From the NCBI RefSeq assembly GCF_014137865.1, contig NZ_JACGWU010000001.1, positions 372,001 through 436,000 on the forward strand: 64,000 nt of DNA, read 5' to 3'. This document shows, piece after piece, positions 1 to 64,000 of this stretch. The position numbers were made by a program, and so were the translations under genes. Every line of letters starts with the position of its first letter. Within the stretch, counting starts at the first letter, position 1. Below the pieces are notes generated by a model. That model was not told the origin of the DNA and made no database searches. It worked only from the letters and a program-made list of their open reading frames with translations. The DNA is from Alpinimonas psychrophila (GTDB lineage Bacteria; Actinomycetota; Actinomycetes; Actinomycetales; Microbacteriaceae).

Positions 1-11
1 AGGCGCTAGAA

Positions 12-443
12 ATGTCGCCGCCAGCAGGCGAAGATGAATCTGATGAGGACATCATCGTTATTGAAGAGGAGCTTGAAGGCTTCGACGACGATTTTGACGG
101 CGAGGCCGACGGCGAGTCTGAAGCAGATGCTGGCGACGCTTCGCAAGCAGAAGAGATTCTCGTCGAGGACGTCAGTGCGGTGGATATAAGTGTCGAGGAC
201 GTCAGCCTTCAGGGGGCTCCTCTCGAGGATGTCACTCTAGAGGACGTGCATGCTGAAGAGTTGAGCGCTGATGACGTGGCCAACCTATTTGATGAGGTCG
301 TAGAAAGGTCCGCTGAAGAAGTAGTCCTGACTTCCGTTGCCATGGATTTCGACGAGGACTTGCTTGAGGACGATGTGGCTCAGGTGCTGCGCGACACTGC
401 ACACCTTGCCGGCGAAGAGGGCGGCACGGAGAGTCGCGCGTGA
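12..443 (+). CDS. Acidic pentapeptide-repeat-like hypothetical protein (possibly C-terminal part of a longer protein)
   Basis: Unrecognised, very acidic protein of 143 residues rich in Asp, Glu and Val. Residues about 50-90 show a five-residue rhythm of the type x-E-D-V-S (VEDVS, AVDIS, VEDVS, LEDVT, LEDVH, AEELS, ADDVA), which resembles degenerate pentapeptide repeats; the DNA carries two exact 14-base copies of the unit at 162-175 and 192-205. The frame is open to the left edge of the window, so the ATG at 12 may be internal and the protein longer. The stop overlaps the GTG start of the phosphatase gene by 4 bases (GTGA), so the two are probably translationally coupled. Function unknown; by position it belongs to the conserved phosphatase-tlyA gene neighbourhood. 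Confidence 0.6.
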   Translation: MSPPAGEDESDEDIIVIEEELEGFDDDFDGEADGESEADAGDASQAEEILVEDVSAVDISVEDVSLQGAPLEDVTLEDVHAEELSADDVANLFDEVVERSAEEVVLTSVAMDFDEDLLEDDVAQVLRDTAHLAGEEGGTESRA

Positions 444-1480
444 GCGCACTCTTTTCGCCCAAACGCGTTACAGCAACTCCCATTGATGGCGTCGACGTCA
501 TTTTGGCTGACCTCGATGGGGTGGTGTACGCGGGACGACAGGCGATTGAGCATGCCATCGAATCTCTGAACCGCGTGCAACAGACGAAGCGCGTTGGATA
601 CATCACAAATAACGCGTCGCGAACGGATGCTCAGGTGGGCGATCACCTGCGTGAGCTGGGGTTGACATTGGAAACCGAAGATGTGGTGACCTCCCCGCAA
701 GCCGCCACCGCATTACTCAAGACAATGGTCACGCCTGGGGCAACGATCCTTGTAATTGGGGGAGAGGGTCTCCGAGACGAGGTCGTCAAAGCTGGTTTCA
801 TCGTGACGGACTCGGCGAACGATAGCCCGGCTGCCGTCGTGCAGGGTTTTTCGCCAGATCTGGGCTGGAAGCATCTTGCCGAAGCATCTTTTGCCCTCAA
901 TGCTCGCGACGAACAAGGTGAGCCTCTCAACACTCCATGGGTTGCCACCAACATGGACTGGACCATTCCGGTGGAGCGCGGTATTGCTCCGGGAAACGGA
1001 ACGATGGTTTCTGCCGTGCACCTCGCGGTCGGGCGCCTACCGGTGGTAGCCGGCAAGCCGGAGGTACCTATTTTTGACGAGGCTATGCGGCGCTTTGAGA
1101 CCAGAAGCGTTCTCTTCATTGGCGATCGTCTCGACACCGACATCCTGGGCGCTAATCGTGCGGGTATCGCGTCGGCAGTCGTTCTTACAGGAATTGACCG
1201 GGCTAAGCAGCTCTTGGCTGCCCCCGAAGGCTCTCGTCCCACCTACATTTTGGGTGACCTTCGCGAACTTCACGAGCCGTATCCCGAGAGCGTTACGAGC
1301 AAGAACGGTTCGGTGACGGTGCGGGGTTCTCGAGTGCGAAAGCAGGGCATGGAGATTGTCATTGAGCGCGAAGGTGACGATGAGCTCGACCTTCTTCGGG
1401 CGGCTTGTCGTGTGATCTGGGACAGTGGCTTGGCCATCTACGGCTTCAACGTCCCCGAGCGTCTCTACGCGAAGAAGTAG
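440..1480 (+). CDS. HAD-IIA family hydrolase, NagD-like phosphatase
   Basis: Cytoplasmic haloacid-dehalogenase phosphatase of 346 residues, class IIA (NagD, phosphoglycolate and pyridoxal phosphatase relatives). The nucleophile motif DLDGVVY is near residue 29. A Thr/Asn switch region (ITNNASRT) is near residue 55, and the acidic motif GDRLDTDILGA is near residue 230. Members hydrolyse small phosphate esters; the substrate cannot be read from sequence. The C-terminal 70 residues after the HAD core form an extra domain of unclear role. GTG start chosen for the 4-base overlap with the upstream acidic gene. The gene ends at a strong hairpin. In related genomes this gene normally stands just before tlyA, whereas here about 16 kb of metabolic genes lie between them. 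Confidence 0.88.
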   Translation: MSALFSPKRVTATPIDGVDVILADLDGVVYAGRQAIEHAIESLNRVQQTKRVGYITNNASRTDAQVGDHLRELGLTLETEDVVTSPQAATALLKTMVTPGATILVIGGEGLRDEVVKAGFIVTDSANDSPAAVVQGFSPDLGWKHLAEASFALNARDEQGEPLNTPWVATNMDWTIPVERGIAPGNGTMVSAVHLAVGRLPVVAGKPEVPIFDEAMRRFETRSVLFIGDRLDTDILGANRAGIASAVVLTGIDRAKQLLAAPEGSRPTYILGDLRELHEPYPESVTSKNGSVTVRGSRVRKQGMEIVIEREGDDELDLLRAACRVIWDSGLAIYGFNVPERLYAKK

Positions 1481-1502
1481 CAAACTCGATCGATATAGAT
1501 GA

Positions 1503-1538
1503 CGAAACTCCTCGAACCCGTGGGTTCGAGGAGTTTCG
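1503..1538. terminator. Bidirectional hairpin terminator between convergent genes
   Basis: A perfect 17-bp inverted repeat, arms 1503-1519 and 1522-1538 with a 2-base centre, lies between the stop of the phosphatase gene and the stop of the convergent symporter gene. There is no clear T-run, as is common for actinobacterial terminators. Confidence 0.85.
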
Positions 1539-1568
1539 CTGTTTAGTGCACTCGCGTGAGCACCGAGT

Positions 1569-3197
1569 CTAGTGGTGCACTTCTTTTTCGGCGCCGTGAC
1601 CGGTGAGGGACCGAACATCCATCTCCGCGGCGATCCAGGAGTTCTCCTTCTTACCGCCCGGGAGGATCGACCCGAGGATTCCCAGCGCGAAAGCGAGGGG
1701 GATCGAGACGATACCGGGGTTATTGAGCGGGAAGATGGCGAAGTTCGCATCCGGAATCATCGATGTTGGCGTACCCGAGACAACGGGGGATAACGCGATG
1801 AGAATAATGGACGAAGCCAGTCCGCCGTACATGCTCCACAACGCACCACGGGTGCGGAAGCCGCGCCAGTAGAGCGAGTAGATAATGGTGGGCAGGTTTG
1901 CGCTGGCAGCAACGGCGAAGGCCAGTGCAACGAGGAATGCGATGTTCTGCCCCTGAACGCCGATGCCACCGGCAATGGCAAGAAAACCAATGACGAGAAC
2001 GGTTCGACGCGCAATCTTGACTTCAGCGTTGGGAGTAACCGTTCCCCGCTTGATCACGTTCGCATAGATGTCATGCGCAAACGATGTCGCGGCCGTGATG
2101 GTGAGACCAGCGACCACCGCCAAAATGGTGGCGAACGCAATGGCCGAGACGATTCCCATGAGAATCGGTCCGCCAAGGTGAAGTGCCAGGAGCGGTGCAG
2201 CGGAGTTCACACCGCCGGGAGCCTTTGCAATGGCATCAGGACCGACGAGCACAAGCGCGCCAAAACCGAGAACCAGTGTGAAGAGGTAGAAGATCCCAAT
2301 CAACCAGATAGCCCACACGACAGACTTGCGAGCTTCCTTGGCGGTCGGAACCGTGTAGAAACGCATGAGCACGTGGGGCAACCCAGCGGTACCCAGAACG
2401 AGGGCCAGGCCCAACGAGATGAAGTCAAGCGGGTTAGCGCCGTACTTGTGCCCCGGTACCAGAGCGTCGTAGGCCTTTTCGGGCAACGTGGTTGAAATCT
2501 GCTGCGCCTGCGCCAGCAGGTGTGACAGGTCGAACCCGTTGAGGGCCAGCACCCAGACCGTCATGATGGCGGCGCCAGCAATGAGCAGTCCCGCCTTGAT
2601 GATCTGAACCCAGGTAGTGCCCTTCATTCCACCGACGAGAACGTAGACCACCATCAGCACACCCACCACGGCAACCACGAGGGATTGACCGAGCTTGTCG
2701 CTAATGCCGAGCAGGAGTGAAACGAGGCCTCCGGCGCCGGCCATCTGTGCCAGGAGGTAGAAGAAGCACACTACGAGAGTCGAAATTGCGGCCGCCAAGC
2801 GCACGGGACGCTGGTGCAAGCGGAACGACAAGACGTCGGCCATCGTGAACTTGCCCGTGTTGCGCATCAGCTCAGCGACGAGCAGCAAGGCGACCAACCA
2901 CGCGACCAAGAACCCGATGGAGTAGAGGAAGCCGTCATAGCCGCTCAAGGCGATGGCGCCGGTGATTCCGAGGAACGAGGCAGCCGAGAGGTAGTCGCCG
3001 GCGATAGCCATACCGTTTTGGCTACCGGTGAAGGATCGCCCGCCGGTGTAGTAGTCGGCAGCAGATTTGTTGTTCTTGCTGGCACGGATAACGACAAACA
3101 TCGTGACGGCCACGAAGGCTAAGAAGATGCTCATGTTCAGGAGAGGATTGTTCTCCGCGGTGGTCGCCTCTGCGGCGAAGATTAGGCCGGCGTTCAC
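1569..3197 (-). CDS. actP: Solute:sodium symporter family, ActP-like acetate/short-chain carboxylate permease
   Basis: Polytopic membrane protein of 542 residues, the usual length of SSS-family acetate permeases. About 13 hydrophobic segments are seen. The start has a short periplasmic lead and a first helix (NPLLNMSIFLAFVAVTMFVV), followed by the family-typical stretch YYTGGRSFTGSQNGMAIAGD. It would import acetate, and probably propionate, with sodium or protons. Its start overlaps the stop of the DUF485 gene by 4 bases, an arrangement also seen in yjcH-actP of enterobacteria. With prpE upstream it forms a minus-strand operon, so propionate uptake followed by activation is a reasonable inference. 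Substrate is inferred from family and context. Confidence 0.88.
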   Translation of the reverse strand: MNAGLIFAAEATTAENNPLLNMSIFLAFVAVTMFVVIRASKNNKSAADYYTGGRSFTGSQNGMAIAGDYLSAASFLGITGAIALSGYDGFLYSIGFLVAWLVALLLVAELMRNTGKFTMADVLSFRLHQRPVRLAAAISTLVVCFFYLLAQMAGAGGLVSLLLGISDKLGQSLVVAVVGVLMVVYVLVGGMKGTTWVQIIKAGLLIAGAAIMTVWVLALNGFDLSHLLAQAQQISTTLPEKAYDALVPGHKYGANPLDFISLGLALVLGTAGLPHVLMRFYTVPTAKEARKSVVWAIWLIGIFYLFTLVLGFGALVLVGPDAIAKAPGGVNSAAPLLALHLGGPILMGIVSAIAFATILAVVAGLTITAATSFAHDIYANVIKRGTVTPNAEVKIARRTVLVIGFLAIAGGIGVQGQNIAFLVALAFAVAASANLPTIIYSLYWRGFRTRGALWSMYGGLASSIILIALSPVVSGTPTSMIPDANFAIFPLNNPGIVSIPLAFALGILGSILPGGKKENSWIAAEMDVRSLTGHGAEKEVHH

Positions 3198-3550
3198 GCG
3201 ACACCTGCTTTCTGCTTAGCTTCAAGCTCGTGGCGCAACTCTGCGGCAAGAGGATCAAGTTTCTTGTTGGCATAACTGACATACCAAGACGTCACGCCAA
3301 AGGTTGTGACGAACTGGAGAAGACCCATGATCAGGCCAATGTTAATGACGCCGATGACGGGCGTTGCCATCCACGCGGAGGCATAGGTGGCCAAAATCAC
3401 GTAGAGCAGGTACCACAGCATGGCCGCGATGAGAACGGGAATGACGAAGCTACGGTGACGCTTCTTCAACTCCACGAACTTCGGGGTTGCTTCGAAAGCC
3501 GGATAGTCAATCCGGTGGTGTTCTTTTTGGGGAATGTCTTCGGTAGACAT
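3194..3550 (-). CDS. DUF485 membrane protein (YjcH-like)
   Basis: Small inner-membrane protein of 118 residues with two hydrophobic segments (around residues 35-58 and 70-90) and a charged C-terminus. It matches the DUF485/YjcH family, which is almost always encoded directly upstream of actP. Its exact role is not known; a partner or stability factor of the permease is commonly proposed. ATG start, preceded by a GGAGG-type ribosome site (aaggaggccgc on the coding strand). It overlaps actP by 4 bases and lies 46 bases after prpE. Confidence 0.85.
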   Translation of the reverse strand: MSTEDIPQKEHHRIDYPAFEATPKFVELKKRHRSFVIPVLIAAMLWYLLYVILATYASAWMATPVIGVINIGLIMGLLQFVTTFGVTSWYVSYANKKLDPLAAELRHELEAKQKAGVA

Positions 3551-3596
3551 GCGGCCTCCTTGCCGTTAGGGAATTGTGCGAATTATTGGTGCGGTA

Positions 3597-5561
3597 TTAG
3601 GCAGGTTTCATGGCTCCGGGATGGCCGACCAAGGCGAGCGTCAGGTCTTCGAGAACGGTAACGTCCTCGATGGTCGGCGGCACGATGAAGGGCTCTCCAT
3701 CGACGATTTGACGCATCGTTTTGCGCAAAATCTTGCCGGAACGGGTTTTGGGGAGTCGCTCGAGAACGACGACATCACGAAAGGAGGCCACGGGGCCGAC
3801 TTTATCGCGCACGAGAGCAATGAGTTCAGCGCACAGCACAGAATTCTCAATAAAGACCCCAGCCTTTAACGTCACGAATCCGCTCGCGCGTTGGCCCTTG
3901 AGTTCATCTTTGACACCGATGACCGCGCATTCGGCTACCGCGGGATGTCCCGCGAGGGCCTCCTCGAGCTGGCCGGTTGACAGCCGGTGCCCGGCAACAT
4001 TGATGACGTCATCGGTGCGGCCCATCACGAAAATGTAACCGTCATCGTCAATAAAGCCAGAGTCGCCCGTGGCGTAGTGCCCCGGGAAGACCTGCAGGTA
4101 GGACTTTTCGTAACCGTCGGCACGGCCCCACAGACCAGCGAGCGTTCCGGGAGGCATCGGCAGGCGGATAGCGATATTGCCTTCCTTGCCGGCGGCGACG
4201 GGCACTCCCTTGCCGTTAAGAACCTCAATTTGGTATCCCGGAACCGGCACGGTGGGGGAGCCGGGCTTGATCGCCAGTGGAGCGAGGCCCCGCAGGTTGG
4301 CCGCAATCGGCCATCCGGTTTCGGTCTGCCACCAGTGGTCGACAACAGGGCAATGCAACCCGTCATTCGCCCAGTGGTACGTCTCCGTATCGAGGCGTTC
4401 TCCGGCGAGAAATAAGGTCTCCAAGCTGGAGACGTCATAGCGTGCGGACTCAATCAGGTTCGGGTCCACGCGACGGATGGCCCGCAATGCGGTAGGGGCG
4501 GTAAAGAGAACTTTGACCTTGTAGTCCTCGACGATGCGCCAGAAGACTCCCGCATCCGGCGTTCCGACGGGCTTCCCCTCGTACAAAACGGTGGTGGCCC
4601 CGGCCAGCAGCGGTGCATACACAATGTAGGAATGACCAACGACCCACCCCACATCGGAGGCGGTCCACATGACGTCACCGGGATGCACGTTGTAGATGTT
4701 CTTCATGCTCCACGCGAGGGCTACGGCGTGACCACCATTGTCGCGGACGATGCCCTTGGGGTTTCCTGTCGTGCCTGAGGTGTACAAAATATAGAGGGGA
4801 TCCGTCGCGGCTACGGCGACCGGGGCGGAGGGGGAGGCTCGCGCCATTTCGTCATCCCATGTCACCCAGGTCACGGGCTGATCATTCGCGGGGCTGTGAG
4901 TCGAGTCATGAGCTGTTGTCTGCGCGAAGTCGGCAGCCAAACCGGCAACATGACGACGTTCCTTCACGATGACGGTGCGGATGGAGCCGTGGGAGAGGGC
5001 CAAAGCCTTCTCGACGATAGGCAAATACTCTACGGTGCGGCCGGGTTCAAGGCCACCGGATGCGGTCACCATCACCGTGGGAGTGGCGTCATCGATGCGA
5101 ACGGCAAGTTCATTCGCGGCAAAACCGCCGAAGACAACGGAGTGGACAGCGCCGATACGAGCGCAGGCCAGCATTGCGATGAGCGCCTCAGGGATCATGG
5201 GCAAGTAGATGATGACGCGGTCACCCTTGGTGACGCCTTGTGCGAACAAGACTCCCGCGAACGAGCTGACCTCCGTGAGGAGCTGGTCGTAGGTGAACTG
5301 CTTTTTGACGCCGGTCATGGCCGAGTCGTAAATCAAGGCCGTTGTGGAGCCGCGCCCGGCCAGCACATGGCGATCGAGGGCGTTGAAGCACGTGTTCAAC
5401 TCTGCGCCCGGGAACCAGCGGTACACCGGAGCGTTGCTCTCGTCTAGGGCGGTGACCGGGGGTGTGATCCAGTCGATGGCGGATGCGGCGTCGAGCCAAA
5501 AGCCGGCGGGGTTTGTGGCGCTCTCGTTGTAGATCTCGCGATAAGCCGGTGGTTTCACCAT
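3597..5561 (-). CDS. prpE: Propionyl-CoA synthetase (acetyl-CoA synthetase family)
   Basis: AMP-forming acyl-CoA synthetase of 654 residues that activates propionate with ATP and CoA, feeding the 2-methylcitrate cycle. The AMP-binding motif YTSGTTGNPKG lies near residue 260. The signature VINVAGHRLSTG and the C-terminal PKTRSGKILRKT, with the catalytic lysine near residue 609, are typical of PrpE/ACSS3 rather than Acs. The frame is open 54 residues further upstream to 5723, but the ATG at 5561 has a GGAGAG ribosome site at good spacing and starts the conserved N-terminus; the longer frame would run through the divergent promoter. It leads the operon prpE-DUF485-actP and diverges from the GntR gene. 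Acetate may be an alternative substrate. Confidence 0.9.
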   Translation of the reverse strand: MVKPPAYREIYNESATNPAGFWLDAASAIDWITPPVTALDESNAPVYRWFPGAELNTCFNALDRHVLAGRGSTTALIYDSAMTGVKKQFTYDQLLTEVSSFAGVLFAQGVTKGDRVIIYLPMIPEALIAMLACARIGAVHSVVFGGFAANELAVRIDDATPTVMVTASGGLEPGRTVEYLPIVEKALALSHGSIRTVIVKERRHVAGLAADFAQTTAHDSTHSPANDQPVTWVTWDDEMARASPSAPVAVAATDPLYILYTSGTTGNPKGIVRDNGGHAVALAWSMKNIYNVHPGDVMWTASDVGWVVGHSYIVYAPLLAGATTVLYEGKPVGTPDAGVFWRIVEDYKVKVLFTAPTALRAIRRVDPNLIESARYDVSSLETLFLAGERLDTETYHWANDGLHCPVVDHWWQTETGWPIAANLRGLAPLAIKPGSPTVPVPGYQIEVLNGKGVPVAAGKEGNIAIRLPMPPGTLAGLWGRADGYEKSYLQVFPGHYATGDSGFIDDDGYIFVMGRTDDVINVAGHRLSTGQLEEALAGHPAVAECAVIGVKDELKGQRASGFVTLKAGVFIENSVLCAELIALVRDKVGPVASFRDVVVLERLPKTRSGKILRKTMRQIVDGEPFIVPPTIEDVTVLEDLTLALVGHPGAMKPA

Positions 5562-5620
5562 GTGCGCATCTCTCCAATGAGTCACGATAACTCGACGATG
5601 AGCGACCATGTAACCGTTAC

Positions 5621-5628
5621 TGTATACA
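5621..5628. promoter_or_regulatory. GntR/FCD-type operator on the prpE promoter
   Basis: Perfect palindrome TGTATACA. It coincides with the proposed -10 element (TATACA) of the minus-strand prpE promoter, whose -35 is TTGCAT (complement of 5643-5648, 16-base spacer). A twin palindrome sits on the opposite promoter at 5682-5691. FCD-subfamily GntR regulators often bind TNGTATACNA-like palindromes, so binding by the adjacent regulator is inferred. Confidence 0.6.
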
Positions 5629-5649
5629 TAGATAACGAAAACATGCAAT

Positions 5650-5659
5650 TTTTGCAAAA
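5650..5659. promoter_or_regulatory. RamB-like motif in the prp control region
   Basis: Perfect palindrome TTTTGCAAAA midway between the two divergent promoters. Its core TTTGCAAA resembles the site described for RamB, an actinobacterial regulator of acetate and propionate genes. No RamB gene is present in this window, so the assignment is an inference from the motif alone and could be chance in an A/T-rich spacer. Confidence 0.35.
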
Positions 5660-5661
5660 TA

Positions 5662-5691
5662 TTGCGCTGAATCGTTATGTTGTGTATACAC
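5662..5691 (+). promoter_or_regulatory. Promoter and operator of the GntR-prpDBC operon
   Basis: Candidate -35 TTGCGC (5662-5667) and -10 TATACA (5685-5690) with a 17-base spacer. A perfect 10-base palindrome GTGTATACAC (5682-5691) lies on the -10, suggesting autorepression by the GntR protein encoded 34 bases downstream. The site mirrors the one over the prpE -10. Confidence 0.55.
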
Positions 5692-5724
5692 TGGCCAGAC
5701 GCACCGATGCGTAAGGAGAACATT

Positions 5725-6411
5725 ATGAAGGCAAGCGATCGCGCCTACCGTGTACTCCTGGCAGAAATCGTCGAGGGAACACTTGCCCCGGGTACTGTTC
5801 TCGGCGAAGTCGAGCAATCCACGCGCCTCGGTGTCTCCCGTACTCCTGTTCGTGAGGCGCTTTCACGGCTCGTCGCCGACGGCCTCGTCGAACCGCAAGC
5901 GGGCCGTGGCCTCATCGTGACCGAAGTTTCGCTCGACAATATTTCCGAACTGTACGAACTCCGTGAAGCCCTCGAAGAACAGGCAGCACGGCTGGCGGCT
6001 CAGCGGGGGAGCTCGAAGAAATTCCAAGCGCTCGCCGCAGCGTTCGATGACATGGCTACGCTCATTGATTCCGGACCGGATGGCATTCGCACCTACTACG
6101 ACCTCAACCGTCAATTTGATGAAGCCATCGATGCGGCGATTCAGAACCCGTACCTCGTGGGAGCGCTGCGCAACGTGCGCATGCACTTGGGGCGCGTGCG
6201 CCGCATCGCCAAAGACAACCCGCAGCGACTGCGCGAAGCTGCCCGCGAAACGCACCTCATTCTCGAGGCGATCATTGCTGGCGATTCCGCTTTAGCTGCG
6301 CACGCCACGCACGTTCATCTCCACCGGAGCCTCACTAATATTCGTGCCTCCGTTGCCCCACTTTTGACACAGAATGGGGTCACCGGATCCCAGAAAAGGA
6401 ACCGCCAGTGA
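5725..6411 (+). CDS. GntR family transcriptional regulator, FCD subfamily, of the propionate locus
   Basis: DNA-binding regulator of 228 residues. The N-terminal winged helix contains [17 protein letters not shown] near residues 33-50, the GntR signature. It is followed by an all-helical FCD effector domain with the metal/ligand His and Asp pattern around [11 protein letters not shown] and HATHVHLH. Start at ATG 5725, which has AAGGAG at 5713-5718; an earlier in-frame ATG would enter the promoter. It overlaps prpD by 4 bases (GTGA) and diverges from prpE, so it most likely senses a pathway metabolite such as 2-methylcitrate and controls both operons through the twin GTATAC palindromes. Effector not determinable here. 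Confidence 0.85.
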
Positions 6412-7931
6412 AACTGAATCACGTTCGCGTCTATCGCAGCGAAGAAACCCTGAACCGTGCCGACCAGCTGGCCTTCAAGATTGCGGAGGTCGCAGCCGAC
6501 CCCGTTGCCGTAACGGATGAGGTGACCGAGATGGTCATCAACCGCATGATTGACAATGCCTCCGTTGCAACGGCCTCCCTCACCCGCAAGCCCGTCGTGG
6601 CGGCTAGGTCGCAGGCGCTGGCGCATCCAGCATCCACCGGCGGTCACGGTGCCAACGTTTTCGGCGAAGGCCAGAACACAAGGGTTTCCCCCGAGTGGGC
6701 GGCCTGGGCCAACGGCGTTGCCGTGCGCGAGCTCGACTACCACGACACCTTCTTGGCCGCCGAGTATTCGCACCCCGGCGACAACATCCCGCCCATCTTG
6801 GCGGTTGCCCAGCACGTCGGAAGCACCGGCCACGATCTCGTTCGCGGCATCGCTACCGGCTACGAAATCCAGGTTGATTTGGTGAAGTCGATCTGCCTGC
6901 ACGAGCACAAGATCGACCATGTTGCCCACCTCGGCCCCTCAGCGGCCGCCGGGATCGGAACCATGCTCGGGCTGAGCCCCGAGGTTATTTTTCAGGCCAT
7001 CGGCCAGGCGTTGCACACCACGACGGCGACCCGCCAATCCCGCAAGGGCGAGATCTCCAGCTGGAAGGCGCACGCCCCCGCATTCGCCGGCAAGATGGCG
7101 GTTGAAGCCATTGACCGTGCCATGCGCGGCGAGACCAGCCCCACCCCCATATACGAGGGCGAAGATGGCGTCATTGCCTGGATGCTGGACGGCCCCAAAG
7201 CCGCCTACGAGGTTCCGCTCCCCGAACGCGGCGAGGCAAAACGCGCCATTCTCGACACGTATACCAAGGAGCACTCGGCCGAATATCAGGCCCAAGCCTT
7301 GATTGACCTCGCGCGCAAGCTGCACCGTGAACATCCTGAAATTGGGCAGGGGGAGAACGTGGCATCCGTCGTTATTCACACCTCACACCACACGCACTAC
7401 GTCATCGGTTCCGGCGCAAATGATCCGCAGAAATATGACCCCAACGCGAGCCGTGAGACTTTGGATCACTCGATTCCGTATATCTTCACGGTGGCGTTGC
7501 AGGACGGTGCGTGGCACCACGTTGACAGTTACACCCCCGAGCGCGCGAAGCGTGCCGACACCGTGGCCCTGTGGAACAAGACCACCACCCGCGAGGATGC
7601 CAACTGGACCAAGCGCTACCACTCCATTGACCCGGCGGAGAAGGCGTTTGGCGGACGTGTTGAAATCACCTTGACCAATGGCACGGTCATCGTGGATGAG
7701 CTGGCAGTCGCCGACGCGCATCCTCTCGGTGCCAAGCCGTTCTCCCGCGAACAGTACATCGGCAAGTTCCGCACCCTGGCCGACGGTGTTCTCGAGAAGA
7801 CCGAAATCGAGCGTTTCTTGGAGCTGGTTCAACGCTTGCCACTGCTGACGGCCGCCGACATCGGTGGCCTCACCGTCACCGCCAAGCCGGGGCTGCTGGC
7901 CGCCATTGCCACCCCGAAGGGACTCTTCTAA
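6408..7931 (+). CDS. prpD: 2-methylcitrate dehydratase (MmgE/PrpD family)
   Basis: Cytoplasmic enzyme of 507 residues that dehydrates 2-methylcitrate to 2-methyl-cis-aconitate, step two after condensation in the 2-methylcitrate cycle. Family features are the stretch [20 protein letters not shown] near residue 105, the helical segments that follow, and [17 protein letters not shown] near residue 222. GTG start overlaps the regulator stop by 4 bases; the TAA stop shares one base with the ATG of prpB. PrpD-type enzymes need no Fe-S cluster. No prpF or acnD-like gene is adjacent, consistent with a PrpD-only pathway. Confidence 0.93.
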
Positions 7932-8845
7932 TGTTGTATGCGACCCAGACTCCGGCCGAAAAGCGTCGCCTCTTTCGCGCGTCGCTCGCCACGGGCGAGC
8001 TCATCCAGATGCCTGGTGCTTTCAACCCGCTCTCGGCCCGGCTCATCGAGAGCAAGGGGTTCGGCGGGGTGTACATCTCCGGCGCCGTACTGTCGGCCGA
8101 TCTGGGGCTTCCCGACATTGGCTTGACTACCCTCACCGAGGTTGCCGGCCGCGCGGCTCAGATCTCGCGCATGACGGATCTGCCCACGCTGGTGGATGCC
8201 GACACTGGCTTTGGCGAACCCATGAACCTGGCGCGCACTGTGCAAACGCTGGAGGATGCGGGCGTTGCCGGACTTCACGTTGAAGACCAGGTCAACCCGA
8301 AGCGCTGCGGTCACCTTGACGGCAAGGTTGTCGTTGACGATGACACCATGATCAAACGGATTCGTTCGGCTGTCTCCGCCCGCCGTGACCCGAACCTTCT
8401 CATCATGGCCCGCACCGATATTCGTTCGGTTGACGGACTGGACGCCGCGGTCGAACGCGCCAAGAAACTGGCAGATGCTGGTGCCGATGCCATCTTCCCC
8501 GAAGCCATGAAAGACCTCAGCGAGTTTGCGGCCATTCGTGCCGCCGTCGATATTCCCGTTTTGGCGAACATGACGGAGTTTGGCAAGAGCGAGCTCTTCA
8601 CGAAGCAGCAGCTGGCCGATGTGGGCATCAACATTGTGATCTACCCCGTCTCGTTCCTTCGCCTAGCCATGGGCGCGGCAATGCGTGGCTTGGATGCCCT
8701 GCTGGAGACAGGCACACTGCAAAGCGTTGTTCCTGAAATGCAGACGCGCGCCGAACTCTATGAGCTTCTCGATTACGAGGCGTACAGCCAGTTCGACTCC
8801 TCTATCTTCAACTTCAGCCTCGACGCCCACGTGCGGCACGACTAG
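7931..8845 (+). CDS. prpB: 2-methylisocitrate lyase
   Basis: Isocitrate-lyase superfamily (phosphoenolpyruvate mutase fold) enzyme of 304 residues. It cleaves 2-methylisocitrate to pyruvate and succinate. Metal-binding DADTGFGEP lies near residue 90, and the catalytic loop KRCGH has Cys126. The length is typical of PrpB and far shorter than glyoxylate-cycle AceA. Start ATG shares a base with the prpD stop (TAATG), indicating translational coupling. Third gene of the gntR-prpD-prpB-prpC operon. Confidence 0.93.
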   Translation: MLYATQTPAEKRRLFRASLATGELIQMPGAFNPLSARLIESKGFGGVYISGAVLSADLGLPDIGLTTLTEVAGRAAQISRMTDLPTLVDADTGFGEPMNLARTVQTLEDAGVAGLHVEDQVNPKRCGHLDGKVVVDDDTMIKRIRSAVSARRDPNLLIMARTDIRSVDGLDAAVERAKKLADAGADAIFPEAMKDLSEFAAIRAAVDIPVLANMTEFGKSELFTKQQLADVGINIVIYPVSFLRLAMGAAMRGLDALLETGTLQSVVPEMQTRAELYELLDYEAYSQFDSSIFNFSLDAHVRHD

Positions 8846-8894
8846 GTTCGGTAGTTCGGGCTTCGCTTCACCTCTTGACGGATAGGGATTACGC

Positions 8895-10022
8895 ATGACT
8901 GACACGCAACCACAGATTTTCAAGGGCCTCGCCGGCGTTGTCGTCGATGTCACGGCCGTCTCCAAGGTCAACCCCGAGACGAACTCACTGTTGTATCGCG
9001 GGTATCCCGTGCAGGAACTCGCGGCGTCGAAGAGTTTCGAAGAGGTGGCGCTGCTGTTGTGGAACGGGGAACTCCCCACGGCAACAGAGTTGGCCGCGTT
9101 CACCGCAATCGAGCGAGCTTCGCGCGGCCTTGACCCCGAAGTCAAGCTCGTTATCGACGAGTTGCCGCTCACGGCGCACCCCATGGACGTGGTGCGCACG
9201 GCCGTCAGCGTTCTGGGCGCTCTGGATGCGACCACCGCCGACACGAGCCCTGCCGGAAACCTGGCCAAGAGCATGCTTTTATTTGCTAAGGTTCCTGCCG
9301 TGGTGGCGTACGACCAGCGCCGCCGCCACGGTGAGGATGTTATCGAACCCCGTGCCGATCTGGATTATTCGGCGAACTTCTTGTGGATGACGTTCGGTGA
9401 GGTTCCGGATGCGGTCGTCGTCGACGCCTTCCGCGTCTCCCTGATCTTGTACGCGGAGCACTCCTTCAACGCTTCCACGTTCACGGCCCGGGTGATTACC
9501 TCGACGCTGTCGGACCTGTACTCGGCAGTCACCGGTGCCATAGGGGCGCTCAAGGGAGCCTTGCATGGCGGGGCCAACGAGGCTGTGCTGCATATCTTCA
9601 CCGAGATTGGTTTCGGGCCGGATGCTGAGCGTCGGTCGAAGGAATGGCTTGCCGCGGCGCTCGCCGAGAAGCGCAAAATCATGGGCTTCGGTCACCGCGT
9701 TTACAAGAAGGGCGACTCGCGCGTTCCCACCATGCGCGACTCGATGGTGCGCCTCACCGAGTATTACGACCGCCCCGACGTTCTCGAGCTATACAACGGG
9801 CTAGAAGCCGCCATGACAGAACGCACCGGCATCTTGCCCAACCTGGATTACCCCTCGGGCCCGGCATTCCACCTGATGGGTTTTGACACCCTCACGTTTA
9901 CGCCACTTTTCGTGGCCGCACGTGTGACGGGCTGGACCGCGCATATCATGGAGCAGACCGCATCTAACGCTTTGATTCGCCCGCTGTCGGCCTACAACGG
10001 TGTGGACGAGCGCCACTTCTAG
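8895..10022 (+). CDS. prpC: 2-methylcitrate synthase / citrate synthase 2
   Basis: Citrate-synthase-fold enzyme of 375 residues that condenses propionyl-CoA with oxaloacetate. The catalytic elements are visible: HGGANEAV near residue 220, GFGHRVYKKGDSR near residue 263, and the catalytic Asp region (LDYPSGPAFHLMG) near residue 315. The short all-alpha form without the N-terminal extension of the hexameric TCA enzyme supports the PrpC assignment. It lies 49 bases after prpB and completes the pathway, with activation by the divergent prpE. Confidence 0.92.
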   Translation: MTDTQPQIFKGLAGVVVDVTAVSKVNPETNSLLYRGYPVQELAASKSFEEVALLLWNGELPTATELAAFTAIERASRGLDPEVKLVIDELPLTAHPMDVVRTAVSVLGALDATTADTSPAGNLAKSMLLFAKVPAVVAYDQRRRHGEDVIEPRADLDYSANFLWMTFGEVPDAVVVDAFRVSLILYAEHSFNASTFTARVITSTLSDLYSAVTGAIGALKGALHGGANEAVLHIFTEIGFGPDAERRSKEWLAAALAEKRKIMGFGHRVYKKGDSRVPTMRDSMVRLTEYYDRPDVLELYNGLEAAMTERTGILPNLDYPSGPAFHLMGFDTLTFTPLFVAARVTGWTAHIMEQTASNALIRPLSAYNGVDERHF

Positions 10023-10263
10023 TTTTGTTCTCAACCCGGCCGTTGAGGATCTGGTCAAATTTGTTATTTATCCAATGGTTTGCGGGAGTTGCCACTGAAT
10101 GAATTGGCTATTTCGCCGAACATGGTTCTTCAGCTGTCACGGTGATGTTATTACCTAAGACCGGTTCTGCAAGTAATCCTTGGGACAGATCGTTCCTTAT
10201 CAGGAGCGCGAAGGACTAAGGAGCGTTGCCGCAACCCTATTTATTGTCTTGCGGAACGTACAG
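10023..10263. other. Intergenic spacer after prpC
   Basis: No gene is supported. A weak hairpin with arms CTCAAC (10030-10035) and GTTGAG (10042-10047) follows the prpC stop and could end that transcript. The remainder is A/T-richer than the genes and leads into the sugar-operon promoter. Confidence 0.5.
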
Positions 10264-10305
10264 TTGCACTCCAGGCGCGTAGCTCATATAGTGATCTAGT
10301 CATCT
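10264..10305 (+). promoter_or_regulatory. Promoter and HutC-type operator of the sugar operon
   Basis: The -35 TTGCAC (10264-10269) and -10 TATAGT (10287-10292) are separated by 17 bases. An imperfect palindrome AGTGATCTAGTCATCT (10290-10305) overlaps the -10; it has the TCTAG core and flanks seen in sites of HutC-subfamily GntR repressors such as DasR. The regulator at 11133 belongs to that subfamily, so it probably binds here and represses in the absence of the sugar effector. Confidence 0.6.
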
Positions 10306-10329
10306 AGAAGTTACTTGAGGGGATTGCAC

Positions 10330-11136
10330 GTGCCGACAAGATTGAAGCGGCGAGTTAAGCAGGCTAGGGCAGAACAACGTGGGTTGCTCGTTGGTTTCTT
10401 ACCCGCAGGTTATCCCACCCCCGCGGCGTTCACTGCAGCGGCCCATGCAGCCTTTAGTGCGGGTCTTGACGTGTTGGAGGTCAGCATGCCTGGCCCCGCG
10501 CCAGCTCTCGATGGACCTCTTATACAGGCAGCTGCGAGCCAGATCAGCCGAGGAATTACGACAGTTGCTGAGGCTCTCAAACTTGCAGCAGAAAGTAGAA
10601 ACTCGCCCGACGACACGATCGTGGCGCTCGCGTATGCCAGCACTTTCGACACAATGACTGTCGAGGATTTTATCGATGCCCTCCACCTAGCCGACATCGA
10701 TGCCCTCCTTCTTCCGCAGCATCCAGTCTCAGAACAACTGAGAATTGGCTTACTAGCAAAGTCTGTAGGTATTGAACCGTTTATTTTCCTGCATCTTGAG
10801 GAGGACCTCTCTAAATTAGCTGCCACGGATATCGAAGAGCCGGTCATTTATCTTCAGTCCTCTGACTTGCAGACTGGCGGAGAGTTTAATTCGGCCAAAG
10901 CGCTCGAGCGCCTAGACGAACTTGCAGCGGCATTTGGAGAAAAACCATATGCCGTGTGTGTAGGTTTCGGCGTTCGAGGGTTCAGCGAAGCGCAAACGCT
11001 AATGTCGGCTGGGGCAGATGGCGTAATTATCGGCACTCGCCTCGTAGCTGCAGTAGCTATTGATATTGATTCAGTGGTCGCAATCGTCGATGAGGTTGCG
11101 CCAGCCCTTGTCCGGCGCCTTGCGGTGGACGCATGA
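10330..11136 (+). CDS. Tryptophan synthase alpha-like TIM-barrel protein in a sugar operon
   Basis: Protein of 268 residues clearly related to TrpA. The segment LEVSMPGPAPALDGPLIQ aligns without gaps to the TrpA active site: Glu50 and Asp61 match the catalytic Glu49 and Asp60, while the SDP aspartate is replaced by Ala57. The phosphate-site region is also recognisable (VGFGVRG and VIIGTRLV near residues 215-240). There is no trpB or other trp gene nearby. Instead it is the first gene of an ABC transporter/kinase operon, so a role in tryptophan synthesis is unlikely. A retro-aldol reaction releasing a triose phosphate from a phosphorylated sugar is a plausible inference. GTG 10330 chosen because GAGGGG ends 6 bases upstream; a TTG at 10315 is an alternative. 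Confidence 0.75.
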   Translation: MPTRLKRRVKQARAEQRGLLVGFLPAGYPTPAAFTAAAHAAFSAGLDVLEVSMPGPAPALDGPLIQAAASQISRGITTVAEALKLAAESRNSPDDTIVALAYASTFDTMTVEDFIDALHLADIDALLLPQHPVSEQLRIGLLAKSVGIEPFIFLHLEEDLSKLAATDIEEPVIYLQSSDLQTGGEFNSAKALERLDELAAAFGEKPYAVCVGFGVRGFSEAQTLMSAGADGVIIGTRLVAAVAIDIDSVVAIVDEVAPALVRRLAVDA

Positions 11137-11981
11137 ACATTAGCCCGGGGTTGCCGTGGAGCCCCCAAAGAATTTCATTTAACCGTAACGACGGTACTCC
11201 CAAATATGTCGCTATTTCTCGAGCAATTGCTTCCGCAATTGTCGAGCATGAGCTCACGTCCGGCGAGAGCCTGCCGTCGCAAAAAGAGCTGGCAGAGAGT
11301 TTCGGAGTCACCGTGATGACTGTTCGTCAAGCCATTCAAGTCCTCATTGAACAGGGCCTACTGAGCGCCGAGCAGGGAAAAGGTACCTACGTTAGCGGGC
11401 GACCGTACCGATTACCACTTGGCCCCCTCTCAAGCTTTGCCGCGCAAATTGAAGCGAGTGGACGGACACTCCGTACAGAAGTGCTTGGTTACGCAGCAAT
11501 CGAAGTATCTCCAATCGAACAAGCACGCATGGGGCTTCGTACCCCGGAGGCATTCGAGCTCGTTCGACTTCGTTTTGTGGATCGCGAGCCCTTAGTTCTC
11601 CAAACCTCACTCTTGCCGCGCGAAATCGGTATCGGCTTGGATATTGCCGCGCTCAAGACCCGATCTCTATACGACTTGCTTTACTCTGATGCTGGTATCC
11701 GGATTGAGAGGGCAACCGAAACAATTCAGGCCACGAATCTTGACGCCGAGTCAGCTGACCTTCTCCGCAAGAAGGCTGGCGACGCTGCCCTCCTCAGTTC
11801 TCGGCTTACTTTCAGCATCGAGGGACACACCGTGGTCGATGACCGCGCCCTCACTGCGGGGAACAGTGTTGTGGTGTCCGCAGATCGTCGCGCCGACGAA
11901 CCGGGACTTCCCCTGAGACCTTCTCGTGATGTCGCGTCGGTACCAGACGTCTCCGTTCCATTCGTTCGGGGCCGACGTTAA
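11133..11981 (+). CDS. GntR family regulator, HutC/UTRA subfamily
   Basis: Repressor-type regulator of 282 residues. N-terminal winged helix-turn-helix at about residues 25-85 includes LAESFGVTVMTVRQAIQVL and GKGTYVSG. A UTRA ligand-binding domain follows (PLSSFAAQIEASGRTLRTEV onward). UTRA regulators usually bind phosphorylated or free sugars of the pathway they control. The ATG overlaps the stop of the TrpA-like gene by 4 bases. The likely operator is the TCTAG-core palindrome at 10290-10305, which would also make this gene autoregulated. Confidence 0.85.
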   Translation: MNISPGLPWSPQRISFNRNDGTPKYVAISRAIASAIVEHELTSGESLPSQKELAESFGVTVMTVRQAIQVLIEQGLLSAEQGKGTYVSGRPYRLPLGPLSSFAAQIEASGRTLRTEVLGYAAIEVSPIEQARMGLRTPEAFELVRLRFVDREPLVLQTSLLPREIGIGLDIAALKTRSLYDLLYSDAGIRIERATETIQATNLDAESADLLRKKAGDAALLSSRLTFSIEGHTVVDDRALTAGNSVVVSADRRADEPGLPLRPSRDVASVPDVSVPFVRGRR

Positions 11982-12012
11982 CCGTTTCAACACTTTGACT
12001 CTAGGGATGACA

Positions 12013-13527
12013 ATGAAGACAACCCCTCACGCTGAGGCTTTAGCAGCAGTGTTGACCACTAACTCAATCAGCAAGGACTACGGTCCCGTGCGGGTTGTGT
12101 CTGACATCAGTCTCGACTTATTGCCAGGAAGCATCCATGCACTTCTTGGTGAAAACGGCGCCGGCAAGTCCACCCTCATCAAAATCCTCGCCGGCATTAT
12201 CGCCCCCAGCGAGGGCTTTATAGAGATTGACGGAATGCCTCGCGAGCTCCGTTCCGTTCGTGACGGGCAGGCGCGAGGCATCGTCGCCCTTCCCCAAGAG
12301 CTCACTCTTGTCCCAACACTGGCGGCCGCAGAGAACATCTACCTTGGAATGCGACGGACTGGCTGGCCTGGAATTTCTAACCGACGTGGACTGGATCGGG
12401 ATGCACGCGTGCAGCTAGAACGTCTCGGCCAAGAGATTTCCCTCGACGTTCCAGTCGGAGAGCTTTCGGCAGTGCAACAAACAATGATTGCCCTGGCTCG
12501 AGCCATTGTGCGTGACGCGCGGGTTTTGATTCTCGACGAGCCGACTGCAGCGCTAACAGATGCCGAGACCGAGCAATTGTTCACTGTTCTTCGTGCACTC
12601 CGCGACGAAGGAACCGCAATTCTCTACGTGTCGCACCGATTGGAGGAGGTCTTTTCGCTTGCAGACACCGCCACGGTCCTCCGTAACGGCCACCACGTTT
12701 GGACGAAACCAATCAGCGAAACCAACACGAATGATGTGGTTGCGGCGATGATTGGGCGCGAACATGGACAAGTCTTCCCAGCGCGATCTACCAATGCAGG
12801 AATACCTTTGCTCGCCCTAAATAAGGTTCAAGGTCACCGTGTACGGGGAATCAGCCTAGAAGCGCGAGCTGGCCGGGTGCTCGGGATTGCCGGCCTCGCT
12901 GGGTCGGGACGAAGCGAACTATTGAAGATTATCGCAGGAGTTGAACGTGCTCAAGGGGGCTCGGTCCTGCTTGACGGGATTGATATTACCCGGCGCTCCC
13001 TTGCCGCCACGATGAATGCCGGAATTGTCTATGTGCCGGAAGAACGGCGGAGTCAGGGGCTTGTCATGAGCGATACTATCGAGGCAAATATTGCGCTCGC
13101 AAACTTGAGGTCGCTCAGCGTGGCTGGCGTCGCGCTTCGCTCTAGAGAGAGCGCAACTGCCAAACGTCGTGTGGCCGAGCTGCAGATCAAGACCACGTCA
13201 GTACGCCAGTTAGTTGCTGAGTTATCCGGCGGTAACCAACAGAAGGTCGTACTGGCCAAATATCTCGAGCGGGAACCAAAAATCTTGCTTCTCGACGAAC
13301 CAACCCGAGGAATAGACATCGGGACCAAGGCCGAAATCTACCAACTCATCCGTCGTTTAACTAACAACGGTATGGCCGTCATCGTTGTGTCGAGCGAGAT
13401 TCCAGAACTTCTCGGTATCGCTGACGAAATCGTTGTCCTCCACGAGGGACATCTGACTGAAATTGTCTCGGCTGATCAATCCTCCAACGAGTCCATCCTC
13501 CACCTTTGCTATAGGAAGCCAGAATGA
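12013..13527 (+). CDS. Sugar ABC transporter ATP-binding protein (RbsA-like, two nucleotide-binding domains)
   Basis: Cytoplasmic ATPase of 504 residues with two fused ABC domains, as in RbsA, XylG and MglA. First domain: Walker A GENGAGKST, then LSAVQQTMIALARA and LILDEPTAAL. Second domain: degenerate Walker A GLAGSGRSE, then intact signature LSGGNQQKVVLAKYL and LLLDEPTRGID. This asymmetry is normal in the family. ATG 12013 chosen because AGGG lies 6 bases upstream; ATG 12007 is possible. The stop overlaps the permease start by 4 bases. It powers import with the adjacent permease and binding protein. Confidence 0.9.
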   Translation: MKTTPHAEALAAVLTTNSISKDYGPVRVVSDISLDLLPGSIHALLGENGAGKSTLIKILAGIIAPSEGFIEIDGMPRELRSVRDGQARGIVALPQELTLVPTLAAAENIYLGMRRTGWPGISNRRGLDRDARVQLERLGQEISLDVPVGELSAVQQTMIALARAIVRDARVLILDEPTAALTDAETEQLFTVLRALRDEGTAILYVSHRLEEVFSLADTATVLRNGHHVWTKPISETNTNDVVAAMIGREHGQVFPARSTNAGIPLLALNKVQGHRVRGISLEARAGRVLGIAGLAGSGRSELLKIIAGVERAQGGSVLLDGIDITRRSLAATMNAGIVYVPEERRSQGLVMSDTIEANIALANLRSLSVAGVALRSRESATAKRRVAELQIKTTSVRQLVAELSGGNQQKVVLAKYLEREPKILLLDEPTRGIDIGTKAEIYQLIRRLTNNGMAVIVVSSEIPELLGIADEIVVLHEGHLTEIVSADQSSNESILHLCYRKPE

Positions 13528-14528
13528 TGACACTGTTCCCACCACTTCGTTCCCCAAAAACGAGCAAAAATCAGGGTGCTTTTCCACGAAAATCTTTCTT
13601 GTCGCGGCGGCTTGCGTCTTCAGGCACGCTAATCGGTCTTGTCGGACTGATCGCGCTCTTCGCGGTTCTGAGACCAAAGATTTTTCTCACCCCGCTCAAC
13701 TTCACGAACATCCTTGAGCAGATTGCAATTCTTGCGATGGTCGCGGCTGTGCAGACCATCGTGATGGTGGTGGGAGACTTCGATCTCTCCGTCGGCTCTC
13801 TTGCAAGCCTCGTTGGCGTAATTACGGCGCAGCTGCTCGTTGGTGGGATGGACCCAGTTTTAGCCATTTTTCTAGCGCTCTGCTCCGGCATTATTGCGGG
13901 CGCCATCAATGGATTTCTTGTGGCCTACCTGGGGCTGTCCGCATTTATTTCTACTCTCGCCACAATGACGTCATTCACAGGCTTAGCGCTACTCCTTTCG
14001 AATGGAACCACCGTATTCGGACTGCCTGACGCATTTATTTGGCTTGGCCAAGGCCGCGTTGGTCCGGTTCCTATGCCCGTAATCATTGCAGTCATTCTCG
14101 TTATCTTGGTCTGGTTCGTTCTATCAAAGACTGTCCTCGGAAGGAGCTGGTACGCCGTCGGGGGTAACTCCGAGGCAGCTAGGCTTTCGGGAGTCAACAC
14201 TAATCTCGTGCGTTTCTCAGCATTTCTTGCCTCCGGATTTGGTGCGGCGCTCGCAGGCATCGTCCTAACTGCGCGACTTGCTTCTGGTCACCCCTCGGCA
14301 GCCGACCCCCTAATGTTGAGCTCGATCGCAGCTGTTTTCCTTGGAATTACGCTTTCGCGCACCGGGCAACCCACCATCGGTGGAACTATTGTTGGCCTCG
14401 GCATCGTGGGAGTTCTGAACAATGGTCTTAACATCCTCCAGGTAAATAGCTACGTGCAACAGGTCCTTACAGGCGTAATTATTATCCTCGCAGTCAGCCT
14501 CAGCCTCTTCAGCAAGAAGCGACGATGA
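13524..14528 (+). CDS. Sugar ABC transporter permease (RbsC-like)
   Basis: Integral membrane protein of 334 residues with eight to ten hydrophobic segments of the BPD_transp_2 (RbsC/XylH) family. Recognisable features are FDLSVGSLASLVG after the second helix, AYLGLSAFISTLATM, and the coupling-loop region SWYAVGGNSEAARLSG near residue 210. A polar N-terminal stretch of about 30 residues precedes the first helix. Starts and ends with 4-base ATGA overlaps to its neighbours, so stoichiometric translation with the ATPase and kinase is expected. Confidence 0.9.
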   Translation: MMTLFPPLRSPKTSKNQGAFPRKSFLSRRLASSGTLIGLVGLIALFAVLRPKIFLTPLNFTNILEQIAILAMVAAVQTIVMVVGDFDLSVGSLASLVGVITAQLLVGGMDPVLAIFLALCSGIIAGAINGFLVAYLGLSAFISTLATMTSFTGLALLLSNGTTVFGLPDAFIWLGQGRVGPVPMPVIIAVILVILVWFVLSKTVLGRSWYAVGGNSEAARLSGVNTNLVRFSAFLASGFGAALAGIVLTARLASGHPSAADPLMLSSIAAVFLGITLSRTGQPTIGGTIVGLGIVGVLNNGLNILQVNSYVQQVLTGVIIILAVSLSLFSKKRR

Positions 14529-15997
14529 GTTCCCGAGGAATTGTGATCGCCGGCTTAGACTTCGGCACATCGAGCGTCAAGCTCGTGGTTGTAACTTCCG
14601 ACGGCGCAGTGCTTTTTCGCGCACAGCAGTCGTATCCCACCTTCGTTGGTGACAACGGTGAGGTAGAGCAAGACCCGGAGGACTGGTGGGAAGCCGCCAA
14701 GGCGGTGATGAGCAAGTGCCCATTAGCATCCGAGATCGCAGCCATTGGTCTGACAGGGCAGATGCAAAACCTCATCTTGGTCGATCACAAGAGTGCAATC
14801 CGTCCGGCGCTTCTCTATTCAGACACACGTGCAAGAGTTCAGCACGATCGCGTACATGCGGCGCTCCCAAATTGGGAGCGCGAGACTCTCAATGTTCAAG
14901 ACGTGACGAACGTAGCGGCCAAGTTTGCTTGGCTGCTAGACAACGAGAAGAATTCGATCGCCCGAGCAGAGAGTGCTTTCTTTAGCGCATCAGGATATGT
15001 CGCATGGCGGGCCGGCGGAATGGCGGCCTGTGATCTGACAACGGCCTCGACGACCGGACTCCTCGACGTTGGTAACCAAGACTGGTTACGATCGGTCCTT
15101 GAGGAGGTAGGCATCAACCGCAAGTTGCTTCCAGACATTGTCGGTTTAGTCCCAAACGATAACATCCTAGGAGTTGTGTCCGGGAAGGCAGCCGCTGAAC
15201 TGGGCGTGACCACTGGTATTCCAATTGTGCTCGCCCCGGGTGATGCTGCTTCCACTACGGATGGGCTCATCGGAAGCAGCCCGGGTGATGCCTACCTCTA
15301 TCTCGGAACGACCGGGTGGTTAGCTGCGGTAACTGAGACTATTCCGACAGCCCCGTCACCAATCCATACTCTGGCAATGCCAGGTTGGGAATCTTGGCTC
15401 CGTATTGGAGCTGTGCAGTCGGCCGGATCTGCCGCAGCCTGGGCTCGCGATATATTCCTTCCGGGACTTGATTTTCATTCCGTAGAGGCACGCATTGCTC
15501 CGCGTGTGCGTGAAATGCATGCACGTCCGCTCTGCCTCCCCGGAATTTCCGGAGAGCGTACTCCGATTCGCGATGGGGCGTTTCGCGGTGCATTTGTCGG
15601 GATCCACAAATTGACCGATGGAGTTGACTTTTATTTGGCGGTGCTCACAGGCATCGCAATGGGTCTCCGGCATGCTGCCGACGACATGGGCATTGGGCAG
15701 AACCGTATCCCGCTCGTCGGCGGTGCGGCAACATCTGAGGCTTGGCGGTGCATCCTCGCTGACGTTTTTGACGCAACCATAGTGACACATTCCGCTACCG
15801 ACCCGGGAAGCTGGTCAGCTGCCCGCTCGGCAGCAAATGCACTCGGCGTTCAGAATAATTTGCACCCATTCTTTACGCCGACCACCACCGACGTGAAAAC
15901 TACTCCCGCCGCAAACCGTTCAAACTACGACCCTCTCATCGCCGTCCACCGACCGCTTTATGATGCGCTCGCACCGACTTTTCACCAACTGGCCTGA
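14525..15997 (+). CDS. FGGY family carbohydrate kinase, xylulokinase-like
   Basis: Sugar kinase of 490 residues. The ATP-binding phosphate-1 motif LDFGTSSVKLVV is near the start. GLTGQMQNL stands at the position of xylulokinase GLTGQMHG, and GISGERTPIRDGAFRGAF resembles the second FGGY signature. An adenosine motif (PLVGGAATSEAW) follows near residue 400. It phosphorylates the imported sugar, most likely a ketose. The change of the GQMHG His to Gln suggests a substrate other than D-xylulose. ATGA overlap with the permease. No isomerase or epimerase is encoded in the operon, so the kinase product may be handed directly to the TrpA-like protein. Confidence 0.85.
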   Translation: MSSRGIVIAGLDFGTSSVKLVVVTSDGAVLFRAQQSYPTFVGDNGEVEQDPEDWWEAAKAVMSKCPLASEIAAIGLTGQMQNLILVDHKSAIRPALLYSDTRARVQHDRVHAALPNWERETLNVQDVTNVAAKFAWLLDNEKNSIARAESAFFSASGYVAWRAGGMAACDLTTASTTGLLDVGNQDWLRSVLEEVGINRKLLPDIVGLVPNDNILGVVSGKAAAELGVTTGIPIVLAPGDAASTTDGLIGSSPGDAYLYLGTTGWLAAVTETIPTAPSPIHTLAMPGWESWLRIGAVQSAGSAAAWARDIFLPGLDFHSVEARIAPRVREMHARPLCLPGISGERTPIRDGAFRGAFVGIHKLTDGVDFYLAVLTGIAMGLRHAADDMGIGQNRIPLVGGAATSEAWRCILADVFDATIVTHSATDPGSWSAARSAANALGVQNNLHPFFTPTTTDVKTTPAANRSNYDPLIAVHRPLYDALAPTFHQLA

Positions 15998-16040
15998 TCC
16001 ACTTTCAGCAAATTCAATTCCCTCCTAGAAAGGCAACAAA

Positions 16041-16973
16041 ATGAAGTTAAAAAGAACACTCACGGCACTGAGCTTGGCGACGGTCGCCAGTCTCATGCTG
16101 GCATCCTGTGCGCCCGGTGACGGCGGTGCAACAGGTGGAGAAAACGCAGTCACGGTCACCGTTATCACTCCCTATCTCGCAAATGCGGCAACCAAAGAAG
16201 TAATCGAACTCTTCAGTGCAGAAGGCGAGAAACTAGGCTGGCAGGTGAATGTCGTCGATACCGCGGGGGATATGAACAAACTCAACAGTGCCTTCCAAGA
16301 CGCAGCGGCTCAGAAACCTGACGCCATCGTGCTCGGGACAGGTGACCCCACCCAGATTTCACTGGGACTAAAAGCAGCGGCCGACGCTGGAGTGCCGGTT
16401 TTCTCGATCGATGCGGGCGAGGCCGACGGCATCGCAGCCAACGTAACGAGTGACAACACCGATCTCGGCGAACAAAGTGCGAACGCGCTCATTGAAGCTA
16501 TGGGCGGGCAAGGAGCCGTTGTCATGTTGACTCATGATCCTCATCCGGGCGTGCGGGCCCGAGCTGAAGGAGCTCGCAAGGTCTTCAAACAAGCAGGAAT
16601 TGAAGTACTCGAAGAAAAGCACGTCAACGTTCCAGGGCCCGTTGATGACGCTCGCACGTCAGTGCAGGACATCATTTCCGCTAGAGGCTCGGAAGTCAGC
16701 GGTATTTGGGCTGGCTGGGATGAACCTGCGCTCGGTGCAACTCAAGCAATTGACGCTGCCGGGATCACTGATATTTCGGTCGTTGGCGTAGATGGACAAG
16801 ACTTCGCAATTGCAGAAATTGAAAAAGGAGGACCGTTCGTTGCGACAGTGAAACAAGACTGGAAATCAATCTCAGCCAAGGTTGTCGCGTTGATATCGGC
16901 ACTCTTGTTAGACGGCACCCAGCCGGACCAAAAACAATACGAACTGCCAGGAACCCTAGTGACCAAAAAGTAG
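16041..16973 (+). CDS. Sugar-binding lipoprotein of the ABC transporter (RbsB-like)
   Basis: Substrate-binding protein of 310 residues. It has a signal peptide with positive start (MKLKR), hydrophobic core and lipobox LASC, so Cys23 should be lipid-anchored outside the membrane. The mature part has the periplasmic-binding-protein-like fold of the ribose group (VVMLTHDPHPGVRARAEG and VVGVDGQDFAIAEI). A stretch of AGAAAGG-type ribosome site precedes the ATG. It is the last gene of the operon, separated by 43 bases from the kinase, and is followed by a hairpin; binding proteins are usually made in excess over the membrane parts. Confidence 0.9.
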   Translation: MKLKRTLTALSLATVASLMLASCAPGDGGATGGENAVTVTVITPYLANAATKEVIELFSAEGEKLGWQVNVVDTAGDMNKLNSAFQDAAAQKPDAIVLGTGDPTQISLGLKAAADAGVPVFSIDAGEADGIAANVTSDNTDLGEQSANALIEAMGGQGAVVMLTHDPHPGVRARAEGARKVFKQAGIEVLEEKHVNVPGPVDDARTSVQDIISARGSEVSGIWAGWDEPALGATQAIDAAGITDISVVGVDGQDFAIAEIEKGGPFVATVKQDWKSISAKVVALISALLLDGTQPDQKQYELPGTLVTKK

Positions 16974-16979
16974 TCCACC

Positions 16980-17021
16980 GTTCAAGCTGGCCAATGCACA
17001 AGAATATTGGCCAGCTTGAAC
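16980..17021 (+). terminator. Hairpin terminator of the sugar operon
   Basis: Perfect 16-bp inverted repeat with arms 16980-16995 and 17006-17021 and a 10-base loop, beginning 6 bases after the binding-protein stop. No T-run follows. Confidence 0.85.
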
Positions 17022-17230
17022 TACCTCGATACCCGGTTAAAAAATTTAGTTACATGTTTTCAATGAGTCAAAACCCCAAGAACTGACCAGTTCTCACATT
17101 CATCTTGTCCTTTGCGGCGTTGACGAACGCTACGTCTTATAGCCACGTCAATTAGACACTTCTTGGTGCCAATGTCGAGGGCATTCGGCTGACTGTGCAT
17201 GGCGCGTCGGGTAACCTAGGAAGCGTGAAT

Positions 17231-17392
17231 GTGCATCCCGAATCTGAGGCCAACGAGGGCCTAATGTCGACTCTGTCGGTCGTCGAAGATCAGCCGCTCG
17301 ATCAGCGCGCCGAGGGTTACACCCAGCTTTATGATGCTCTGCGAACGCAGCTCGAGGGCGGCGACCTGCCGTCACGTGAGCTGAAAAATTGA
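17231..17392 (+). CDS. Small conserved hypothetical protein upstream of tlyA
   Basis: Unrecognised 53-residue acidic protein with a heptad-like segment (AEGYTQLYDALRTQLEGGD). It stands where related actinobacteria keep a short conserved gene between the HAD phosphatase and tlyA, so it is likely real. AGGAAG at 17218-17223 favours the GTG at 17231; GTG 17225 and ATG 17264 are alternatives. It ends 13 bases before tlyA and is probably cotranscribed with it. No function can be given. Confidence 0.6.
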   Translation: MHPESEANEGLMSTLSVVEDQPLDQRAEGYTQLYDALRTQLEGGDLPSRELKN

Positions 17393-17405
17393 TCGGTGCT
17401 CTAGC

Positions 17406-18233
17406 GTGATTGGTGCTCCTGACGTTCCTGAACCCGTAGGTCAGCGATTAGATACGGCTCTGACAGAGCGTGGAATTGCGCGTTCCCGAACGCATGCCGC
17501 CGAGTTGATTGCCACTGGGCGCGTGCGCATCGGCGGCAAGGCCGTTATTAAGGCCTCCTACCGGGTTCCCGAGGGCACCGAGATAACGGTAGACCGTCTC
17601 GATCACTACGTTTCCCGCGCTGCCCACAAGCTCATGGCCGGGCTTGATGCTTTTGCTGTGGATGTTGCGGGGCGCGATTGCCTCGACATCGGGGCGTCAA
17701 CCGGTGGTTTCACGCAGGTCTTGCTGGAGCGGGGCGCCCGAGAAGTTGTCGCGCTCGACGTTGGTCACACTCAGATTTCTCCCCTTCTGCGCAGTGACGA
17801 GCGCGTGAAAGTACTTGAGGGTGTCAACGCCCGTTATCTCACACCCGAAAATTTGACGGGACTGCTCGGGGTACCGTTCGCGGCCACCGTGGTGGTCGCT
17901 GACCTTTCCTTCATCTCCTTGACCATGGTGATTCCTGCACTGAAAGCGACGGCAGCGCCGGATACCGACTTCATTTTCTTGATCAAGCCCCAGTTCGAGG
18001 TCGGTAAGACGCGCATCCGCGAGGGCATCGTAACGAATCCAGCATTGCGCAGTGACGCCGTCACCAAGGTGCTGTGGGCAGCGTTCGACAACGGTCTCGG
18101 TACGGCGGGACTCATTTCCTCCCCCATCATTGGGGCGCTCGGAAACCACGAATTTGTTGTCTGGTTTTCTGCTTCGCGGGGCACGAATCCGACAGAATGG
18201 TTAGACACGGTCACCAAGCTGGCGGGAGCCTAG
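17406..18233 (+). CDS. tlyA: TlyA family rRNA 2'-O-methyltransferase
   Basis: Protein of 275 residues with an N-terminal S4 RNA-binding domain (QRLDTALTERGIARSR and GRVRIGGK), an interdomain linker, and a C-terminal FtsJ-like methyltransferase. The SAM motif is LDIGASTGGFTQVLLERGA near residue 80. TlyA proteins methylate ribosomal RNA (16S C1409 and/or 23S C1920 in mycobacteria), affecting capreomycin sensitivity. The long S4-containing form is typical of actinobacteria. GTG start; the stop is 2 bases from the NAD kinase ATG, so these are cotranscribed. Confidence 0.92.
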   Translation: MIGAPDVPEPVGQRLDTALTERGIARSRTHAAELIATGRVRIGGKAVIKASYRVPEGTEITVDRLDHYVSRAAHKLMAGLDAFAVDVAGRDCLDIGASTGGFTQVLLERGAREVVALDVGHTQISPLLRSDERVKVLEGVNARYLTPENLTGLLGVPFAATVVVADLSFISLTMVIPALKATAAPDTDFIFLIKPQFEVGKTRIREGIVTNPALRSDAVTKVLWAAFDNGLGTAGLISSPIIGALGNHEFVVWFSASRGTNPTEWLDTVTKLAGA

Positions 18234-18235
18234 GG

Positions 18236-19165
18236 ATGTCGCAAGACACGCGCTATATCCTCGTCGTCTCCCATGCCACGCAGGCCGCACCACTGGAGGC
18301 CTCCGTTCAGGTGTGCCGCCTTTTGCGTGATGCTGGTGTCGTACCGGTGCTTCGTGAGGTGGAACTGGCGGCCGTTGCCGCAGTGGCCCCCGATCTCGAC
18401 TCGATTGCCGTGCTGGAGCACGACGTCTCGATCGCCGACATTGAGTGCGCAATTGTCGTGGGCGGCGATGGAACCATCCTGCGCGCCGCCGAGCTGTTGA
18501 GGGGCGCTACCGTTCCTCTTCTGGGAGTGAACCTTGGCCACGTTGGTTTCCTGGCCGAGACCGAGAGCGACGGCATCGCCGACACCGTCCAGCGGGTGCT
18601 GGCACGTGAGTACACCGTTGAAGAGCGTTTGACCCTTTCGGTGCGCGTGAAATTGGGCACGACGGTTGTCTTTCAATCGTGGGCGCTCAACGAAGCGACC
18701 GTGGAGAAGGCCAGTCGGGAGCGCATGCTCGAAGTTGTGATCGAAGTGGACCGCCGGCCACTTTCTTCTTTTGGCTGCGACGGCATCATCATGGCGACCC
18801 CCACCGGTTCAACGGCCTACGCCTTCTCGGCGGGAGGCCCCGTCATTTGGCCCACCGTCGACGCGCTGCTTCTCGTTCCAATGTCGGCCCATGCCCTTTT
18901 TGCTCGTCCTCTCGTCGTTGGCCCGGAGTCGTCGCTAGCGGTAGAAATCATCAAACGCGGCACGGCTGAGAACGGTGTCAACGGTGTGCTGTGGTGTGAC
19001 GGGCGTCGCACCTTCGACCTTCCTGCCGGCGCCCGTGTCATCGTGAAGCGTTCGCCGATTCCCGTCCTGCTTGCCCGCTTGCACCCGGGGCCGTTCACCG
19101 ATCGGCTCGTGACGAAGTTCACGCTTCCCGTCAATGGCTGGAGAGGCCCCGCCGCTCGTGATTGA
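18236..19165 (+). CDS. nadK: NAD kinase
   Basis: Cytosolic enzyme of 309 residues that phosphorylates NAD to NADP using ATP or polyphosphate. The catalytic glycine motif GGDGTILRAAE is near residue 77. The conserved NEATVEKASRERML and TPTGSTAYAFSAGGP follow near residues 160 and 185. The frame is open for 54 more residues upstream inside tlyA; ATG 18236 was chosen because it directly follows the tlyA stop and begins the normal N-terminus. The end overlaps the recN start. Confidence 0.93.
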   Translation: MSQDTRYILVVSHATQAAPLEASVQVCRLLRDAGVVPVLREVELAAVAAVAPDLDSIAVLEHDVSIADIECAIVVGGDGTILRAAELLRGATVPLLGVNLGHVGFLAETESDGIADTVQRVLAREYTVEERLTLSVRVKLGTTVVFQSWALNEATVEKASRERMLEVVIEVDRRPLSSFGCDGIIMATPTGSTAYAFSAGGPVIWPTVDALLLVPMSAHALFARPLVVGPESSLAVEIIKRGTAENGVNGVLWCDGRRTFDLPAGARVIVKRSPIPVLLARLHPGPFTDRLVTKFTLPVNGWRGPAARD

Positions 19166-20846
19166 GGAGATTCGCATCCGCAATCTTGGTGTTATCTCGG
19201 AGGCCATACTGCCCCTCGGCCCCGGATTTACGGCCATCACGGGTGAAACTGGCGCCGGCAAAACCATGGTTGTTACAGCTCTAGCCTTGCTCCGGGGAGC
19301 CCGCGCCGATGCGACCACCGTGCGTTCCGGAACCGACACGGCGTGGGTAGAAGGGCGCTGGCGCCTGCGCGATCCCGATGCGATTCGCGAACTTGTCACC
19401 GATGCCGGCGCCGAACTCGAAGTGGATGAGCTTTTATTGGGGCGCTCCGTCTCAGCTGAAGGGCGTTCGCGCGCGGTTGTGGGTGGCCGGTCCACTCCCG
19501 TTTCTGTACTGACCGAGCTGGGGGAGCGACTGGTTGCCGTTCACGGTCAATCGGATCAATCGCGGCTGCGTTCCACCGCTGCTCAGCGGGAGGCTCTCGA
19601 CCGTTTTGCCGGCCCGGTTTTTGCTGGTGCGCTTGCCGACTATCAGCATGCTTTCCGCCGTTGGCAGGCCAACACCACCGAATTGCGTGAGATCGTCATC
19701 GCCCAGGAGACGCGGGCCCACGAGGCGGACGAACTTCGTTTAGCGGTCTCTGAAATTGAAGCCGCGGCCCCGCAGTCCGGAGAAGACGCCACCCTCACGC
19801 TATTGGCGGAGCGTCTCACCCACACGGAGGAATTGCGAACCGCAACCGCGCTGGCGCGCGAGGCCTTGAATTCTGAGGAGGTCGATGGCACGGATGCCCT
19901 CGCCCTGGTAGATACCTCTCAGCGTCAGCTGACGCGGGTGACAGGTGTTGACCCAATTCTTGACGTCTTGGCCATAGAGCTGGCTCAGATTTCCTTCCAG
20001 GTTGCCGATGTGGCGCACCGCCTATCGAGTCATCTCGCCAATCTTGAGGGAGAGGGCGAGAACGACCTTGACCTCATTCAGGAGCGCCGGGCCGAGCTCG
20101 CCACGCTCCTGCGCAAGTTTGGCCCCACGCTCGATGACGTTATCGCGCACGCCGAATCCGGGAGCGCCCGGCTCAGCGAGTTGGAAAGCGACGGGGAACG
20201 CATCACCGAACTCACCACCATCGTCAACACCGATCTGACCCTGCTGGTGGACGGCGCCATCGCTCTTCATGACATTCGCGTGGAGGCCTCCACCCGCCTC
20301 GCCGCCCTTGTCACGGCCGAGCTTGCGGCCCTCGCCATGCCCGATGCGGAGCTTTTTGTGACCGTCACCGAGGTTCCCGAACCCACTTTGCAGGGTGCCG
20401 ACGCGGTGGAGTTTTTGCTCCGCCCTCACCCGGGGGCAGAGCCTCGGCCGGTAGCGCGCAGCGCCTCCGGCGGCGAACTTTCTCGTGTGATGCTCGCTCT
20501 CGAAGTTGTCATTGCGGGCGAAGACACCGTTCCTACTTTTGTTTTCGACGAGGTTGATGCCGGTGTCGGCGGCGCTGCTGCCATTGAGGTGGGCCGCCGT
20601 TTGGCCAGGCTTTCGGAGAAGGCCCAAGTCATTGTGGTGACGCACCTGGCTCAGGTGGCGGCCTTTGCAACCAACCACCTCCGCGTTGTCAAAGACACCG
20701 GCGGCGAGGTTACGGTCAGTAGCGTGCAGGCACTTCGTGGTGAGGATCGCGTTGCAGAAATGGCGAGGTTGCTCTCGGGGCTCCCCGATTCAGCGAGCGG
20801 TCTCGCACACGCCCGCGAATTGATCGAACTGGCTGCCGCTCGCTGA
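19158..20846 (+). CDS. recN: DNA repair protein RecN
   Basis: SMC-like ATPase of 562 residues acting in recombinational repair of double-strand breaks. Walker [10 protein letters not shown] is near residue 33. A long helical coiled-coil region spans about 150-370, and the C-terminal ABC signature [16 protein letters not shown] and Walker [13 protein letters not shown] complete the ATPase head. GTG 19158 gives the family-typical start [11 protein letters not shown] and an 8-base overlap with nadK; the ATG at 19134 would add eight residues. Confidence 0.92.
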
Positions 20847-20860
20847 TAGAGTTGAACCCC

Positions 20861-22537
20861 GTGGCGGACACTTCGGAAATCAGCGTAACCAAGCACATTT
20901 TTGTCACCGGGGGCGTCGTTTCGTCGCTCGGTAAAGGTCTTACGGCCGCAAGTCTGGGCAATCTTCTTACCGCACGTGGTCTCCGCGTTGTCATGCAGAA
21001 ACTTGACCCTTACCTTAACGTTGATCCCGGCACGATGAACCCGTTTCAACACGGCGAAGTCTTTGTCACCGATGACGGCGCCGAGACCGACCTCGACATC
21101 GGCCACTACGAGCGTTTTCTCAACATCAACCTCGGTCAGGCCGCCAACGTCACCACGGGCCAGATTTACTCGCAGGTTATTGCCAAGGAACGCCGCGGCG
21201 AGTACTTAGGCGACACCGTTCAGGTTATCCCGCACATCACCGATGAGATCAAGCGCCGCATGCGCTTGCAGGCTGAAGATGCCGTCAAGCCCGATGTCAT
21301 CATCACTGAAATTGGTGGCACCGTCGGCGACATTGAAAGCCAGCCTTTCATTGAGGCTGCCCGTCAGGTTCGTCATGAACTTGGTCGTAAGAATGTGTTC
21401 TTTGTGCACGTTTCCCTGGTTCCATTCATGGGCGCCTCGGGGGAGCAAAAGACCAAGCCCACCCAGCACTCGGTTGCCGCATTGCGCTCCATCGGGATCC
21501 AACCCGACGCTCTGGTTCTTCGCAGCGACCGCCCCGTCACCGATTCCAATAAGCGCAAAATTGCGCTCATGTGCGACGTTGACGAAGACGCGGTTGTCAA
21601 CGCCATTGATGTCTCGTCGATCTATGACATCCCCACCATGCTGCACACGCAGGGCCTCGACAGCTACATTGTCGCGCAGCTCGGGCTCGTCTGTGGTGAG
21701 GTCAATTGGAACGGTTGGGCTGAACTGCTCGCGGCCGTTCACGATCCCTCGCACGAGGTCACGATCGGTCTGGTTGGAAAATACATCGACTTGCCCGACG
21801 CTTATCTCTCCGTCACCGAAGCTTTGCGTGCCGGCGGTTTTGCCCACCGCACCAAGGTCAACATCCGTTGGATTCCATCCGACGATTGCGAAGATCCCGA
21901 GGAAGCGGCCAAGAACCTTGGCGACCTCGACGGCATCTGTGTGCCCGGTGGTTTCGGCATCCGCGGCATCGAAGGCAAGCTGGGCGCGCTCACGTTCGCG
22001 CGGGAGAACGGTATTCCCACGCTTGGTTTGTGCCTCGGGCTCCAGTGCATGGTCATTGAATACGCACGCACGCGAGCTGGCCTCGCCGACGCGTCTTCCT
22101 CGGAATTCGACCCAGAAACCCCCACTCCGGTGATCGCCACGATGGCCGAGCAGATTGACATCATCAACGCGGGAGATATGGGCGGAACAATGCGCCTTGG
22201 CCTCTACCCTGCAGCCCTCACCAAGGGGTCTTTGGCGGCGGAGTTGTATGGTTCCGAACTGATCGACGAGCGTCACCGTCACCGCTACGAGGTCAACAAC
22301 GCTTACCGTAGCCAGATCGAAGCGGCCGGCCTTGTCTTCTCCGGAACGTCCCCCGACGGCCAGCTCGTGGAGTTCGTTGAGTTACCGCGCGCGATTCACC
22401 CGTTCTACATCGCAACCCAGGCGCACCCCGAGCTTCGCTCGCGCCCCAACCACGCTCACCCTCTCTTTGCTGGATTGGTGGAGGCATCGTTGGCACGTCA
22501 ACAGGCCAGTCGCTTGTTTGACATCGACGAAGCCTAA
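20861..22537 (+). CDS. pyrG: CTP synthase
   Basis: Enzyme of 558 residues that makes CTP from UTP with ATP and glutamine. The N-terminal synthetase domain starts with [20 protein letters not shown]. The C-terminal glutamine amidotransferase has an oxyanion loop PGGFGIRG and nucleophile elbow [11 protein letters not shown] near residue 390. GTG 20861 chosen over TTG 20852 because it begins a normal N-terminus; spacing to recN is only 14 bases. Housekeeping gene of the tlyA-recN-pyrG block. Confidence 0.95.
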
Positions 22538-22546
22538 ACCGACGCC

Positions 22547-23215
22547 ATGCGAGAAGCTATCGAGGCCTCGGGGCTCAACGATGACGAGGCCCTCCTCGAC
22601 CAGCCCGCCGACGTCGAGATTGTTGATGAGTCGATTGTTTTCACGGGGCGGGTGTGGAACATCCGTCATGAGACTTTTCGCTATAACGCCGAGATCCTTG
22701 GGCGCGACTTTGTGGCCCACACGGGAGCCGTTGCCGTGCTGGTTCTCGATGACAGCGACCGAATTCTCGCGATACGCCAATACCGTCACGCCGTTCGCCT
22801 GTGCGAGTGGGAGATTCCCGCCGGACTGCTCGATGTGGAGGGTGAAGACCCACTAGCGGCAGCCAAGCGAGAACTCGCCGAAGAAGTGGACCTCGAGGCC
22901 GATGACTGGAGTGTGCTCTCCGACTATTCGACGACTCCTGGCGGGAGCAACGAGATTGTGCGCATTTATGTGGCGCGCGGTCTGCGCAAAATTGAGCACG
23001 CCTATGTTCGCACGGGCGAAGAGGCCGACATCGAAATGCGCTGGGTGAACCTCGACGACGCGTATGAAGCGGCGCTGAATCGGCAGATCACGAACTCCGT
23101 CATTTTGATTGCCGTTTTGAGCGCCTATGCTTCGCGCTCGCGCGGTTGGAGCACGCTGATTCCCGGTGATTCGCCTTGGCCAATGCGTCGCTGGCGGGAT
23201 GCGACCTCACAATGA
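22547..23215 (+). CDS. NUDIX hydrolase, ADP-ribose pyrophosphatase-like
   Basis: Protein of 222 residues. The NUDIX helix is GEDPLAAAKRELAEEVDLEA near residue 100, preceded by WEIPAGLLDVEG as in ADP-ribose pyrophosphatases of the NudF group. It would hydrolyse ADP-ribose or related nucleoside diphosphate sugars. The final Gly of the canonical box (REUXEEXGU) is Asp here (EEVDL), a common variation that leaves the metal-binding glutamates intact. Its stop overlaps the xerD ATG (ATGA). Substrate not fixed by sequence. Confidence 0.85.
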   Translation: MREAIEASGLNDDEALLDQPADVEIVDESIVFTGRVWNIRHETFRYNAEILGRDFVAHTGAVAVLVLDDSDRILAIRQYRHAVRLCEWEIPAGLLDVEGEDPLAAAKRELAEEVDLEADDWSVLSDYSTTPGGSNEIVRIYVARGLRKIEHAYVRTGEEADIEMRWVNLDDAYEAALNRQITNSVILIAVLSAYASRSRGWSTLIPGDSPWPMRRWRDATSQ

Positions 23216-24120
23216 CTTTCGAGCGCGCGCGGAGTAACTACCTGCGTTATGTCTCGATTGAACGGGGTCTGTCGGCCAACACTGTGGCCGCCTATACGCG
23301 TGACCTCAGCGCTTATGCCGAGTGGATGCTTGCCCGCGGCATCACAGACGTAGGCGCCGTGACCCTGCCGCATGTGAGTGCCTACCTGCAGTCTTTGGTC
23401 ACACGGGCCGAAAAACCGTTGACGGCGTCCAGTCAATCCCGAATGCTGTCCTCGATTCGTGGTTTCCACAAGTTTTTGGTCGAAGAATCCGTTTTGGAGA
23501 CGGATGTCACCGTCGATCTTGCCCCGCCAAAACTACCCAAACGCCTGCCCAAGGCGATCACGATCGACCAGATGGCGGCACTCCTGGCGGCCGTCGAGGG
23601 CGAAGAAGATGTTCAGATGCGGGACCGCGCTCTCCTCGAACTTCTTTATGCCACCGGGGCACGCATCACCGAAGCGGTGTCGCTGAACGTGGATGATGTT
23701 TTGGGCGATGATGGGCTCATCCGCCTGCGCGGCAAGGGCGGCAAACAGAGAATCGTGCCGGTCGGTTCCTACGCCCGCGCTGCCCTCGATGCCTACCTCG
23801 TTCGTGTTCGACCGGTCTACTCCGCCAATGGCTTGGCCACTCCGGCACTTTTTCTCGGCCCGCGAGGCGCCAGAGTGTCCCGGCAGATGGCATGGCTCAT
23901 CATTCGGGAGGCGGGGGAGCGCGCCAAGCTGAACATTGAGCTCTCGCCACACACCTTTCGCCACAGTTTTGCGACGCACCTTTTGGCCGGCGGGGCAGAC
24001 GTGAGAGTCGTGCAGGAACTCCTCGGTCATGCATCCGTTGCCACCACCCAGATCTACACGCTGGTAACGGCCGATACGTTGCGAGAAAGCTACATCACGG
24101 CACACCCGCGCGCTCGGTAA
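23212..24120 (+). CDS. xerD: Site-specific tyrosine recombinase XerD
   Basis: Recombinase of 302 residues resolving chromosome dimers at dif with its partner XerC. The N-terminal SAM-like core-binding domain (RSNYLRYVSIERGLSANTVA) precedes a catalytic domain with Arg in YATGARITEA, the box HTFRHSFATHLL, LGHASVATTQIYT, and the nucleophile Tyr in QIYT. Position between a NUDIX gene and parA-scpAB is standard for actinobacterial xerD, so this is a chromosomal housekeeping enzyme and not the missing integrase of the island at 31-52 kb. ATG 23212 overlaps the NUDIX stop. Confidence 0.93.
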   Translation: MTFERARSNYLRYVSIERGLSANTVAAYTRDLSAYAEWMLARGITDVGAVTLPHVSAYLQSLVTRAEKPLTASSQSRMLSSIRGFHKFLVEESVLETDVTVDLAPPKLPKRLPKAITIDQMAALLAAVEGEEDVQMRDRALLELLYATGARITEAVSLNVDDVLGDDGLIRLRGKGGKQRIVPVGSYARAALDAYLVRVRPVYSANGLATPALFLGPRGARVSRQMAWLIIREAGERAKLNIELSPHTFRHSFATHLLAGGADVRVVQELLGHASVATTQIYTLVTADTLRESYITAHPRAR

Positions 24121-24203
24121 GAAGCCTCGGCAAACCCGTAGAATTGCACAGCACCAACGAACGCGGGTTTCCCGCCACAATTTCACCCGGGAGGGCGGCA
24201 CCA

Positions 24204-25067
24204 GTGGCATTTGTTTACAAGGATGGCGTGAAAGTCGGCGCAACAGGGCGGCCCCTGCGTGATTTCGCGGTTCCCCCCACGCTGTCATCTCACGGCCCGG
24301 CGCGCATTATCGCCATGTGCAACCAAAAAGGCGGTGTCGGCAAAACGACGACCACGATCTCTCTGGCGGCATCGCTGGCCGAATATGGCCGCAAAGTTTT
24401 GGCCGTGGACTTCGACCCGCAGGGCGCGCTTTCGGCCGGTCTTGGCGTGCCTACCCACGACGTGCCTACCGTGTACGACCTCCTTCGGGGCATTGAAAAG
24501 GATGCCTCCAAGGTGATCCAGCACACCTCGGTTCCTGGTCTCGACGTCATGCCCGCCAACATCGATCTCTCGGCAGCAGAAGTGCACCTCATCAACGAAG
24601 TTGCGCGCGAGCAGATTTTGGCCGGCATCTTGCGCCAGGTGCGTAACGACTACGATGTTATTTTCATTGACTGCCAGCCATCCTTGGGGCTGCTGACGGT
24701 GAACGCCCTGACCGCGGCTCACGGAGTGCTCATTCCGCTGGAGTGCGAGTTCTTTGCCTTGCGCGGAGTGGCCCTGCTGATTGAGACCATCGACAAGGTG
24801 CGGGACCGCCTGAACCCAGCCATCGAGTTGGACGGAATCGTTGCCACCATGTTTGACCCCCGCACCCTGCACTCGCGTGAGGTGATTGACCGCGTCGTCG
24901 AAACCTTTGGCGACAAGGTGCTCGATACCGTGATTGGTCGTACCGTCAAATTCCCGGATGCTTCGGTGGCCGGCCAGCCCATCACCCAGTTTGCGCCCGA
25001 GCACGCGGCAGCCCACGCCTACCGTCAGCTTGCCCGAGAACTGATCGAACGTGGCGCTGTCGCTTAA
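24204..25067 (+). CDS. ParA/Soj family ATPase linked to scpAB
   Basis: Deviant Walker ATPase of 287 residues with CNQKGGVGKTTTTISLA near residue 37 and the switch region VDFDPQGALSAGLG. It belongs to the ParA family that acts in chromosome segregation. GTG 24204 has GGGAGGG 8 bases upstream. The copy next to scpA and scpB is widely conserved in actinobacteria and distinct from the parAB pair near oriC. The end overlaps scpA by 17 bases. Confidence 0.88.
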   Translation: MAFVYKDGVKVGATGRPLRDFAVPPTLSSHGPARIIAMCNQKGGVGKTTTTISLAASLAEYGRKVLAVDFDPQGALSAGLGVPTHDVPTVYDLLRGIEKDASKVIQHTSVPGLDVMPANIDLSAAEVHLINEVAREQILAGILRQVRNDYDVIFIDCQPSLGLLTVNALTAAHGVLIPLECEFFALRGVALLIETIDKVRDRLNPAIELDGIVATMFDPRTLHSREVIDRVVETFGDKVLDTVIGRTVKFPDASVAGQPITQFAPEHAAAHAYRQLARELIERGAVA

Positions 25068-25896
25068 TTCGCAGCAGCTCATTTCTCAGCCCTCTGAGGA
25101 GCCAGGCTTTCGCGTTGCCGTTCACGGGTTCGAGGGTCCGTTTGACCTGCTGCTCTCGCTCATTGCCAAGCACGAATTGGACATTACCGAGATATCGTTG
25201 AGCGCCGTCACCGACGAGTTCATCCAGTATCTCAAGGGTCTGAATACGGCTGAAGAACTCGATCAGGCCACAGAATTCTTGGTCGTCGCTGCGACACTCC
25301 TTGACCTCAAGGTTGCGGGGTTGCTTCCCCAAGGGGAACTCGTCGACGCCGAAGATGCGGCCTTGTTTGAGGCCCGCGACATGTTGTTTGCCAGACTTTT
25401 GCAGTACCGGGCCTTCAAAGACGTGTCAATCTGGTTTGCGAATTCCCTGGAAACCGAATCCACGCGGCACCCCCGAATGGTGCGCCTCGAGGATCGGTTT
25501 CGCCGCAGTGTCCCCGAACTCGTGTGGACCGCAAGCCCCGAAGATTTTGCCACGCTCGCCCTTCTCGCTTTAGCCCCCCGCGAGATTCCCGTTGTTGGCT
25601 TGGATCACCTACACGCCCCCCTGGTCAGTATTCGGGAGCAGGCCGCGATTGTGGTCGCTGCCCTTCGCCAGGGCCGGCCCCTCACCTTTAGAGAGTTAAT
25701 TGCGGATGTTGGCCTGGCTGGCATGATGGTCGCCGGCGTCATCGTGGCCCGCTTTTTGGCAGTGCTCGAGCTGTATCGCCACTCCGCTATCACCTTTGAG
25801 CAAGACGAACCACTGGGGGAGTTGACCCTCAGTTGGGCCGCCACCAGTTGGTCCGATGAGAACCTCGCCAATCTCGGAGCAGACTATGACCGATAA
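25051..25896 (+). CDS. scpA: Segregation and condensation protein A
   Basis: Kleisin subunit of 281 residues that bridges the SMC dimer and binds ScpB. The N-terminal segment VHGFEGPFDLLLSLIAKHELDI is diagnostic, with the winged-helix SMC-cap region near the C-terminus (VGLAGMMVAGVIVARFLAVLE). GTG start inside the parA end; the stop lies inside the scpB start, giving a tightly coupled parA-scpA-scpB unit. Confidence 0.93.
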   Translation: MALSLNSQQLISQPSEEPGFRVAVHGFEGPFDLLLSLIAKHELDITEISLSAVTDEFIQYLKGLNTAEELDQATEFLVVAATLLDLKVAGLLPQGELVDAEDAALFEARDMLFARLLQYRAFKDVSIWFANSLETESTRHPRMVRLEDRFRRSVPELVWTASPEDFATLALLALAPREIPVVGLDHLHAPLVSIREQAAIVVAALRQGRPLTFRELIADVGLAGMMVAGVIVARFLAVLELYRHSAITFEQDEPLGELTLSWAATSWSDENLANLGADYDR

Positions 25897-26509
25897 CACG
25901 ATTACCGATAGCACTATGACCCACAACGCTGCCGCTGCCGATACCGAAGCCGGCATGATCGCGATTGAGCGCGCGCTCGAGGCAATCTTCATGATCGCCG
26001 ACGAGCCTCAGAGTCTGGTGTCCCTTGCAACGGCTCTCAGCGTGCCGGTCAAGGCGGTGAAAGCAGCCATCGTGGCGCTCGTTCACGATCTCGATGGACA
26101 TGGCAATGGCCCCGAACGTGGCTTTGAGCTGCGTGAGGTGGGCGGCGGTTGGCGGTTCTACGTTCGTGAAAGTCTCGATTCGGTTGTGGCCGACTTCGTG
26201 CTCACCCAGAACCCCACCAAATTGTCGCAGGCCGCGCTCGAGACCCTATCGGTGATCGCCTACAAGCAACCGATAAGCCGCGGTCAAATAGCGTCGATTC
26301 GGGCCGTCAATGTGGATTCGGTCGTGCGCACCCTGGTGGGCCGCGGCATGATCACCGAGGTTCAAACCGATTCCGAAACTGGCGCAATTTTGTATGGAAC
26401 CACCGAGCTTTTGCTCGTTCAACTGGGCATCAATTCTCTTGATGACCTGCCCCACATTTCTCCGTTGCTGTCTGACGGAGCGGAAGGCTTTGATGTCGAC
26501 GCACGATAG
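25886..26509 (+). CDS. scpB: Segregation and condensation protein B
   Basis: Protein of 207 residues with two winged-helix domains that binds ScpA and completes the SMC-ScpAB condensin. Conserved segments are EAIFMIADEPQSL near residue 30 and LSVIAYKQPISRGQIASIR near residue 120. ATG 25886 chosen for its GGAG ribosome site and the 11-base overlap with scpA; an earlier frame start at 25856 would give a less usual N-terminus. The end overlaps the pseudouridine synthase start by 17 bases. Confidence 0.92.
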   Translation: MTDNTITDSTMTHNAAAADTEAGMIAIERALEAIFMIADEPQSLVSLATALSVPVKAVKAAIVALVHDLDGHGNGPERGFELREVGGGWRFYVRESLDSVVADFVLTQNPTKLSQAALETLSVIAYKQPISRGQIASIRAVNVDSVVRTLVGRGMITEVQTDSETGAILYGTTELLLVQLGINSLDDLPHISPLLSDGAEGFDVDAR

Positions 26510-27440
26510 AGACGAACGTCCCCCCATTCCGACGTGGGGAGATGAGCCCACGGGCATCCGGATTCAAAAGGTTATGGCATCGGCTGGTGTTGCCTCGCGT
26601 CGTGTCGCCGAAAACATGATTGCTCAAGGCCGTGTCAGCGTGAATGGCACCGTCGTCGTGTCGCCAGGCATGCGAGTGGATCCCGAGGTTGATCAGGTTA
26701 CGGTAGATGGCGTTGCCGTGCAGACCGACACCAGCAAGGTGTACGTCATGCTGAACAAGCCGGTCGGCATTGTGTCCTCGCTCAGCGATGACCGCGGTCG
26801 TCCTGACTTGACGCAGTTTACGAATCAGTTCGATGAGCGCCTCTTCAACGTCGGACGTCTGGATGCCGAGACCAGTGGTCTCCTGATTCTTACGAACGAC
26901 GGTGATCTGGCTCACGTTCTGGCGCACCCCAAATTTGGGGTCACGAAAACCTATATTGCCAAGGTGACCGGCAAGGTTTCTCCTCAGACGTTGAGCAAAC
27001 TCACCAAAGGAATTGAGCTCGATGACGGTTTCATTCAGGCGGATCGTGCGCGGTTGTTGACCTATTCTCAGAGTGAGGGCACCTCGTTGGTGGAGCTGAC
27101 CCTGCACTCAGGCCGCAATCGCATCGTGCGTCGCATGATGGCCGAGGTCGGGCATCCCGTTATCGAACTCGTGCGTCGTCAATTTGGGCCGCTGAACCTC
27201 GGCACGTTGCAGGTTGGCCAGTTACGTCGCCTCACGAAGGTCGAGCTGGGGCAACTCTTGACGTTGTCGCGTCCGGTCGAGGAGGCAGCGAGACCAGAGG
27301 ATTCCGTGCCAACTGACGGCGATTTTGACGCGGACGAGTTCGACGATGATGACGATGATGACGACGGTTTTGAGGCAGATCCCTGGCAAGACGAACAGGA
27401 CGCCAAAGCCGCTGAAGCGGCACAGAGGCGGGGAAAGTAA
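26493..27440 (+). CDS. rluB: Ribosomal large-subunit pseudouridine synthase (RsuA/RluB family)
   Basis: Enzyme of 315 residues that isomerises uridine in 23S rRNA. An S4 domain (IRIQKVMASAGVASRRVAE) is followed by the catalytic core with NKPVGIVSS and GRLDAETSGLLILTNDG, whose Asp is the catalytic residue. The C-terminal tail is an acidic run of eight Asp and then DGFEADPW, unusual in length for the family and possibly low-complexity expansion; three-base repeats GAT/GAC at about 27340-27366 encode it. Overlaps scpB, as in many actinobacteria. Confidence 0.9.
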   Translation: MSTHDRDERPPIPTWGDEPTGIRIQKVMASAGVASRRVAENMIAQGRVSVNGTVVVSPGMRVDPEVDQVTVDGVAVQTDTSKVYVMLNKPVGIVSSLSDDRGRPDLTQFTNQFDERLFNVGRLDAETSGLLILTNDGDLAHVLAHPKFGVTKTYIAKVTGKVSPQTLSKLTKGIELDDGFIQADRARLLTYSQSEGTSLVELTLHSGRNRIVRRMMAEVGHPVIELVRRQFGPLNLGTLQVGQLRRLTKVELGQLLTLSRPVEEAARPEDSVPTDGDFDADEFDDDDDDDDGFEADPWQDEQDAKAAEAAQRRGK

Positions 27441-27441
27441 C

Positions 27442-28554
27442 GTGAACGAGAGCACATTATCCACCCGACCCAGCCCATCCACCCGCCTGTCTGGCCAGGT
27501 ACGCATTGTTGGCACGGGACTGCTGGGCGGGAGCATCGCCCTCGCGCTCCGCTCTCAAGGAGTCGATGTGGTTCTTGCCGATGCCTCTCCCTCGAGCGTT
27601 CGCCTCGCTGTCGATCTTGGTGCCGGGCGCGCCGCAGAAGAAGGTGATCGCCCGCAGCTGATTGTCGTGTGTGTGCCTCCCGACGTGACTGCCGACACTA
27701 TTGAGGCCGAGCTTCTTCGTTTTTCCGATGCGGTCGTCACCGATGTGGCCAGCGTTAAGCTGGCTCCTCTGTTCGAACTTCAGAACCGCGGCGTGGACCT
27801 GACCCGTTACATCGGCTCGCACCCCCTCGCCGGGCGGGAGCGAGGCGGCACGATTTCGGCCCGCGGCGACCTGTTCCTGGGCCGGCCGTGGGTCATTTGT
27901 CGCGACGAGGAAACACCCGGCTGGGTACTTGATCGGGTGGAAGACTTAGCTCATGACGTAGGTGCCCTCACCATCGAGATGACTCCCGAGGCGCACGATG
28001 AAGCTGTGGGTCTCGTCTCTCATGTGCCCCAAATCATGGCGTCCTTGATGGCTAAACAGCTTCAGAAGGCTTCGGATGATGCTGTTCGCCTGGCTGGCCA
28101 GGGGCTTCGTGATGTTACGCGCATTGCCGCTAGTTCGCCAGAGTTGTGGATCCAAATTTTGAGCGCCAATAGCGAGGCGGTGGTGAACATCCTCGAGCGA
28201 ATTCAGGATGACCTCGCCGAGATAACCCAAGCCCTTCGCAACGTCGATGCCCCCGGATCCCGCCGTGCCATTGCGCGCGAAATCTCGGCCGGCAACGACG
28301 GGGTGGCTCGCCTCCCCGGTAAGCACGGTCAAAACCGCCGCTTCGCTTCCCTTATTGTGTTGATCGATGACACTCCCGGACAGCTCGCGCGGTTACTCAC
28401 TGAAATCGGTGAACTGGGGATCAACCTCGAAGATCTTCGCCTCGAGCACGCCGAGGGTGCTCAGATGGGATTGGTGGAGTTCTCGGTTCTGCCAGAAGTC
28501 GTCGATAAGTTGACCCTCGAGTTGGAAAAACTCGGTTGGAGAATTGCGGCATGA
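27442..28554 (+). CDS. tyrA: Prephenate dehydrogenase
   Basis: Enzyme of 370 residues that oxidatively decarboxylates prephenate to 4-hydroxyphenylpyruvate in tyrosine synthesis. The NAD-binding Rossmann motif [14 protein letters not shown] is near residue 26, and [11 protein letters not shown] is near residue 122. The last 80 residues ([20 protein letters not shown]) form an ACT-type regulatory domain, suggesting feedback control by tyrosine. GTG 27442 directly follows the rluB stop. The end overlaps the cmk ATG (ATGA). Confidence 0.92.
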
Positions 28555-29216
28555 ACCCCATTATTGTTGCCCTAGACGGCCCTGCTGGCAGTGGTAAATC
28601 CAGCGTCAGCAAGGCGGTTGCGCGCCGCCTTGGTTTCGCCTACCTAGACACCGGGGCCGCCTATCGGGCCCTCGCATGGCACATCCTGAACAACGCTATT
28701 GATGCCAGCGACGAAGCCGCCGTGGTTGATTCCCTGCGGACTTTTGACTATTCCATCGGTACCGACCCTGATCACTATTTCGTGCGGGTGGGCGCCGATG
28801 ACATTACGGATGCCATTCGTGAACCCCGCGTCACGGCCGTTGTCAGCCTGATTGCCCGCGTGCCCGCTGTCCGCGTGCACCTCAATAATGTGTTTCGCAG
28901 TCTCATGCAGGCAACGCCCAAACCGGGCATTATTGCCGAGGGTCGCGACATCACCACGGTGGTCGCTCCCGACGCTTCCGTGCGCATCCTGCTGACAGCA
29001 TCAGAAGAGGCTAGAATGGCAAGGCGTTCCGCGGAATTACCAACGGAAACGCAAGCGAATACGGCGTCACAGTTACGTGCCAGAGATGTGGCTGACTCCC
29101 GTGTATCCGACTTCATGACTGCCGCCGATGGCGTTGTGACCGTAGATTCCACGCTCCTCGCCTATGAGGAGACGATTGATGCGGTCGTTGAAGTTATTAC
29201 ATCCCGCACGTCGTGA
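28551..29216 (+). CDS. cmk: Cytidylate kinase
   Basis: Enzyme of 221 residues phosphorylating CMP and dCMP. P-loop [18 protein letters not shown] lies at the start, then [12 protein letters not shown] and [16 protein letters not shown], the CMP-binding and conserved GRD motifs. ATG 28551 overlaps the tyrA stop. It is followed 21 bases later by der, a gene order conserved across actinobacteria. Confidence 0.94.
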
Positions 29217-29237
29217 TTCGCACGAAGGAGAACACCC

Positions 29238-30767
29238 ATGGCTGCTAACCAGACCCCCGGCGACGACGACATTCTTGATGTTGAAAATGAAGTAGGCGCC
29301 CTCACCGAGCGTCTCGACAGCCTCGATGAAGAACTGGCTGTAGCCCGCGCCGTCTCGCTTCGTGCAAGCCTTGAGGACTATGAGCTCGACGAAGATGACT
29401 TCGACTTGCTCGACACCATCACCGAAGACCCCGACCAAATCACGTACCTGCCAGCGATGCCCGTGCTGGCTGTCGTGGGTCGCCCCAACGTGGGCAAGTC
29501 GGCTTTGGTCAACCGTATTTTAGGTCGTCGCGAGGCCGTCGTTGAAGACACCCCTGGTGTCACCCGTGACCGCGTTGCCTACAAAGCAGAGTGGAATACC
29601 CGCCACTTCACCCTCGTAGACACAGGAGGCTGGGAACCCGATGCCAAGGGCATCAACGCGTCCGTTGCCGCTCAGGCTGAGATCGCGATTGATCTCTGCG
29701 ACGCAGTGCTCTTCGTTGTCGACGCCAACGTTGGCGCCACCGCCACCGACGAGCACGTCGTGCGGATGCTCCGCAAAGCCAAGAAGCCGGTCTATCTCAT
29801 TGCCAACAAGGTTGATGACTCGCGTCAAGAGCCCCTCATTGCTGAACTGTGGTCGCTGGGTCTTGGCGAGCCATACCCCGTTTCCGCCTTGCACGGCCGC
29901 GGCATTGCTGACCTGCTCGACATGGTGATCACCAAGCTTCCCCTCGTTTCGGCCGTTGCCAAGCAAGAGGTCGGTGGCCCCCGCCGCGTCGCCATTCTGG
30001 GACGTCCCAATGTGGGCAAGTCCTCGCTTCTCAACAAGGCCGCCGGCGAAGAACGGGTCGTGGTCAACGAGCTTGCGGGCACCACGCGTGACCCCGTTGA
30101 TGAGCAAGTCGACATCGGCGGCAAGATCTGGCGTTTCGTTGATACAGCCGGTATTCGTCGCCGCGTGCACCTGCAACAGGGCGCTGACTTCTATGCCACT
30201 TTGCGCACCAGCGCCGCATTGGAGAAAGCTGAAGTTGCCGTCGTCATGATTGACGTCAGTCAGCCTATTAGTGAGCAGGATGTTCGCATCATTGACCTCG
30301 TTCTCGAATCTGGTCGCGCGCTCGTATTGGCTTTCAATAAATGGGACTTGCTCGATGACGATCGTCGTCGCTACCTTGAGCGTGAGATTGAACAAGACCT
30401 CGCACACGTGTCGTGGGCTCCCCGCGTCAATATTTCGGCTACCACGGGCCGCCACCTCGAGAAGTTAGCTCCAGCTCTGGAGCGTGCACTCGAGTCTTGG
30501 GATACCCGAATTCCCACCGGAAAGTTTAATGCTCTTCTTGCTGAGCTCACGGCCGCGCATCCGCACCCTGTTCGTGGTGGTAAGCAGCCTCGCGTGCTCT
30601 TCGGCACACAGTCCTCGACGCGTCCGCCCACGTTCGTTCTCTTCACCACGGGATTCCTTGACCCCGGATACCGCCGCTACATTACGCGTCGTCTTCGCGA
30701 GATTTATGGATTCGATGGCACCCCCATCAACGTCAACATGCGAGTTCGTGAGAAGCGCAAGCGCTAA
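29238..30767 (+). CDS. der: Ribosome biogenesis GTPase Der
   Basis: Protein of 509 residues with two tandem GTPase domains that assist 50S subunit assembly. P-loops [12 protein letters not shown] near residue 80 and [12 protein letters not shown] near residue 255; NKXD motifs NKVDD and NKWDL; a C-terminal KH-like domain ends with MRVREKRKR. An acidic N-terminal extension of about 70 residues rich in Asp and Glu precedes the first G domain, common in actinobacterial Der. AAGGAG ribosome site at about 29225. The TAA stop shares one base with the following ATG. Confidence 0.95.
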
Positions 30768-31252
30768 TGTCGCACATTCCTCCAGAACTGCCGCCGGCGC
30801 ACCTGCGTGATCCGGGTGACGCGTGGGTGGAGAGTCCGGAGGGAACGAAATACTGGGGGCGCTTCGGCGCTGCAGGGCTTCTTGTCTGGCACCCCAGCGC
30901 GGGCATCCTTTTGCAGCACCGCGCGCAGTGGAGCCACAACGGTGGAACCTGGGCATTGCCAGGCGGAGCGAGGCGACTGGGGGAGTCAGCGCTAGAGGGC
31001 GCGCTGCGTGAGGCGGAGGAAGAAGCAGGTGTTCCTGCAGAACTCGTCGAGGTCCTTTTTGAGAGTGTTGTCGACCTGGGGTTTTGGTCGTACACCACCG
31101 TCGTCGTGCGGGCACTCGAGGTTTTTGAGCCGGTGATCGGCGACACCGAGAGCATCGCGCTGGAGTGGGTAGCCGTCGAAGACGTGGCAAACTACGATCT
31201 GCACCCCGGGTTTGCCGCTTCGTGGCCTGGGTTGCGCGAGCGCCTGATCTGA
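30767..31252 (+). CDS. NUDIX hydrolase
   Basis: Protein of 161 residues with a complete NUDIX box, GGARRLGESALEGALREA then EEEAGV, near residues 64-88. Substrate is unknown; MutT-like or nucleoside diphosphate hydrolase activity is possible. Start shares one base with the der stop (TAATG), so it is translated from the same message. It is the last gene of the housekeeping block before the tRNA. Confidence 0.85.
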   Translation: MSHIPPELPPAHLRDPGDAWVESPEGTKYWGRFGAAGLLVWHPSAGILLQHRAQWSHNGGTWALPGGARRLGESALEGALREAEEEAGVPAELVEVLFESVVDLGFWSYTTVVVRALEVFEPVIGDTESIALEWVAVEDVANYDLHPGFAASWPGLRERLI

Positions 31253-31259
31253 AAACCGA

Positions 31260-31265
31260 TATGAT
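31260..31265 (+). promoter_or_regulatory. Candidate -10 element of the tRNA-Pro gene
   Basis: TATGAT lies 27 bases before the tRNA 5' end, a normal position for a short precursor leader. A clear -35 at 16-18 bases is not seen; TTGCGC at 31232-31237 is 22 bases away. Confidence 0.35.
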
Positions 31266-31292
31266 TACTAAGTTGTCTTCGTAAGAAGATTG

Positions 31293-31408
<116 letters not shown>

Positions 31409-31534
31409 TTTTGGCCAATAACCCATAACCCCGGGTTCTGGCACTGCGACCTTGAACCGAACGATGAAGTCAGGTCGCGACTCCGCTCTGGTCGGTGGCT
31501 GCAGAGCGCAACATGCACGCCCTGCAGCCAGGCG

Positions 31535-31687
31535 CTACATTCCCGCGCAAACCTTGCAGAGCCTGTAACCGTTGGTCCCAGCTCTCTTGTTGTGTGCGGG
31601 GATGCGCTGCCCGGTGGGGCAGTTACCGTGCACGTGGTGTACGTCGGGATCTGACGGGTTGATTGAGTAGTACGGACTGACTCTCAT
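31535..31687 (-). CDS. Small Cys/His-rich hypothetical protein
   Basis: Protein of 50 residues with HHVHGNCPTGQRI followed by CKVC, a pattern suggesting a small zinc-binding knuckle. Short proteins with this HHVH-x2-CP-x-G layout occur in actinobacterial genomes without known function; I do not assign one. The ATG at 31687 is preceded by GGAGGA at ideal spacing, which decides the start over an upstream in-frame ATG. It is the first island gene after the tRNA and runs opposite to the defence operons, diverging from the HTH gene. Confidence 0.6.
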   Translation of the reverse strand: MRVSPYYSINPSDPDVHHVHGNCPTGQRIPAHNKRAGTNGYRLCKVCAGM

Positions 31688-31867
31688 TGCTCCTCCTTGA
31701 GCGAGATGATGTCCATCGATTGACGGATATTTGAATGCTACGTCCACGCACCGACATTGCAGCCATGCGTACTGTCCTGCAGGGCCTCCCTATTCAGCTC
31801 CCAATTCAGGTCGATAGACTTGTATTTGTTCGGTAAAACTCGGTGAAACCCTGTTGAGAGGTAGATG

Positions 31868-32068
31868 ATGACGGAGTCTTGGTTGTCTGCAGACGAGATC
31901 GCCGATCACCTCGGGGTAATCAAAGACACTGTTTACTCCTGGATCGCAAACAAGGGCATGCCAGCCCACAAAGTTGGGCGTCTCTGGAAGTTTCAAGTCA
32001 GCGAGGTCGACGAGTGGGTGCGCGGCGATGGCGCCGCTGACTCGGACCGCGACGAGGCGGGGGACTGA
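31868..32068 (+). CDS. Excisionase-like / MerR-type helix-turn-helix protein
   Basis: DNA-binding protein of 66 residues. LSADEIADHLGVIKDTVYSWI and a following wing (GMPAHKVGRLWKFQVSEVDEW) match the HTH_17 excisionase family. It could regulate the downstream restriction operon or assist excision of the island. ATG 31868 chosen because GAGAGG lies 6 bases upstream; ATG 31865 is equally possible. It ends 4 bases before the helicase start and so leads the operon. Confidence 0.75.
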   Translation: MTESWLSADEIADHLGVIKDTVYSWIANKGMPAHKVGRLWKFQVSEVDEWVRGDGAADSDRDEAGD

Positions 32069-32072
32069 CAGC

Positions 32073-35000
32073 TTGCGCATCATCAATAACGTCACCGACC
32101 TGCTCGGAGACGATCTGAAGGCCGAGATCACACCGGGTTCCAAAGTCCGTATCGCTGCATCGACGTTCTCGATCTTCGCGTTCGAGGCACTCCGTAAGGA
32201 GTTGGAGCAGGTTTCTGAGCTGGAGTTCATTTTCACAACGCCAGCGTTCGTTACGGAGAAGGTCACGGACAAACTCCGCAAAGAGCGTCGAGAATTCTTC
32301 ATCCCAGGTGGGCGCGCCGAGTCGAGCCTGTCTGGGTCGGAGTTTGAGATTAGGTTGCGCAACCAACTCACCCAGCGCGCAGTCGCGAAAGAATGCGCCG
32401 ACTGGGTACGCCGCAAGGTCACGTTCCGCTCGAACGCAACCGGCAACCCAATGCAGCAGTTCGCGGTTATTGGCGACAGCGCTGCTTACACTTCCCTGCA
32501 AGGCTTCACCACGGCCGACCTCGGTTACGAGCGGGGCAACGCTGTGTCGAACATGGTGCAACGTGTCGACGAGGCGCCAATGACGTCCCAGTATCTCCAA
32601 CTGTTTGATCAAATTTGGCACAATCCCGAGCAGCTCAACGATGTCACTCAAACGGTCCATGACCACATCGCTAGCGTGTATGCGGAGAATGCCCCAGCGC
32701 GTATCTACTTCCTGGTCCTCTACAACCTGTTCGCCGAGTTTCTAGAAGATATCAACGAAGATGTCCTGCCGAACGATCGCACCGGTTACCAGGACACAAA
32801 GGTCTGGCAGAGCCTCTACAACTTTCAGCGCGATGCGGCGACCGGGATCATCAACAAGTTAGAAACCTACAACGGGTGCATCCTCGCCGATAGCGTCGGT
32901 CTGGGTAAAACGTTCACCGCGCTGGCAGTAATTAAGTATTACGAGCTGCGCAATAAATCGGTGCTCGTGCTTGCGCCGAAGAAGCTCTCTGAGAACTGGA
33001 CAAACTACAACGCGAACCTCACGACGAACATTTTCGCCTCTGACCGGTTCAACTACGACGTTCTCGCCCACACCGACCTGTCCCGCACCCGCGGTGAGTC
33101 GCTCGGCCTGAGACTCGATCGAATCAACTGGGGCAACTACGACTTGGTGGTCATCGATGAGTCGCACAATTTTCGTAACGCCGACTACGCAGAGGAGAAA
33201 GAGTCTCGATACCAGCGGCTCATGCGAACGGTCATCCGAGAAGGCGTCAAGACCAAGGTCTTGATGCTCTCGGCAACCCCCGTTAATAACCGGTTCAATG
33301 ACTTGAAGAACCAGCTCCAGCTCGCCTACGAGGGTGAGTCGGAGAACCTCGCGAAGCACCTGAACCTCTCCACCACTGTGGAGAAAGTCTTCAGCGACGC
33401 GCAGCGAGTCTTCAATGAGTGGTCCAAACTCGACACTGAATATCGCACCACGGAACGTATTCTCAAGATGCTCGACTTCGACTTTTTTGAATTACTCGAC
33501 GCGGTGACGATTGCCCGCTCACGCAAGCACATCCAGGCGTTCTACGACACGACCGAGATTGGTGCCTTTCCCGAACGCCTCCCTCCGGTCTCGATCCGTG
33601 CACCACTCACCGACCTACCGGATGTTCCGGACTTCAATGACATCTTCGAGCAGCTCCAAGTGCTTACCCTCGCCGTCTACACTCCGATGGCCTATGTATT
33701 TCCCAGCCGGATGAGTAAGTACGAGGATCTGTATAACGTCACAACAGGCAGCGCCCGCTCCAACCTTGGCCAAGCCGGGCGCGAGCAAGGTCTGAAGAAG
33801 CTCATGACTGTGAACCTTCTCAAACGACTGGAGAGTTCAGTCGAAGCCTTCCGCCTGACCGTAAGCAAGATCGAGGAGTCAGTGGACCGCACCCTACGGC
33901 GTCTCGATTCCCGCGCAGGAGCGCTCACTGACCTGAGCGCCGACCTCACCGGGCTTGATTTGGATCTCGATGATGAGGACGACGCAAACATCGAGGCTAT
34001 TTCGTTTGGGGCGAAGATCAAGATCGATCTCGACGATATCGATATCGAGTCTTGGCGGCGGGACCTAGGGAACGACCGCGAGACCCTGCGAGAGTTGCTT
34101 GACGAGATGCGCAAGGTCATCCCGGCCCACGATCTGAAGCTCCAGAAAATTAAACAACTCATCACTGAGAAGGTGGCACACCCGATCAACCCTGACAACC
34201 GTAAGGTGCTGGTCTTTTCGGCGTTCGCTGACACCGCGAACTACCTCTACCGTGAGCTCGCCCCGGTGTTCGCCGATGCCGGGCTGGAGACGGCCGTCAT
34301 TACCGGCGGCAGCCATGGCGCCAAGGCCACTCTCGGCACCGGATTCGACTACCAGCAGGTCATGGCCATGTTCTCGCCTAAGTCCAAGCAACGGCACCTC
34401 ACCATGCCGCAAGAGACTCGAGAACTGGATGTTCTCATTGGCACTGATGTCATCAGCGAGGGTCAAAATCTCCAGGACTGTGACTTTCTGATCAACTACG
34501 ACATTCACTGGAATCCGGTCCGGATCATCCAACGGTTTGGGCGAATCGACCGAATCGGCTCCACCAACGCTCAAATTCAACTGGTTAATTTCTGGCCCGA
34601 CATCTCACTCGACGAGTACATCAACCTCAAAGAGCGGGTCGAGAACCGCATGGTTATCGCTGACGTGGCCGGTACTGCCGATGACAATGTCCTCACCCTG
34701 GAAAACTCCGATGCAGCGTTCCGCAAAGAACAGCTCCGTAAGCTGCAGGACGAAGTCATTGAGCTTGAAGACGTGCGCACCGGTGTCTCGATCACTGACC
34801 TCGGGCTCAACGACTTTCGGATGGATCTGCTCGGCTACATCAAGGACAACGGTGACCTCGCTGCGATACCCAAAGGCCTGCACGCCGTCGTTCCTGCCGA
34901 TCCCGCGAAGGGCCTGAGGCCAGGCGTGATCTTTGCGCTGCGCAGTGTGAACGCAGACGATGCTCAACTCACCGGGAAGAGCGGTAATCGAGGTAATCGG

Positions 35001-35366
35001 CTACACCCGCACTATCTCGTCTACCTAGACGATCAAGGCAACGTCATCGCCGACCACACAGAGCCAAAGCACCTGCTCGACCTGCTCCGCGCTGGATGCC
35101 GCCCCTACGACGAACCAATCGCTGACGTCGTGCACGCGTTCAACACAGCCACGCTGGAGGGCGCTCAGATGAGCAAGTACTCCGGGCTTCTGACAGCCGC
35201 CATTCATTCAATGATCGAAGTCACAGAAGAACGCGACATCGACAGCCTCTTTACGGGCGGCCAAACCAGTGCCCTGACCCAGACCATCGCCGGCCTCGAC
35301 GATTTCGAACTGATCGCATTCGTCGCCATTGTGGACTCCTCCACGACGATTGAGACCAATGGTTGA
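32073..35366 (+). CDS. SNF2/DEAD-box helicase with N-terminal PLD-like region, restriction-operon associated
   Basis: Large superfamily 2 helicase of 1097 residues. Walker A LADSVGLGKTF is near residue 270, VVIDESHNFRN (motif II) near 362, LSATPVNNRF (motif III) near 400, and the C-terminal RecA domain with ISEGQNLQDCD and QRFGRIDRIG (motif VI) near 800-830. The first 170 residues resemble the PLD-like fold found at the N-terminus of this helicase group, but no HKD catalytic motif is visible, so nuclease activity is not supported. TTG 32073 is the inferred start (GGGGGA about 9 bases upstream); the first conserved residues are RIINNVTDLLG. It overlaps the DUF4391 gene by 8 bases. Role by context: DNA translocation or remodelling in an extended type III restriction system. 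Confidence 0.82.
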   Translation: MRIINNVTDLLGDDLKAEITPGSKVRIAASTFSIFAFEALRKELEQVSELEFIFTTPAFVTEKVTDKLRKERREFFIPGGRAESSLSGSEFEIRLRNQLTQRAVAKECADWVRRKVTFRSNATGNPMQQFAVIGDSAAYTSLQGFTTADLGYERGNAVSNMVQRVDEAPMTSQYLQLFDQIWHNPEQLNDVTQTVHDHIASVYAENAPARIYFLVLYNLFAEFLEDINEDVLPNDRTGYQDTKVWQSLYNFQRDAATGIINKLETYNGCILADSVGLGKTFTALAVIKYYELRNKSVLVLAPKKLSENWTNYNANLTTNIFASDRFNYDVLAHTDLSRTRGESLGLRLDRINWGNYDLVVIDESHNFRNADYAEEKESRYQRLMRTVIREGVKTKVLMLSATPVNNRFNDLKNQLQLAYEGESENLAKHLNLSTTVEKVFSDAQRVFNEWSKLDTEYRTTERILKMLDFDFFELLDAVTIARSRKHIQAFYDTTEIGAFPERLPPVSIRAPLTDLPDVPDFNDIFEQLQVLTLAVYTPMAYVFPSRMSKYEDLYNVTTGSARSNLGQAGREQGLKKLMTVNLLKRLESSVEAFRLTVSKIEESVDRTLRRLDSRAGALTDLSADLTGLDLDLDDEDDANIEAISFGAKIKIDLDDIDIESWRRDLGNDRETLRELLDEMRKVIPAHDLKLQKIKQLITEKVAHPINPDNRKVLVFSAFADTANYLYRELAPVFADAGLETAVITGGSHGAKATLGTGFDYQQVMAMFSPKSKQRHLTMPQETRELDVLIGTDVISEGQNLQDCDFLINYDIHWNPVRIIQRFGRIDRIGSTNAQIQLVNFWPDISLDEYINLKERVENRMVIADVAGTADDNVLTLENSDAAFRKEQLRKLQDEVIELEDVRTGVSITDLGLNDFRMDLLGYIKDNGDLAAIPKGLHAVVPADPAKGLRPGVIFALRSVNADDAQLTGKSGNRGNRLHPHYLVYLDDQGNVIADHTEPKHLLDLLRAGCRPYDEPIADVVHAFNTATLEGAQMSKYSGLLTAAIHSMIEVTEERDIDSLFTGGQTSALTQTIAGLDDFELIAFVAIVDSSTTIETNG

Positions 35367-36024
35367 TCTGCTGTACAAGTGGCCTGTTGCATCTAAGTTC
35401 GGCAGTCGTGTACCCAAAGAGAAGTTCTACGAGTACGGCAATGTCAGCACCGCAGTGCGTGAGAAGTTTGTGTCCGAGGTCCAGCGCATTACCTGGGCCT
35501 ATAAGCTTGCCGAATCCACCATCAACCTCCGCGGCAGCACGAGCGTGCCCGAGATCCAGGTCTTCCAGATAGACACGAAGACCGGTGAGGTCGCCGACCA
35601 GGTGCTGTCTGCGATCGACAAGGCCATCCAGTACCCGATTATCTTCGAGATCACCAGAGCAACGGTCGGTGAACGGCAGATCCGGATGGTCGCAGCACAC
35701 AAGCAGCTTGGTTCGGGAGCCCCGAAGATCAGCGCCTACTATTCGACAGGTTGGCTCCCTGCTGACGCAGAACGGCAGTCACTCCCTACAGCGATCAGCC
35801 TGCCCGCCCTCTACTCGGCGATCTTGGAGCCCCTGACGCCAGTGATGGTTCGGCCCGGCGAGGAAATGTCACAGGTTGCAGACAGACTGGCAACCGTGCG
35901 GAAGCTCGAACGCGAGATCACCGCTTTGGAGCGCAAGCTCCGCACCGAGCCGCAGCTCAACCGCAAGATCGAGCTACGCCGCTCTCTCAAGACCAGACAA
36001 CAAGAACTCGAACAGCAGAGGTAA
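35359..36024 (+). CDS. DUF4391 protein of the restriction operon
   Basis: Protein of 221 residues matching the DUF4391 pattern: VPKEKFYEYGNVSTAVREKF followed by ITWAYKLAESTINLRG near the N-terminus and a C-terminal helical stretch with coiled-coil character (LEREITALERKLRTEPQLN). DUF4391 genes recur between an SNF2 helicase and a type III-like Mod/Res pair, but the biochemical role is unknown. ATG 35359 overlaps the helicase stop by 8 bases and there are only 3 bases to the next gene. Confidence 0.75.
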   Translation: MVDLLYKWPVASKFGSRVPKEKFYEYGNVSTAVREKFVSEVQRITWAYKLAESTINLRGSTSVPEIQVFQIDTKTGEVADQVLSAIDKAIQYPIIFEITRATVGERQIRMVAAHKQLGSGAPKISAYYSTGWLPADAERQSLPTAISLPALYSAILEPLTPVMVRPGEEMSQVADRLATVRKLEREITALERKLRTEPQLNRKIELRRSLKTRQQELEQQR

Positions 36025-36027
36025 CCC

Positions 36028-38022
36028 GTGGAGAAACTACGAATGACGTCGCCAGACCTGACCGATGCCAACATTGAGAAGCTCGCTGAGCTGTTTCCGA
36101 CCGTTGTGACGGAGTCCGTCGACGCTGACGGTGACGTCAAGATGGCCGTCGACTTCGATCTGTTGCGCCAGGAGCTCTCCGACTACGTCGTTGAAGGGCC
36201 GCAGGAGCGCTACCGGCTCGACTGGCCGGGCAAGCGCGCAGCAGCGTTTGCGGCCAACGCGCCCATCGCCAAAACCCTGCGCCCGATGCGTGAAGAGTCT
36301 GTGGATTTCGACACCACCAAAAACCTGTTCATCGAGGGCGACAACCTCGACGCGCTCAAGCTGCTCCAAGAGTCCTACTTGGGCAAGGTCAAACTGATCT
36401 ACATTGACCCGCCGTACAACACGGGTAAGGATTTCATCTACGCCGATGATTTTTCGGAGACGTCCGCTGAATATCTGACGCGATCGGGTCAAACGAACAG
36501 TTCAGGTGCGCGTCTGATCGCAAATCCGGAGTCACACGGTAGATTCCACTCCGATTGGCTGAGCATGATGTATTCGCGTCTTAAATTGTCAAGAAACCTT
36601 CTGTCAGATGACGGGGTCGTCCTTGTGTCTATTGATGATGCCGAGTCCGCCAACATGAAACGCCTACTAGACGAAGTTTTTGGTGAGGGAAATTTCATCG
36701 ATACTATCGCCGTTGAAATGTCGACTACGTCTGGCCCCAAGACGGTTAACGCTCAACAAGGCACGATCGTAAAGAATGTCGAGTTCGTCCACGTCTACCG
36801 ACGCTCGGTTGAGTTTGATCGTTTACCCCACACGCCTCTCCTGGATGGTGTCGAAGGTTATGACACGCATTACTCACTTTGGAAGAATGAAGATGGCTCC
36901 CTCGGCTCTCTCGCGGAACAAATGCTAAACAACGTCTATGTCGGGAGTGACATTCGCACTTATGGATTACTGGAGCGAGGTAGTTTCAGCGTAAACAATA
37001 TGGAAAGGCTACTTGCGGTCTCGGCACCCGCGAAGAAATTCCTTCACGAGAACTTGGACAAGATTGCCCGTGTTGACCGGGCACCGGTTTCAGCCAGTGG
37101 TCGTCATACAACCGTGGGCCGATGGGAAGCATTCGAGACTGACCACCGCACGTATTTTCTCACCACGCTGGCCAACGGCAATCTCCAGGCAGTGATTCCT
37201 ATGGAACTGAATTTCCGTATGTCTGATGATTACAAGCCAAGATTCGGGCGGACCGTGATCCGTGGAGACTTGTGGAAGGGGTTCCACCAGGACATGGGCA
37301 ATGTCACAAAAGAGGGAGGGACGCCCTATGAGAACGGTAAGAAGCCAGTTCGCCTCATTAAGCAACTAATCCGTTGGGCGAACAATACACAGGACGGAAT
37401 CGTCATGGACTTCTTTGCCGGATCTGGAACGACGGCCCACGCAGTCATGGAGTTAAACGCAGAAGATGGGGCGAATCGACAGTTCATACTCGTGCAGTTG
37501 GATGAGGAGCCTGACGGAGCAAATTACAGCTCCATTGCGGAGATTACCCGGCTACGGATGGGGCGTTCAGGGCAACGGGTTCGTGAAGGCTTGAAAGCGA
37601 TGGAGAGTTCGGTAGATGTTGGCTTCAGAAGCCTTCGGGTGGACAGTAGCAACATGATTGATGTTTTGCGCACTCCTGACGCTACAGAGCAGCAGGAGCT
37701 CGCATTTCTGCAGTCGAATATCAAGGAAGATCGTACAACAGAGGACCTTCTTTTTCAGGTCATGCTTGGGTGGGGGCTCGAACTAGCGATGCCCATCAGC
37801 GTTGAGCAAATCGAAGACAAAGAAGTCTTCGTCGTCGAGGATGGCGCCCTGTACGCCTGCTTCGACCAGCACATCAGCCCAGCGGTTGTGCATTCGATCG
37901 CGAAGCGACAGCCACTGCGCGTTGTGTTCCGCGACTCCGGTTTCGCATCGGATGACGCGCGGATTAATGCAGAGCAGGTCTTCCGCGAGGTGTCTCCGGC
38001 GACCGACGTGAAGGCGATCTGA
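36028..38022 (+). CDS. mod: Type III restriction-modification DNA methyltransferase (Mod)
   Basis: Adenine-type DNA methyltransferase of 664 residues, beta-class order. Catalytic motif IV DPPYNTGKDF is near residue 126, and SAM motif I FFAGSGTTAHAV is near residue 460. The region between, about residues 200-440, is the expected target recognition domain. A conserved N-terminal segment (RYRLDWPGKRAAA) is typical of Mod proteins. Base composition from about 36430 to 37740 is visibly lower in GC than both ends of the gene, suggesting the recognition part was exchanged. GTG start, 3 bases after DUF4391; 5 bases before res. Confidence 0.92.
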   Translation: MEKLRMTSPDLTDANIEKLAELFPTVVTESVDADGDVKMAVDFDLLRQELSDYVVEGPQERYRLDWPGKRAAAFAANAPIAKTLRPMREESVDFDTTKNLFIEGDNLDALKLLQESYLGKVKLIYIDPPYNTGKDFIYADDFSETSAEYLTRSGQTNSSGARLIANPESHGRFHSDWLSMMYSRLKLSRNLLSDDGVVLVSIDDAESANMKRLLDEVFGEGNFIDTIAVEMSTTSGPKTVNAQQGTIVKNVEFVHVYRRSVEFDRLPHTPLLDGVEGYDTHYSLWKNEDGSLGSLAEQMLNNVYVGSDIRTYGLLERGSFSVNNMERLLAVSAPAKKFLHENLDKIARVDRAPVSASGRHTTVGRWEAFETDHRTYFLTTLANGNLQAVIPMELNFRMSDDYKPRFGRTVIRGDLWKGFHQDMGNVTKEGGTPYENGKKPVRLIKQLIRWANNTQDGIVMDFFAGSGTTAHAVMELNAEDGANRQFILVQLDEEPDGANYSSIAEITRLRMGRSGQRVREGLKAMESSVDVGFRSLRVDSSNMIDVLRTPDATEQQELAFLQSNIKEDRTTEDLLFQVMLGWGLELAMPISVEQIEDKEVFVVEDGALYACFDQHISPAVVHSIAKRQPLRVVFRDSGFASDDARINAEQVFREVSPATDVKAI

Positions 38023-38027
38023 TCGGG

Positions 38028-41000
38028 ATGAAACTACAGTTCAAGGTCCAGAAGTACCAGACCCATGCTGTCGACTCGGTTGTCGAGATATTCGAGGGGC
38101 AGCCCAAGCACGACGGCATCTCGTATCGAATTGACCCTGGCAAGGTGACGCCCGCCTCGAACCCGACGCTGTTCGAGACGAACGATACGCCCGACTCTGG
38201 GCTTCGGAACGCCGACATCGCACTCTCCTCTACTCAGCTGCTGGACAACGTTCGTAAGGTCCAGCGGTCTCGCAACCTGCCGCTGTCGACGATGCTTATC
38301 GATAGCAAGGCGGCCCCGGGGGCTCCGAACTTGGATGTTGAAATGGAGACGGGTACCGGAAAGACGTACGTCTACATCAAGACGATCTTGGAACTTCACA
38401 AGCGGTATGGCTGGTCGAAGTACATCATCGTGGTGCCCTCGGTCGCGATCCGTGAGGGCGTCAAAAAATCACTCGATGACACCTCCGAGCACTTCCAGCA
38501 GCTTTACGGGACCAAGCCTCGATCGTTCGTCTACAATTCCTCGCAACTGCACGAGATCGAGCGTTTCAGCTCCGATGCCGGGGTGCAGGTGATGATCATC
38601 AATATCCAGGCTTTCAACGCGACGGGCAAGGATAACCGTCGCATTTATGACGTGCTCGACGACTTCCAGTCGCGACGTCCAATTGACGTGATCGCGGCGA
38701 ACCGACCCATCGTCATCATCGATGAACCGCAGAAGATTGGTGCTGAGAAGTCACTCGATGCGCTTTCACGCTTCCACGGCTTGATGATGTTGAGGTACTC
38801 GGCAACGCACAAGGTGGAACACACGAAGGTGCACCGCCTCGACGCCTTGGACGCGTACAAGCACAAGTTGGTCAAGAAAATCGCGGTGCGCGGCATCACA
38901 GTGAAGGGCTTGGCCGGATCTACTGCTTACCTGTATCTGGACGCTATCGAGATCGCCAAAGGCGCGAAGCCACGTGCTCGAATCGAGATCGAAGTGCAAA
39001 CCCAGACTGGCATCAAACGTCAGGTCAAGCGCCTCGATGTCGGTGCAAACTTGCACGATGTGTCGAATGGAATTGAGGCGTACAAGGGCTTGTTCATCAC
39101 TGAAATCGACGCGAACCGCGACGTAATCGAGCTCAGTAATGGCGACGTCGTCATCGCCGGGCAGCTCGCCGACCGTGACGCCACGGAGGAGACGAAGCGG
39201 CGCATCCAGATTCGTGAGGTCATCCGTGCACATTTAGACAAGGAACGTGAATTGTTCAGCCAGGGCATCAAGGTGCTCTCACTATTCTTCATCGACGAGG
39301 TTGCCAAATATCGCGACTACGGCCGCGAAGATACCCTCGGTGACTATGCCCGCGTGTTTGAGGAAGAGTATTCTGCGATCCGCGACGAGGTACTGGGCGA
39401 GCTGGCTATCGATAACATGACCGAGGAGTTCCAGCAGTACTTGCGCCGCGATGAGGTCCGAAAGGTGCACGAGGGATACTTCTCGATCGACAAGAAATCC
39501 AAGCATCAAGTTGACGGCAATGTCTCCGGCCGCAGCGAAGACAAAGGTCAGTCCACCGACATTGATGCGTACGACCTGATCCTTAAAGGCAGGGATCGAT
39601 TGCTTTTGTTCACTGAGCCGGTCCGATTCATCTTCTCCCACTCCGCGCTGCGCGAGGGCTGGGACAATCCCAACGTGTTCGTCATGGGCATGCTCAAGAA
39701 GAGCGACAACACCGTCTCCCGTCGCCAAGAGATCGGCCGCGGCCTGCGCCTCGCGGTCAACCAGCTCGGCGAGCGAATGGACAACCCAGCCACCGTTCAT
39801 GACATCAACGAGCTGACGGTGGTCACTGACGAGTCGTATACCGACTTCGTTGCCGGACTCCAGAAGGAGATCTCGGAGTCCCTAGCTGCCCGACCGCGCA
39901 AGGCTACTCCAGAGTATTTTGCTGGCAAGATCGTCGAGGATGTTACGACCGGAACTATTCACACGATCTCGTCAGACGAGGCAAAGCAACTCCAGTACTG
40001 GCTAACGGTTAACGCCTTTATCGACTATGAACAGCACCTCACCGACAAGTGGTTCGGTCGGGCCGAATTGCCAGAGATGCCCGAGCTACCGGCCTCGCTG
40101 CAGCCGTACTTTTATCAGGTTGCCGAACTAATTGACGCTCTACACGTCGCGGCGCCGGAGATCACCGACGACCGCAAGCCGAAGAGGATCCCGCTCAACG
40201 AGGCGAACTTCGCCAAGAAGGAATTCCAAGCGCTCTGGGGTCGGATCAACCACAAGGCGGTCTACCAAGTCGAGTTCGACTCGGCCGAGCTGATCCACAA
40301 GTCGATTGGGCATCTGGACAAGCACCTGAACGTCGCCGCGATGCAGTACGTCATCCAAGCAGGGCAGCAGCGCGAGAAATTGGAGGCTGACGACCTCGCG
40401 AGCGGCTCGGGGTTCGTGGTGTCGACGACGCAGACTCACACCGAGACCGTGAGTTCGGGCTCGCAAGTGAAGTACGACTTGCTTGGTGAGATTACTGAGA
40501 AGACCCAGCTCACCCGTCGCACGGTTTCCGCTATCCTCCGCGGTATTGCACCTGGCACATTCGGTAAGTTCCGTCTCAACCCCGAGCAGTTCATTACGGA
40601 GGCGGCGCGGCTGATCAACGAGCAGAAGGCGACCGTCATTGTCGAGCATCTGACCTACGACGCGCTGGAGGAGCGGTTCGACTCAGCGATCTTCACAGAG
40701 AATCAAACCGCGCAGGACTTCAGTAAGGCGGGGGACAAGCTCAAGAAACACATCTACGACTTTGTGGTGACTGACTCGAAGATCGAGCGCGCGTTCGTCA
40801 CCGAGCTGGACACAAGTACGGAGGTCGCTGTTTACGCGAAGCTTCCGCGCGGGTTCTTCATCCCGACTCCGGTGGGTGATTACAACCCCGACTGGGCGAT
40901 CGCGTTCACCGCAGGCAGCGTCAAGCATGTCTACTTCGTTGCCGAGACCAAGGGCTCGCTTTCGACCCTGCAGCTCAAGGGCGTCGAGGACGCCAAGATC

Positions 41001-41108
41001 GAGTGTGCCCGCAAATTCTTTGAGTCCTTGAGCGAGAAAAACGGCCAAGACGTCATCTATGACGTGGTTACCGACTACACCGAGCTGATGCAGCTTGTGA
41101 CGACCTAA
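38028..41108 (+). CDS. res: Type III restriction endonuclease subunit (Res)
   Basis: Protein of 1026 residues, the normal size of Res. Helicase motif I METGTGKTYVYIKT is near residue 108, motif II as VIIDEPQKIG near 231, and motif VI RRQEIGRGLRLAVN near 567. The C-terminal PD-(D/E)XK nuclease shows NPDWAIAF near 955 and YFVAETKGS near 973. Together with Mod it would cut DNA lacking the methyl mark after translocation between two inverted sites. ATG 38028 lies 5 bases after mod. All motifs needed for activity are present. Confidence 0.92.
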   Translation: MKLQFKVQKYQTHAVDSVVEIFEGQPKHDGISYRIDPGKVTPASNPTLFETNDTPDSGLRNADIALSSTQLLDNVRKVQRSRNLPLSTMLIDSKAAPGAPNLDVEMETGTGKTYVYIKTILELHKRYGWSKYIIVVPSVAIREGVKKSLDDTSEHFQQLYGTKPRSFVYNSSQLHEIERFSSDAGVQVMIINIQAFNATGKDNRRIYDVLDDFQSRRPIDVIAANRPIVIIDEPQKIGAEKSLDALSRFHGLMMLRYSATHKVEHTKVHRLDALDAYKHKLVKKIAVRGITVKGLAGSTAYLYLDAIEIAKGAKPRARIEIEVQTQTGIKRQVKRLDVGANLHDVSNGIEAYKGLFITEIDANRDVIELSNGDVVIAGQLADRDATEETKRRIQIREVIRAHLDKERELFSQGIKVLSLFFIDEVAKYRDYGREDTLGDYARVFEEEYSAIRDEVLGELAIDNMTEEFQQYLRRDEVRKVHEGYFSIDKKSKHQVDGNVSGRSEDKGQSTDIDAYDLILKGRDRLLLFTEPVRFIFSHSALREGWDNPNVFVMGMLKKSDNTVSRRQEIGRGLRLAVNQLGERMDNPATVHDINELTVVTDESYTDFVAGLQKEISESLAARPRKATPEYFAGKIVEDVTTGTIHTISSDEAKQLQYWLTVNAFIDYEQHLTDKWFGRAELPEMPELPASLQPYFYQVAELIDALHVAAPEITDDRKPKRIPLNEANFAKKEFQALWGRINHKAVYQVEFDSAELIHKSIGHLDKHLNVAAMQYVIQAGQQREKLEADDLASGSGFVVSTTQTHTETVSSGSQVKYDLLGEITEKTQLTRRTVSAILRGIAPGTFGKFRLNPEQFITEAARLINEQKATVIVEHLTYDALEERFDSAIFTENQTAQDFSKAGDKLKKHIYDFVVTDSKIERAFVTELDTSTEVAVYAKLPRGFFIPTPVGDYNPDWAIAFTAGSVKHVYFVAETKGSLSTLQLKGVEDAKIECARKFFESLSEKNGQDVIYDVVTDYTELMQLVTT

Positions 41109-41120
41109 GGGAGAAACAAG

Positions 41121-42893
41121 ATGTCGTTCCAGACCCCGCGAAGCATCGAGGAGATGCTTACAGCCATCCACAAGCGTGAATATCTAATGCCCGCGATCCA
41201 GCGTGAGTTCGTCTGGGGCGTTGACCAAATCACCAAGCTCGTGGACAGCCTTATGCGCGGATACCCTGTTGGCTCGTTCCTGCTCTGGGACGTCAAACCA
41301 GAGACTGCGCAGTCGTACACGTTCTACGAGTTCCTCACGAACTACCACGAGCGCGACAACCCTTATGCCGACAGGGCCACGGTCACAGCGGGCAGTGGCA
41401 CCATTGCTGTGCTCGACGGGCAGCAGCGTCTGACCTCGCTGAACATCGCCCTCTACGGGAGCTTCGCCGAGAAGAAAAAGTACGCCTGGTGGAACAGCAC
41501 TGATGCGTTTCCGGTGAAGCGGCTTTACCTCAACCTCGTAGATGACCCCGATGAGGAGGAGCTGGGCCTGAAGTACGACCTGCGCTTCCTCACGGATGCG
41601 GAGGCTTCAGCGGAGGAGGGTGGCCAAGACAAGTGGTTCCGAGTCGGGGCCGTGCTCGACCTCACGAACTCGGGCCCAGCGATCATGAAGGAGTTGGAGC
41701 GCCGTAACATCGCCAACTCTGGCGACGCGTTCCAGCGAATGTATGACCTCTATGAGGCGGTTCGCATCCTCAAGCCGATGAACTACTTTCTGGTGACGGA
41801 CCAGGACCCGGATAAGGTACTGGAAATCTTCGTCCGGGTGAACAGCGGCGGGACCACACTCTCTTACTCAGACCTGCTGCTCTCAATGGCCACCAACCAG
41901 TGGAGCGAACTCGATGCCCGAGAAGAGGTTCGCTCCCTAGTCAGTGACCTCAACAGCAATGCTGGTCGCCAGTTCTCGTTCTCTAAGGACGTCGTCCTCA
42001 AAACCGCGTTGACTATCGCCGGTGTGGACGTTCGGTTTAAAGTCGCCAATTTCACGCAAGTAAACATGGCGAAGGTAGAGACCGCCTGGCCACAGATCAA
42101 GAACGCTCTGTTGCGCGCCGCAACCCTGCTTCAGCAGTTCGGGTTCAACGAGCGCAACCTCACTGCCAACAGCGTGATCGTGCCAATCGCCCACTACCTC
42201 CATTTGCGAGGCGCCGGGGACTCATATCTCGACTCCACCACGGACTCGACCGACCGTTTGGTGCTCCAGCGGTGGGTCACTCGATCCCTCATCAAGCGCG
42301 GCATTTGGGGTTCCGGTCTGGACACGACCCTGACGCGCATCCGCGAAGCGCTCACGGCTAACGAGACGACGGGTTTTCCCGTCGGCGATGTCGAGGCTGC
42401 GATGTCTTCGGTCGGCAAGGGCTTGTCATTCGATGCTGCAGAAGTTGACGAGTTGCTGAATCTCAAGTACGCAGGGCAACGCACTTTCTCAGTACTTTCT
42501 GTGCTCTACCCCGGGCTGGATCTGGGTAAGAAGTTTCACGAGGACCACATCTTTCCGAAGTCGCGCTTTACCAAGAAGAAGCTAATCGGGGCAGGAGTCG
42601 ATGCGGACAGGGTTAACGACTACCTCGATGCCTTTAACCTTCTTCCGAACCTCCAGTTGCTGGCGGGGACAGCCAATATCGAGAAGCAAGATGCGTTGCC
42701 CGGCGACTGGATCGCGGCGGCGTTCCCTTCCGAGGAAAAGCGTACAACTTACCTCGACGAGAACGACCTCGACGGGCTTCCAGTCGACATTGCCGGCTTC
42801 CTCACGTTCTTCGAGCAACGTAAGGCGCGAGTGCGGGACAGGCTCGTGAAGGCGCTCGGGACATCCGCTGTGGCTGTTCTTGCCAAGGAGTGA
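41121..42893 (+). CDS. DUF262 (ParB-like) / HNH nuclease protein, GmrSD-type
   Basis: Protein of 590 residues with an N-terminal DUF262 domain (YLMPAIQREFVWGVDQITKL and VLDGQQRLTSLNIALYG, residues about 15-110) and a C-terminal HNH motif FHEDHIFPKSRF near residue 473 (DUF1524-like). This is the GmrSD architecture, known from type IV enzymes that attack modified phage DNA. AGGGAG precedes the ATG. It lies 12 bases after res, so it is probably part of the same operon and may extend defence to phages whose DNA modification blocks the type III enzyme (inference). Confidence 0.85.
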   Translation: MSFQTPRSIEEMLTAIHKREYLMPAIQREFVWGVDQITKLVDSLMRGYPVGSFLLWDVKPETAQSYTFYEFLTNYHERDNPYADRATVTAGSGTIAVLDGQQRLTSLNIALYGSFAEKKKYAWWNSTDAFPVKRLYLNLVDDPDEEELGLKYDLRFLTDAEASAEEGGQDKWFRVGAVLDLTNSGPAIMKELERRNIANSGDAFQRMYDLYEAVRILKPMNYFLVTDQDPDKVLEIFVRVNSGGTTLSYSDLLLSMATNQWSELDAREEVRSLVSDLNSNAGRQFSFSKDVVLKTALTIAGVDVRFKVANFTQVNMAKVETAWPQIKNALLRAATLLQQFGFNERNLTANSVIVPIAHYLHLRGAGDSYLDSTTDSTDRLVLQRWVTRSLIKRGIWGSGLDTTLTRIREALTANETTGFPVGDVEAAMSSVGKGLSFDAAEVDELLNLKYAGQRTFSVLSVLYPGLDLGKKFHEDHIFPKSRFTKKKLIGAGVDADRVNDYLDAFNLLPNLQLLAGTANIEKQDALPGDWIAAAFPSEEKRTTYLDENDLDGLPVDIAGFLTFFEQRKARVRDRLVKALGTSAVAVLAKE

Positions 42894-42894
42894 A

Positions 42895-43740
42895 ATGTCG
42901 GAGTCACCCACGGGCTTCGACAATGTCGCGAAGCAGATGTTTGAAGACCTTTTCGGGATGTCGAGCGGCTACCTACTGGATTTCAGCAACGGCACTTTCG
43001 CTTCGTTTGTCCAGACGTGTCTCGGATTCAATCCGTATGCGCGATACGACGGTTCGAAAGCTGTCATACTCCGGCAGATCTGGCTGAACGAGCCGTTCGC
43101 CGATGTCGCCAAACTCAACCTCGATCTCTTGGAACGGTGGAAGTTGAACAAGCTGAAAACCGATGAGGATCCGACAAAGTATGAGCAACATGTGCTTGAG
43201 ACGATCACAGCGTTGTTCAGCTCTTCGGAGCGGCCCGCCTTGACGACCGACGACCTCGCCTTTCTCGACATGGCCCTCGGTGCGGTCGATCTCGCCGCGC
43301 TACCCAGCGAACTGACTGCCCGGCAGGTCGTTGCCTCCCGACTCGATGAGATCGATCGGGCGCTGGATGCCGGGGCGCCATTGGCCGTGATCTTTTTGGT
43401 CGGCAGCACTCTTGAAGGCCTGCTCGCCGAGCTAGCGCAGGCGCAAGCAACGACATTCACTACATCGCCGGTGGCGCCAAGAACTAGAGGGGCTGTAAAG
43501 CCGCTGGATACATGGACACTCTCCGAGCTGATCGCAGTTTCTCGTGCCCTCGGAGTCCTCAGTGAGGACGTGGCCAAGCACGCCGATCAGGTTCGGAACT
43601 TCCGCAACTACATCCACCCGCGGCAGCAGCTCAAGGAGAGTTTCGAGCCGCGGATGGAGACGGCTCGAATCGCCCAGCAAGTGCTGCGTGCTGCCTTGGT
43701 GGACCTCAAGGAACTCACCGGAGCCCCCACACCCAACTGA
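42895..43740 (+). CDS. Hypothetical protein with C-terminal HEPN-like motif
   Basis: Unrecognised protein of 281 residues. The N-terminal half is predicted mixed helical (YLLDFSNGTFASFVQTCLGF). The C-terminal domain is all-helical and contains R234-N-F-R-N-Y-I-H241, an R-x6-H arrangement compatible with the HEPN ribonuclease motif, in a setting (SRALGVLSEDVAKHADQVRN) often seen in abortive-infection and HEPN-like proteins. ATG 42895 lies 1 base after the nuclease stop. Last gene of the restriction operon; it could be an RNA-cleaving effector or an accessory factor, but this rests on one short motif. Confidence 0.6.
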   Translation: MSESPTGFDNVAKQMFEDLFGMSSGYLLDFSNGTFASFVQTCLGFNPYARYDGSKAVILRQIWLNEPFADVAKLNLDLLERWKLNKLKTDEDPTKYEQHVLETITALFSSSERPALTTDDLAFLDMALGAVDLAALPSELTARQVVASRLDEIDRALDAGAPLAVIFLVGSTLEGLLAELAQAQATTFTTSPVAPRTRGAVKPLDTWTLSELIAVSRALGVLSEDVAKHADQVRNFRNYIHPRQQLKESFEPRMETARIAQQVLRAALVDLKELTGAPTPN

Positions 43741-44285
43741 GCCACCACGCCTCTTGCAGATCGAGGTAGCCGCCTTCGGCGACGGTAGTCCACCTCCTTG
43801 TTGAGTGAGGAGAGGTGGCTGTCGATGACGGTCTCGATGTGTGTGATGTCGGCGGGCTACGGCTACAAGTTATCTCCTCCGCACAGTAGTCGCCGGTGAC
43901 GACGACCGATCTATTTAGACTCCACTGACGAGGTATTACAATGCCGACGGAACCACGCCCGGAAGGCGGATGGGCGACAGTCAGCACGCATCATCGCGGC
44001 ATACCGAGGCCGCTACCGCATCTCGACGCCTTCTGCGCTCGGTGCACCGTCTGAGTCCGCGATTCAGAAGATCGACTGTGCCCGAGGAGAAGCGGCGCTG
44101 TGAGCCACTGAACTTAAGCAACCGGGCGCACCGACTCCGTGTTATCCCGTAAGCCGGGTAGTTCCCGGACGTGGACTCTGACACGGTTGTCGTTGGTAGA
44201 TGCGAGTAGCTGCCGCGTCTTGAAGTGTAAAGCGCTGAGTACATCACTCAATTTGCCGCTAAAGATGAGCGTACCAGCGCTCTGT
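43741..44285. other. Gene-free stretch between two defence modules, with possible gene remnant
   Basis: No intact gene is supported. On the minus strand, about 43740-43860, a short coding-like run (ADITHIETVIDSHLSSLNKE) begins just after a stop and has no start or extension, so it may be a relic. The rest reads through many stops in all frames. It probably marks a junction between independently acquired modules. Confidence 0.45.
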
Positions 44286-44313
44286 TTGACTATATTCGGT
44301 TGTATTCTAAAGT
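44286..44313 (+). promoter_or_regulatory. Candidate promoter of the XRE-ImmA/DUF6119 module
   Basis: The -35 TTGACT (44286-44291) and -10 TAAAGT (44308-44313) are 16 bases apart, about 40 bases before the ATG at 44353 with its GAGGAGA ribosome site at 44341-44347. This local region is clearly A/T-rich. Confidence 0.5.
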
Positions 44314-44352
44314 TTCGTGCTAGAGTCGCCTTACCGACTAGAGGAGAACGGC

Positions 44353-45099
44353 ATGGAAGCGCAGTACGAGGGTGATGATTGGAGGAGTGAGTTCCTGCCA
44401 GAGGAGCTTGCCGCGATACGCGACCGGGTCCCGACCGCTATCCATGAAAGCCAGGATCGCTCCGCTCGCGCTCACACGGCATACAACGATCCCGATGGTG
44501 ACCAGAATGTGTACGGCGCAGGTATGGCTCGGGGTGTTCAGAAGGAGTTGCGGGCACTCCTCTCAGATCTGCCCTCTTATCGTGAGGCCAAGGTTCCGAA
44601 CACGCGCCGGACGCTCACCTTCGTCGGAAATACGCTGATCTTTCCACAGCGCGTCGGCAAGCAGATGCCTCGCAATTTCCGTCGTGTTCGCCTGAGCTAT
44701 CTCCCCGAATCGCGCCGCGAACTTCTCGCGAAGACCAGCAACGTCAAGTATTCAGATCCCGGGCTCTTCGACATCGAGCAGATATTGAGCGATGACCAAC
44801 CTGCATCGCTGAATGACGCGATCGATCACCTGGAAATTGCCAGCCCTCGGGCGACGCTATTCGTTCCCTACTACAGCAGCACGCCACGAGGAGTAGGCAC
44901 GATTTACTTCGCTCCGGCGCGACTGAACGGACTCTACCTGGAGTTCACTGACCCCGAGCTCTTCACTTACCAGCAGACCCCTGCTTCGGTCGAGCAGACA
45001 AATGTCAAGTTGAAGCCGGTGGCTGGTTTCGCTGGTGGTGAGCGCCCTCGTACCTCAGTAAAGCTACGACAGCTTCCTGCCGAGCTGGAGAGAAGTTGA
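44353..45099 (+). CDS. Unrecognised protein, first gene of the XRE-ImmA module
   Basis: Protein of 248 residues with no domain I recognise. It has a charged, helical N-terminus (LPEELAAIRDRVPTAIHES), then a beta-rich region with FVGNTLIFPQRVGKQMPRNF and TLFVPYYSSTPRGVGTIYFA that suggests an aromatic-rich binding core, and no signal peptide or membrane segment. The start is set by GAGGAGA 5 bases upstream. It is coupled to the regulator-protease gene by overlapping stop and start. It may be a partner controlled or cleaved by that protein, but this is inference. Confidence 0.7.
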   Translation: MEAQYEGDDWRSEFLPEELAAIRDRVPTAIHESQDRSARAHTAYNDPDGDQNVYGAGMARGVQKELRALLSDLPSYREAKVPNTRRTLTFVGNTLIFPQRVGKQMPRNFRRVRLSYLPESRRELLAKTSNVKYSDPGLFDIEQILSDDQPASLNDAIDHLEIASPRATLFVPYYSSTPRGVGTIYFAPARLNGLYLEFTDPELFTYQQTPASVEQTNVKLKPVAGFAGGERPRTSVKLRQLPAELERS

Positions 45100-46256
45100 G
45101 GGTGAACGAGGCAAGTGGCTCTGGTCGCGATCTCGTGGACATCGCAAGGCTTTTCGATCCCGCTCGACTCGCACAGGCGCGCCGGATCAGCAAGATGTCG
45201 AAGGCTGATCTCCACCGGAAGGTCGGAGTTTCGGCGGCCGCCATCGGGCAGTATGAACGCGGTGAAGTGCGCCCTCGTGCTGAGACGGTAGCGGCACTTG
45301 CCCGCGCGTTGCACGTGCCCCCAGAGTTTTTTGCTCTTGGACGCCCGCGCGTGCAGGTGGATATCGCCGAAGCCTCGTTCCGGCGTCTCCGCTCCACAAC
45401 TGTCACACAACAACAGCAGGCAACTGCCTATGTCGAGCAAACGTGGGAACTCAGTTGCTACCTCGAAGAGAGCGTCGAGTTCCCCGAACTCAACCTCCCT
45501 GCCTGGGCGCTTGCAGATTCCGACGATGTGCCGGACCCTGTGACAGCGGCTCGCGCCATACGACAACACTGGAACTTGGGGGCCGGACCAATCCAGCACC
45601 TGGTGTACCAGCTGGAACAGCACGGCATTTTAACGGTCTTTTTTTCCATGAAGGAAGACAGCACACTCGATGAGAAGAGCCGTATTGATGCCTTCTCCAC
45701 CGTCGTGTTGCCGCGTCCGATCATCGTGCTCACACCAGACAAGGCCAACGATGTTATGCGGCACCGGTTCTCAGCAGCGCACGAACTCGGGCATGTAGTG
45801 CTGCATCATGGTCGCCAGGGAACGGACAGCCAACTGGAGCGGCAGGCAGATATGTTCGCAGCCGAGTTCCTGACGCCTCGCGAGATTATCCGTGATCAGC
45901 TCCCGAATCGTCTGAATTTCAAGAAGTACGAGGAACTTGGGCAGAGGTGGGGGGTCTCAGTTCAATCTCTGATCTACAGATCGCGAGAGCTGGAGCTCAT
46001 CTCTGAATCCACTGCCCGGCGTGCTTACATCACACTGAGCAGTCTCCCGCGACGCACGATGCCGGTTGAAGATTACGAAGGTGAGCGTCCCGAACTTTTG
46101 AAATCCGCCATCGAACTTCTCGCCGGCGTTGGCGTGTCGTTGAGCCAGATAGCGACCGACCTACAGATGACGCCACGGCATATACGACGCCTCGCGGACA
46201 TCGACGACCCGCAACCGAAGCTCTCCCTCGTGCAGAGCCATCCGAACGGTAAGTAG
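45096..46256 (+). CDS. XRE-family regulator fused to ImmA/IrrE metallopeptidase
   Basis: Protein of 386 residues. An N-terminal XRE helix-turn-helix (MSKADLHRKVGVSAAAIGQY, about residues 33-60) is joined to an ImmA/IrrE zinc peptidase with HELGHVVLHH at residues 229-238. Such fusions act as sensors that relieve repression or cleave a repressor on DNA damage or phage entry. TTG 45096 fits the GGAG site and overlaps the preceding stop; GTG 45102 is an alternative. It likely regulates the module in which it lies (44353-48155). Confidence 0.85.
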   Translation: MRVNEASGSGRDLVDIARLFDPARLAQARRISKMSKADLHRKVGVSAAAIGQYERGEVRPRAETVAALARALHVPPEFFALGRPRVQVDIAEASFRRLRSTTVTQQQQATAYVEQTWELSCYLEESVEFPELNLPAWALADSDDVPDPVTAARAIRQHWNLGAGPIQHLVYQLEQHGILTVFFSMKEDSTLDEKSRIDAFSTVVLPRPIIVLTPDKANDVMRHRFSAAHELGHVVLHHGRQGTDSQLERQADMFAAEFLTPREIIRDQLPNRLNFKKYEELGQRWGVSVQSLIYRSRELELISESTARRAYITLSSLPRRTMPVEDYEGERPELLKSAIELLAGVGVSLSQIATDLQMTPRHIRRLADIDDPQPKLSLVQSHPNGK

Positions 46257-46294
46257 TCGTAGCGGGATTTCCCCGCGCGAGAAAGGAAACAATC

Positions 46295-46534
46295 ATGGGA
46301 GCGCCCAACAAGCGAGTTGTGCAACGTCGAAGTGACGGTGACTGGGAAGTACGCAAGCCTGGCGACGACCGAGCAAGCGCAGTCACATCAACACAGGCCG
46401 AAGGAATCAAGCGTGCGCGCACCATCCTCGGCAATGACGGCGGTGGTGAACTCCAGGTTCGATCGGTTAGAGGAACGATTCGTTCGCAGGACACGGTCTC
46501 TCCGGGCAACGATCCGCGAGCATCGAAGGGATGA
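46295..46534 (+). CDS. DUF2188 family small protein
   Basis: Protein of 79 residues matching DUF2188: RRSDGDWEVRKPGDDRASAV near the start and a T-x-A-x2-A-like helix (STQAEGIKRARTIL), ending with GGELQVRSVRGTIRSQDT. Function unknown; the family is a small basic domain. AAGGAAA ribosome site, 38 bases after the peptidase gene and 10 bases before the DUF6119 gene. The DUF6119 reading frame is open through this gene in another frame, but codon content favours this one here. Confidence 0.7.
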   Translation: MGAPNKRVVQRRSDGDWEVRKPGDDRASAVTSTQAEGIKRARTILGNDGGGELQVRSVRGTIRSQDTVSPGNDPRASKG

Positions 46535-46544
46535 CGCCAGACTC

Positions 46545-48155
46545 ATGAAATCACGGCGGCTCACCTTCTACCTTCTGCGTGAAGAAGTAGAAGAGTTCGA
46601 CGATGCGCTCGATCAAGAGAAGGCGAGCACGAGTGTGAATCTCGCTGCATCGTCTGGGGTCGATGGGCGGTTCCATTATCTGAAGCCCAAGCCATTGATT
46701 CCAGCATGGGTTGGGTTTGTCCAGCCTCTGCTCGACGGTCCGCTCGAAAGTATCCGTTCCTCATCGACGTCTGGGCTACTCCTTCTCAGGGCCTCCGGAC
46801 GCATCTTCGCCTTGACGTTCGGGTATGGTCGCTCCCTTCTCGACCTCTCGAAGATCGAGTATCAGTTCGGTCTTCGTGTCGCCTTGAACCGCATCGACCC
46901 TCGCCAGATCCGGAGTCTGGACACAAAGACGTTTGAGGATCTCGTGGTCTCGACCAGCACTCAGGCCAGCAAGAGTGCCGAACTGCCAACATTCGGAGTA
47001 GACGTCTCGAAGGACATTCTTAGAGCTGTCACAGGTGAGCCGCGGGATCCGGAGTTCGCGAAACGCATTGCAGGGTCCGACTCGCTGGTCATGAGCGTAA
47101 ATGCTGCTCCCAGTGATCTTCCTTCGCTCTGCAATGATCTTCTCAGTGCATTCGCCGCGGATGACTATAAGGCGGAGTTTGGGTGGATCGACCAGCTGTC
47201 GCTCGTGCGAAACGGCAAGCATATTGCCGCACTCAACGACCTTCTCGTCGCACAGCTTCAGAGCGGTGAAACGGGATCCACACACCTAGCTATGCCGGAG
47301 ACCATTGACTGGGAAGACATCGACGCCTTCAAAATTGGGGGAACACGAGGCCACATCTATGAAGATCTCGACCTTGATGAGTACCTGCACCGGCTCGGCG
47401 ACGAACGCCTCGCACTCACCCTCGAGAATCTAAAGTCCCGTCCAGTATCGATCAGGTTCGGACGTTCCGGGAACTTCGACAAGCGATGGAACCTCTTCCA
47501 ATGCATAGTCACCGAGCAGCGACTCGAAGAAAAGCTCCACGTCCTTATCGAAGGGCGATGGTTCGCCATCAGTGACTCACTCGTGGGAGAGGTCGATCAG
47601 TTCGTCAGTGGTCTCCCTGAATCGAGTGTTTCGCTGATTTCCGCGCTGCCGGGTGAGGTGGAGGCGGACTACAACGCTCGCCTCGCAGAAAGTGAACCCG
47701 AGCACCTACTCAAGCTAGACGCCCGTATCAAACGTCCCGGTGGAGCGACGAGCGGGATCGAGTTCTGCGATGTCCTCTCCGACAACGGTGACCTCGTTCA
47801 CGTCAAACGGAAGTCCCGATCATCGACGTTGAGCCACCTATTCGCGCAAGGTGGTGTTTCTGCGACCACCTTCCTCAGCGACGGTCACTACCGTTCGGAG
47901 ATCCGTCGGCTCATTGAAGACGAAGTCCCTGTTGATACGCGCGATACCTGGCTGAACCTGGTGCCAGCGGCCGACGAAACAGTGAGCAGATCGCGCTACC
48001 GGGTGACCTATGCAGTCATAGCGAACTCCGACCGTGACGGACGTGACTGGCTCCCGTTCTTCAGCAAACTAAACCTCATGCAGCAGGGTAGACAGCTTCT
48101 CAACATGGGATTCGGAGTGGCCCTTGCGCGAGTCCCGATTGCTGAAGCAACTTGA
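46545..48155 (+). CDS. DUF6119 (TIGR04141 family) protein
   Basis: Protein of 536 residues. The N-terminal RRLTFYLLREEVEEFDDAL and the C-terminal IEFCDVLSDNGDLVHVKRKS followed by SSTLSHLFAQG are characteristic of the sporadically distributed DUF6119/TIGR04141 family, which recurs in mobile defence-rich DNA but has no established mechanism. The HVKRKS segment with conserved Asp and Glu before it looks like a PD-(D/E)XK-style core, but I cannot prove this. ATG 46545 begins the conserved N-terminus; the longer frame from 46317 overlaps the DUF2188 gene and is rejected. Confidence 0.8.
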   Translation: MKSRRLTFYLLREEVEEFDDALDQEKASTSVNLAASSGVDGRFHYLKPKPLIPAWVGFVQPLLDGPLESIRSSSTSGLLLLRASGRIFALTFGYGRSLLDLSKIEYQFGLRVALNRIDPRQIRSLDTKTFEDLVVSTSTQASKSAELPTFGVDVSKDILRAVTGEPRDPEFAKRIAGSDSLVMSVNAAPSDLPSLCNDLLSAFAADDYKAEFGWIDQLSLVRNGKHIAALNDLLVAQLQSGETGSTHLAMPETIDWEDIDAFKIGGTRGHIYEDLDLDEYLHRLGDERLALTLENLKSRPVSIRFGRSGNFDKRWNLFQCIVTEQRLEEKLHVLIEGRWFAISDSLVGEVDQFVSGLPESSVSLISALPGEVEADYNARLAESEPEHLLKLDARIKRPGGATSGIEFCDVLSDNGDLVHVKRKSRSSTLSHLFAQGGVSATTFLSDGHYRSEIRRLIEDEVPVDTRDTWLNLVPAADETVSRSRYRVTYAVIANSDRDGRDWLPFFSKLNLMQQGRQLLNMGFGVALARVPIAEAT

Positions 48156-48190
48156 TCGGAACGGGGGCGACGCGCCTCACCCTTCAGCCC

Positions 48191-48400
48191 TTATAGAAGT
48201 TGGTCACCCACAGCGTTGATACCCGGGTTCTTATATCGATCGAGCTTGCCAATCGGGGCTTCTTCAGCCACTCGCATAGAACCAGAGCGCGCACCTGCCT
48301 CAACAATCATGCTCGCCCCCGACAACTTCGCAACGATCTGGGCCCGATCCAGAACTCCTCGGCGTAGCGGTAGCGGCTGGGCGCATCTGACGCAAGTGGC
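48191..48400 (-). pseudogene. Possible remnant of a DprA/Smf-like gene
   Basis: In the roughly 330-base gap before the Thoeris genes, the minus strand encodes a run ending at a TAA at 48191-48193. It contains IVAKLSGASMIVEAGARSGS followed by MRVAEEA, similar to the nucleotide-binding core of DprA/Smf proteins. No start codon or N-terminal domain is found, and the frame is lost above about 48400. Treated as a gene fragment; the likeness is by eye only. Confidence 0.35.
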
Positions 48401-48485
48401 CCCGCGCCTGGGGCGGCCGATACCATGGTGACGGCCGGTCCCACCGGTCCGCCGACCCTCTCCAGATGAGCCTAGGAGCCCAACG

Positions 48486-49001
48486 ATGAGCTACCGCAAC
48501 AAAACTTATGTCGCTTTCGCCAGCGAAGACATCCACAACTACCGGTTGATGACAGCGTGGAAGGCGAGCGACAACATCGATTTCGATTTCACAAACGCTC
48601 ACGATATCTATGCGGCCTACGACACGAGTACGCCTGAAACGATCAAGCGACGGCTACGCGAACGGTTGAACAACACTAAGCAGGTGATCTTATTGGGAAG
48701 CCCGGACGCACGTCGCAAGGGTGGCAACGGTACTTCGTTCCTCGCCTATGAGGTCAATGCGATCATTTCTCTGGGGCTTCCGGTCGTGATCGCGAACTTG
48801 GGTGGGGCCCGCGGTCATGTCAGCGGAAACGTTCCGACACCGTTTGCTGATGTCGACTATTACACGATGGCGGTATCGTTCGGGCCCAAGGTCACCAAGT
48901 ACGCCCTCGATGACTACGCCGCGAACTTCGCCGGATCGGGCGACACGGGACCGTATTGGTACAAGGAATCGGTGTACGAGAGTCTTGGGTTGAACAAATA
49001 G
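48486..49001 (+). CDS. thsB: TIR-like (DUF1863) protein, Thoeris ThsB
   Basis: Protein of 171 residues with the MTH538 TIR-like fold: NKTYVAFASEDIHNYRLMTA at the start and FLAYEVNAIISLGLPVVIAN with Glu89 in the position of the TIR catalytic glutamate. In Thoeris, ThsB senses phage infection and converts NAD into a signal molecule that activates ThsA. It is directly followed by a transmembrane-macro protein, the effector of type II Thoeris, so the assignment rests on both family and neighbour. TAG stop and the next GTG share a base. The 48401-48485 leader carries no clear promoter. Confidence 0.85.
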   Translation: MSYRNKTYVAFASEDIHNYRLMTAWKASDNIDFDFTNAHDIYAAYDTSTPETIKRRLRERLNNTKQVILLGSPDARRKGGNGTSFLAYEVNAIISLGLPVVIANLGGARGHVSGNVPTPFADVDYYTMAVSFGPKVTKYALDDYAANFAGSGDTGPYWYKESVYESLGLNK

Positions 49002-49840
49002 TGCGTCGCAAACGCAACCCTCGTCGGTATGCGGCAGGGTTTTTCCGTCGTTTTTTGGAGGCAATTGGTGCGCAGGTTGCGGGCGCGGGCGCGCTCGCCG
49101 TGTTTGCTCCTGACATGCTGAAGGACCAATGGTGGCTGGTGGGCGCGGCCGTGCTTGTGGCAGCAGCGTGGGCGGTATTCGAGCAACGTCAGGTGCCACC
49201 GTCGCAATGGTACGCCCATGGAAACTTCACGATTCGACTCGTCGTCGGTGACTTGTTTCAGCAGGATGCCTCGGCGATGGTTGGGATGACAACGACGTTC
49301 GATACGGACCCGACCATTATCGATGCGGGTAGCGTGCAGGGAAGCTTTCTGCGCACTGTCTACGCGAGCTCGCATACCCGTCTTGACCAGGAGCTGGAGG
49401 AATCGCTGGCAACCGCAAAGCCAGTCTCCACTATCGTCAAGGCTGGCAAGGGGCATGCGTATCCTCTGGGGACCACTGCGATTCTCAAAGGCCGCGGTGC
49501 TATCCGCTATTACTGTCTCGCATACACTGAGATGGACGTGCACAACCGCGCACAAGGTTCAATTCGCGGCATCGTTCACAGCCTGGACAGGCTGTGGGAC
49601 GCCGTCGATATTCACAGCAATGGTGCCCCAATCTGTGTGCCGTTGCTTGGCCAAGGTCAATCTCGTGTCCCGGAGTTAACCGCCGAAGCCGCCGTGCGGT
49701 TGATGGCGTTCTCGTTTTTCCTGCGCTGTCGCCGGAAACGGGTGTCTTCCGAACTGCGGATCGTCATCCACCCGAAGGAGATCAATAAGATCGACCAGAC
49801 TGAGTTCCAAGCTTTTCTCCGCTCCTTGGTGACAGAATGA
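49001..49840 (+). CDS. thsA: Transmembrane-macro domain protein, Thoeris ThsA (type II)
   Basis: Protein of 279 residues. Two hydrophobic helices (about residues 18-36 and 44-60) precede a macro domain of the ThsA_macro/DUF6430 type (NFTIRLVVGDLFQQDASAMV and the glycine-rich VPLLGQGQSRVPELTA). In type II Thoeris the macro domain binds the TIR-made ADP-ribose derivative (histidine-ADPR in the studied case), and the membrane part then damages the cell envelope. GTG start overlaps the thsB stop by one base. The ATGA overlap with the HIT gene couples all to one message. Confidence 0.82.
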   Translation: MRRKRNPRRYAAGFFRRFLEAIGAQVAGAGALAVFAPDMLKDQWWLVGAAVLVAAAWAVFEQRQVPPSQWYAHGNFTIRLVVGDLFQQDASAMVGMTTTFDTDPTIIDAGSVQGSFLRTVYASSHTRLDQELEESLATAKPVSTIVKAGKGHAYPLGTTAILKGRGAIRYYCLAYTEMDVHNRAQGSIRGIVHSLDRLWDAVDIHSNGAPICVPLLGQGQSRVPELTAEAAVRLMAFSFFLRCRRKRVSSELRIVIHPKEINKIDQTEFQAFLRSLVTE

Positions 49841-50307
49841 CCGACAGCGCCAGTAGTCTCGACATCCCGGATCAGGAGCGGTGTGCGTTCTGTGACTATC
49901 TCACGGTGAGTCGCCCGTTCACTATCCTTCGCCGCGACCGCCTCGTGGCGGTGCTCGTAACACGAGAGCAACGCGGGCTCGGACATCTCCTTGTCCTCCC
50001 CACGCGGCACTACCCGACGTTGTTGGAGTCACGGCGGGATGAACGCCACGAGTTGATCGATACCGTCACCTGGGCTGCGGCCGCCATCGACGAGGCCTAC
50101 GAGCGTCCCGGGATTGTTGTGTGGCAGAACAATGGCACCGCAGCTCACCAGGCGATTCCTCACCTCCATTTTCATGTCGCCGCGACGCTTCCAGGAGGCG
50201 GTACAAACTTCGACGACGTACCGGAACTCAGCGTCGCCGAAACCGACCAGATCGCCGCGAGGATCCTGAGTACAGCTCCACCTATCGAAGGCTTTCTCCG
50301 TGATTGA
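49837..50307 (+). CDS. HIT family nucleotide hydrolase coupled to Thoeris
   Basis: Protein of 156 residues of the histidine-triad superfamily. A CAFC zinc-type pair is near residue 16, and the catalytic triad HLHFHV has His109, His111 and His113 (preceded by WQNNGTAAHQAIP). HIT enzymes hydrolyse nucleoside phosphoramidates and dinucleotides. The 4-base overlap with thsA and tight spacing imply cofunction. It might degrade or edit the nucleotide signal, or remove toxic by-products. This is inference; HIT proteins also occur as unrelated cargo. Confidence 0.85.
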   Translation: MTDSASSLDIPDQERCAFCDYLTVSRPFTILRRDRLVAVLVTREQRGLGHLLVLPTRHYPTLLESRRDERHELIDTVTWAAAAIDEAYERPGIVVWQNNGTAAHQAIPHLHFHVAATLPGGGTNFDDVPELSVAETDQIAARILSTAPPIEGFLRD

Positions 50308-50566
50308 ACGGGCATTTCCACACGTCGGTCCAGTCGAGCGCACGCCCCCTACTGAAGTGGTGAGGTTCATCGACGACCTTCTTACCTGGTATGTGACGAA
50401 CGTGATGCGATCCGCCAAACTTCGTCAGACCCAACAAAAGTGGGAGCCGAACGGGTTCAACGACATCGTGGCTCTGCCCGTCGCAGCCGTGCAGCGCGAA
50501 GGCGTGGATGTCTATATGATCGCTCTCGCTAATCGCGGTAACGATGCTGGCACAATGAATGCATGA
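50300..50566 (+). CDS. Unrecognised 88-residue protein in the Thoeris operon
   Basis: Small protein with an aromatic helix (RFIDDLLTWYVTNVMRSAKL) and a C-terminal part that may be a beta strand (DVYMIALANRGND). No domain recognised. GTG start overlaps the HIT gene by 8 bases and its stop overlaps the next ATG by 4 bases, so it is very likely translated as part of the operon. It could be a small partner or antitoxin-like subunit of the following large protein, but nothing in the sequence proves that. Confidence 0.65.
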   Translation: MIERAFPHVGPVERTPPTEVVRFIDDLLTWYVTNVMRSAKLRQTQQKWEPNGFNDIVALPVAAVQREGVDVYMIALANRGNDAGTMNA

Positions 50567-51930
50567 CAGTGACATCGGGGTTTTACCTGACGATCGGATC
50601 CGTGGTAACTGAATCGGTTACTACAAAGATCACCACCGCAGGTAACGAGTACATATCCAAGAAGCTGTCATCTTTGCCCGGGAACTGGTGGACTATCGTA
50701 AGTCTCCTTAAGCGCTCAGACCTTATTGGCGTGATCGTGAAGCTCACTGCAAGCGATTTTGAGCGAATTCACAAGGAGCGCTATTCGGCGGTCGCGGCAG
50801 TACTATTCGAGAAACTTGCCAGGAAACCCTATCTGATCGTCGTCCATGAGGCGGTTGTTGGTGACTCCGATCTTGAACTGACTACGTCCAGCGAAGAGCA
50901 AAACGAGGGCTGGGATGGTTTTACCTGGAACGGTCAGGTGGCCAAAGAGTACTTCGGAACTTTGGATAACCAGATTCGCGAGCACGTTCTTGGCCTATTG
51001 GCCAAACGGGGACTGACGATTTCTACTTACAAGCGGAATGCCGAGGCATCGGTTCTCGCGACTTCGTTCGTCGAAGATACTCAGAGCAACCTTCTGTTCC
51101 GAATCTACGTTCCGTCAGGACGCCTCTATGAGGAGGAGCTGGCAAAGCTGCTCAGCATGTTTCATGACTGGTTGGGATCAGTGAAGCATCAGACAGTGCG
51201 TCAAGGAGGCTACAAGACGCCAAGTGGTCGCGTCATCGAGTTCTATGGCGAACCGGGAATGACGACCGAGTCCGTAGGAACCGAGCTCGAAGAGTTTGCA
51301 CAGTTCCTGGGCCTACTTTATCAACCAGGTGCCGCGGAGGCGATGTTGCAGGGCTTGGGCCTGGAACGGATGAAGGCAGTCGATCTCGTAGCACGTTACG
51401 GCAAGGAGGCTCGCCGCGTCCTCCTTGACACTAAGCATGAGCGGGATCGGAGAATGCTTGCCATCAAACAGCAGCTCGAGTCCGAACTCGTCGATGATCT
51501 CGACTCGGTGACCTCAAAGGATATCGAGAGTCTCGTTCAACTGCTGGTGCCTGCTTCGCCGTTCGCGTCAAGCACTATGACCTTGCAGCTCGCTACTGGC
51601 GTTGGAACGTTACCCTCCGTGACGATCCAGCAGCAGATTTTTCAACATGTCGAAGGAGTCGTGGCTCAGAACGTAAACGGAGCCGTCGCCCTTGGTGCAC
51701 CTGCCGAGCAGCTCATCGAGCTGGTGCGCGAGCTCGGTGCGGAGGCAAGGGCTTCTCTCGAAACCGATGCTCGCGAGCTCTCGGACCCGGGCGCGCCATC
51801 ATCCGCAAGAATCGGTGCGCGTCAGCGATTGAAGGCCTTCCTGGTTCGCAACGGCCAGCGAATTGAATCCGCTACTTTCCAGATGATGTGGAAGTGGATC
51901 GAGAGTCAGATCGGTGGTTCGGCCAGCTGA
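50563..51930 (+). CDS. Unrecognised 455-residue protein, last gene of the Thoeris operon
   Basis: Cytoplasmic protein without signal peptide or clear membrane segment. N-terminal region is strand- and helix-mixed (WWTIVSLLKRSDLIGVIVKL and KPYLIVVHEAVVG), the middle is a charged helical stretch (residues about 280-320), and the C-terminus contains EGVVAQNVNGAVALGAPAEQ followed by helices. No catalytic motif recognised. ATGA overlap with the 88-residue gene. Its place after thsB, thsA, HIT and the small gene suggests an accessory or second effector of the same system. It is followed by the right junction of the island. Confidence 0.7.
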   Translation: MTVTSGFYLTIGSVVTESVTTKITTAGNEYISKKLSSLPGNWWTIVSLLKRSDLIGVIVKLTASDFERIHKERYSAVAAVLFEKLARKPYLIVVHEAVVGDSDLELTTSSEEQNEGWDGFTWNGQVAKEYFGTLDNQIREHVLGLLAKRGLTISTYKRNAEASVLATSFVEDTQSNLLFRIYVPSGRLYEEELAKLLSMFHDWLGSVKHQTVRQGGYKTPSGRVIEFYGEPGMTTESVGTELEEFAQFLGLLYQPGAAEAMLQGLGLERMKAVDLVARYGKEARRVLLDTKHERDRRMLAIKQQLESELVDDLDSVTSKDIESLVQLLVPASPFASSTMTLQLATGVGTLPSVTIQQQIFQHVEGVVAQNVNGAVALGAPAEQLIELVRELGAEARASLETDARELSDPGAPSSARIGARQRLKAFLVRNGQRIESATFQMMWKWIESQIGGSAS

Positions 51931-52170
51931 CAGAGCGGCACAAACGGCGTCCTCGGGGCAGAGTGAAGTTCATCGCATGGGCTGGTAGGCACTGCGTGAA
52001 CTGCAAGGCGACCTTAGGCGCGCACGTGGTCAGTACGTAGAGCAAGGGAAGAAGCGAAGTCGTTCCAGGGGGACCAGAATCATGCAACCCATGCAACCCA
52101 AGCATCTCGTGACATGCGTTGCATGATCTGACCAGCGGAATCACACGGGCTTTGCTTCTGAGCAGTGCTT
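51931..52170. other. Gene-free end of the island with repeated CATGCAAC boxes
   Basis: No gene supported. Two direct copies of CATGCAAC (52081-52088 and 52090-52097) and one inverted copy (52118-52125) lie about 70-115 bases inside the right junction, a layout that would suit arm-type binding sites of an integrase or excisionase. Confidence 0.5.
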
Positions 52171-52171
52171 A

Positions 52172-52261
52172 TTGACGCCGGGGATCAAGTGGTCACAGGT
52201 TCAAATCCTGTCAGCCCGACCAACAAAAATAACCACCTTTGCCGGGTGGTTTTTTTGTTTT
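52172..52261. repeat. Right island junction (attR): truncated tRNA-Pro 3' half plus terminator
   Basis: Carries the 3' part of tRNA-Pro from the anticodon arm onward, including an exact 34-base core (52196-52229) shared with 31343-31376 and the CCA end. It lacks the 5' half, so it is not a working tRNA gene. The same hairpin follows. The differences from the intact gene indicate the insertion is not recent or that the island brought its own copy. Confidence 0.85.
52231..52256 (+). terminator. Duplicated terminator hairpin at the right island junction
   Basis: Hairpin AACCACC (52231-52237) with GGTGGTT (52245-52251) followed by a T-run; twin of the tRNA-Pro terminator at 31372-31402. It would also insulate the downstream transporter gene from island transcription. 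Confidence 0.85.
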
Positions 52262-52326
52262 GCCATGGCTCCATCAGGTCAGCACGTGTGCGGAGCCGAA
52301 GTCAGCCTCGGCGATAGAATCAGCTC

Positions 52327-53655
52327 GTGAGTGAAGCCAAACGTAGATTCGTTGACCTCGCGCCACTTCGGGCATCGCCGGCCTTCGCCAGGCTCTGGAT
52401 CGGTGCTACGCTCTCCGGCATCGGCGCGCAAATGACCATCATGGCCGTGGGCCTGCAGATATTCGACATTACCCACAACACTTTCCTCGTTGGCCTGGTG
52501 GGTGGGATCGCGCTAATCCCCATGCTTTTTGCTGGCCCGTGGGGCGGAATGCTCGCCGACAGTATGGATCGCAGAACCGTCATTCTCGGCGCCATTACGG
52601 TTTTGTGGCTGTCTACCCTCGGGTTGGTTATCCTTTCCGCCATAGATGCCACGCAAAGAACGAGTGGTGGCCATGTTGAGATCTGGCCGTTCTATGTTTT
52701 CACCACCATCAATGCCATGGCGTACATCATCTCTGGTGCTGCCAGAACGGCTGTGTATCCGCGCATCCTTGATTTGAATCTCGTTCCCCGAGCAAATGCC
52801 CTCAGCGGTATCTCGATGGGGGTTCAATACACCGTTGGTCCCGCGCTGGCGGGGGTGCTAGTCGCAACAGCGGGATTCTCTGCGGCCTTCACTGTTGACC
52901 TAGCGTTGGCTCTGGCCGGTTTCTTCGGGGTTGTCACTCTTCCCAAGATTCCGCCGCTGCATGATGCTGTGGCAAAGGGATGGGGTGGCATCAAGCAGGG
53001 CTTAGCATTCTTGCGCACCGCCCCCAATATTCGCATGAGTTTCATCGTCGACATCGTTGCGATGAGCTTGGGTCGACCCTATGCGGTTCTTCCCGCTGTC
53101 GCCGCGACGGTCATTGGTGGGGGACCGGCCACCGTCGGGGTGCTCACTGCCGCAGCAGCATTGGGAACGTTTTCCACGAGCTTGCTCAGCGGCCCCGTCG
53201 CTCACATCAACCGCTATGGACTGGCCATTGGCCGCGCCATCACGATCTATGGGGCCTTTATCGCAGCCTTCGGCGCGGTCGTCCTTGCGGGCATTCTGGG
53301 CGCATTCGGTGACGTCGGGAATGACTGGGCGCACGTGAGCTGGTTGGGGCTGACTCTGTCGGCACTCTGCTTCTTTGGTATGGGTGCCTCCGATGAAGTC
53401 TCAGCAATCTTTAGATCCACCATTTTGTTGACGGCTGCACCGGATGAGATGCGCGGTCGTCTGCAGGGGGTCTTCTATGCGGTCGTTGCGGGTGGCCCTC
53501 GAATTGGTGACTTTTACACAGGTCTGCTCGCCGTTTCAATTGCGCTGTGGGCACCGGCACTGATCGGCGGAATCGCAATCATGGTTGTGATTACCTATCT
53601 CCTGCACACCAATCACAGATTTAGAAATTACGACAATCGGCACCCTGAGCTCTAA
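52327..53655 (+). CDS. MFS transporter, EntS-like exporter family
   Basis: Membrane protein of 442 residues with about 12 hydrophobic segments of the MFS_3 (transmembrane secretion effector, EntS) group. The cytoplasmic loop motif GGMLADSMDRRTVIL after the second helix is the family signature. Substrate unknown; relatives export siderophores or macrolides. GTG 52327 is the chosen start. It lies just outside the right junction and so is probably the original chromosomal neighbour of the tRNA. Confidence 0.85.
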   Translation: MSEAKRRFVDLAPLRASPAFARLWIGATLSGIGAQMTIMAVGLQIFDITHNTFLVGLVGGIALIPMLFAGPWGGMLADSMDRRTVILGAITVLWLSTLGLVILSAIDATQRTSGGHVEIWPFYVFTTINAMAYIISGAARTAVYPRILDLNLVPRANALSGISMGVQYTVGPALAGVLVATAGFSAAFTVDLALALAGFFGVVTLPKIPPLHDAVAKGWGGIKQGLAFLRTAPNIRMSFIVDIVAMSLGRPYAVLPAVAATVIGGGPATVGVLTAAAALGTFSTSLLSGPVAHINRYGLAIGRAITIYGAFIAAFGAVVLAGILGAFGDVGNDWAHVSWLGLTLSALCFFGMGASDEVSAIFRSTILLTAAPDEMRGRLQGVFYAVVAGGPRIGDFYTGLLAVSIALWAPALIGGIAIMVVITYLLHTNHRFRNYDNRHPEL

Positions 53656-54182
53656 AACTCAGGCTAGCTGAGTGAGTTCTATTGGTCGTATGCGTTGAGT
53701 ATCTAACCGAGACGGCGGAACCCGGATTCAAGATGGAAGTGCAACACCTCGTAGGTTATGGGTATTCGGATCACACTGGTTGGATACCCCCGGCCGACGC
53801 GGACGCCTGTTTAGGGGGTCATTAAGCCCACTTGCAGGTTGGCTCTCGCAGCGCCCGATCCCATCAGCTAAACCGCATGCAATTGAATCGGTGACACTGA
53901 TGAAAATCGCCCTGTGCGCAACTAAAGGCGCGATGTGAATAGGACCCTGCGGGTGAGCCCTATCACCGCACGCGAAGCGTCTGGTTCTCGCGCCTGCCCA
54001 CCACTTCGGTTTGATTCGTTGTTGTGTGTGGAATGGGTCGCCCGAGCAATGCGTATGGGCTGATAGCGTCTTGCGCTGCGCGAGACGATATCGAGACGAG
54101 GGCCCCGCCGTCTGAAATTAGCGGGACCGACGAGGGCATTTTTGCATGGCATAACAGTGGCCACCATCCCAACAGCACCTCG
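53656..54182. other. Gene-free stretch before the copper cluster
   Basis: No gene is supported in either strand; the open frames found here have no ribosome site and unnatural composition. A small inverted repeat ACTCAG/CTGAGT follows the transporter stop and may contribute to termination. The last part leads into the copper promoter. Confidence 0.5.
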
Positions 54183-54211
54183 TTGCGGAATACCCCAGCG
54201 GGGTATATTGT
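54183..54211 (+). promoter_or_regulatory. CsoR-controlled promoter of the copper operon, operator 1
   Basis: The -35 TTGCGG (54183-54188) and -10 TATTGT (54206-54211) have a 17-base spacer that is filled by the CsoR-type palindrome TACCCCAGCGGGGTA (54191-54205). Repressor bound there would exclude RNA polymerase; copper would release it. Confidence 0.75.
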
Positions 54212-54223
54212 TATATTTACACA

Positions 54224-54238
54224 TACCCGGTAGGGGTA
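54224..54238. promoter_or_regulatory. CsoR operator 2 upstream of copZ
   Basis: Second palindrome TACCCGGTAGGGGTA with the same TACCC-N5-GGGTA form, 33 bases after operator 1 (start to start, about three helical turns) and near the expected transcript start. It may allow cooperative repression. Confidence 0.75.
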
Positions 54239-54263
54239 CCAGTCTAAAAGAAAAGGATACGTG

Positions 54264-54476
54264 ATGGCCACGAACGAGTACCAGGTGACAGGAATGACCT
54301 GCGGGCACTGCGAGATGTCGATCCGTGAAGAGGTCGGCCAGATCGCTGGAGTCGAAGAGATCCAGGTGAATGCGCAGACGGGCAAGCTCGCCGTGACAGG
54401 CACCAATGCTGTCGATGATGCGCAGGTTTTGGCAGCAGTAGTAGAGGCGGGCTACTCGGCGGTGCGGACGGCATGA
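54264..54476 (+). CDS. copZ: Copper chaperone CopZ
   Basis: Heavy-metal-associated domain protein of 70 residues with the Cu(I)-binding motif MTCGHCEMSI (Cys14 and Cys17 region) and the ferredoxin-like babbab pattern. It shuttles cytosolic Cu(I) to the P-type ATPase CopA and to CsoR. ATG 54264 has AAGGA 6 bases upstream; a GTG at 54261 is possible. Its stop overlaps the next ATG by 4 bases. First gene of the CsoR-controlled operon. Confidence 0.92.
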   Translation: MATNEYQVTGMTCGHCEMSIREEVGQIAGVEEIQVNAQTGKLAVTGTNAVDDAQVLAAVVEAGYSAVRTA

Positions 54477-55429
54477 ACGCAGGCGCGCGTCTTGCCATTT
54501 ATGGGCTCGGACTCGTGGTGGCGTTCGGGGGTGCCTTCGGCATCGCAGGGGCTGTCGTTCCAGACAGTGCGGTTGCAGATTGGATGAAAGGAAGCGAAAT
54601 GAACGGTCATCAAGAAGGTCACGGCGCCGAAAGCGCCGGAATCGAGCCCGCGACCGCGAGCGCTCTCAAGGGCTTGGCGCTCGGCATTGACGGGTATGTA
54701 CTCTCGTCTGTTCAGGCTCCCGCTGCAGTTGGCGAGCTCGGTGAGTTGAGTTTTCAGATTCAGGATGCCGCTGGCACCCCGGTTACGGAGTACACCACCG
54801 CACACGACAAAGATTTGCATTTGATTGTGGCGCGGTCGGACGGCGCCCAGTTCCGCCATGTGCACCCAGTGCTGAACGAGTCAACGGGCACCTGGTCGAT
54901 ACCGTGGGAATGGGCTGCAGCCGGGAGCTACCGCGTGTTTGCGGACTTCACTACGGCGGGCGCAGAAGCATCCGCTTTCACCCTCACGCGCACTATTCAG
55001 GTAGCAGGAGAGTTCTCACCCGTGGCGGCGCAGCCCACTCGACATGATGAAGTGGCCGGTTTCACAGTTTCCGTCGACGGTGAAATGGTGGCCGGTTCGT
55101 CTAGCGAGCTCACGCTCACTGTCACCCGCGATGGTGAGCCGGTAACCACCTTGGAGCCGTACTTGGGTGCATTCGGTCACCTGGTTGCTCTGCGTGATGG
55201 CGATCTCGCGTTCTTGCACGTACACGCCGAGGGCAAAACCCCGAAGGCCGGCGAGACAGCCGGACCGGTGATCGTATTCAACGCAGAGGCCCCCACTGCC
55301 GGCCGCTACTTGCTGTACCTGGACTTCCAGGTTAATGGCGAAGTACACACCGCTGAGTTCGTTCTTGACGCAGCCCACAGCGGCGGACCCGCGAGCTCCA
55401 CGAGCGGATCGCATTCGACAGGGCACTGA
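54473..55429 (+). CDS. Membrane-anchored His-rich extracytoplasmic protein of the copper operon
   Basis: Protein of 318 residues with one N-terminal membrane segment (AIYGLGLVVAFGGAFGIAGA) and a large outer domain. Two similar beta-sandwich-like halves are suggested by repeated segments ending in FRHVHPVL and FLHVHAEG, each with a His-x-His pair, and the tail is His/Ser-rich (SGSHSTGH). This protein type is common next to copZ and copA in actinobacteria; extracellular copper binding or periplasm-side handling is inferred, not shown. ATGA overlap with copZ. Confidence 0.75.
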   Translation: MNAGARLAIYGLGLVVAFGGAFGIAGAVVPDSAVADWMKGSEMNGHQEGHGAESAGIEPATASALKGLALGIDGYVLSSVQAPAAVGELGELSFQIQDAAGTPVTEYTTAHDKDLHLIVARSDGAQFRHVHPVLNESTGTWSIPWEWAAAGSYRVFADFTTAGAEASAFTLTRTIQVAGEFSPVAAQPTRHDEVAGFTVSVDGEMVAGSSSELTLTVTRDGEPVTTLEPYLGAFGHLVALRDGDLAFLHVHAEGKTPKAGETAGPVIVFNAEAPTAGRYLLYLDFQVNGEVHTAEFVLDAAHSGGPASSTSGSHSTGH

Positions 55430-55485
55430 CCATCGCGGGTCTCGCCCTTTCTGAAGCTAATTGCTAATAAATGAAGGAGTAAAAC

Positions 55486-57750
55486 ATGAGCACATCAGCG
55501 CCCCCGAGCGTGGGCACAGGCGTCGAGTTAGAGATCGGCGGGATGACCTGCGCCTCCTGCGCGATGCGGATAGAGAAGAAGCTGAACAAGCTCGACGGTG
55601 TGACCGCGACCGTGAACTACGCGACCGAAAAGGCAAAGGTCACTGTGCCAGAAGGATACGACCCGGCGCTGTTGATCGCCGAAGTCGAGAAAACTGGGTA
55701 CACCGCCGCGATGCCCGCGCCTAAGGGCAAAAGGAAGGACAGTGGGGCACCCGGTGATGACGACGCAGACCCGGAGCTGCTTTTGCTGCGCAATCGGCTT
55801 GTTGGCGCGATCGTGCTGACCGTGCCCGTGATAGCGATGGCGATGATCCCCGCGTTGCAGTTCACATACTGGCAGTGGGCTTCGCTCGCGCTGGCTGCTC
55901 CCGTGATTCTGTGGGCGGCATGGCCGTTTCACACGGCAGCATGGACAAACCTGAAGCATGGCGCAGCGACGATGGACACCCTCATTTCAATGGGTACGTC
56001 CGCCGCTTTTCTGTGGTCGCTGTATGCGCTGTTCTTCGGCACAGCCGGAACGCCGGGCATGACACATCCGTTTGAGTTCGCGTTGGCTCCTTCCGATGGG
56101 GCGGCGAACATCTACCTCGAGGTTGGCGCCGGTGTGACGATGTTCATTCTCGCCGGTCGGTACTTCGAGAAGCGCTCGAAGAAACAGGCTGGCGCAGCCC
56201 TGCGCGCGTTGCTCGAACTCGGCGCGAAAGAGGTTGCGGTACTTCGCGATGGGGTCGAAACGAAGATCCCCGTTGAGGACCTCCAGGTCGGTGACGAGTT
56301 CATCGTGCGCCCAGGAGAGAAGATTGCCACCGACGGTGTCGTCGTCTCTGGCACATCAGCAGTGGATGCATCCATGCTTACTGGCGAAGCGGTTCCCGTC
56401 GAGGTCTCCCAGGGCGATACCGTCACCGGCGCCACGACGAATGTCGGTGGGCGGTTGGTGGTGCGTGCAACCCGGATCGGCTCTGATACGCAGCTGGCGC
56501 AAATGGCCCAACTCGTTGAAGATGCCCAGACCGGTAAAGCCGAGGTGCAGCGCCTCGCCGACAGGATCTCCGGCGTGTTCGTGCCGATCGTGATCGTGAT
56601 TGCGTTCATCGCGCTCGGCGGTTGGCTCGGCGCGGGATTCCCTGTGACCGCGGCATTCACGGCAGCGGTCGCCGTACTCGTGATCGCGTGTCCCTGCGCG
56701 CTAGGCCTAGCGACGCCAACGGCACTGCTAGTTGGCACCGGCCGCGGTGCGCAGATGGGCGTACTCATCAAGGGCCCAGAGGTACTGGAATCCACACGCA
56801 AGATCGACACTGTCGTGCTGGACAAGACCGGAACGATCACAACTGGCAAGATGACACTGGTCGACGTGTTCGTCGAGGCCGGCACCGACCGTGCCGAACT
56901 GCTGCGCCTGGCCGGGGCGTTGGAGGATGCCTCGGAGCACCCGATTGCGCAGGCGATCGCCAAGGGGGCAACACAAGAAGTCGGAGCGCTGCCGACGCCT
57001 GAAGACTTCGCGAACATCCAAGGCAAGGGTGTGCAGGGCATCGTCGATGGCCACGCGGTACTGGTGGGCCGTGACTCGCTCCTCGCCGAGTGGTCACAGA
57101 AGCTGAGCCGCGAGCTCGCGTCGACAAAGGCACGCGCTGAGGGCGAGGGGAAAACTGTCGTCGCGGTGGGCTGGGACGGGCAGGCACGAGGCATCCTCGT
57201 CGTGGCCGACACCGTCAAGCCAACCAGTGCCGAAGCGATCGCTCAATTCAAGGCGATCGGGTTGACTCCGATCCTTCTCACCGGTGACAACGAGGCTGTG
57301 TCCCGGCAGATCGCCGCAGAAGTGGGCATCGAGGAGGTCATTGCCGAAGTGCTCCCAAAGGACAAGGTTGACGTCATCACCCGGCTGCAGCGCGAAGGAA
57401 AGATCGTCGCGATGATTGGCGACGGCGTTAACGACGCTCCCGCCCTCGCCCAGGCCGACCTCGGCCTTGCCATGGGCACCGGTGCCGATGTCGCGATCGA
57501 AGCATCCGATATCACCCTGGTGCGCGGCGACCTGCGCAGCGCGGTTGACGCGATCCGCCTGTCCCGTAAGACGCTTGGAACGATCAAAACCAACCTGTTC
57601 TGGGCGTTCGCCTACAACGTCGCGGCGATCCCCGTCGCGGCGCTCGGCATGCTCAACCCCATGCTTGCCGGGGCGGCGATGGCGCTCTCCAGTGTCTTCG
57701 TCGTCGGCAACAGCCTGCGCTTGCGCGGGTTCAAGAGCGTCGCAAAGTAG
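55486..57750 (+). CDS. copA: Copper-exporting P1B-type ATPase CopA
   Basis: Heavy-metal P-type ATPase of 754 residues. One N-terminal metal domain has [16 protein letters not shown] near residue 19. The transmembrane metal site [14 protein letters not shown] is near residue 401, the phosphorylation motif DKTGTITTG near 446, the HP motif (SEHPIAQAI) near 485, and [16 protein letters not shown] near 645. CPC with this layout indicates the Cu(I) exporter class P1B-1. AAGGAG ribosome site. Part of the copZ operon. Confidence 0.95.
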
Positions 57751-57803
57751 TAACGCGACAATTCCACATCACTCACAGAAACACACGAAGGGAATCACCC
57801 AGC

Positions 57804-58079
57804 ATGACGAACGACACCCAGGCAACCTCCAGCTGTTGCAGTACCAACACACCCAACCCTGCAGCGGCGGGCAACGGCCGTGACAACCTGATGGGCGGCG
57901 GCGTGAGTGACGGCATGACTACCTGTCCGGTCATGGTCGGCACGGCTGTCAATAAGGCGGCTGCCAAGGCGGCCGGCCTCTATCGCGACTACGAAGGCGA
58001 GCGGTACTACTTCTGCTGCGCCGGGTGCGGGCCCGCCTTTGACTCAGACCCCGCCAAGTACGCCGCCAACATGGCATAA
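57804..58079 (+). CDS. YHS domain metal-binding protein
   Basis: Protein of 91 residues. TCPVMVGTAVNK followed by YRDYEGERYYFCCAGCGPAF is a YHS domain with the CPVM and CCAGC cysteines, and an extra CC pair near residue 11 (SSCCST). YHS domains bind copper or other soft metals and often travel with CopA. It is 53 bases after copA with GAAGGGA ribosome site. Likely an accessory copper-binding protein of the operon. Confidence 0.85.
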   Translation: MTNDTQATSSCCSTNTPNPAAAGNGRDNLMGGGVSDGMTTCPVMVGTAVNKAAAKAAGLYRDYEGERYYFCCAGCGPAFDSDPAKYAANMA

Positions 58080-58201
58080 CCGCTCAGACGACGGCAGGTA
58101 CTCTATCATTGGCGAAATGCTCCGAACTTTGACCCGGGGACCTCAAGGCCGCCACCCGTACTCTGCTCCATCCTGAATTGCTAAATCGTTAGGAACGTAC
58201 G

Positions 58202-58513
58202 ATGCCACATTCATCCGAACCCTCCACGCAACCCCACGGCTACATCAGTGATAAGGACCAATATCTCAAGCGGATGGGGCGCATCGAGGGGCAAGCCCGC
58301 GGCATTTCCAAGATGATCGACGATGAGAAATATTGCATCGACATCCTCACCCAGATCAGCGCGCTCACCAGTGCGCTGCAGGTCGTCGCGCTCGGGCTGC
58401 TCGAGGACCACCTCACACACTGCGTTCTCGATGCCGCGAAGCTCGGTGAAGACGAGGCTGCGGTAAAGATCAAGGAAGCCAGCGATGCGATCCGTCGTCT
58501 CGTTCGTTCCTAA
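58202..58513 (+). CDS. csoR: CsoR family copper-sensing repressor (first copy)
   Basis: All-helical DUF156 repressor of 103 residues. The Cu(I) ligands of the CsoR family are all present: Cys45 (KYCID), His70 and Cys74 (EDHLTHC), matching the C-x24-H-x3-C spacing. The apo form binds GC-rich TACCC-N5-GGGTA palindromes and leaves on copper binding. Three such boxes are near (54191, 54224, 58535). TAGGAAC ribosome site. No box lies directly upstream of this gene. Confidence 0.92.
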   Translation: MPHSSEPSTQPHGYISDKDQYLKRMGRIEGQARGISKMIDDEKYCIDILTQISALTSALQVVALGLLEDHLTHCVLDAAKLGEDEAAVKIKEASDAIRRLVRS

Positions 58514-58532
58514 TCAACACCAACCTCACCCA

Positions 58533-58551
58533 TATACCCTAACGGGGTATA
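58533..58551. promoter_or_regulatory. CsoR operator 3, upstream of the second copper ATPase
   Basis: Perfect inverted repeat TATACCC-N5-GGGTATA containing the shared TACCC-N5-GGGTA core at 58535-58549. It ends 10 bases before the ATPase ATG and overlaps a possible -10 (TAGCCT, 58550-58555), so transcript start would be very close to the ATG. Confidence 0.75.
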
Positions 58552-58561
58552 GCCTAATCGT

Positions 58562-60661
58562 ATGCTGATGCCTCCAGACCACGATGCTCACCACGTTTCC
58601 GATCTCACCCGCGAGGAGCATGAAGGACACGAAGCTCCAATGGCGGGTTCCGGTCATGGGGGGCACGGAGCAGGTCATGGCGGTCATGGTGACCATGTGG
58701 GGCAGTTCCGCCGGCTGTTCTGGATCAACCTGATCATTGCGGTCCCGGTGGTGACGTTGTCACCCATGTTCGCGATGATCCTTGGTTACGAGGTCCCCGG
58801 GTGGGCGACGTTCATCGCCCCCATCCTCGGCACCGTTATGTATGTGTGGGGTGGGTGGCCGTTCCTCAGCGGCGCGGTCAGCGAGATCAAGGGCCGTAAG
58901 CCCGGCATGATGCTGCTGATCGGCCTTGCGATCACGGTGGCGTTCCTGGCCTCGTGGGGTGCGACCCTTGGGTTGCTGGACCACGAGCTGGAGTTCTGGT
59001 GGGAGCTGGCACTGCTGATCGTCATCATGCTCCTCGGTCACTGGGTCGAGATGCGTTCCCTCGCGCAGACCACCTCCGCCCTCGACTCCCTGGCGGCATT
59101 GCTACCGGACGAGGCTGAACGTGTCGAGGGCGACCTGATCGTGAAGGTCGCTCCCGCTGACCTGCAGGTTGGTGACGTTGTCGTCGTTCGGCCTGGCGGC
59201 AGCGTCCCCGCGGACGGCAGGATCGTCGACGGCACTGCCTCCATGGACGAATCCATGATCACCGGCGAATCCCGCCCCGTGATGCGTGGTGTCGGAGACA
59301 CCGTGACCTCGGGCATCGTCGCGACGGACTCGAGCCTGCGGGTGAAGATCACAGCCACCGGTGACGATACCGCGCTGGCGGGGATTCAGCGGTTGGTGAC
59401 CGAGGCGCAGAACTCCTCCTCTCGTGCGCAGCGGATCGCCGATCGCGCTGCCGGACTGCTGTTCTGGTTCGCGCTCATTGCCGCCGTCATCACGATCGCC
59501 GTGTGGACGCTCGTAGGCAACTTTGATGCTGCTGTGGTGCGGGGCATCACCGTCCTGGTGATCGCTTGCCCGCACGCGCTGGGCCTGGCAATCCCGCTGG
59601 TGGTGTCGATCGCGACCGAGCGCGCCGCGCGCGGCGGCGTGCTGGTGAAGGATCGTCTTGCGCTGGAGAACATGCGTACTGTTAATGCGGTCCTGTTCGA
59701 CAAAACGGGCACGCTCACCAAGGGCGACCCCACGGTCACCGCCGTGCAGCCGGCCGGCGATCTGGAAGCGGATCAGGTCCTCGCGATTGCCGCGGCCGCC
59801 GAATCCGACAGCGAGCATCCCTTGGCAAAAGCGATCGTACGCGCCGCGCAGGAGAAGAAGCTCTCGCTGCCGAAGGCGTCTGGGTTTTCGTCCTCCCCGG
59901 CGGTCGGTGTTACCGCGACAGTGGGCGGACGAGAGGTCCGCGTGGGTGGACCGAAGTTGCTCGACGAGGTCGGTGCCTCGGAGATCGATCAAGCGGACCA
60001 GTGGCGAGGCGAGGGCGCGATTATTCTCCACGTCGTCCAGGACGGCGTGGTCATCGGCGGCCTCAAGCTGGCTGACGAGATTCGCCCCGAATCCCGCGAA
60101 GCCGTCGATGCCCTCCACAAGCTCGGTATCGAGGTGGTCATGATCACCGGCGACGCGCAGGCCGTGGCGGACGCGGTCGGCGCCGAGCTTGGCATCGACC
60201 GCGTCTTTGCCGGAGTCCGTCCCGAGGACAAGTCCGCCAAGATCGCGGAACTGCAGAAGGAAGGCAAGAAGGTGGCGATGGTCGGTGACGGCGTCAACGA
60301 CGCCCCCGCCCTCGCAAAGGCCGACGTCGGCATCGCGATCGGCGCTGGCACCGACGTCGCGATCGCGTCCGCCGGAGTCATCCTCGCCAGCTCTGACCCA
60401 CGTTCGGTACTGTCAGTGATCGAGCTGTCCCGCGCCACGTACCGCAAGATGAAGCAGAACCTGTGGTGGGCCGCCGGATACAACCTGTTGTCCGTGCCGC
60501 TGGCTGCGGGAGTGCTCGCCCCCATAGGTTTCGTGTTGCCGATGTCGGTGGGAGCGATCCTGATGTCGCTGTCCACGGTCGTGGTCGCTCTCAACGCTCA
60601 ACTTTTGCGTCGGATCAATCTCGGCCCCGAAGCAAGCACCCGGGCCATCCTAGGCCGCTAG
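58562..60661 (+). CDS. copB: CPH-type copper P1B ATPase (CopB-like)
   Basis: P-type ATPase of 699 residues. It has a His-rich N-terminus (repeats of GHGGHG at about residues 30-48) instead of a CXXC domain and CPHALGLAIPLVV near residue 335, the P1B-3 signature found in CopB. Phosphorylation motif FDKTGTLTKG is near 380, and [16 protein letters not shown] near 577. It would transport Cu(II) or Cu(I)/Ag(I) outward. No Shine-Dalgarno is visible before ATG 58562; the message may be leaderless. ATG 58568 is an alternative. Controlled by operator 3. Confidence 0.93.
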   Translation: MLMPPDHDAHHVSDLTREEHEGHEAPMAGSGHGGHGAGHGGHGDHVGQFRRLFWINLIIAVPVVTLSPMFAMILGYEVPGWATFIAPILGTVMYVWGGWPFLSGAVSEIKGRKPGMMLLIGLAITVAFLASWGATLGLLDHELEFWWELALLIVIMLLGHWVEMRSLAQTTSALDSLAALLPDEAERVEGDLIVKVAPADLQVGDVVVVRPGGSVPADGRIVDGTASMDESMITGESRPVMRGVGDTVTSGIVATDSSLRVKITATGDDTALAGIQRLVTEAQNSSSRAQRIADRAAGLLFWFALIAAVITIAVWTLVGNFDAAVVRGITVLVIACPHALGLAIPLVVSIATERAARGGVLVKDRLALENMRTVNAVLFDKTGTLTKGDPTVTAVQPAGDLEADQVLAIAAAAESDSEHPLAKAIVRAAQEKKLSLPKASGFSSSPAVGVTATVGGREVRVGGPKLLDEVGASEIDQADQWRGEGAIILHVVQDGVVIGGLKLADEIRPESREAVDALHKLGIEVVMITGDAQAVADAVGAELGIDRVFAGVRPEDKSAKIAELQKEGKKVAMVGDGVNDAPALAKADVGIAIGAGTDVAIASAGVILASSDPRSVLSVIELSRATYRKMKQNLWWAAGYNLLSVPLAAGVLAPIGFVLPMSVGAILMSLSTVVVALNAQLLRRINLGPEASTRAILGR

Positions 60662-60679
60662 AACGTCAAGGAACTGAAA

Positions 60680-60991
60680 ATGACCACAATGCCCCTCACA
60701 CACGAACATCCGCACGGGTACATCACGGACAAGGAGAAGTATCTTCAGCGGCTCCGTCGCATCGAAGGCCAAGCCCGTGGGGTTTCTCGGATGGTCGATG
60801 AGGAGAAATACTGCATCGACATCCTCACGCAGATAAGGGCGCTCACCAGGGCCCTGCAGGTTGTCGCTTTTGGGCTTCTCGACGACCACCTCAAGCACTG
60901 CGTACTCGACGCCGCCCGCTTGGATGGTCCCGATGCGGAAGTGAAGATCAAAGAGGCCAGTGACGCGATCGCCCGCCTCGTCCGGTCCTGA
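60680..60991 (+). CDS. CsoR family repressor (second copy)
   Basis: Protein of 103 residues, close paralogue of the first copy with identical ligand layout: Cys45, His70, Cys74. The DNA-contact surface (RRIEGQARGVSRM) is nearly the same, so both may bind the same boxes. It lies 18 bases after copB and is probably cotranscribed with it, giving feedback. No separate operator is seen. Confidence 0.92.
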   Translation: MTTMPLTHEHPHGYITDKEKYLQRLRRIEGQARGVSRMVDEEKYCIDILTQIRALTRALQVVAFGLLDDHLKHCVLDAARLDGPDAEVKIKEASDAIARLVRS

Positions 60992-61179
60992 CCGGCCAAT
61001 CGATCAGGCAGCCAGTTGTCCTAGTGCTACTTACGGTGCAGCAGAGGCGCGGACAAATTCTTTCATTACAGAGGGTAGCCATCGTCACAGCGTTGGCTTA
61101 GGTTGGAAATTACCGTGGAACTTTTGCCGGATGCCGCGGCTCGAAGAATCCCGGTGACATTCGAGTAAGGAGAATCGCA

Positions 61180-63159
61180 GTGGCTTACAACGTCGCCCAG
61201 AAGCTCATCGCTTCTCACCTGCTGAGCGGGGAGATGACGCCCGGGACTGAAATCGGTCTTCGCATTGATCAGACCCTCACCCAAGATGCAACAGGCACTC
61301 TCGTCATGCTCGAGCTGGAAGCGCTGGGACTTGATCATGCGCGCACCGAAGTGTCCGTGCAATATGTCGACCACAACCTGTTGCAAGCCGACAGTAAAAA
61401 CGCGGAGGACCACGACTTCCTTCGCTCGGCGTGTCAACGGTTCGGCCTGTGGTTCTCCAAAGCTGGAAACGGCGTATCGCACCCGACCCATATGCAACGC
61501 TTTGGCATTCCGGGCAAGACGATGGTTGGCTCTGACAGTCACACTCCGGCTGCAGGCTCGCTTGGCATGTTGGCCATCGGCGTGGGGGGAATCGAGGTGG
61601 CCCTCGCAATCGCCGGTGAACCGCTCTACATCAGAATGCCCGAAATCTGGGGCGTCCGGCTAACCGGCGAGTTACCGCCATGGACGAGCGCGAAGGATGT
61701 CATTTTAGAAATGCTGCGCCGACATGGTGTGAAAGGCGGCGTTAATCGGATTATCGAATACTACGGGCCGGGCCTCTCAACCCTCACCGCCATGGACCGA
61801 CATGTAATTGCCAATATGGGCGCCGAATTGGGGGCGACCACCACGGTCTTCCCGGCGGACGAGCAAGTAGAGGTTTTTCTTCGTGCAGAACAGCGTGGGG
61901 ATGACTTCACTGAACTGCTTGCTGATCCGGATGCCGGCTACGACGTCACCGAGGAAATCGACCTGTCTACCATCGTGCCGCTCATCGCCTTGCCCAGTTC
62001 ACCAGGCAACGTCGTGCCGGTGCGAGAAGTCGCTGGTCGACCGGTTGAGCAGGTCGTGATTGGGTCATCAGCAAACCCAGGATTGCGCGACTTCGCAATC
62101 GTTGCGGCAATCATGAAAGGACGTCAGTCATACCCGGGCGTATCCTTCGACGTCAACCCCAGTTCCCGGCAGATTCTCCAAGATCTGACCCGGATGGGAG
62201 CTACCCTTGATTTGATTAGCGCCGGAGCGCGGCTGCACCAGTCGGGCTGTATGGGTTGCATCGGTATGGGGCAAGCCCCGGCGAACGGGCGCAACAGCCT
62301 GCGCACGATGCCACGCAACTTTCCGGGCCGCTCAGGCACCCAAGAAGACTCGGTCTATCTGTGCTCGCCAGAGACGGCTGCGGCGGCGGCGCTGACAGGA
62401 AAGATCACAGACCCTCGAGATCTGGAGGAGCTGTTTAGTTTGAAGTACCCCACGCTCCAATTGCCCGCAATGTCGAGCGTGAATCTGGCCATGCTTGAGG
62501 GGCCCTTGCCTCCGAAAGTGGCCGCTCGAGTGAAGCTCGTTAAAGGTGAAAATATCTCCTCACTGCCGGTCTTTCCACCTCTCGCCGATCGCATCGAGGC
62601 ACCGGTCATTTTGGTGGTGGGCGACGACATATCGACCGATGAGATTCTGCCAGCGGGCGCACGAGTGTTGCCGTACCGGAGCAACATCCCCAAGCTCGCC
62701 GAATTCACCTTCGATCAGATTGATGAAACGTACCCGACTCGCGCCGCCACAACCCGTGACAGCTCAGGCCACATTGTTGTCGCGGGGGCCAACTACGGGC
62801 AAGGTTCCTCGCGGGAGCATGCCGCGATCACGCCCCGCTTCCTCGGCTTACGTGTGGTGCTGGCCGTTTCATTTGCACGCATCCATTGGCAAAACCTTGC
62901 CAACTTTGGCGTGCTCGCTCTCGAGTTCACAGATGCGGCCGATCACGACCGCATCCAGCGTGATGATGTGTTGGTTCTGGTCGGCATTCGCGATGCCCTC
63001 TTGGCCGGGTCCGAGATCACCGTCCACAATAAAACTCGCGATGAGGATTATGTCGCGCGGCATCGCCTCTCGACGCGGCAGGTCGACATGCTTCTCGCAG
63101 GCGGCCTCATCCCATGGTTACAAAAACGACGAGCGGGCGAGAGTAGCGAGCGAGCCTAA
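61180..63159 (+). CDS. Aconitase superfamily hydratase with an altered Fe-S ligand
   Basis: Protein of 659 residues, of the short aconitase type with fused large and small domains. Substrate-site regions are present (SHPTHMQRFGIPG, VGSDSHTP, GRSGTQEDSVY and the swivel domain NYGQGSSREHAA). Two Fe-S cysteines are seen at Cys357 and Cys360 (GCMGCIGMG), but the first ligand, usually Cys in GSCTN, is Ser297 (GSSANPG). The cluster may use another ligand or be missing, and the substrate may differ from citrate. GTG start with AAGGAG 7 bases upstream. Not adjacent to TCA or prp genes. Confidence 0.75.
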   Translation: MAYNVAQKLIASHLLSGEMTPGTEIGLRIDQTLTQDATGTLVMLELEALGLDHARTEVSVQYVDHNLLQADSKNAEDHDFLRSACQRFGLWFSKAGNGVSHPTHMQRFGIPGKTMVGSDSHTPAAGSLGMLAIGVGGIEVALAIAGEPLYIRMPEIWGVRLTGELPPWTSAKDVILEMLRRHGVKGGVNRIIEYYGPGLSTLTAMDRHVIANMGAELGATTTVFPADEQVEVFLRAEQRGDDFTELLADPDAGYDVTEEIDLSTIVPLIALPSSPGNVVPVREVAGRPVEQVVIGSSANPGLRDFAIVAAIMKGRQSYPGVSFDVNPSSRQILQDLTRMGATLDLISAGARLHQSGCMGCIGMGQAPANGRNSLRTMPRNFPGRSGTQEDSVYLCSPETAAAAALTGKITDPRDLEELFSLKYPTLQLPAMSSVNLAMLEGPLPPKVAARVKLVKGENISSLPVFPPLADRIEAPVILVVGDDISTDEILPAGARVLPYRSNIPKLAEFTFDQIDETYPTRAATTRDSSGHIVVAGANYGQGSSREHAAITPRFLGLRVVLAVSFARIHWQNLANFGVLALEFTDAADHDRIQRDDVLVLVGIRDALLAGSEITVHNKTRDEDYVARHRLSTRQVDMLLAGGLIPWLQKRRAGESSERA

Positions 63160-63326
63160 ACAGGCCGCTACGTATTGCTTTGCCTAACGGCTTATAGATA
63201 GTCGTCAGGTGCATGCGCTGCTTGGTACGTTTCTCCCTAACTCCTGAGAAGTTACGGCATCGGCGACCCCTCATAATGTTCGCTCGATAGTCTGAAAGTT
63301 GGTGTAAATTTTGAGGGGCAACAAAC

Positions 63327-64000
63327 ATGAACCATGCGGTCGGTCGGGCAATTGTTAACGTTGTTCGTGGGGGACTTATTGGCGTCGCTGAAGTGATTCC
63401 CGGGGTGAGTGGCGGCACGATTGCCCTGATTGTTGGTGTCTACGAGAGCCTTATTGACGGCGCGGGGCACCTGGCCCGGGGGGTCGCAAATCTCGTTGTC
63501 GATGTTCCACGGGGTCGAGGCGCTCGACGCGCGAGGACGCACTTTTCACTCGTTAAATGGGCCGTCGTTCTTCCCGTGGGCGTTGGCATGTTGGTAGCGA
63601 TTGTGATTGCTGCAGCGTTGGTGGCGCCACTGATCGAATCGCATCCCGAGGCGACCAAGGCTGTTTTTGCGGGACTCATTGCTACCTCTCTCATCGTCCC
63701 CATCCGCATGGCGGGGCTCCCGTGGCGCGTTCGTGACGTTATTTTGGCGTTCGGTGCAGCAGCTCTTACTTTCTTTCTCATGGGGTTCGCGCCGCTTCCG
63801 CCAGCGCAACCGTCTCTCATTCTGGTGGGAGTTGCTGCCGCTTTTGCTGTCTGCGCTTTGGTTCTGCCGGGAGTTTCGGGGTCTTTTTTACTCCTAACGG
63901 TGGGCATGTATGCGCCAACTTTGGGCGCTGTGAATGACCGTAACTTTGCCTACTTAGGGGTCTTCGTTCTCGGTGCTCTCATCGGGCTGGGATTTTTCGT
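63327..64000 (+). CDS. DUF368 membrane protein, candidate polyprenyl-phosphate translocase (truncated by window end)
   Basis: First 224 residues of a polytopic membrane protein cut by the right edge. The motif GLIGVAEVIPGVSGGTIALI near the start and the inverted echo LVLPGVSGSFLLL near residue 180 are the DUF368 signature. Members (PopT) recycle undecaprenyl phosphate across the membrane for cell-wall synthesis. ATG 63327 has GAGGGG 8 bases upstream. The frame has no stop up to position 64000. Confidence 0.88.
   Translation, partial: MNHAVGRAIVNVVRGGLIGVAEVIPGVSGGTIALIVGVYESLIDGAGHLARGVANLVVDVPRGRGARRARTHFSLVKWAVVLPVGVGMLVAIVIAAALVAPLIESHPEATKAVFAGLIATSLIVPIRMAGLPWRVRDVILAFGAAALTFFLMGFAPLPPAQPSLILVGVAAAFAVCALVLPGVSGSFLLLTVGMYAPTLGAVNDRNFAYLGVFVLGALIGLGFF

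Follow-up and report, generated by a model that had tools for sequence, protein, structure and literature searches.

A TrpA-like protein linked to FGGY kinases in sugar uptake operons of two phyla, a candidate sugar-phosphate lyase

In the alpha subunit of tryptophan synthase (TrpA), indole provides the charge stabilisation, so that neither a metal nor a Schiff base is required, and indole-3-glycerol phosphate (IGP) carries a D-erythro glycerol phosphate. The Lsr (autoinducer-2) operon follows a plan of SorC-type regulator, sugar ABC transporter, FGGY kinase, and barrel enzyme. According to passages of a study on maize BX1, this protein shares 63.3% identity with maize TrpA and has IGP as its substrate (PMC11574760). 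In the open-access literature searched, we found no paper describing a sugar operon with a TrpA-like protein.

Here, we analyzed a stretch of DNA of 64 kb (hereafter, the window), which contains the following features of a sugar uptake operon:

10287..10292, + strand: -10-like box TATAGT, read by eye, immediately in front of the operator-like site; the -35 match, TTGCAC, is weak
10295..10309, + strand: operator-like site TCTAGTCATCTAGAA, presumed GntR site
10330..11136, + strand: TrpA-like protein of 268 amino acids, candidate sugar-phosphate lyase (PF00290 match, predicted fold, residues)
11133..11981, + strand: GntR-type regulator with a UTRA domain (profile match)
12013..13527, + strand: sugar ABC transporter ATPase (profile matches)
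13524..14528, + strand: sugar ABC transporter permease (profile matches)
14525..15997, + strand: FGGY carbohydrate kinase with motifs GQMQ, LYSD, GDA, and LGTTGW (under every NCBIfam FGGY cut-off)
16041..16973, + strand: sugar substrate-binding protein (Peripla_BP_4; profile match), final operon gene

The TATAGT box at 10287..10292 was missing from the output of a consensus promoter scan. Genes overlapped by 4 bp at three junctions (TrpA-like/GntR, ATPase/permease, and permease/kinase). The first-pass annotation had placed the TrpA relative first in a sugar uptake operon, in agreement with the order found here (TrpA-like, GntR, ATPase, permease, FGGY kinase, and binding protein); the end of its interval (10330-15997) was wrong, as the operon runs to 16973 with the binding-protein gene (16041-16973) added. 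It had also argued from a kinase accompanied by no isomerase, epimerase, or classical aldolase. None of these was found in the operon of the window by the ORF list and a Pfam search, although the argument is weaker than proposed, since a ketopentose phosphate made by the kinase would enter central metabolism directly and three operons with related kinases (G048, G882, and G416) have no TrpA-like gene. By eye, the genes upstream of the operon read as a methylcitrate cluster and those downstream as rRNA methyltransferase, NAD kinase, and RecN.

The window encodes at 10330-11136 a TrpA-fold protein, which is a second TrpA besides the true one of the same genome. The ORF starts with GTG behind a GAGG-like ribosome site (by eye), and an in-frame TTG at 10315 is a less likely start because the orthologues begin near the GTG. 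Its product matched PF00290 with about 105 bits (105.2-105.5), and the only other Pfam match at E <= 0.001 was PF00977, below the PF00977 cut-off; no match to known sugar-phosphate aldolase families (classes I and II, KDPG, and DeoC) was found at E <= 0.001. The AlphaFold model (pLDDT 91.5, pTM 0.91) aligned with 6xnc_A in VIA-align with a Z of 31.4 and an rmsd of 2.2 over 255 residues, and the 50 Foldseek matches listed for it were tryptophan synthase alpha chains or BX1. One of these 50 entries, 2ekc, was listed under a mere project title and was identified as TrpA by a separate search. The true trpA, whose presence elsewhere in the genome the first-pass annotation had left to be checked, lies at G000:C1:617457-618149 (238.7 bits), adjoining genes reading as trpB and lgt; the lack of a trpB partner held as well, with no trpB found within the 64-kb window. 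Similarly, each of seven other genomes checked (four orthologue hosts, Paenibacillus, and two Streptomyces) contained two or three TrpA matches.

A scan of 84,980 species genomes for the loop pattern (catalytic loop without Asp56) yielded 24 loci, comprising four orthologues, one Paenibacillus relative, two Streptomyces TrpA duplicates, 16 TrpAs without Asp56, and one chance match (L039); L038, which runs off its contig, was left out of the tree. The orthologues, 60-63% identical to the window protein, belong to Microbacterium resistens, Leucobacter massiliensis, Tessaracoccus massiliensis, and Ca. Leucobacter sulfamidivorax, and form with the window the five loci of clade A (Actinomycetota). 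The first three have the complete operon in the gene order of the window. Ca. L. sulfamidivorax keeps the operator-like site, the TrpA-like gene, and GntR, and has a transporter of another type, with a binding protein nearest SsuA (54.4 of 163.5 bits), along with a second, divergent TrpA-like protein, a different FGGY kinase, and a dehydrogenase-like gene.

In Paenibacillus sp. J5C2022, the TrpA-like gene lies between the permease and kinase of a similar operon, and 10 further loci of this kind were identified in 245 searched genomes of the Paenibacillus family. At E <= 1e-25, 48 of the 245 genomes matched; the 11 at 7e-79 or better (the query's own included) constitute clade P, and the remaining 37, at 4e-30 or weaker, were in the range of true TrpAs, with L081-L084 placed among TrpAs in the tree. 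All 11 clade-P loci share the order SorC-type regulator, binding protein, ATPase, permease, TrpA-like gene, and FGGY kinase (the permease of L087, absent from the gene calls, was recovered by a later search). Identity between the clades was 19-26%, and a value of 27% was obtained for the J5C2022 protein; operon content was alike in 4/5 clade-A and 11/11 clade-P loci, and the regulators differ between the clades. With the TrpA equivalog model TIGR00262 (cut-off 102.35 bits), applied to four proteins of the family, the window protein (89.7) and clade-A P0009 (80.4) scored below the cut-off, and clade-P P0007 (131.0) and the divergent P0008 (104.0) above it. With P0007, the clade-P protein scored, above the NCBI threshold for trpA, members of a catabolic family may well be filed in databases as biosynthetic enzymes.

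A public-genome search with the window protein as sole query gave no match. Samples of relatives, with the host counted among them, yielded no orthologue either; they comprised one congener (searched at E <= 1e-8), 299 genomes of the host's family (E <= 1e-20), and 396 genomes of the phylum (E <= 1e-24). The second match among the 299 genomes (G158) was a true TrpA beside trpB. Plasmid matches were also rejected: the three records matching the window protein, two of which were opened, were all annotated trpA, and those opened from the best 15 of 116 matches of P0007 and the best 15 of 20 of P0008 (Halomonas, Nonomuraea, and Paracoccus) were all classed as true TrpA. Searches with the kinase and the binding protein revealed no further TrpA-like locus among the loci opened; besides itself, the binding protein had one relative at E <= 1e-50 among the 396 genomes (G416).

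The aldolase proposal of the first-pass annotation is the best available and also the simplest. The operon would import a small sugar, or a derivative of one, for the FGGY kinase to phosphorylate, probably at a terminal carbon, and the TrpA-like protein would split the kinase product without TrpB, presumably through retro-aldol chemistry in which Glu50, paired with Asp61, would serve as the general acid-base. The likely products would be D-glyceraldehyde 3-phosphate and a second small fragment. We give about an even chance to such a standalone TrpA-derived lyase, in which import and phosphorylation lead to retro-aldol cleavage freeing D-glyceraldehyde 3-phosphate. Judging from the geometry of IGP, fitting substrates would be D-erythro 5- or 6-phosphates, with candidates such as ketohexose 6-phosphates, 2-keto-3-deoxygluconate 6-phosphate, and 2-deoxyribose 5-phosphate. 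The second TrpA, the lack of TrpB, the kept acids, and the FGGY kinase link in two phyla favor the proposal, as do the alike operons of two clades of low mutual identity, the operator-like site matched once per genome, the loss of TrpB-contact residues, the altered pocket-side residues, and the retention of site, TrpA-like gene, and GntR in Ca. L. sulfamidivorax, whereas related kinase operons without a TrpA-like gene, in G048, G882, and G416, speak against it; tblastn found no TrpA-like remnant in the operon stretches of G048 and G882. In addition, a plain ketose would need other charge stabilisation, and neither a lysine nor a clear metal site common to both clades was visible by eye in the alignment, which counts against a lyase.

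As for the second product, no Dak1 dihydroxyacetone kinase was found in the host genome, which argues against dihydroxyacetone unless another enzyme handles it. Dak1 occurred in 8 of 16 carriers of the TrpA-like gene, as well as in 10 of 12 non-carriers of the host's family and 8 of 22 of the Paenibacillus family; of the kinase-operon genomes without the gene, G882 has Dak1 and G048 lacks it. This distribution gives no support to a split like that of fructose-6-phosphate aldolase.

The TrpA-like proteins are a family with a recurring FGGY kinase link in two phyla. Genes for trpB were found at 0/16 TrpA-like loci versus 42/44 true-TrpA loci, which is a sound control, and FGGY kinase genes at 16/16 versus 1/44, a weak control because 22 of the 44 loci cover only about 3.7 kb. 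The single true-TrpA locus with an FGGY kinase was that of Nitratireductor sp. OM-1 (L020). The true TrpA and kinase genes of N. rhodophyticola come together when its circular record is read through the origin, and those of N. kimnyeongensis occupy the two ends of a record given as linear.

The motifs GQMQ, LYSD, GDA, and LGTTGW were common to the kinases of clade A (except L. sulfamidivorax), clade P (five of 11 kinases taken into the alignment), Nitratireductor, G048, G882, and G416, with small variants (GHMQ, GSMQ, LYAD, IGTSGW, and LGGSGW), and were also found in PDB 3hz6, which is named xylulokinase. The xylulokinase-like rows of the same alignment had GQMH/LWND/VGTSG. No NCBIfam FGGY model reached its cut-off for the window kinase or for three further operon kinases tested. 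The best model for the window kinase was XylB (TIGR01312) with 247.5 bits against a cut-off of 380.25, and the kinases of clade P (343.1), Nitratireductor (267.0), and L. sulfamidivorax (251.4) also fell below this value.

These scores bear on a rival route, in which the kinase product, such as D-xylulose or D-ribulose 5-phosphate, would pass directly into the pentose phosphate pathway and the TrpA-like protein would be an accessory for side-product clearing or a minor substrate. The top-scoring kinase model being xylulokinase is consistent with this route, as are the operons of G048, G882, and G416, which have a related kinase but no TrpA-like gene, and the genes reading as xylA and xylB directly upstream of 3/11 clade-P loci. 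However, the operon kinase lacks the GQMH motif of the aligned xylulokinases, the TrpA-like gene is kept in 11 of 12 Paenibacillus-family genomes with the operon kinase (kinase at E <= 1e-100), and in the window it stands first in the operon, right after the conserved site. We consider the direct pentose route unlikely.

The residues named in the first-pass annotation were all identified: the catalytic acids Glu50 (codon 10477-10479) and Asp61 (10510-10512) and Ala57 in place of a conserved Asp (10498-10500), with residues numbered as in the window protein, and the phosphate-site glycines, equivalents of G184, G211, G213, and G234 in the E. coli numbering used below (T183 is kept too). The loop pattern around Glu50/Ala57/Asp61 had 0.00 expected occurrences in the shuffled window. 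Residue counts set aside L034, L055, L057, and L096, and proteins of <220 or >330 aa and duplicates were dropped from the alignment. Glu49, Asp60, Ile64, Tyr102, Tyr175, Thr183, Gly184, Gly211, Phe212, Gly213, and Gly234 were kept in all 16 TrpA-like proteins. Tyr/Phe54 (0/16), Asp56 (2/16), and Asn104 (2/16) were lost, versus 26/28 for Tyr/Phe54 and 28/28 for Asp56 in TrpAs not chosen by motif. In TrpA, positions 54 and 104 contact TrpB, and judging from the alignment the TrpB-contact residues are lost in the family. Part of a simulation study reports a hydrogen bond between Asp56 and TrpB Tyr279 (PMC8187860). Ala57 is best read as the loss of a TrpB contact and not as a catalytic change, because the residue here is variable both within the Paenibacillus clade (N4 Y2 D2 R1 S1 E1) and in ordinary TrpAs, of which 15/43 lack Asp there, these 15 having been found by a pattern that excludes it.

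Both clades have also changed to Ala99 (15/16), Phe153 (16/16), Gln177 (15/16), and Arg215 (16/16), of which the first three were found in none of 43 TrpAs and Arg215 in two. Position 155 is His, Tyr, or Asn in 16/16 TrpA-like proteins and Ala (30), Thr (9), or Ser (4) in the 43 TrpAs. From the strand ends of TrpA, positions 99, 153, 155, 177, and 215 probably line the pocket. An acid-base pair and phosphate site kept beside changed pocket-side residues would also suit an isomerase, epimerase, or other acid-base enzyme acting on a sugar phosphate with no C-C cleavage, and other members of the TrpA barrel superfamily isomerise or epimerise. Nevertheless, both acids stand at their TrpA positions in 16/16 proteins and nothing positive points to isomerisation, so that this activity appears decidedly improbable. 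Even less can be said for a standalone IGP lyase that makes free indole like maize BX1. The catalytic acids, Tyr175, and Phe212, kept in 16/16, would allow it, and BX1, according to passages of the study on it, is an example of a TrpA paralogue active without TrpB (PMC11574760); it is very unlikely, as the IGP reaction calls for neither a sugar transporter nor a sugar kinase and positions 99, 153, 155, and 177 are unlike those of TrpA.

The pattern TCTAGTNNTCTAGAA precedes the TrpA-like gene in 5/5 clade-A loci, at a distance of some 19 to 34 bases from the called start; it was derived from these same five loci, and an exact search misses degenerate sites. Exact matches occurred once per whole genome in 5/5 genomes, at the TrpA-like promoter. 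We infer that GntR, which has a 67-70% identical counterpart next to the TrpA-like gene in 4/4 other clade-A loci, binds this site. If so, the single exact site per genome suggests a one-operon regulon, in which, in the window, the TrpA-like protein would be the only enzyme besides the kinase. A site with one mismatch (G000:C8:33291), near a gene reading as electron-transfer flavoprotein, was taken as chance because a reversed control pattern gave three sites in the same genome. A sensor or non-catalytic partner of GntR is hardly credible as the role of the TrpA-like protein, for although the two genes are adjacent in 5/5 clade-A loci, even where the transporter differs, clade P has a SorC-type regulator instead and both catalytic acids are kept in 16/16 proteins. 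The clade-P SorC regulator was nearest to Bacillus DeoR (245.0 of 420 bits), the effector of which is deoxyribose 5-phosphate. This likeness may be a weak hint at deoxyribose 5-phosphate, one of the D-erythro candidates.

In the tree, clades A and P joined with 96/85 support, with long branches flagged. When each clade was placed in the absence of the other, with L057, L096, and the second TrpA-like protein also omitted, clade A branched between the TrpAs of actinobacteria and all remaining ones, and clade P emerged from a fork that the tree did not resolve; the trees thus do not settle a common origin of the two clades. Clades A and P shared 6/18 derived residues, which is no proof of one origin or one substrate because it is within the range of control pairs of deep TrpA groups (0 to 0.75).

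Taken together, we tentatively suggest, as a possibility of less than even probability, that TrpA has been recruited for sugar catabolism as an unrecognised TrpB-free family of aldolases that use neither metal nor Schiff base and have as substrate what an uncharacterised subfamily of FGGY kinases produces, perhaps with more than one origin (clade A, clade P, and the second protein of Ca. L. sulfamidivorax). A true lyase would provide a new route of sugar breakdown by two enzymes, kinase and lyase, and a natural experiment on a TrpA that escapes TrpB control and takes a new leaving group.

Compared with known systems, the window protein resembles TrpA in fold, catalytic Glu and Asp, and phosphate site, and differs in its sugar operon, with no trpB nearby, lost TrpB contacts, and an altered pocket side. 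Maize BX1 is likewise a TrpA paralogue working without TrpB, as the window protein would be judging by its genes alone; the two are 21-22% identical in fold alignments (1tjr_A), and the window protein lies in a sugar operon. The window kinase is an FGGY kinase like XylB, with GQMQ/LYSD/LGTTGW in place of the motifs of the xylulokinase-like rows. Clade P shares the plan of the Lsr operon. Its kinase (123.3 bits) and that of the window (82.8) are below the LsrK cut-off of 528 bits, its regulator (160.9) is below the LsrR cut-off of 486 bits, and where Lsr has the barrel enzyme LsrF, clade P has the TrpA-like protein instead.

Absence of Asp56, the residue that faces TrpB, was not confined to the TrpA-like proteins of the kinase operons. 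Ordinary TrpAs of Halanaerobiales and Armatimonadota also lacked it although trpB adjoins their genes (loci L025, L028, L032, L033, L042, L047, and others), and therefore the Asp56 contact with TrpB is not universal. Extra TrpA copies without Asp56 were likewise identified in Streptomyces canus and S. halstedii (L057), and both clustered with Streptomyces TrpAs in the tree. Cytochrome P450 genes, read by eye, were located about 8 kb from the S. canus copy, and the gene caller returned no genes for the S. halstedii stretch L068. At the Ca. Leucobacter sulfamidivorax locus (L064), the gene for a second, divergent TrpA-like protein was found in an operon that includes a sulfonate-type transporter; this protein retains Glu49 and Asp60 and has Met at position 175.

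L067 2519-3352: extra TrpA copy without Asp56, S. canus
L064 10392-11156: second, divergent TrpA-like protein; gene overlaps an FGGY kinase gene

The genes directly 5' of the operons, with identities as read, were those of the methylcitrate cycle in the window and xylA with xylB in 3 of the 11 clade-P (Paenibacillus family) loci.

Window 6408-10022: prpD, prpB, prpC
L092 287-3118: xylA and xylB
L093 13452-16284: xylA and xylB
L094 13415-16262: xylA and xylB

On Nitratireductor plasmids (L017, L018, L020, L023), a true trpB-trpA pair adjoins a related kinase-binding protein-ABC-GntR operon. Both lie inside one stretch in Nitratireductor sp. OM-1, meet over the record origin in N. rhodophyticola, and occupy opposite ends of the record in N. 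kimnyeongensis. This adjacency could be either a third link between TrpA and the kinase or chance.

In genome G416, which has a related kinase operon without a TrpA-like gene, a second gene set is divergent from that operon.

L113 14959-18999: another FGGY kinase first; the genes after it, identified by eye, are those for acireductone dioxygenase, enolase-phosphatase, glycerol-3-phosphate dehydrogenase

On these identifications, the set appears to resemble a methionine-salvage-like route for a sugar.
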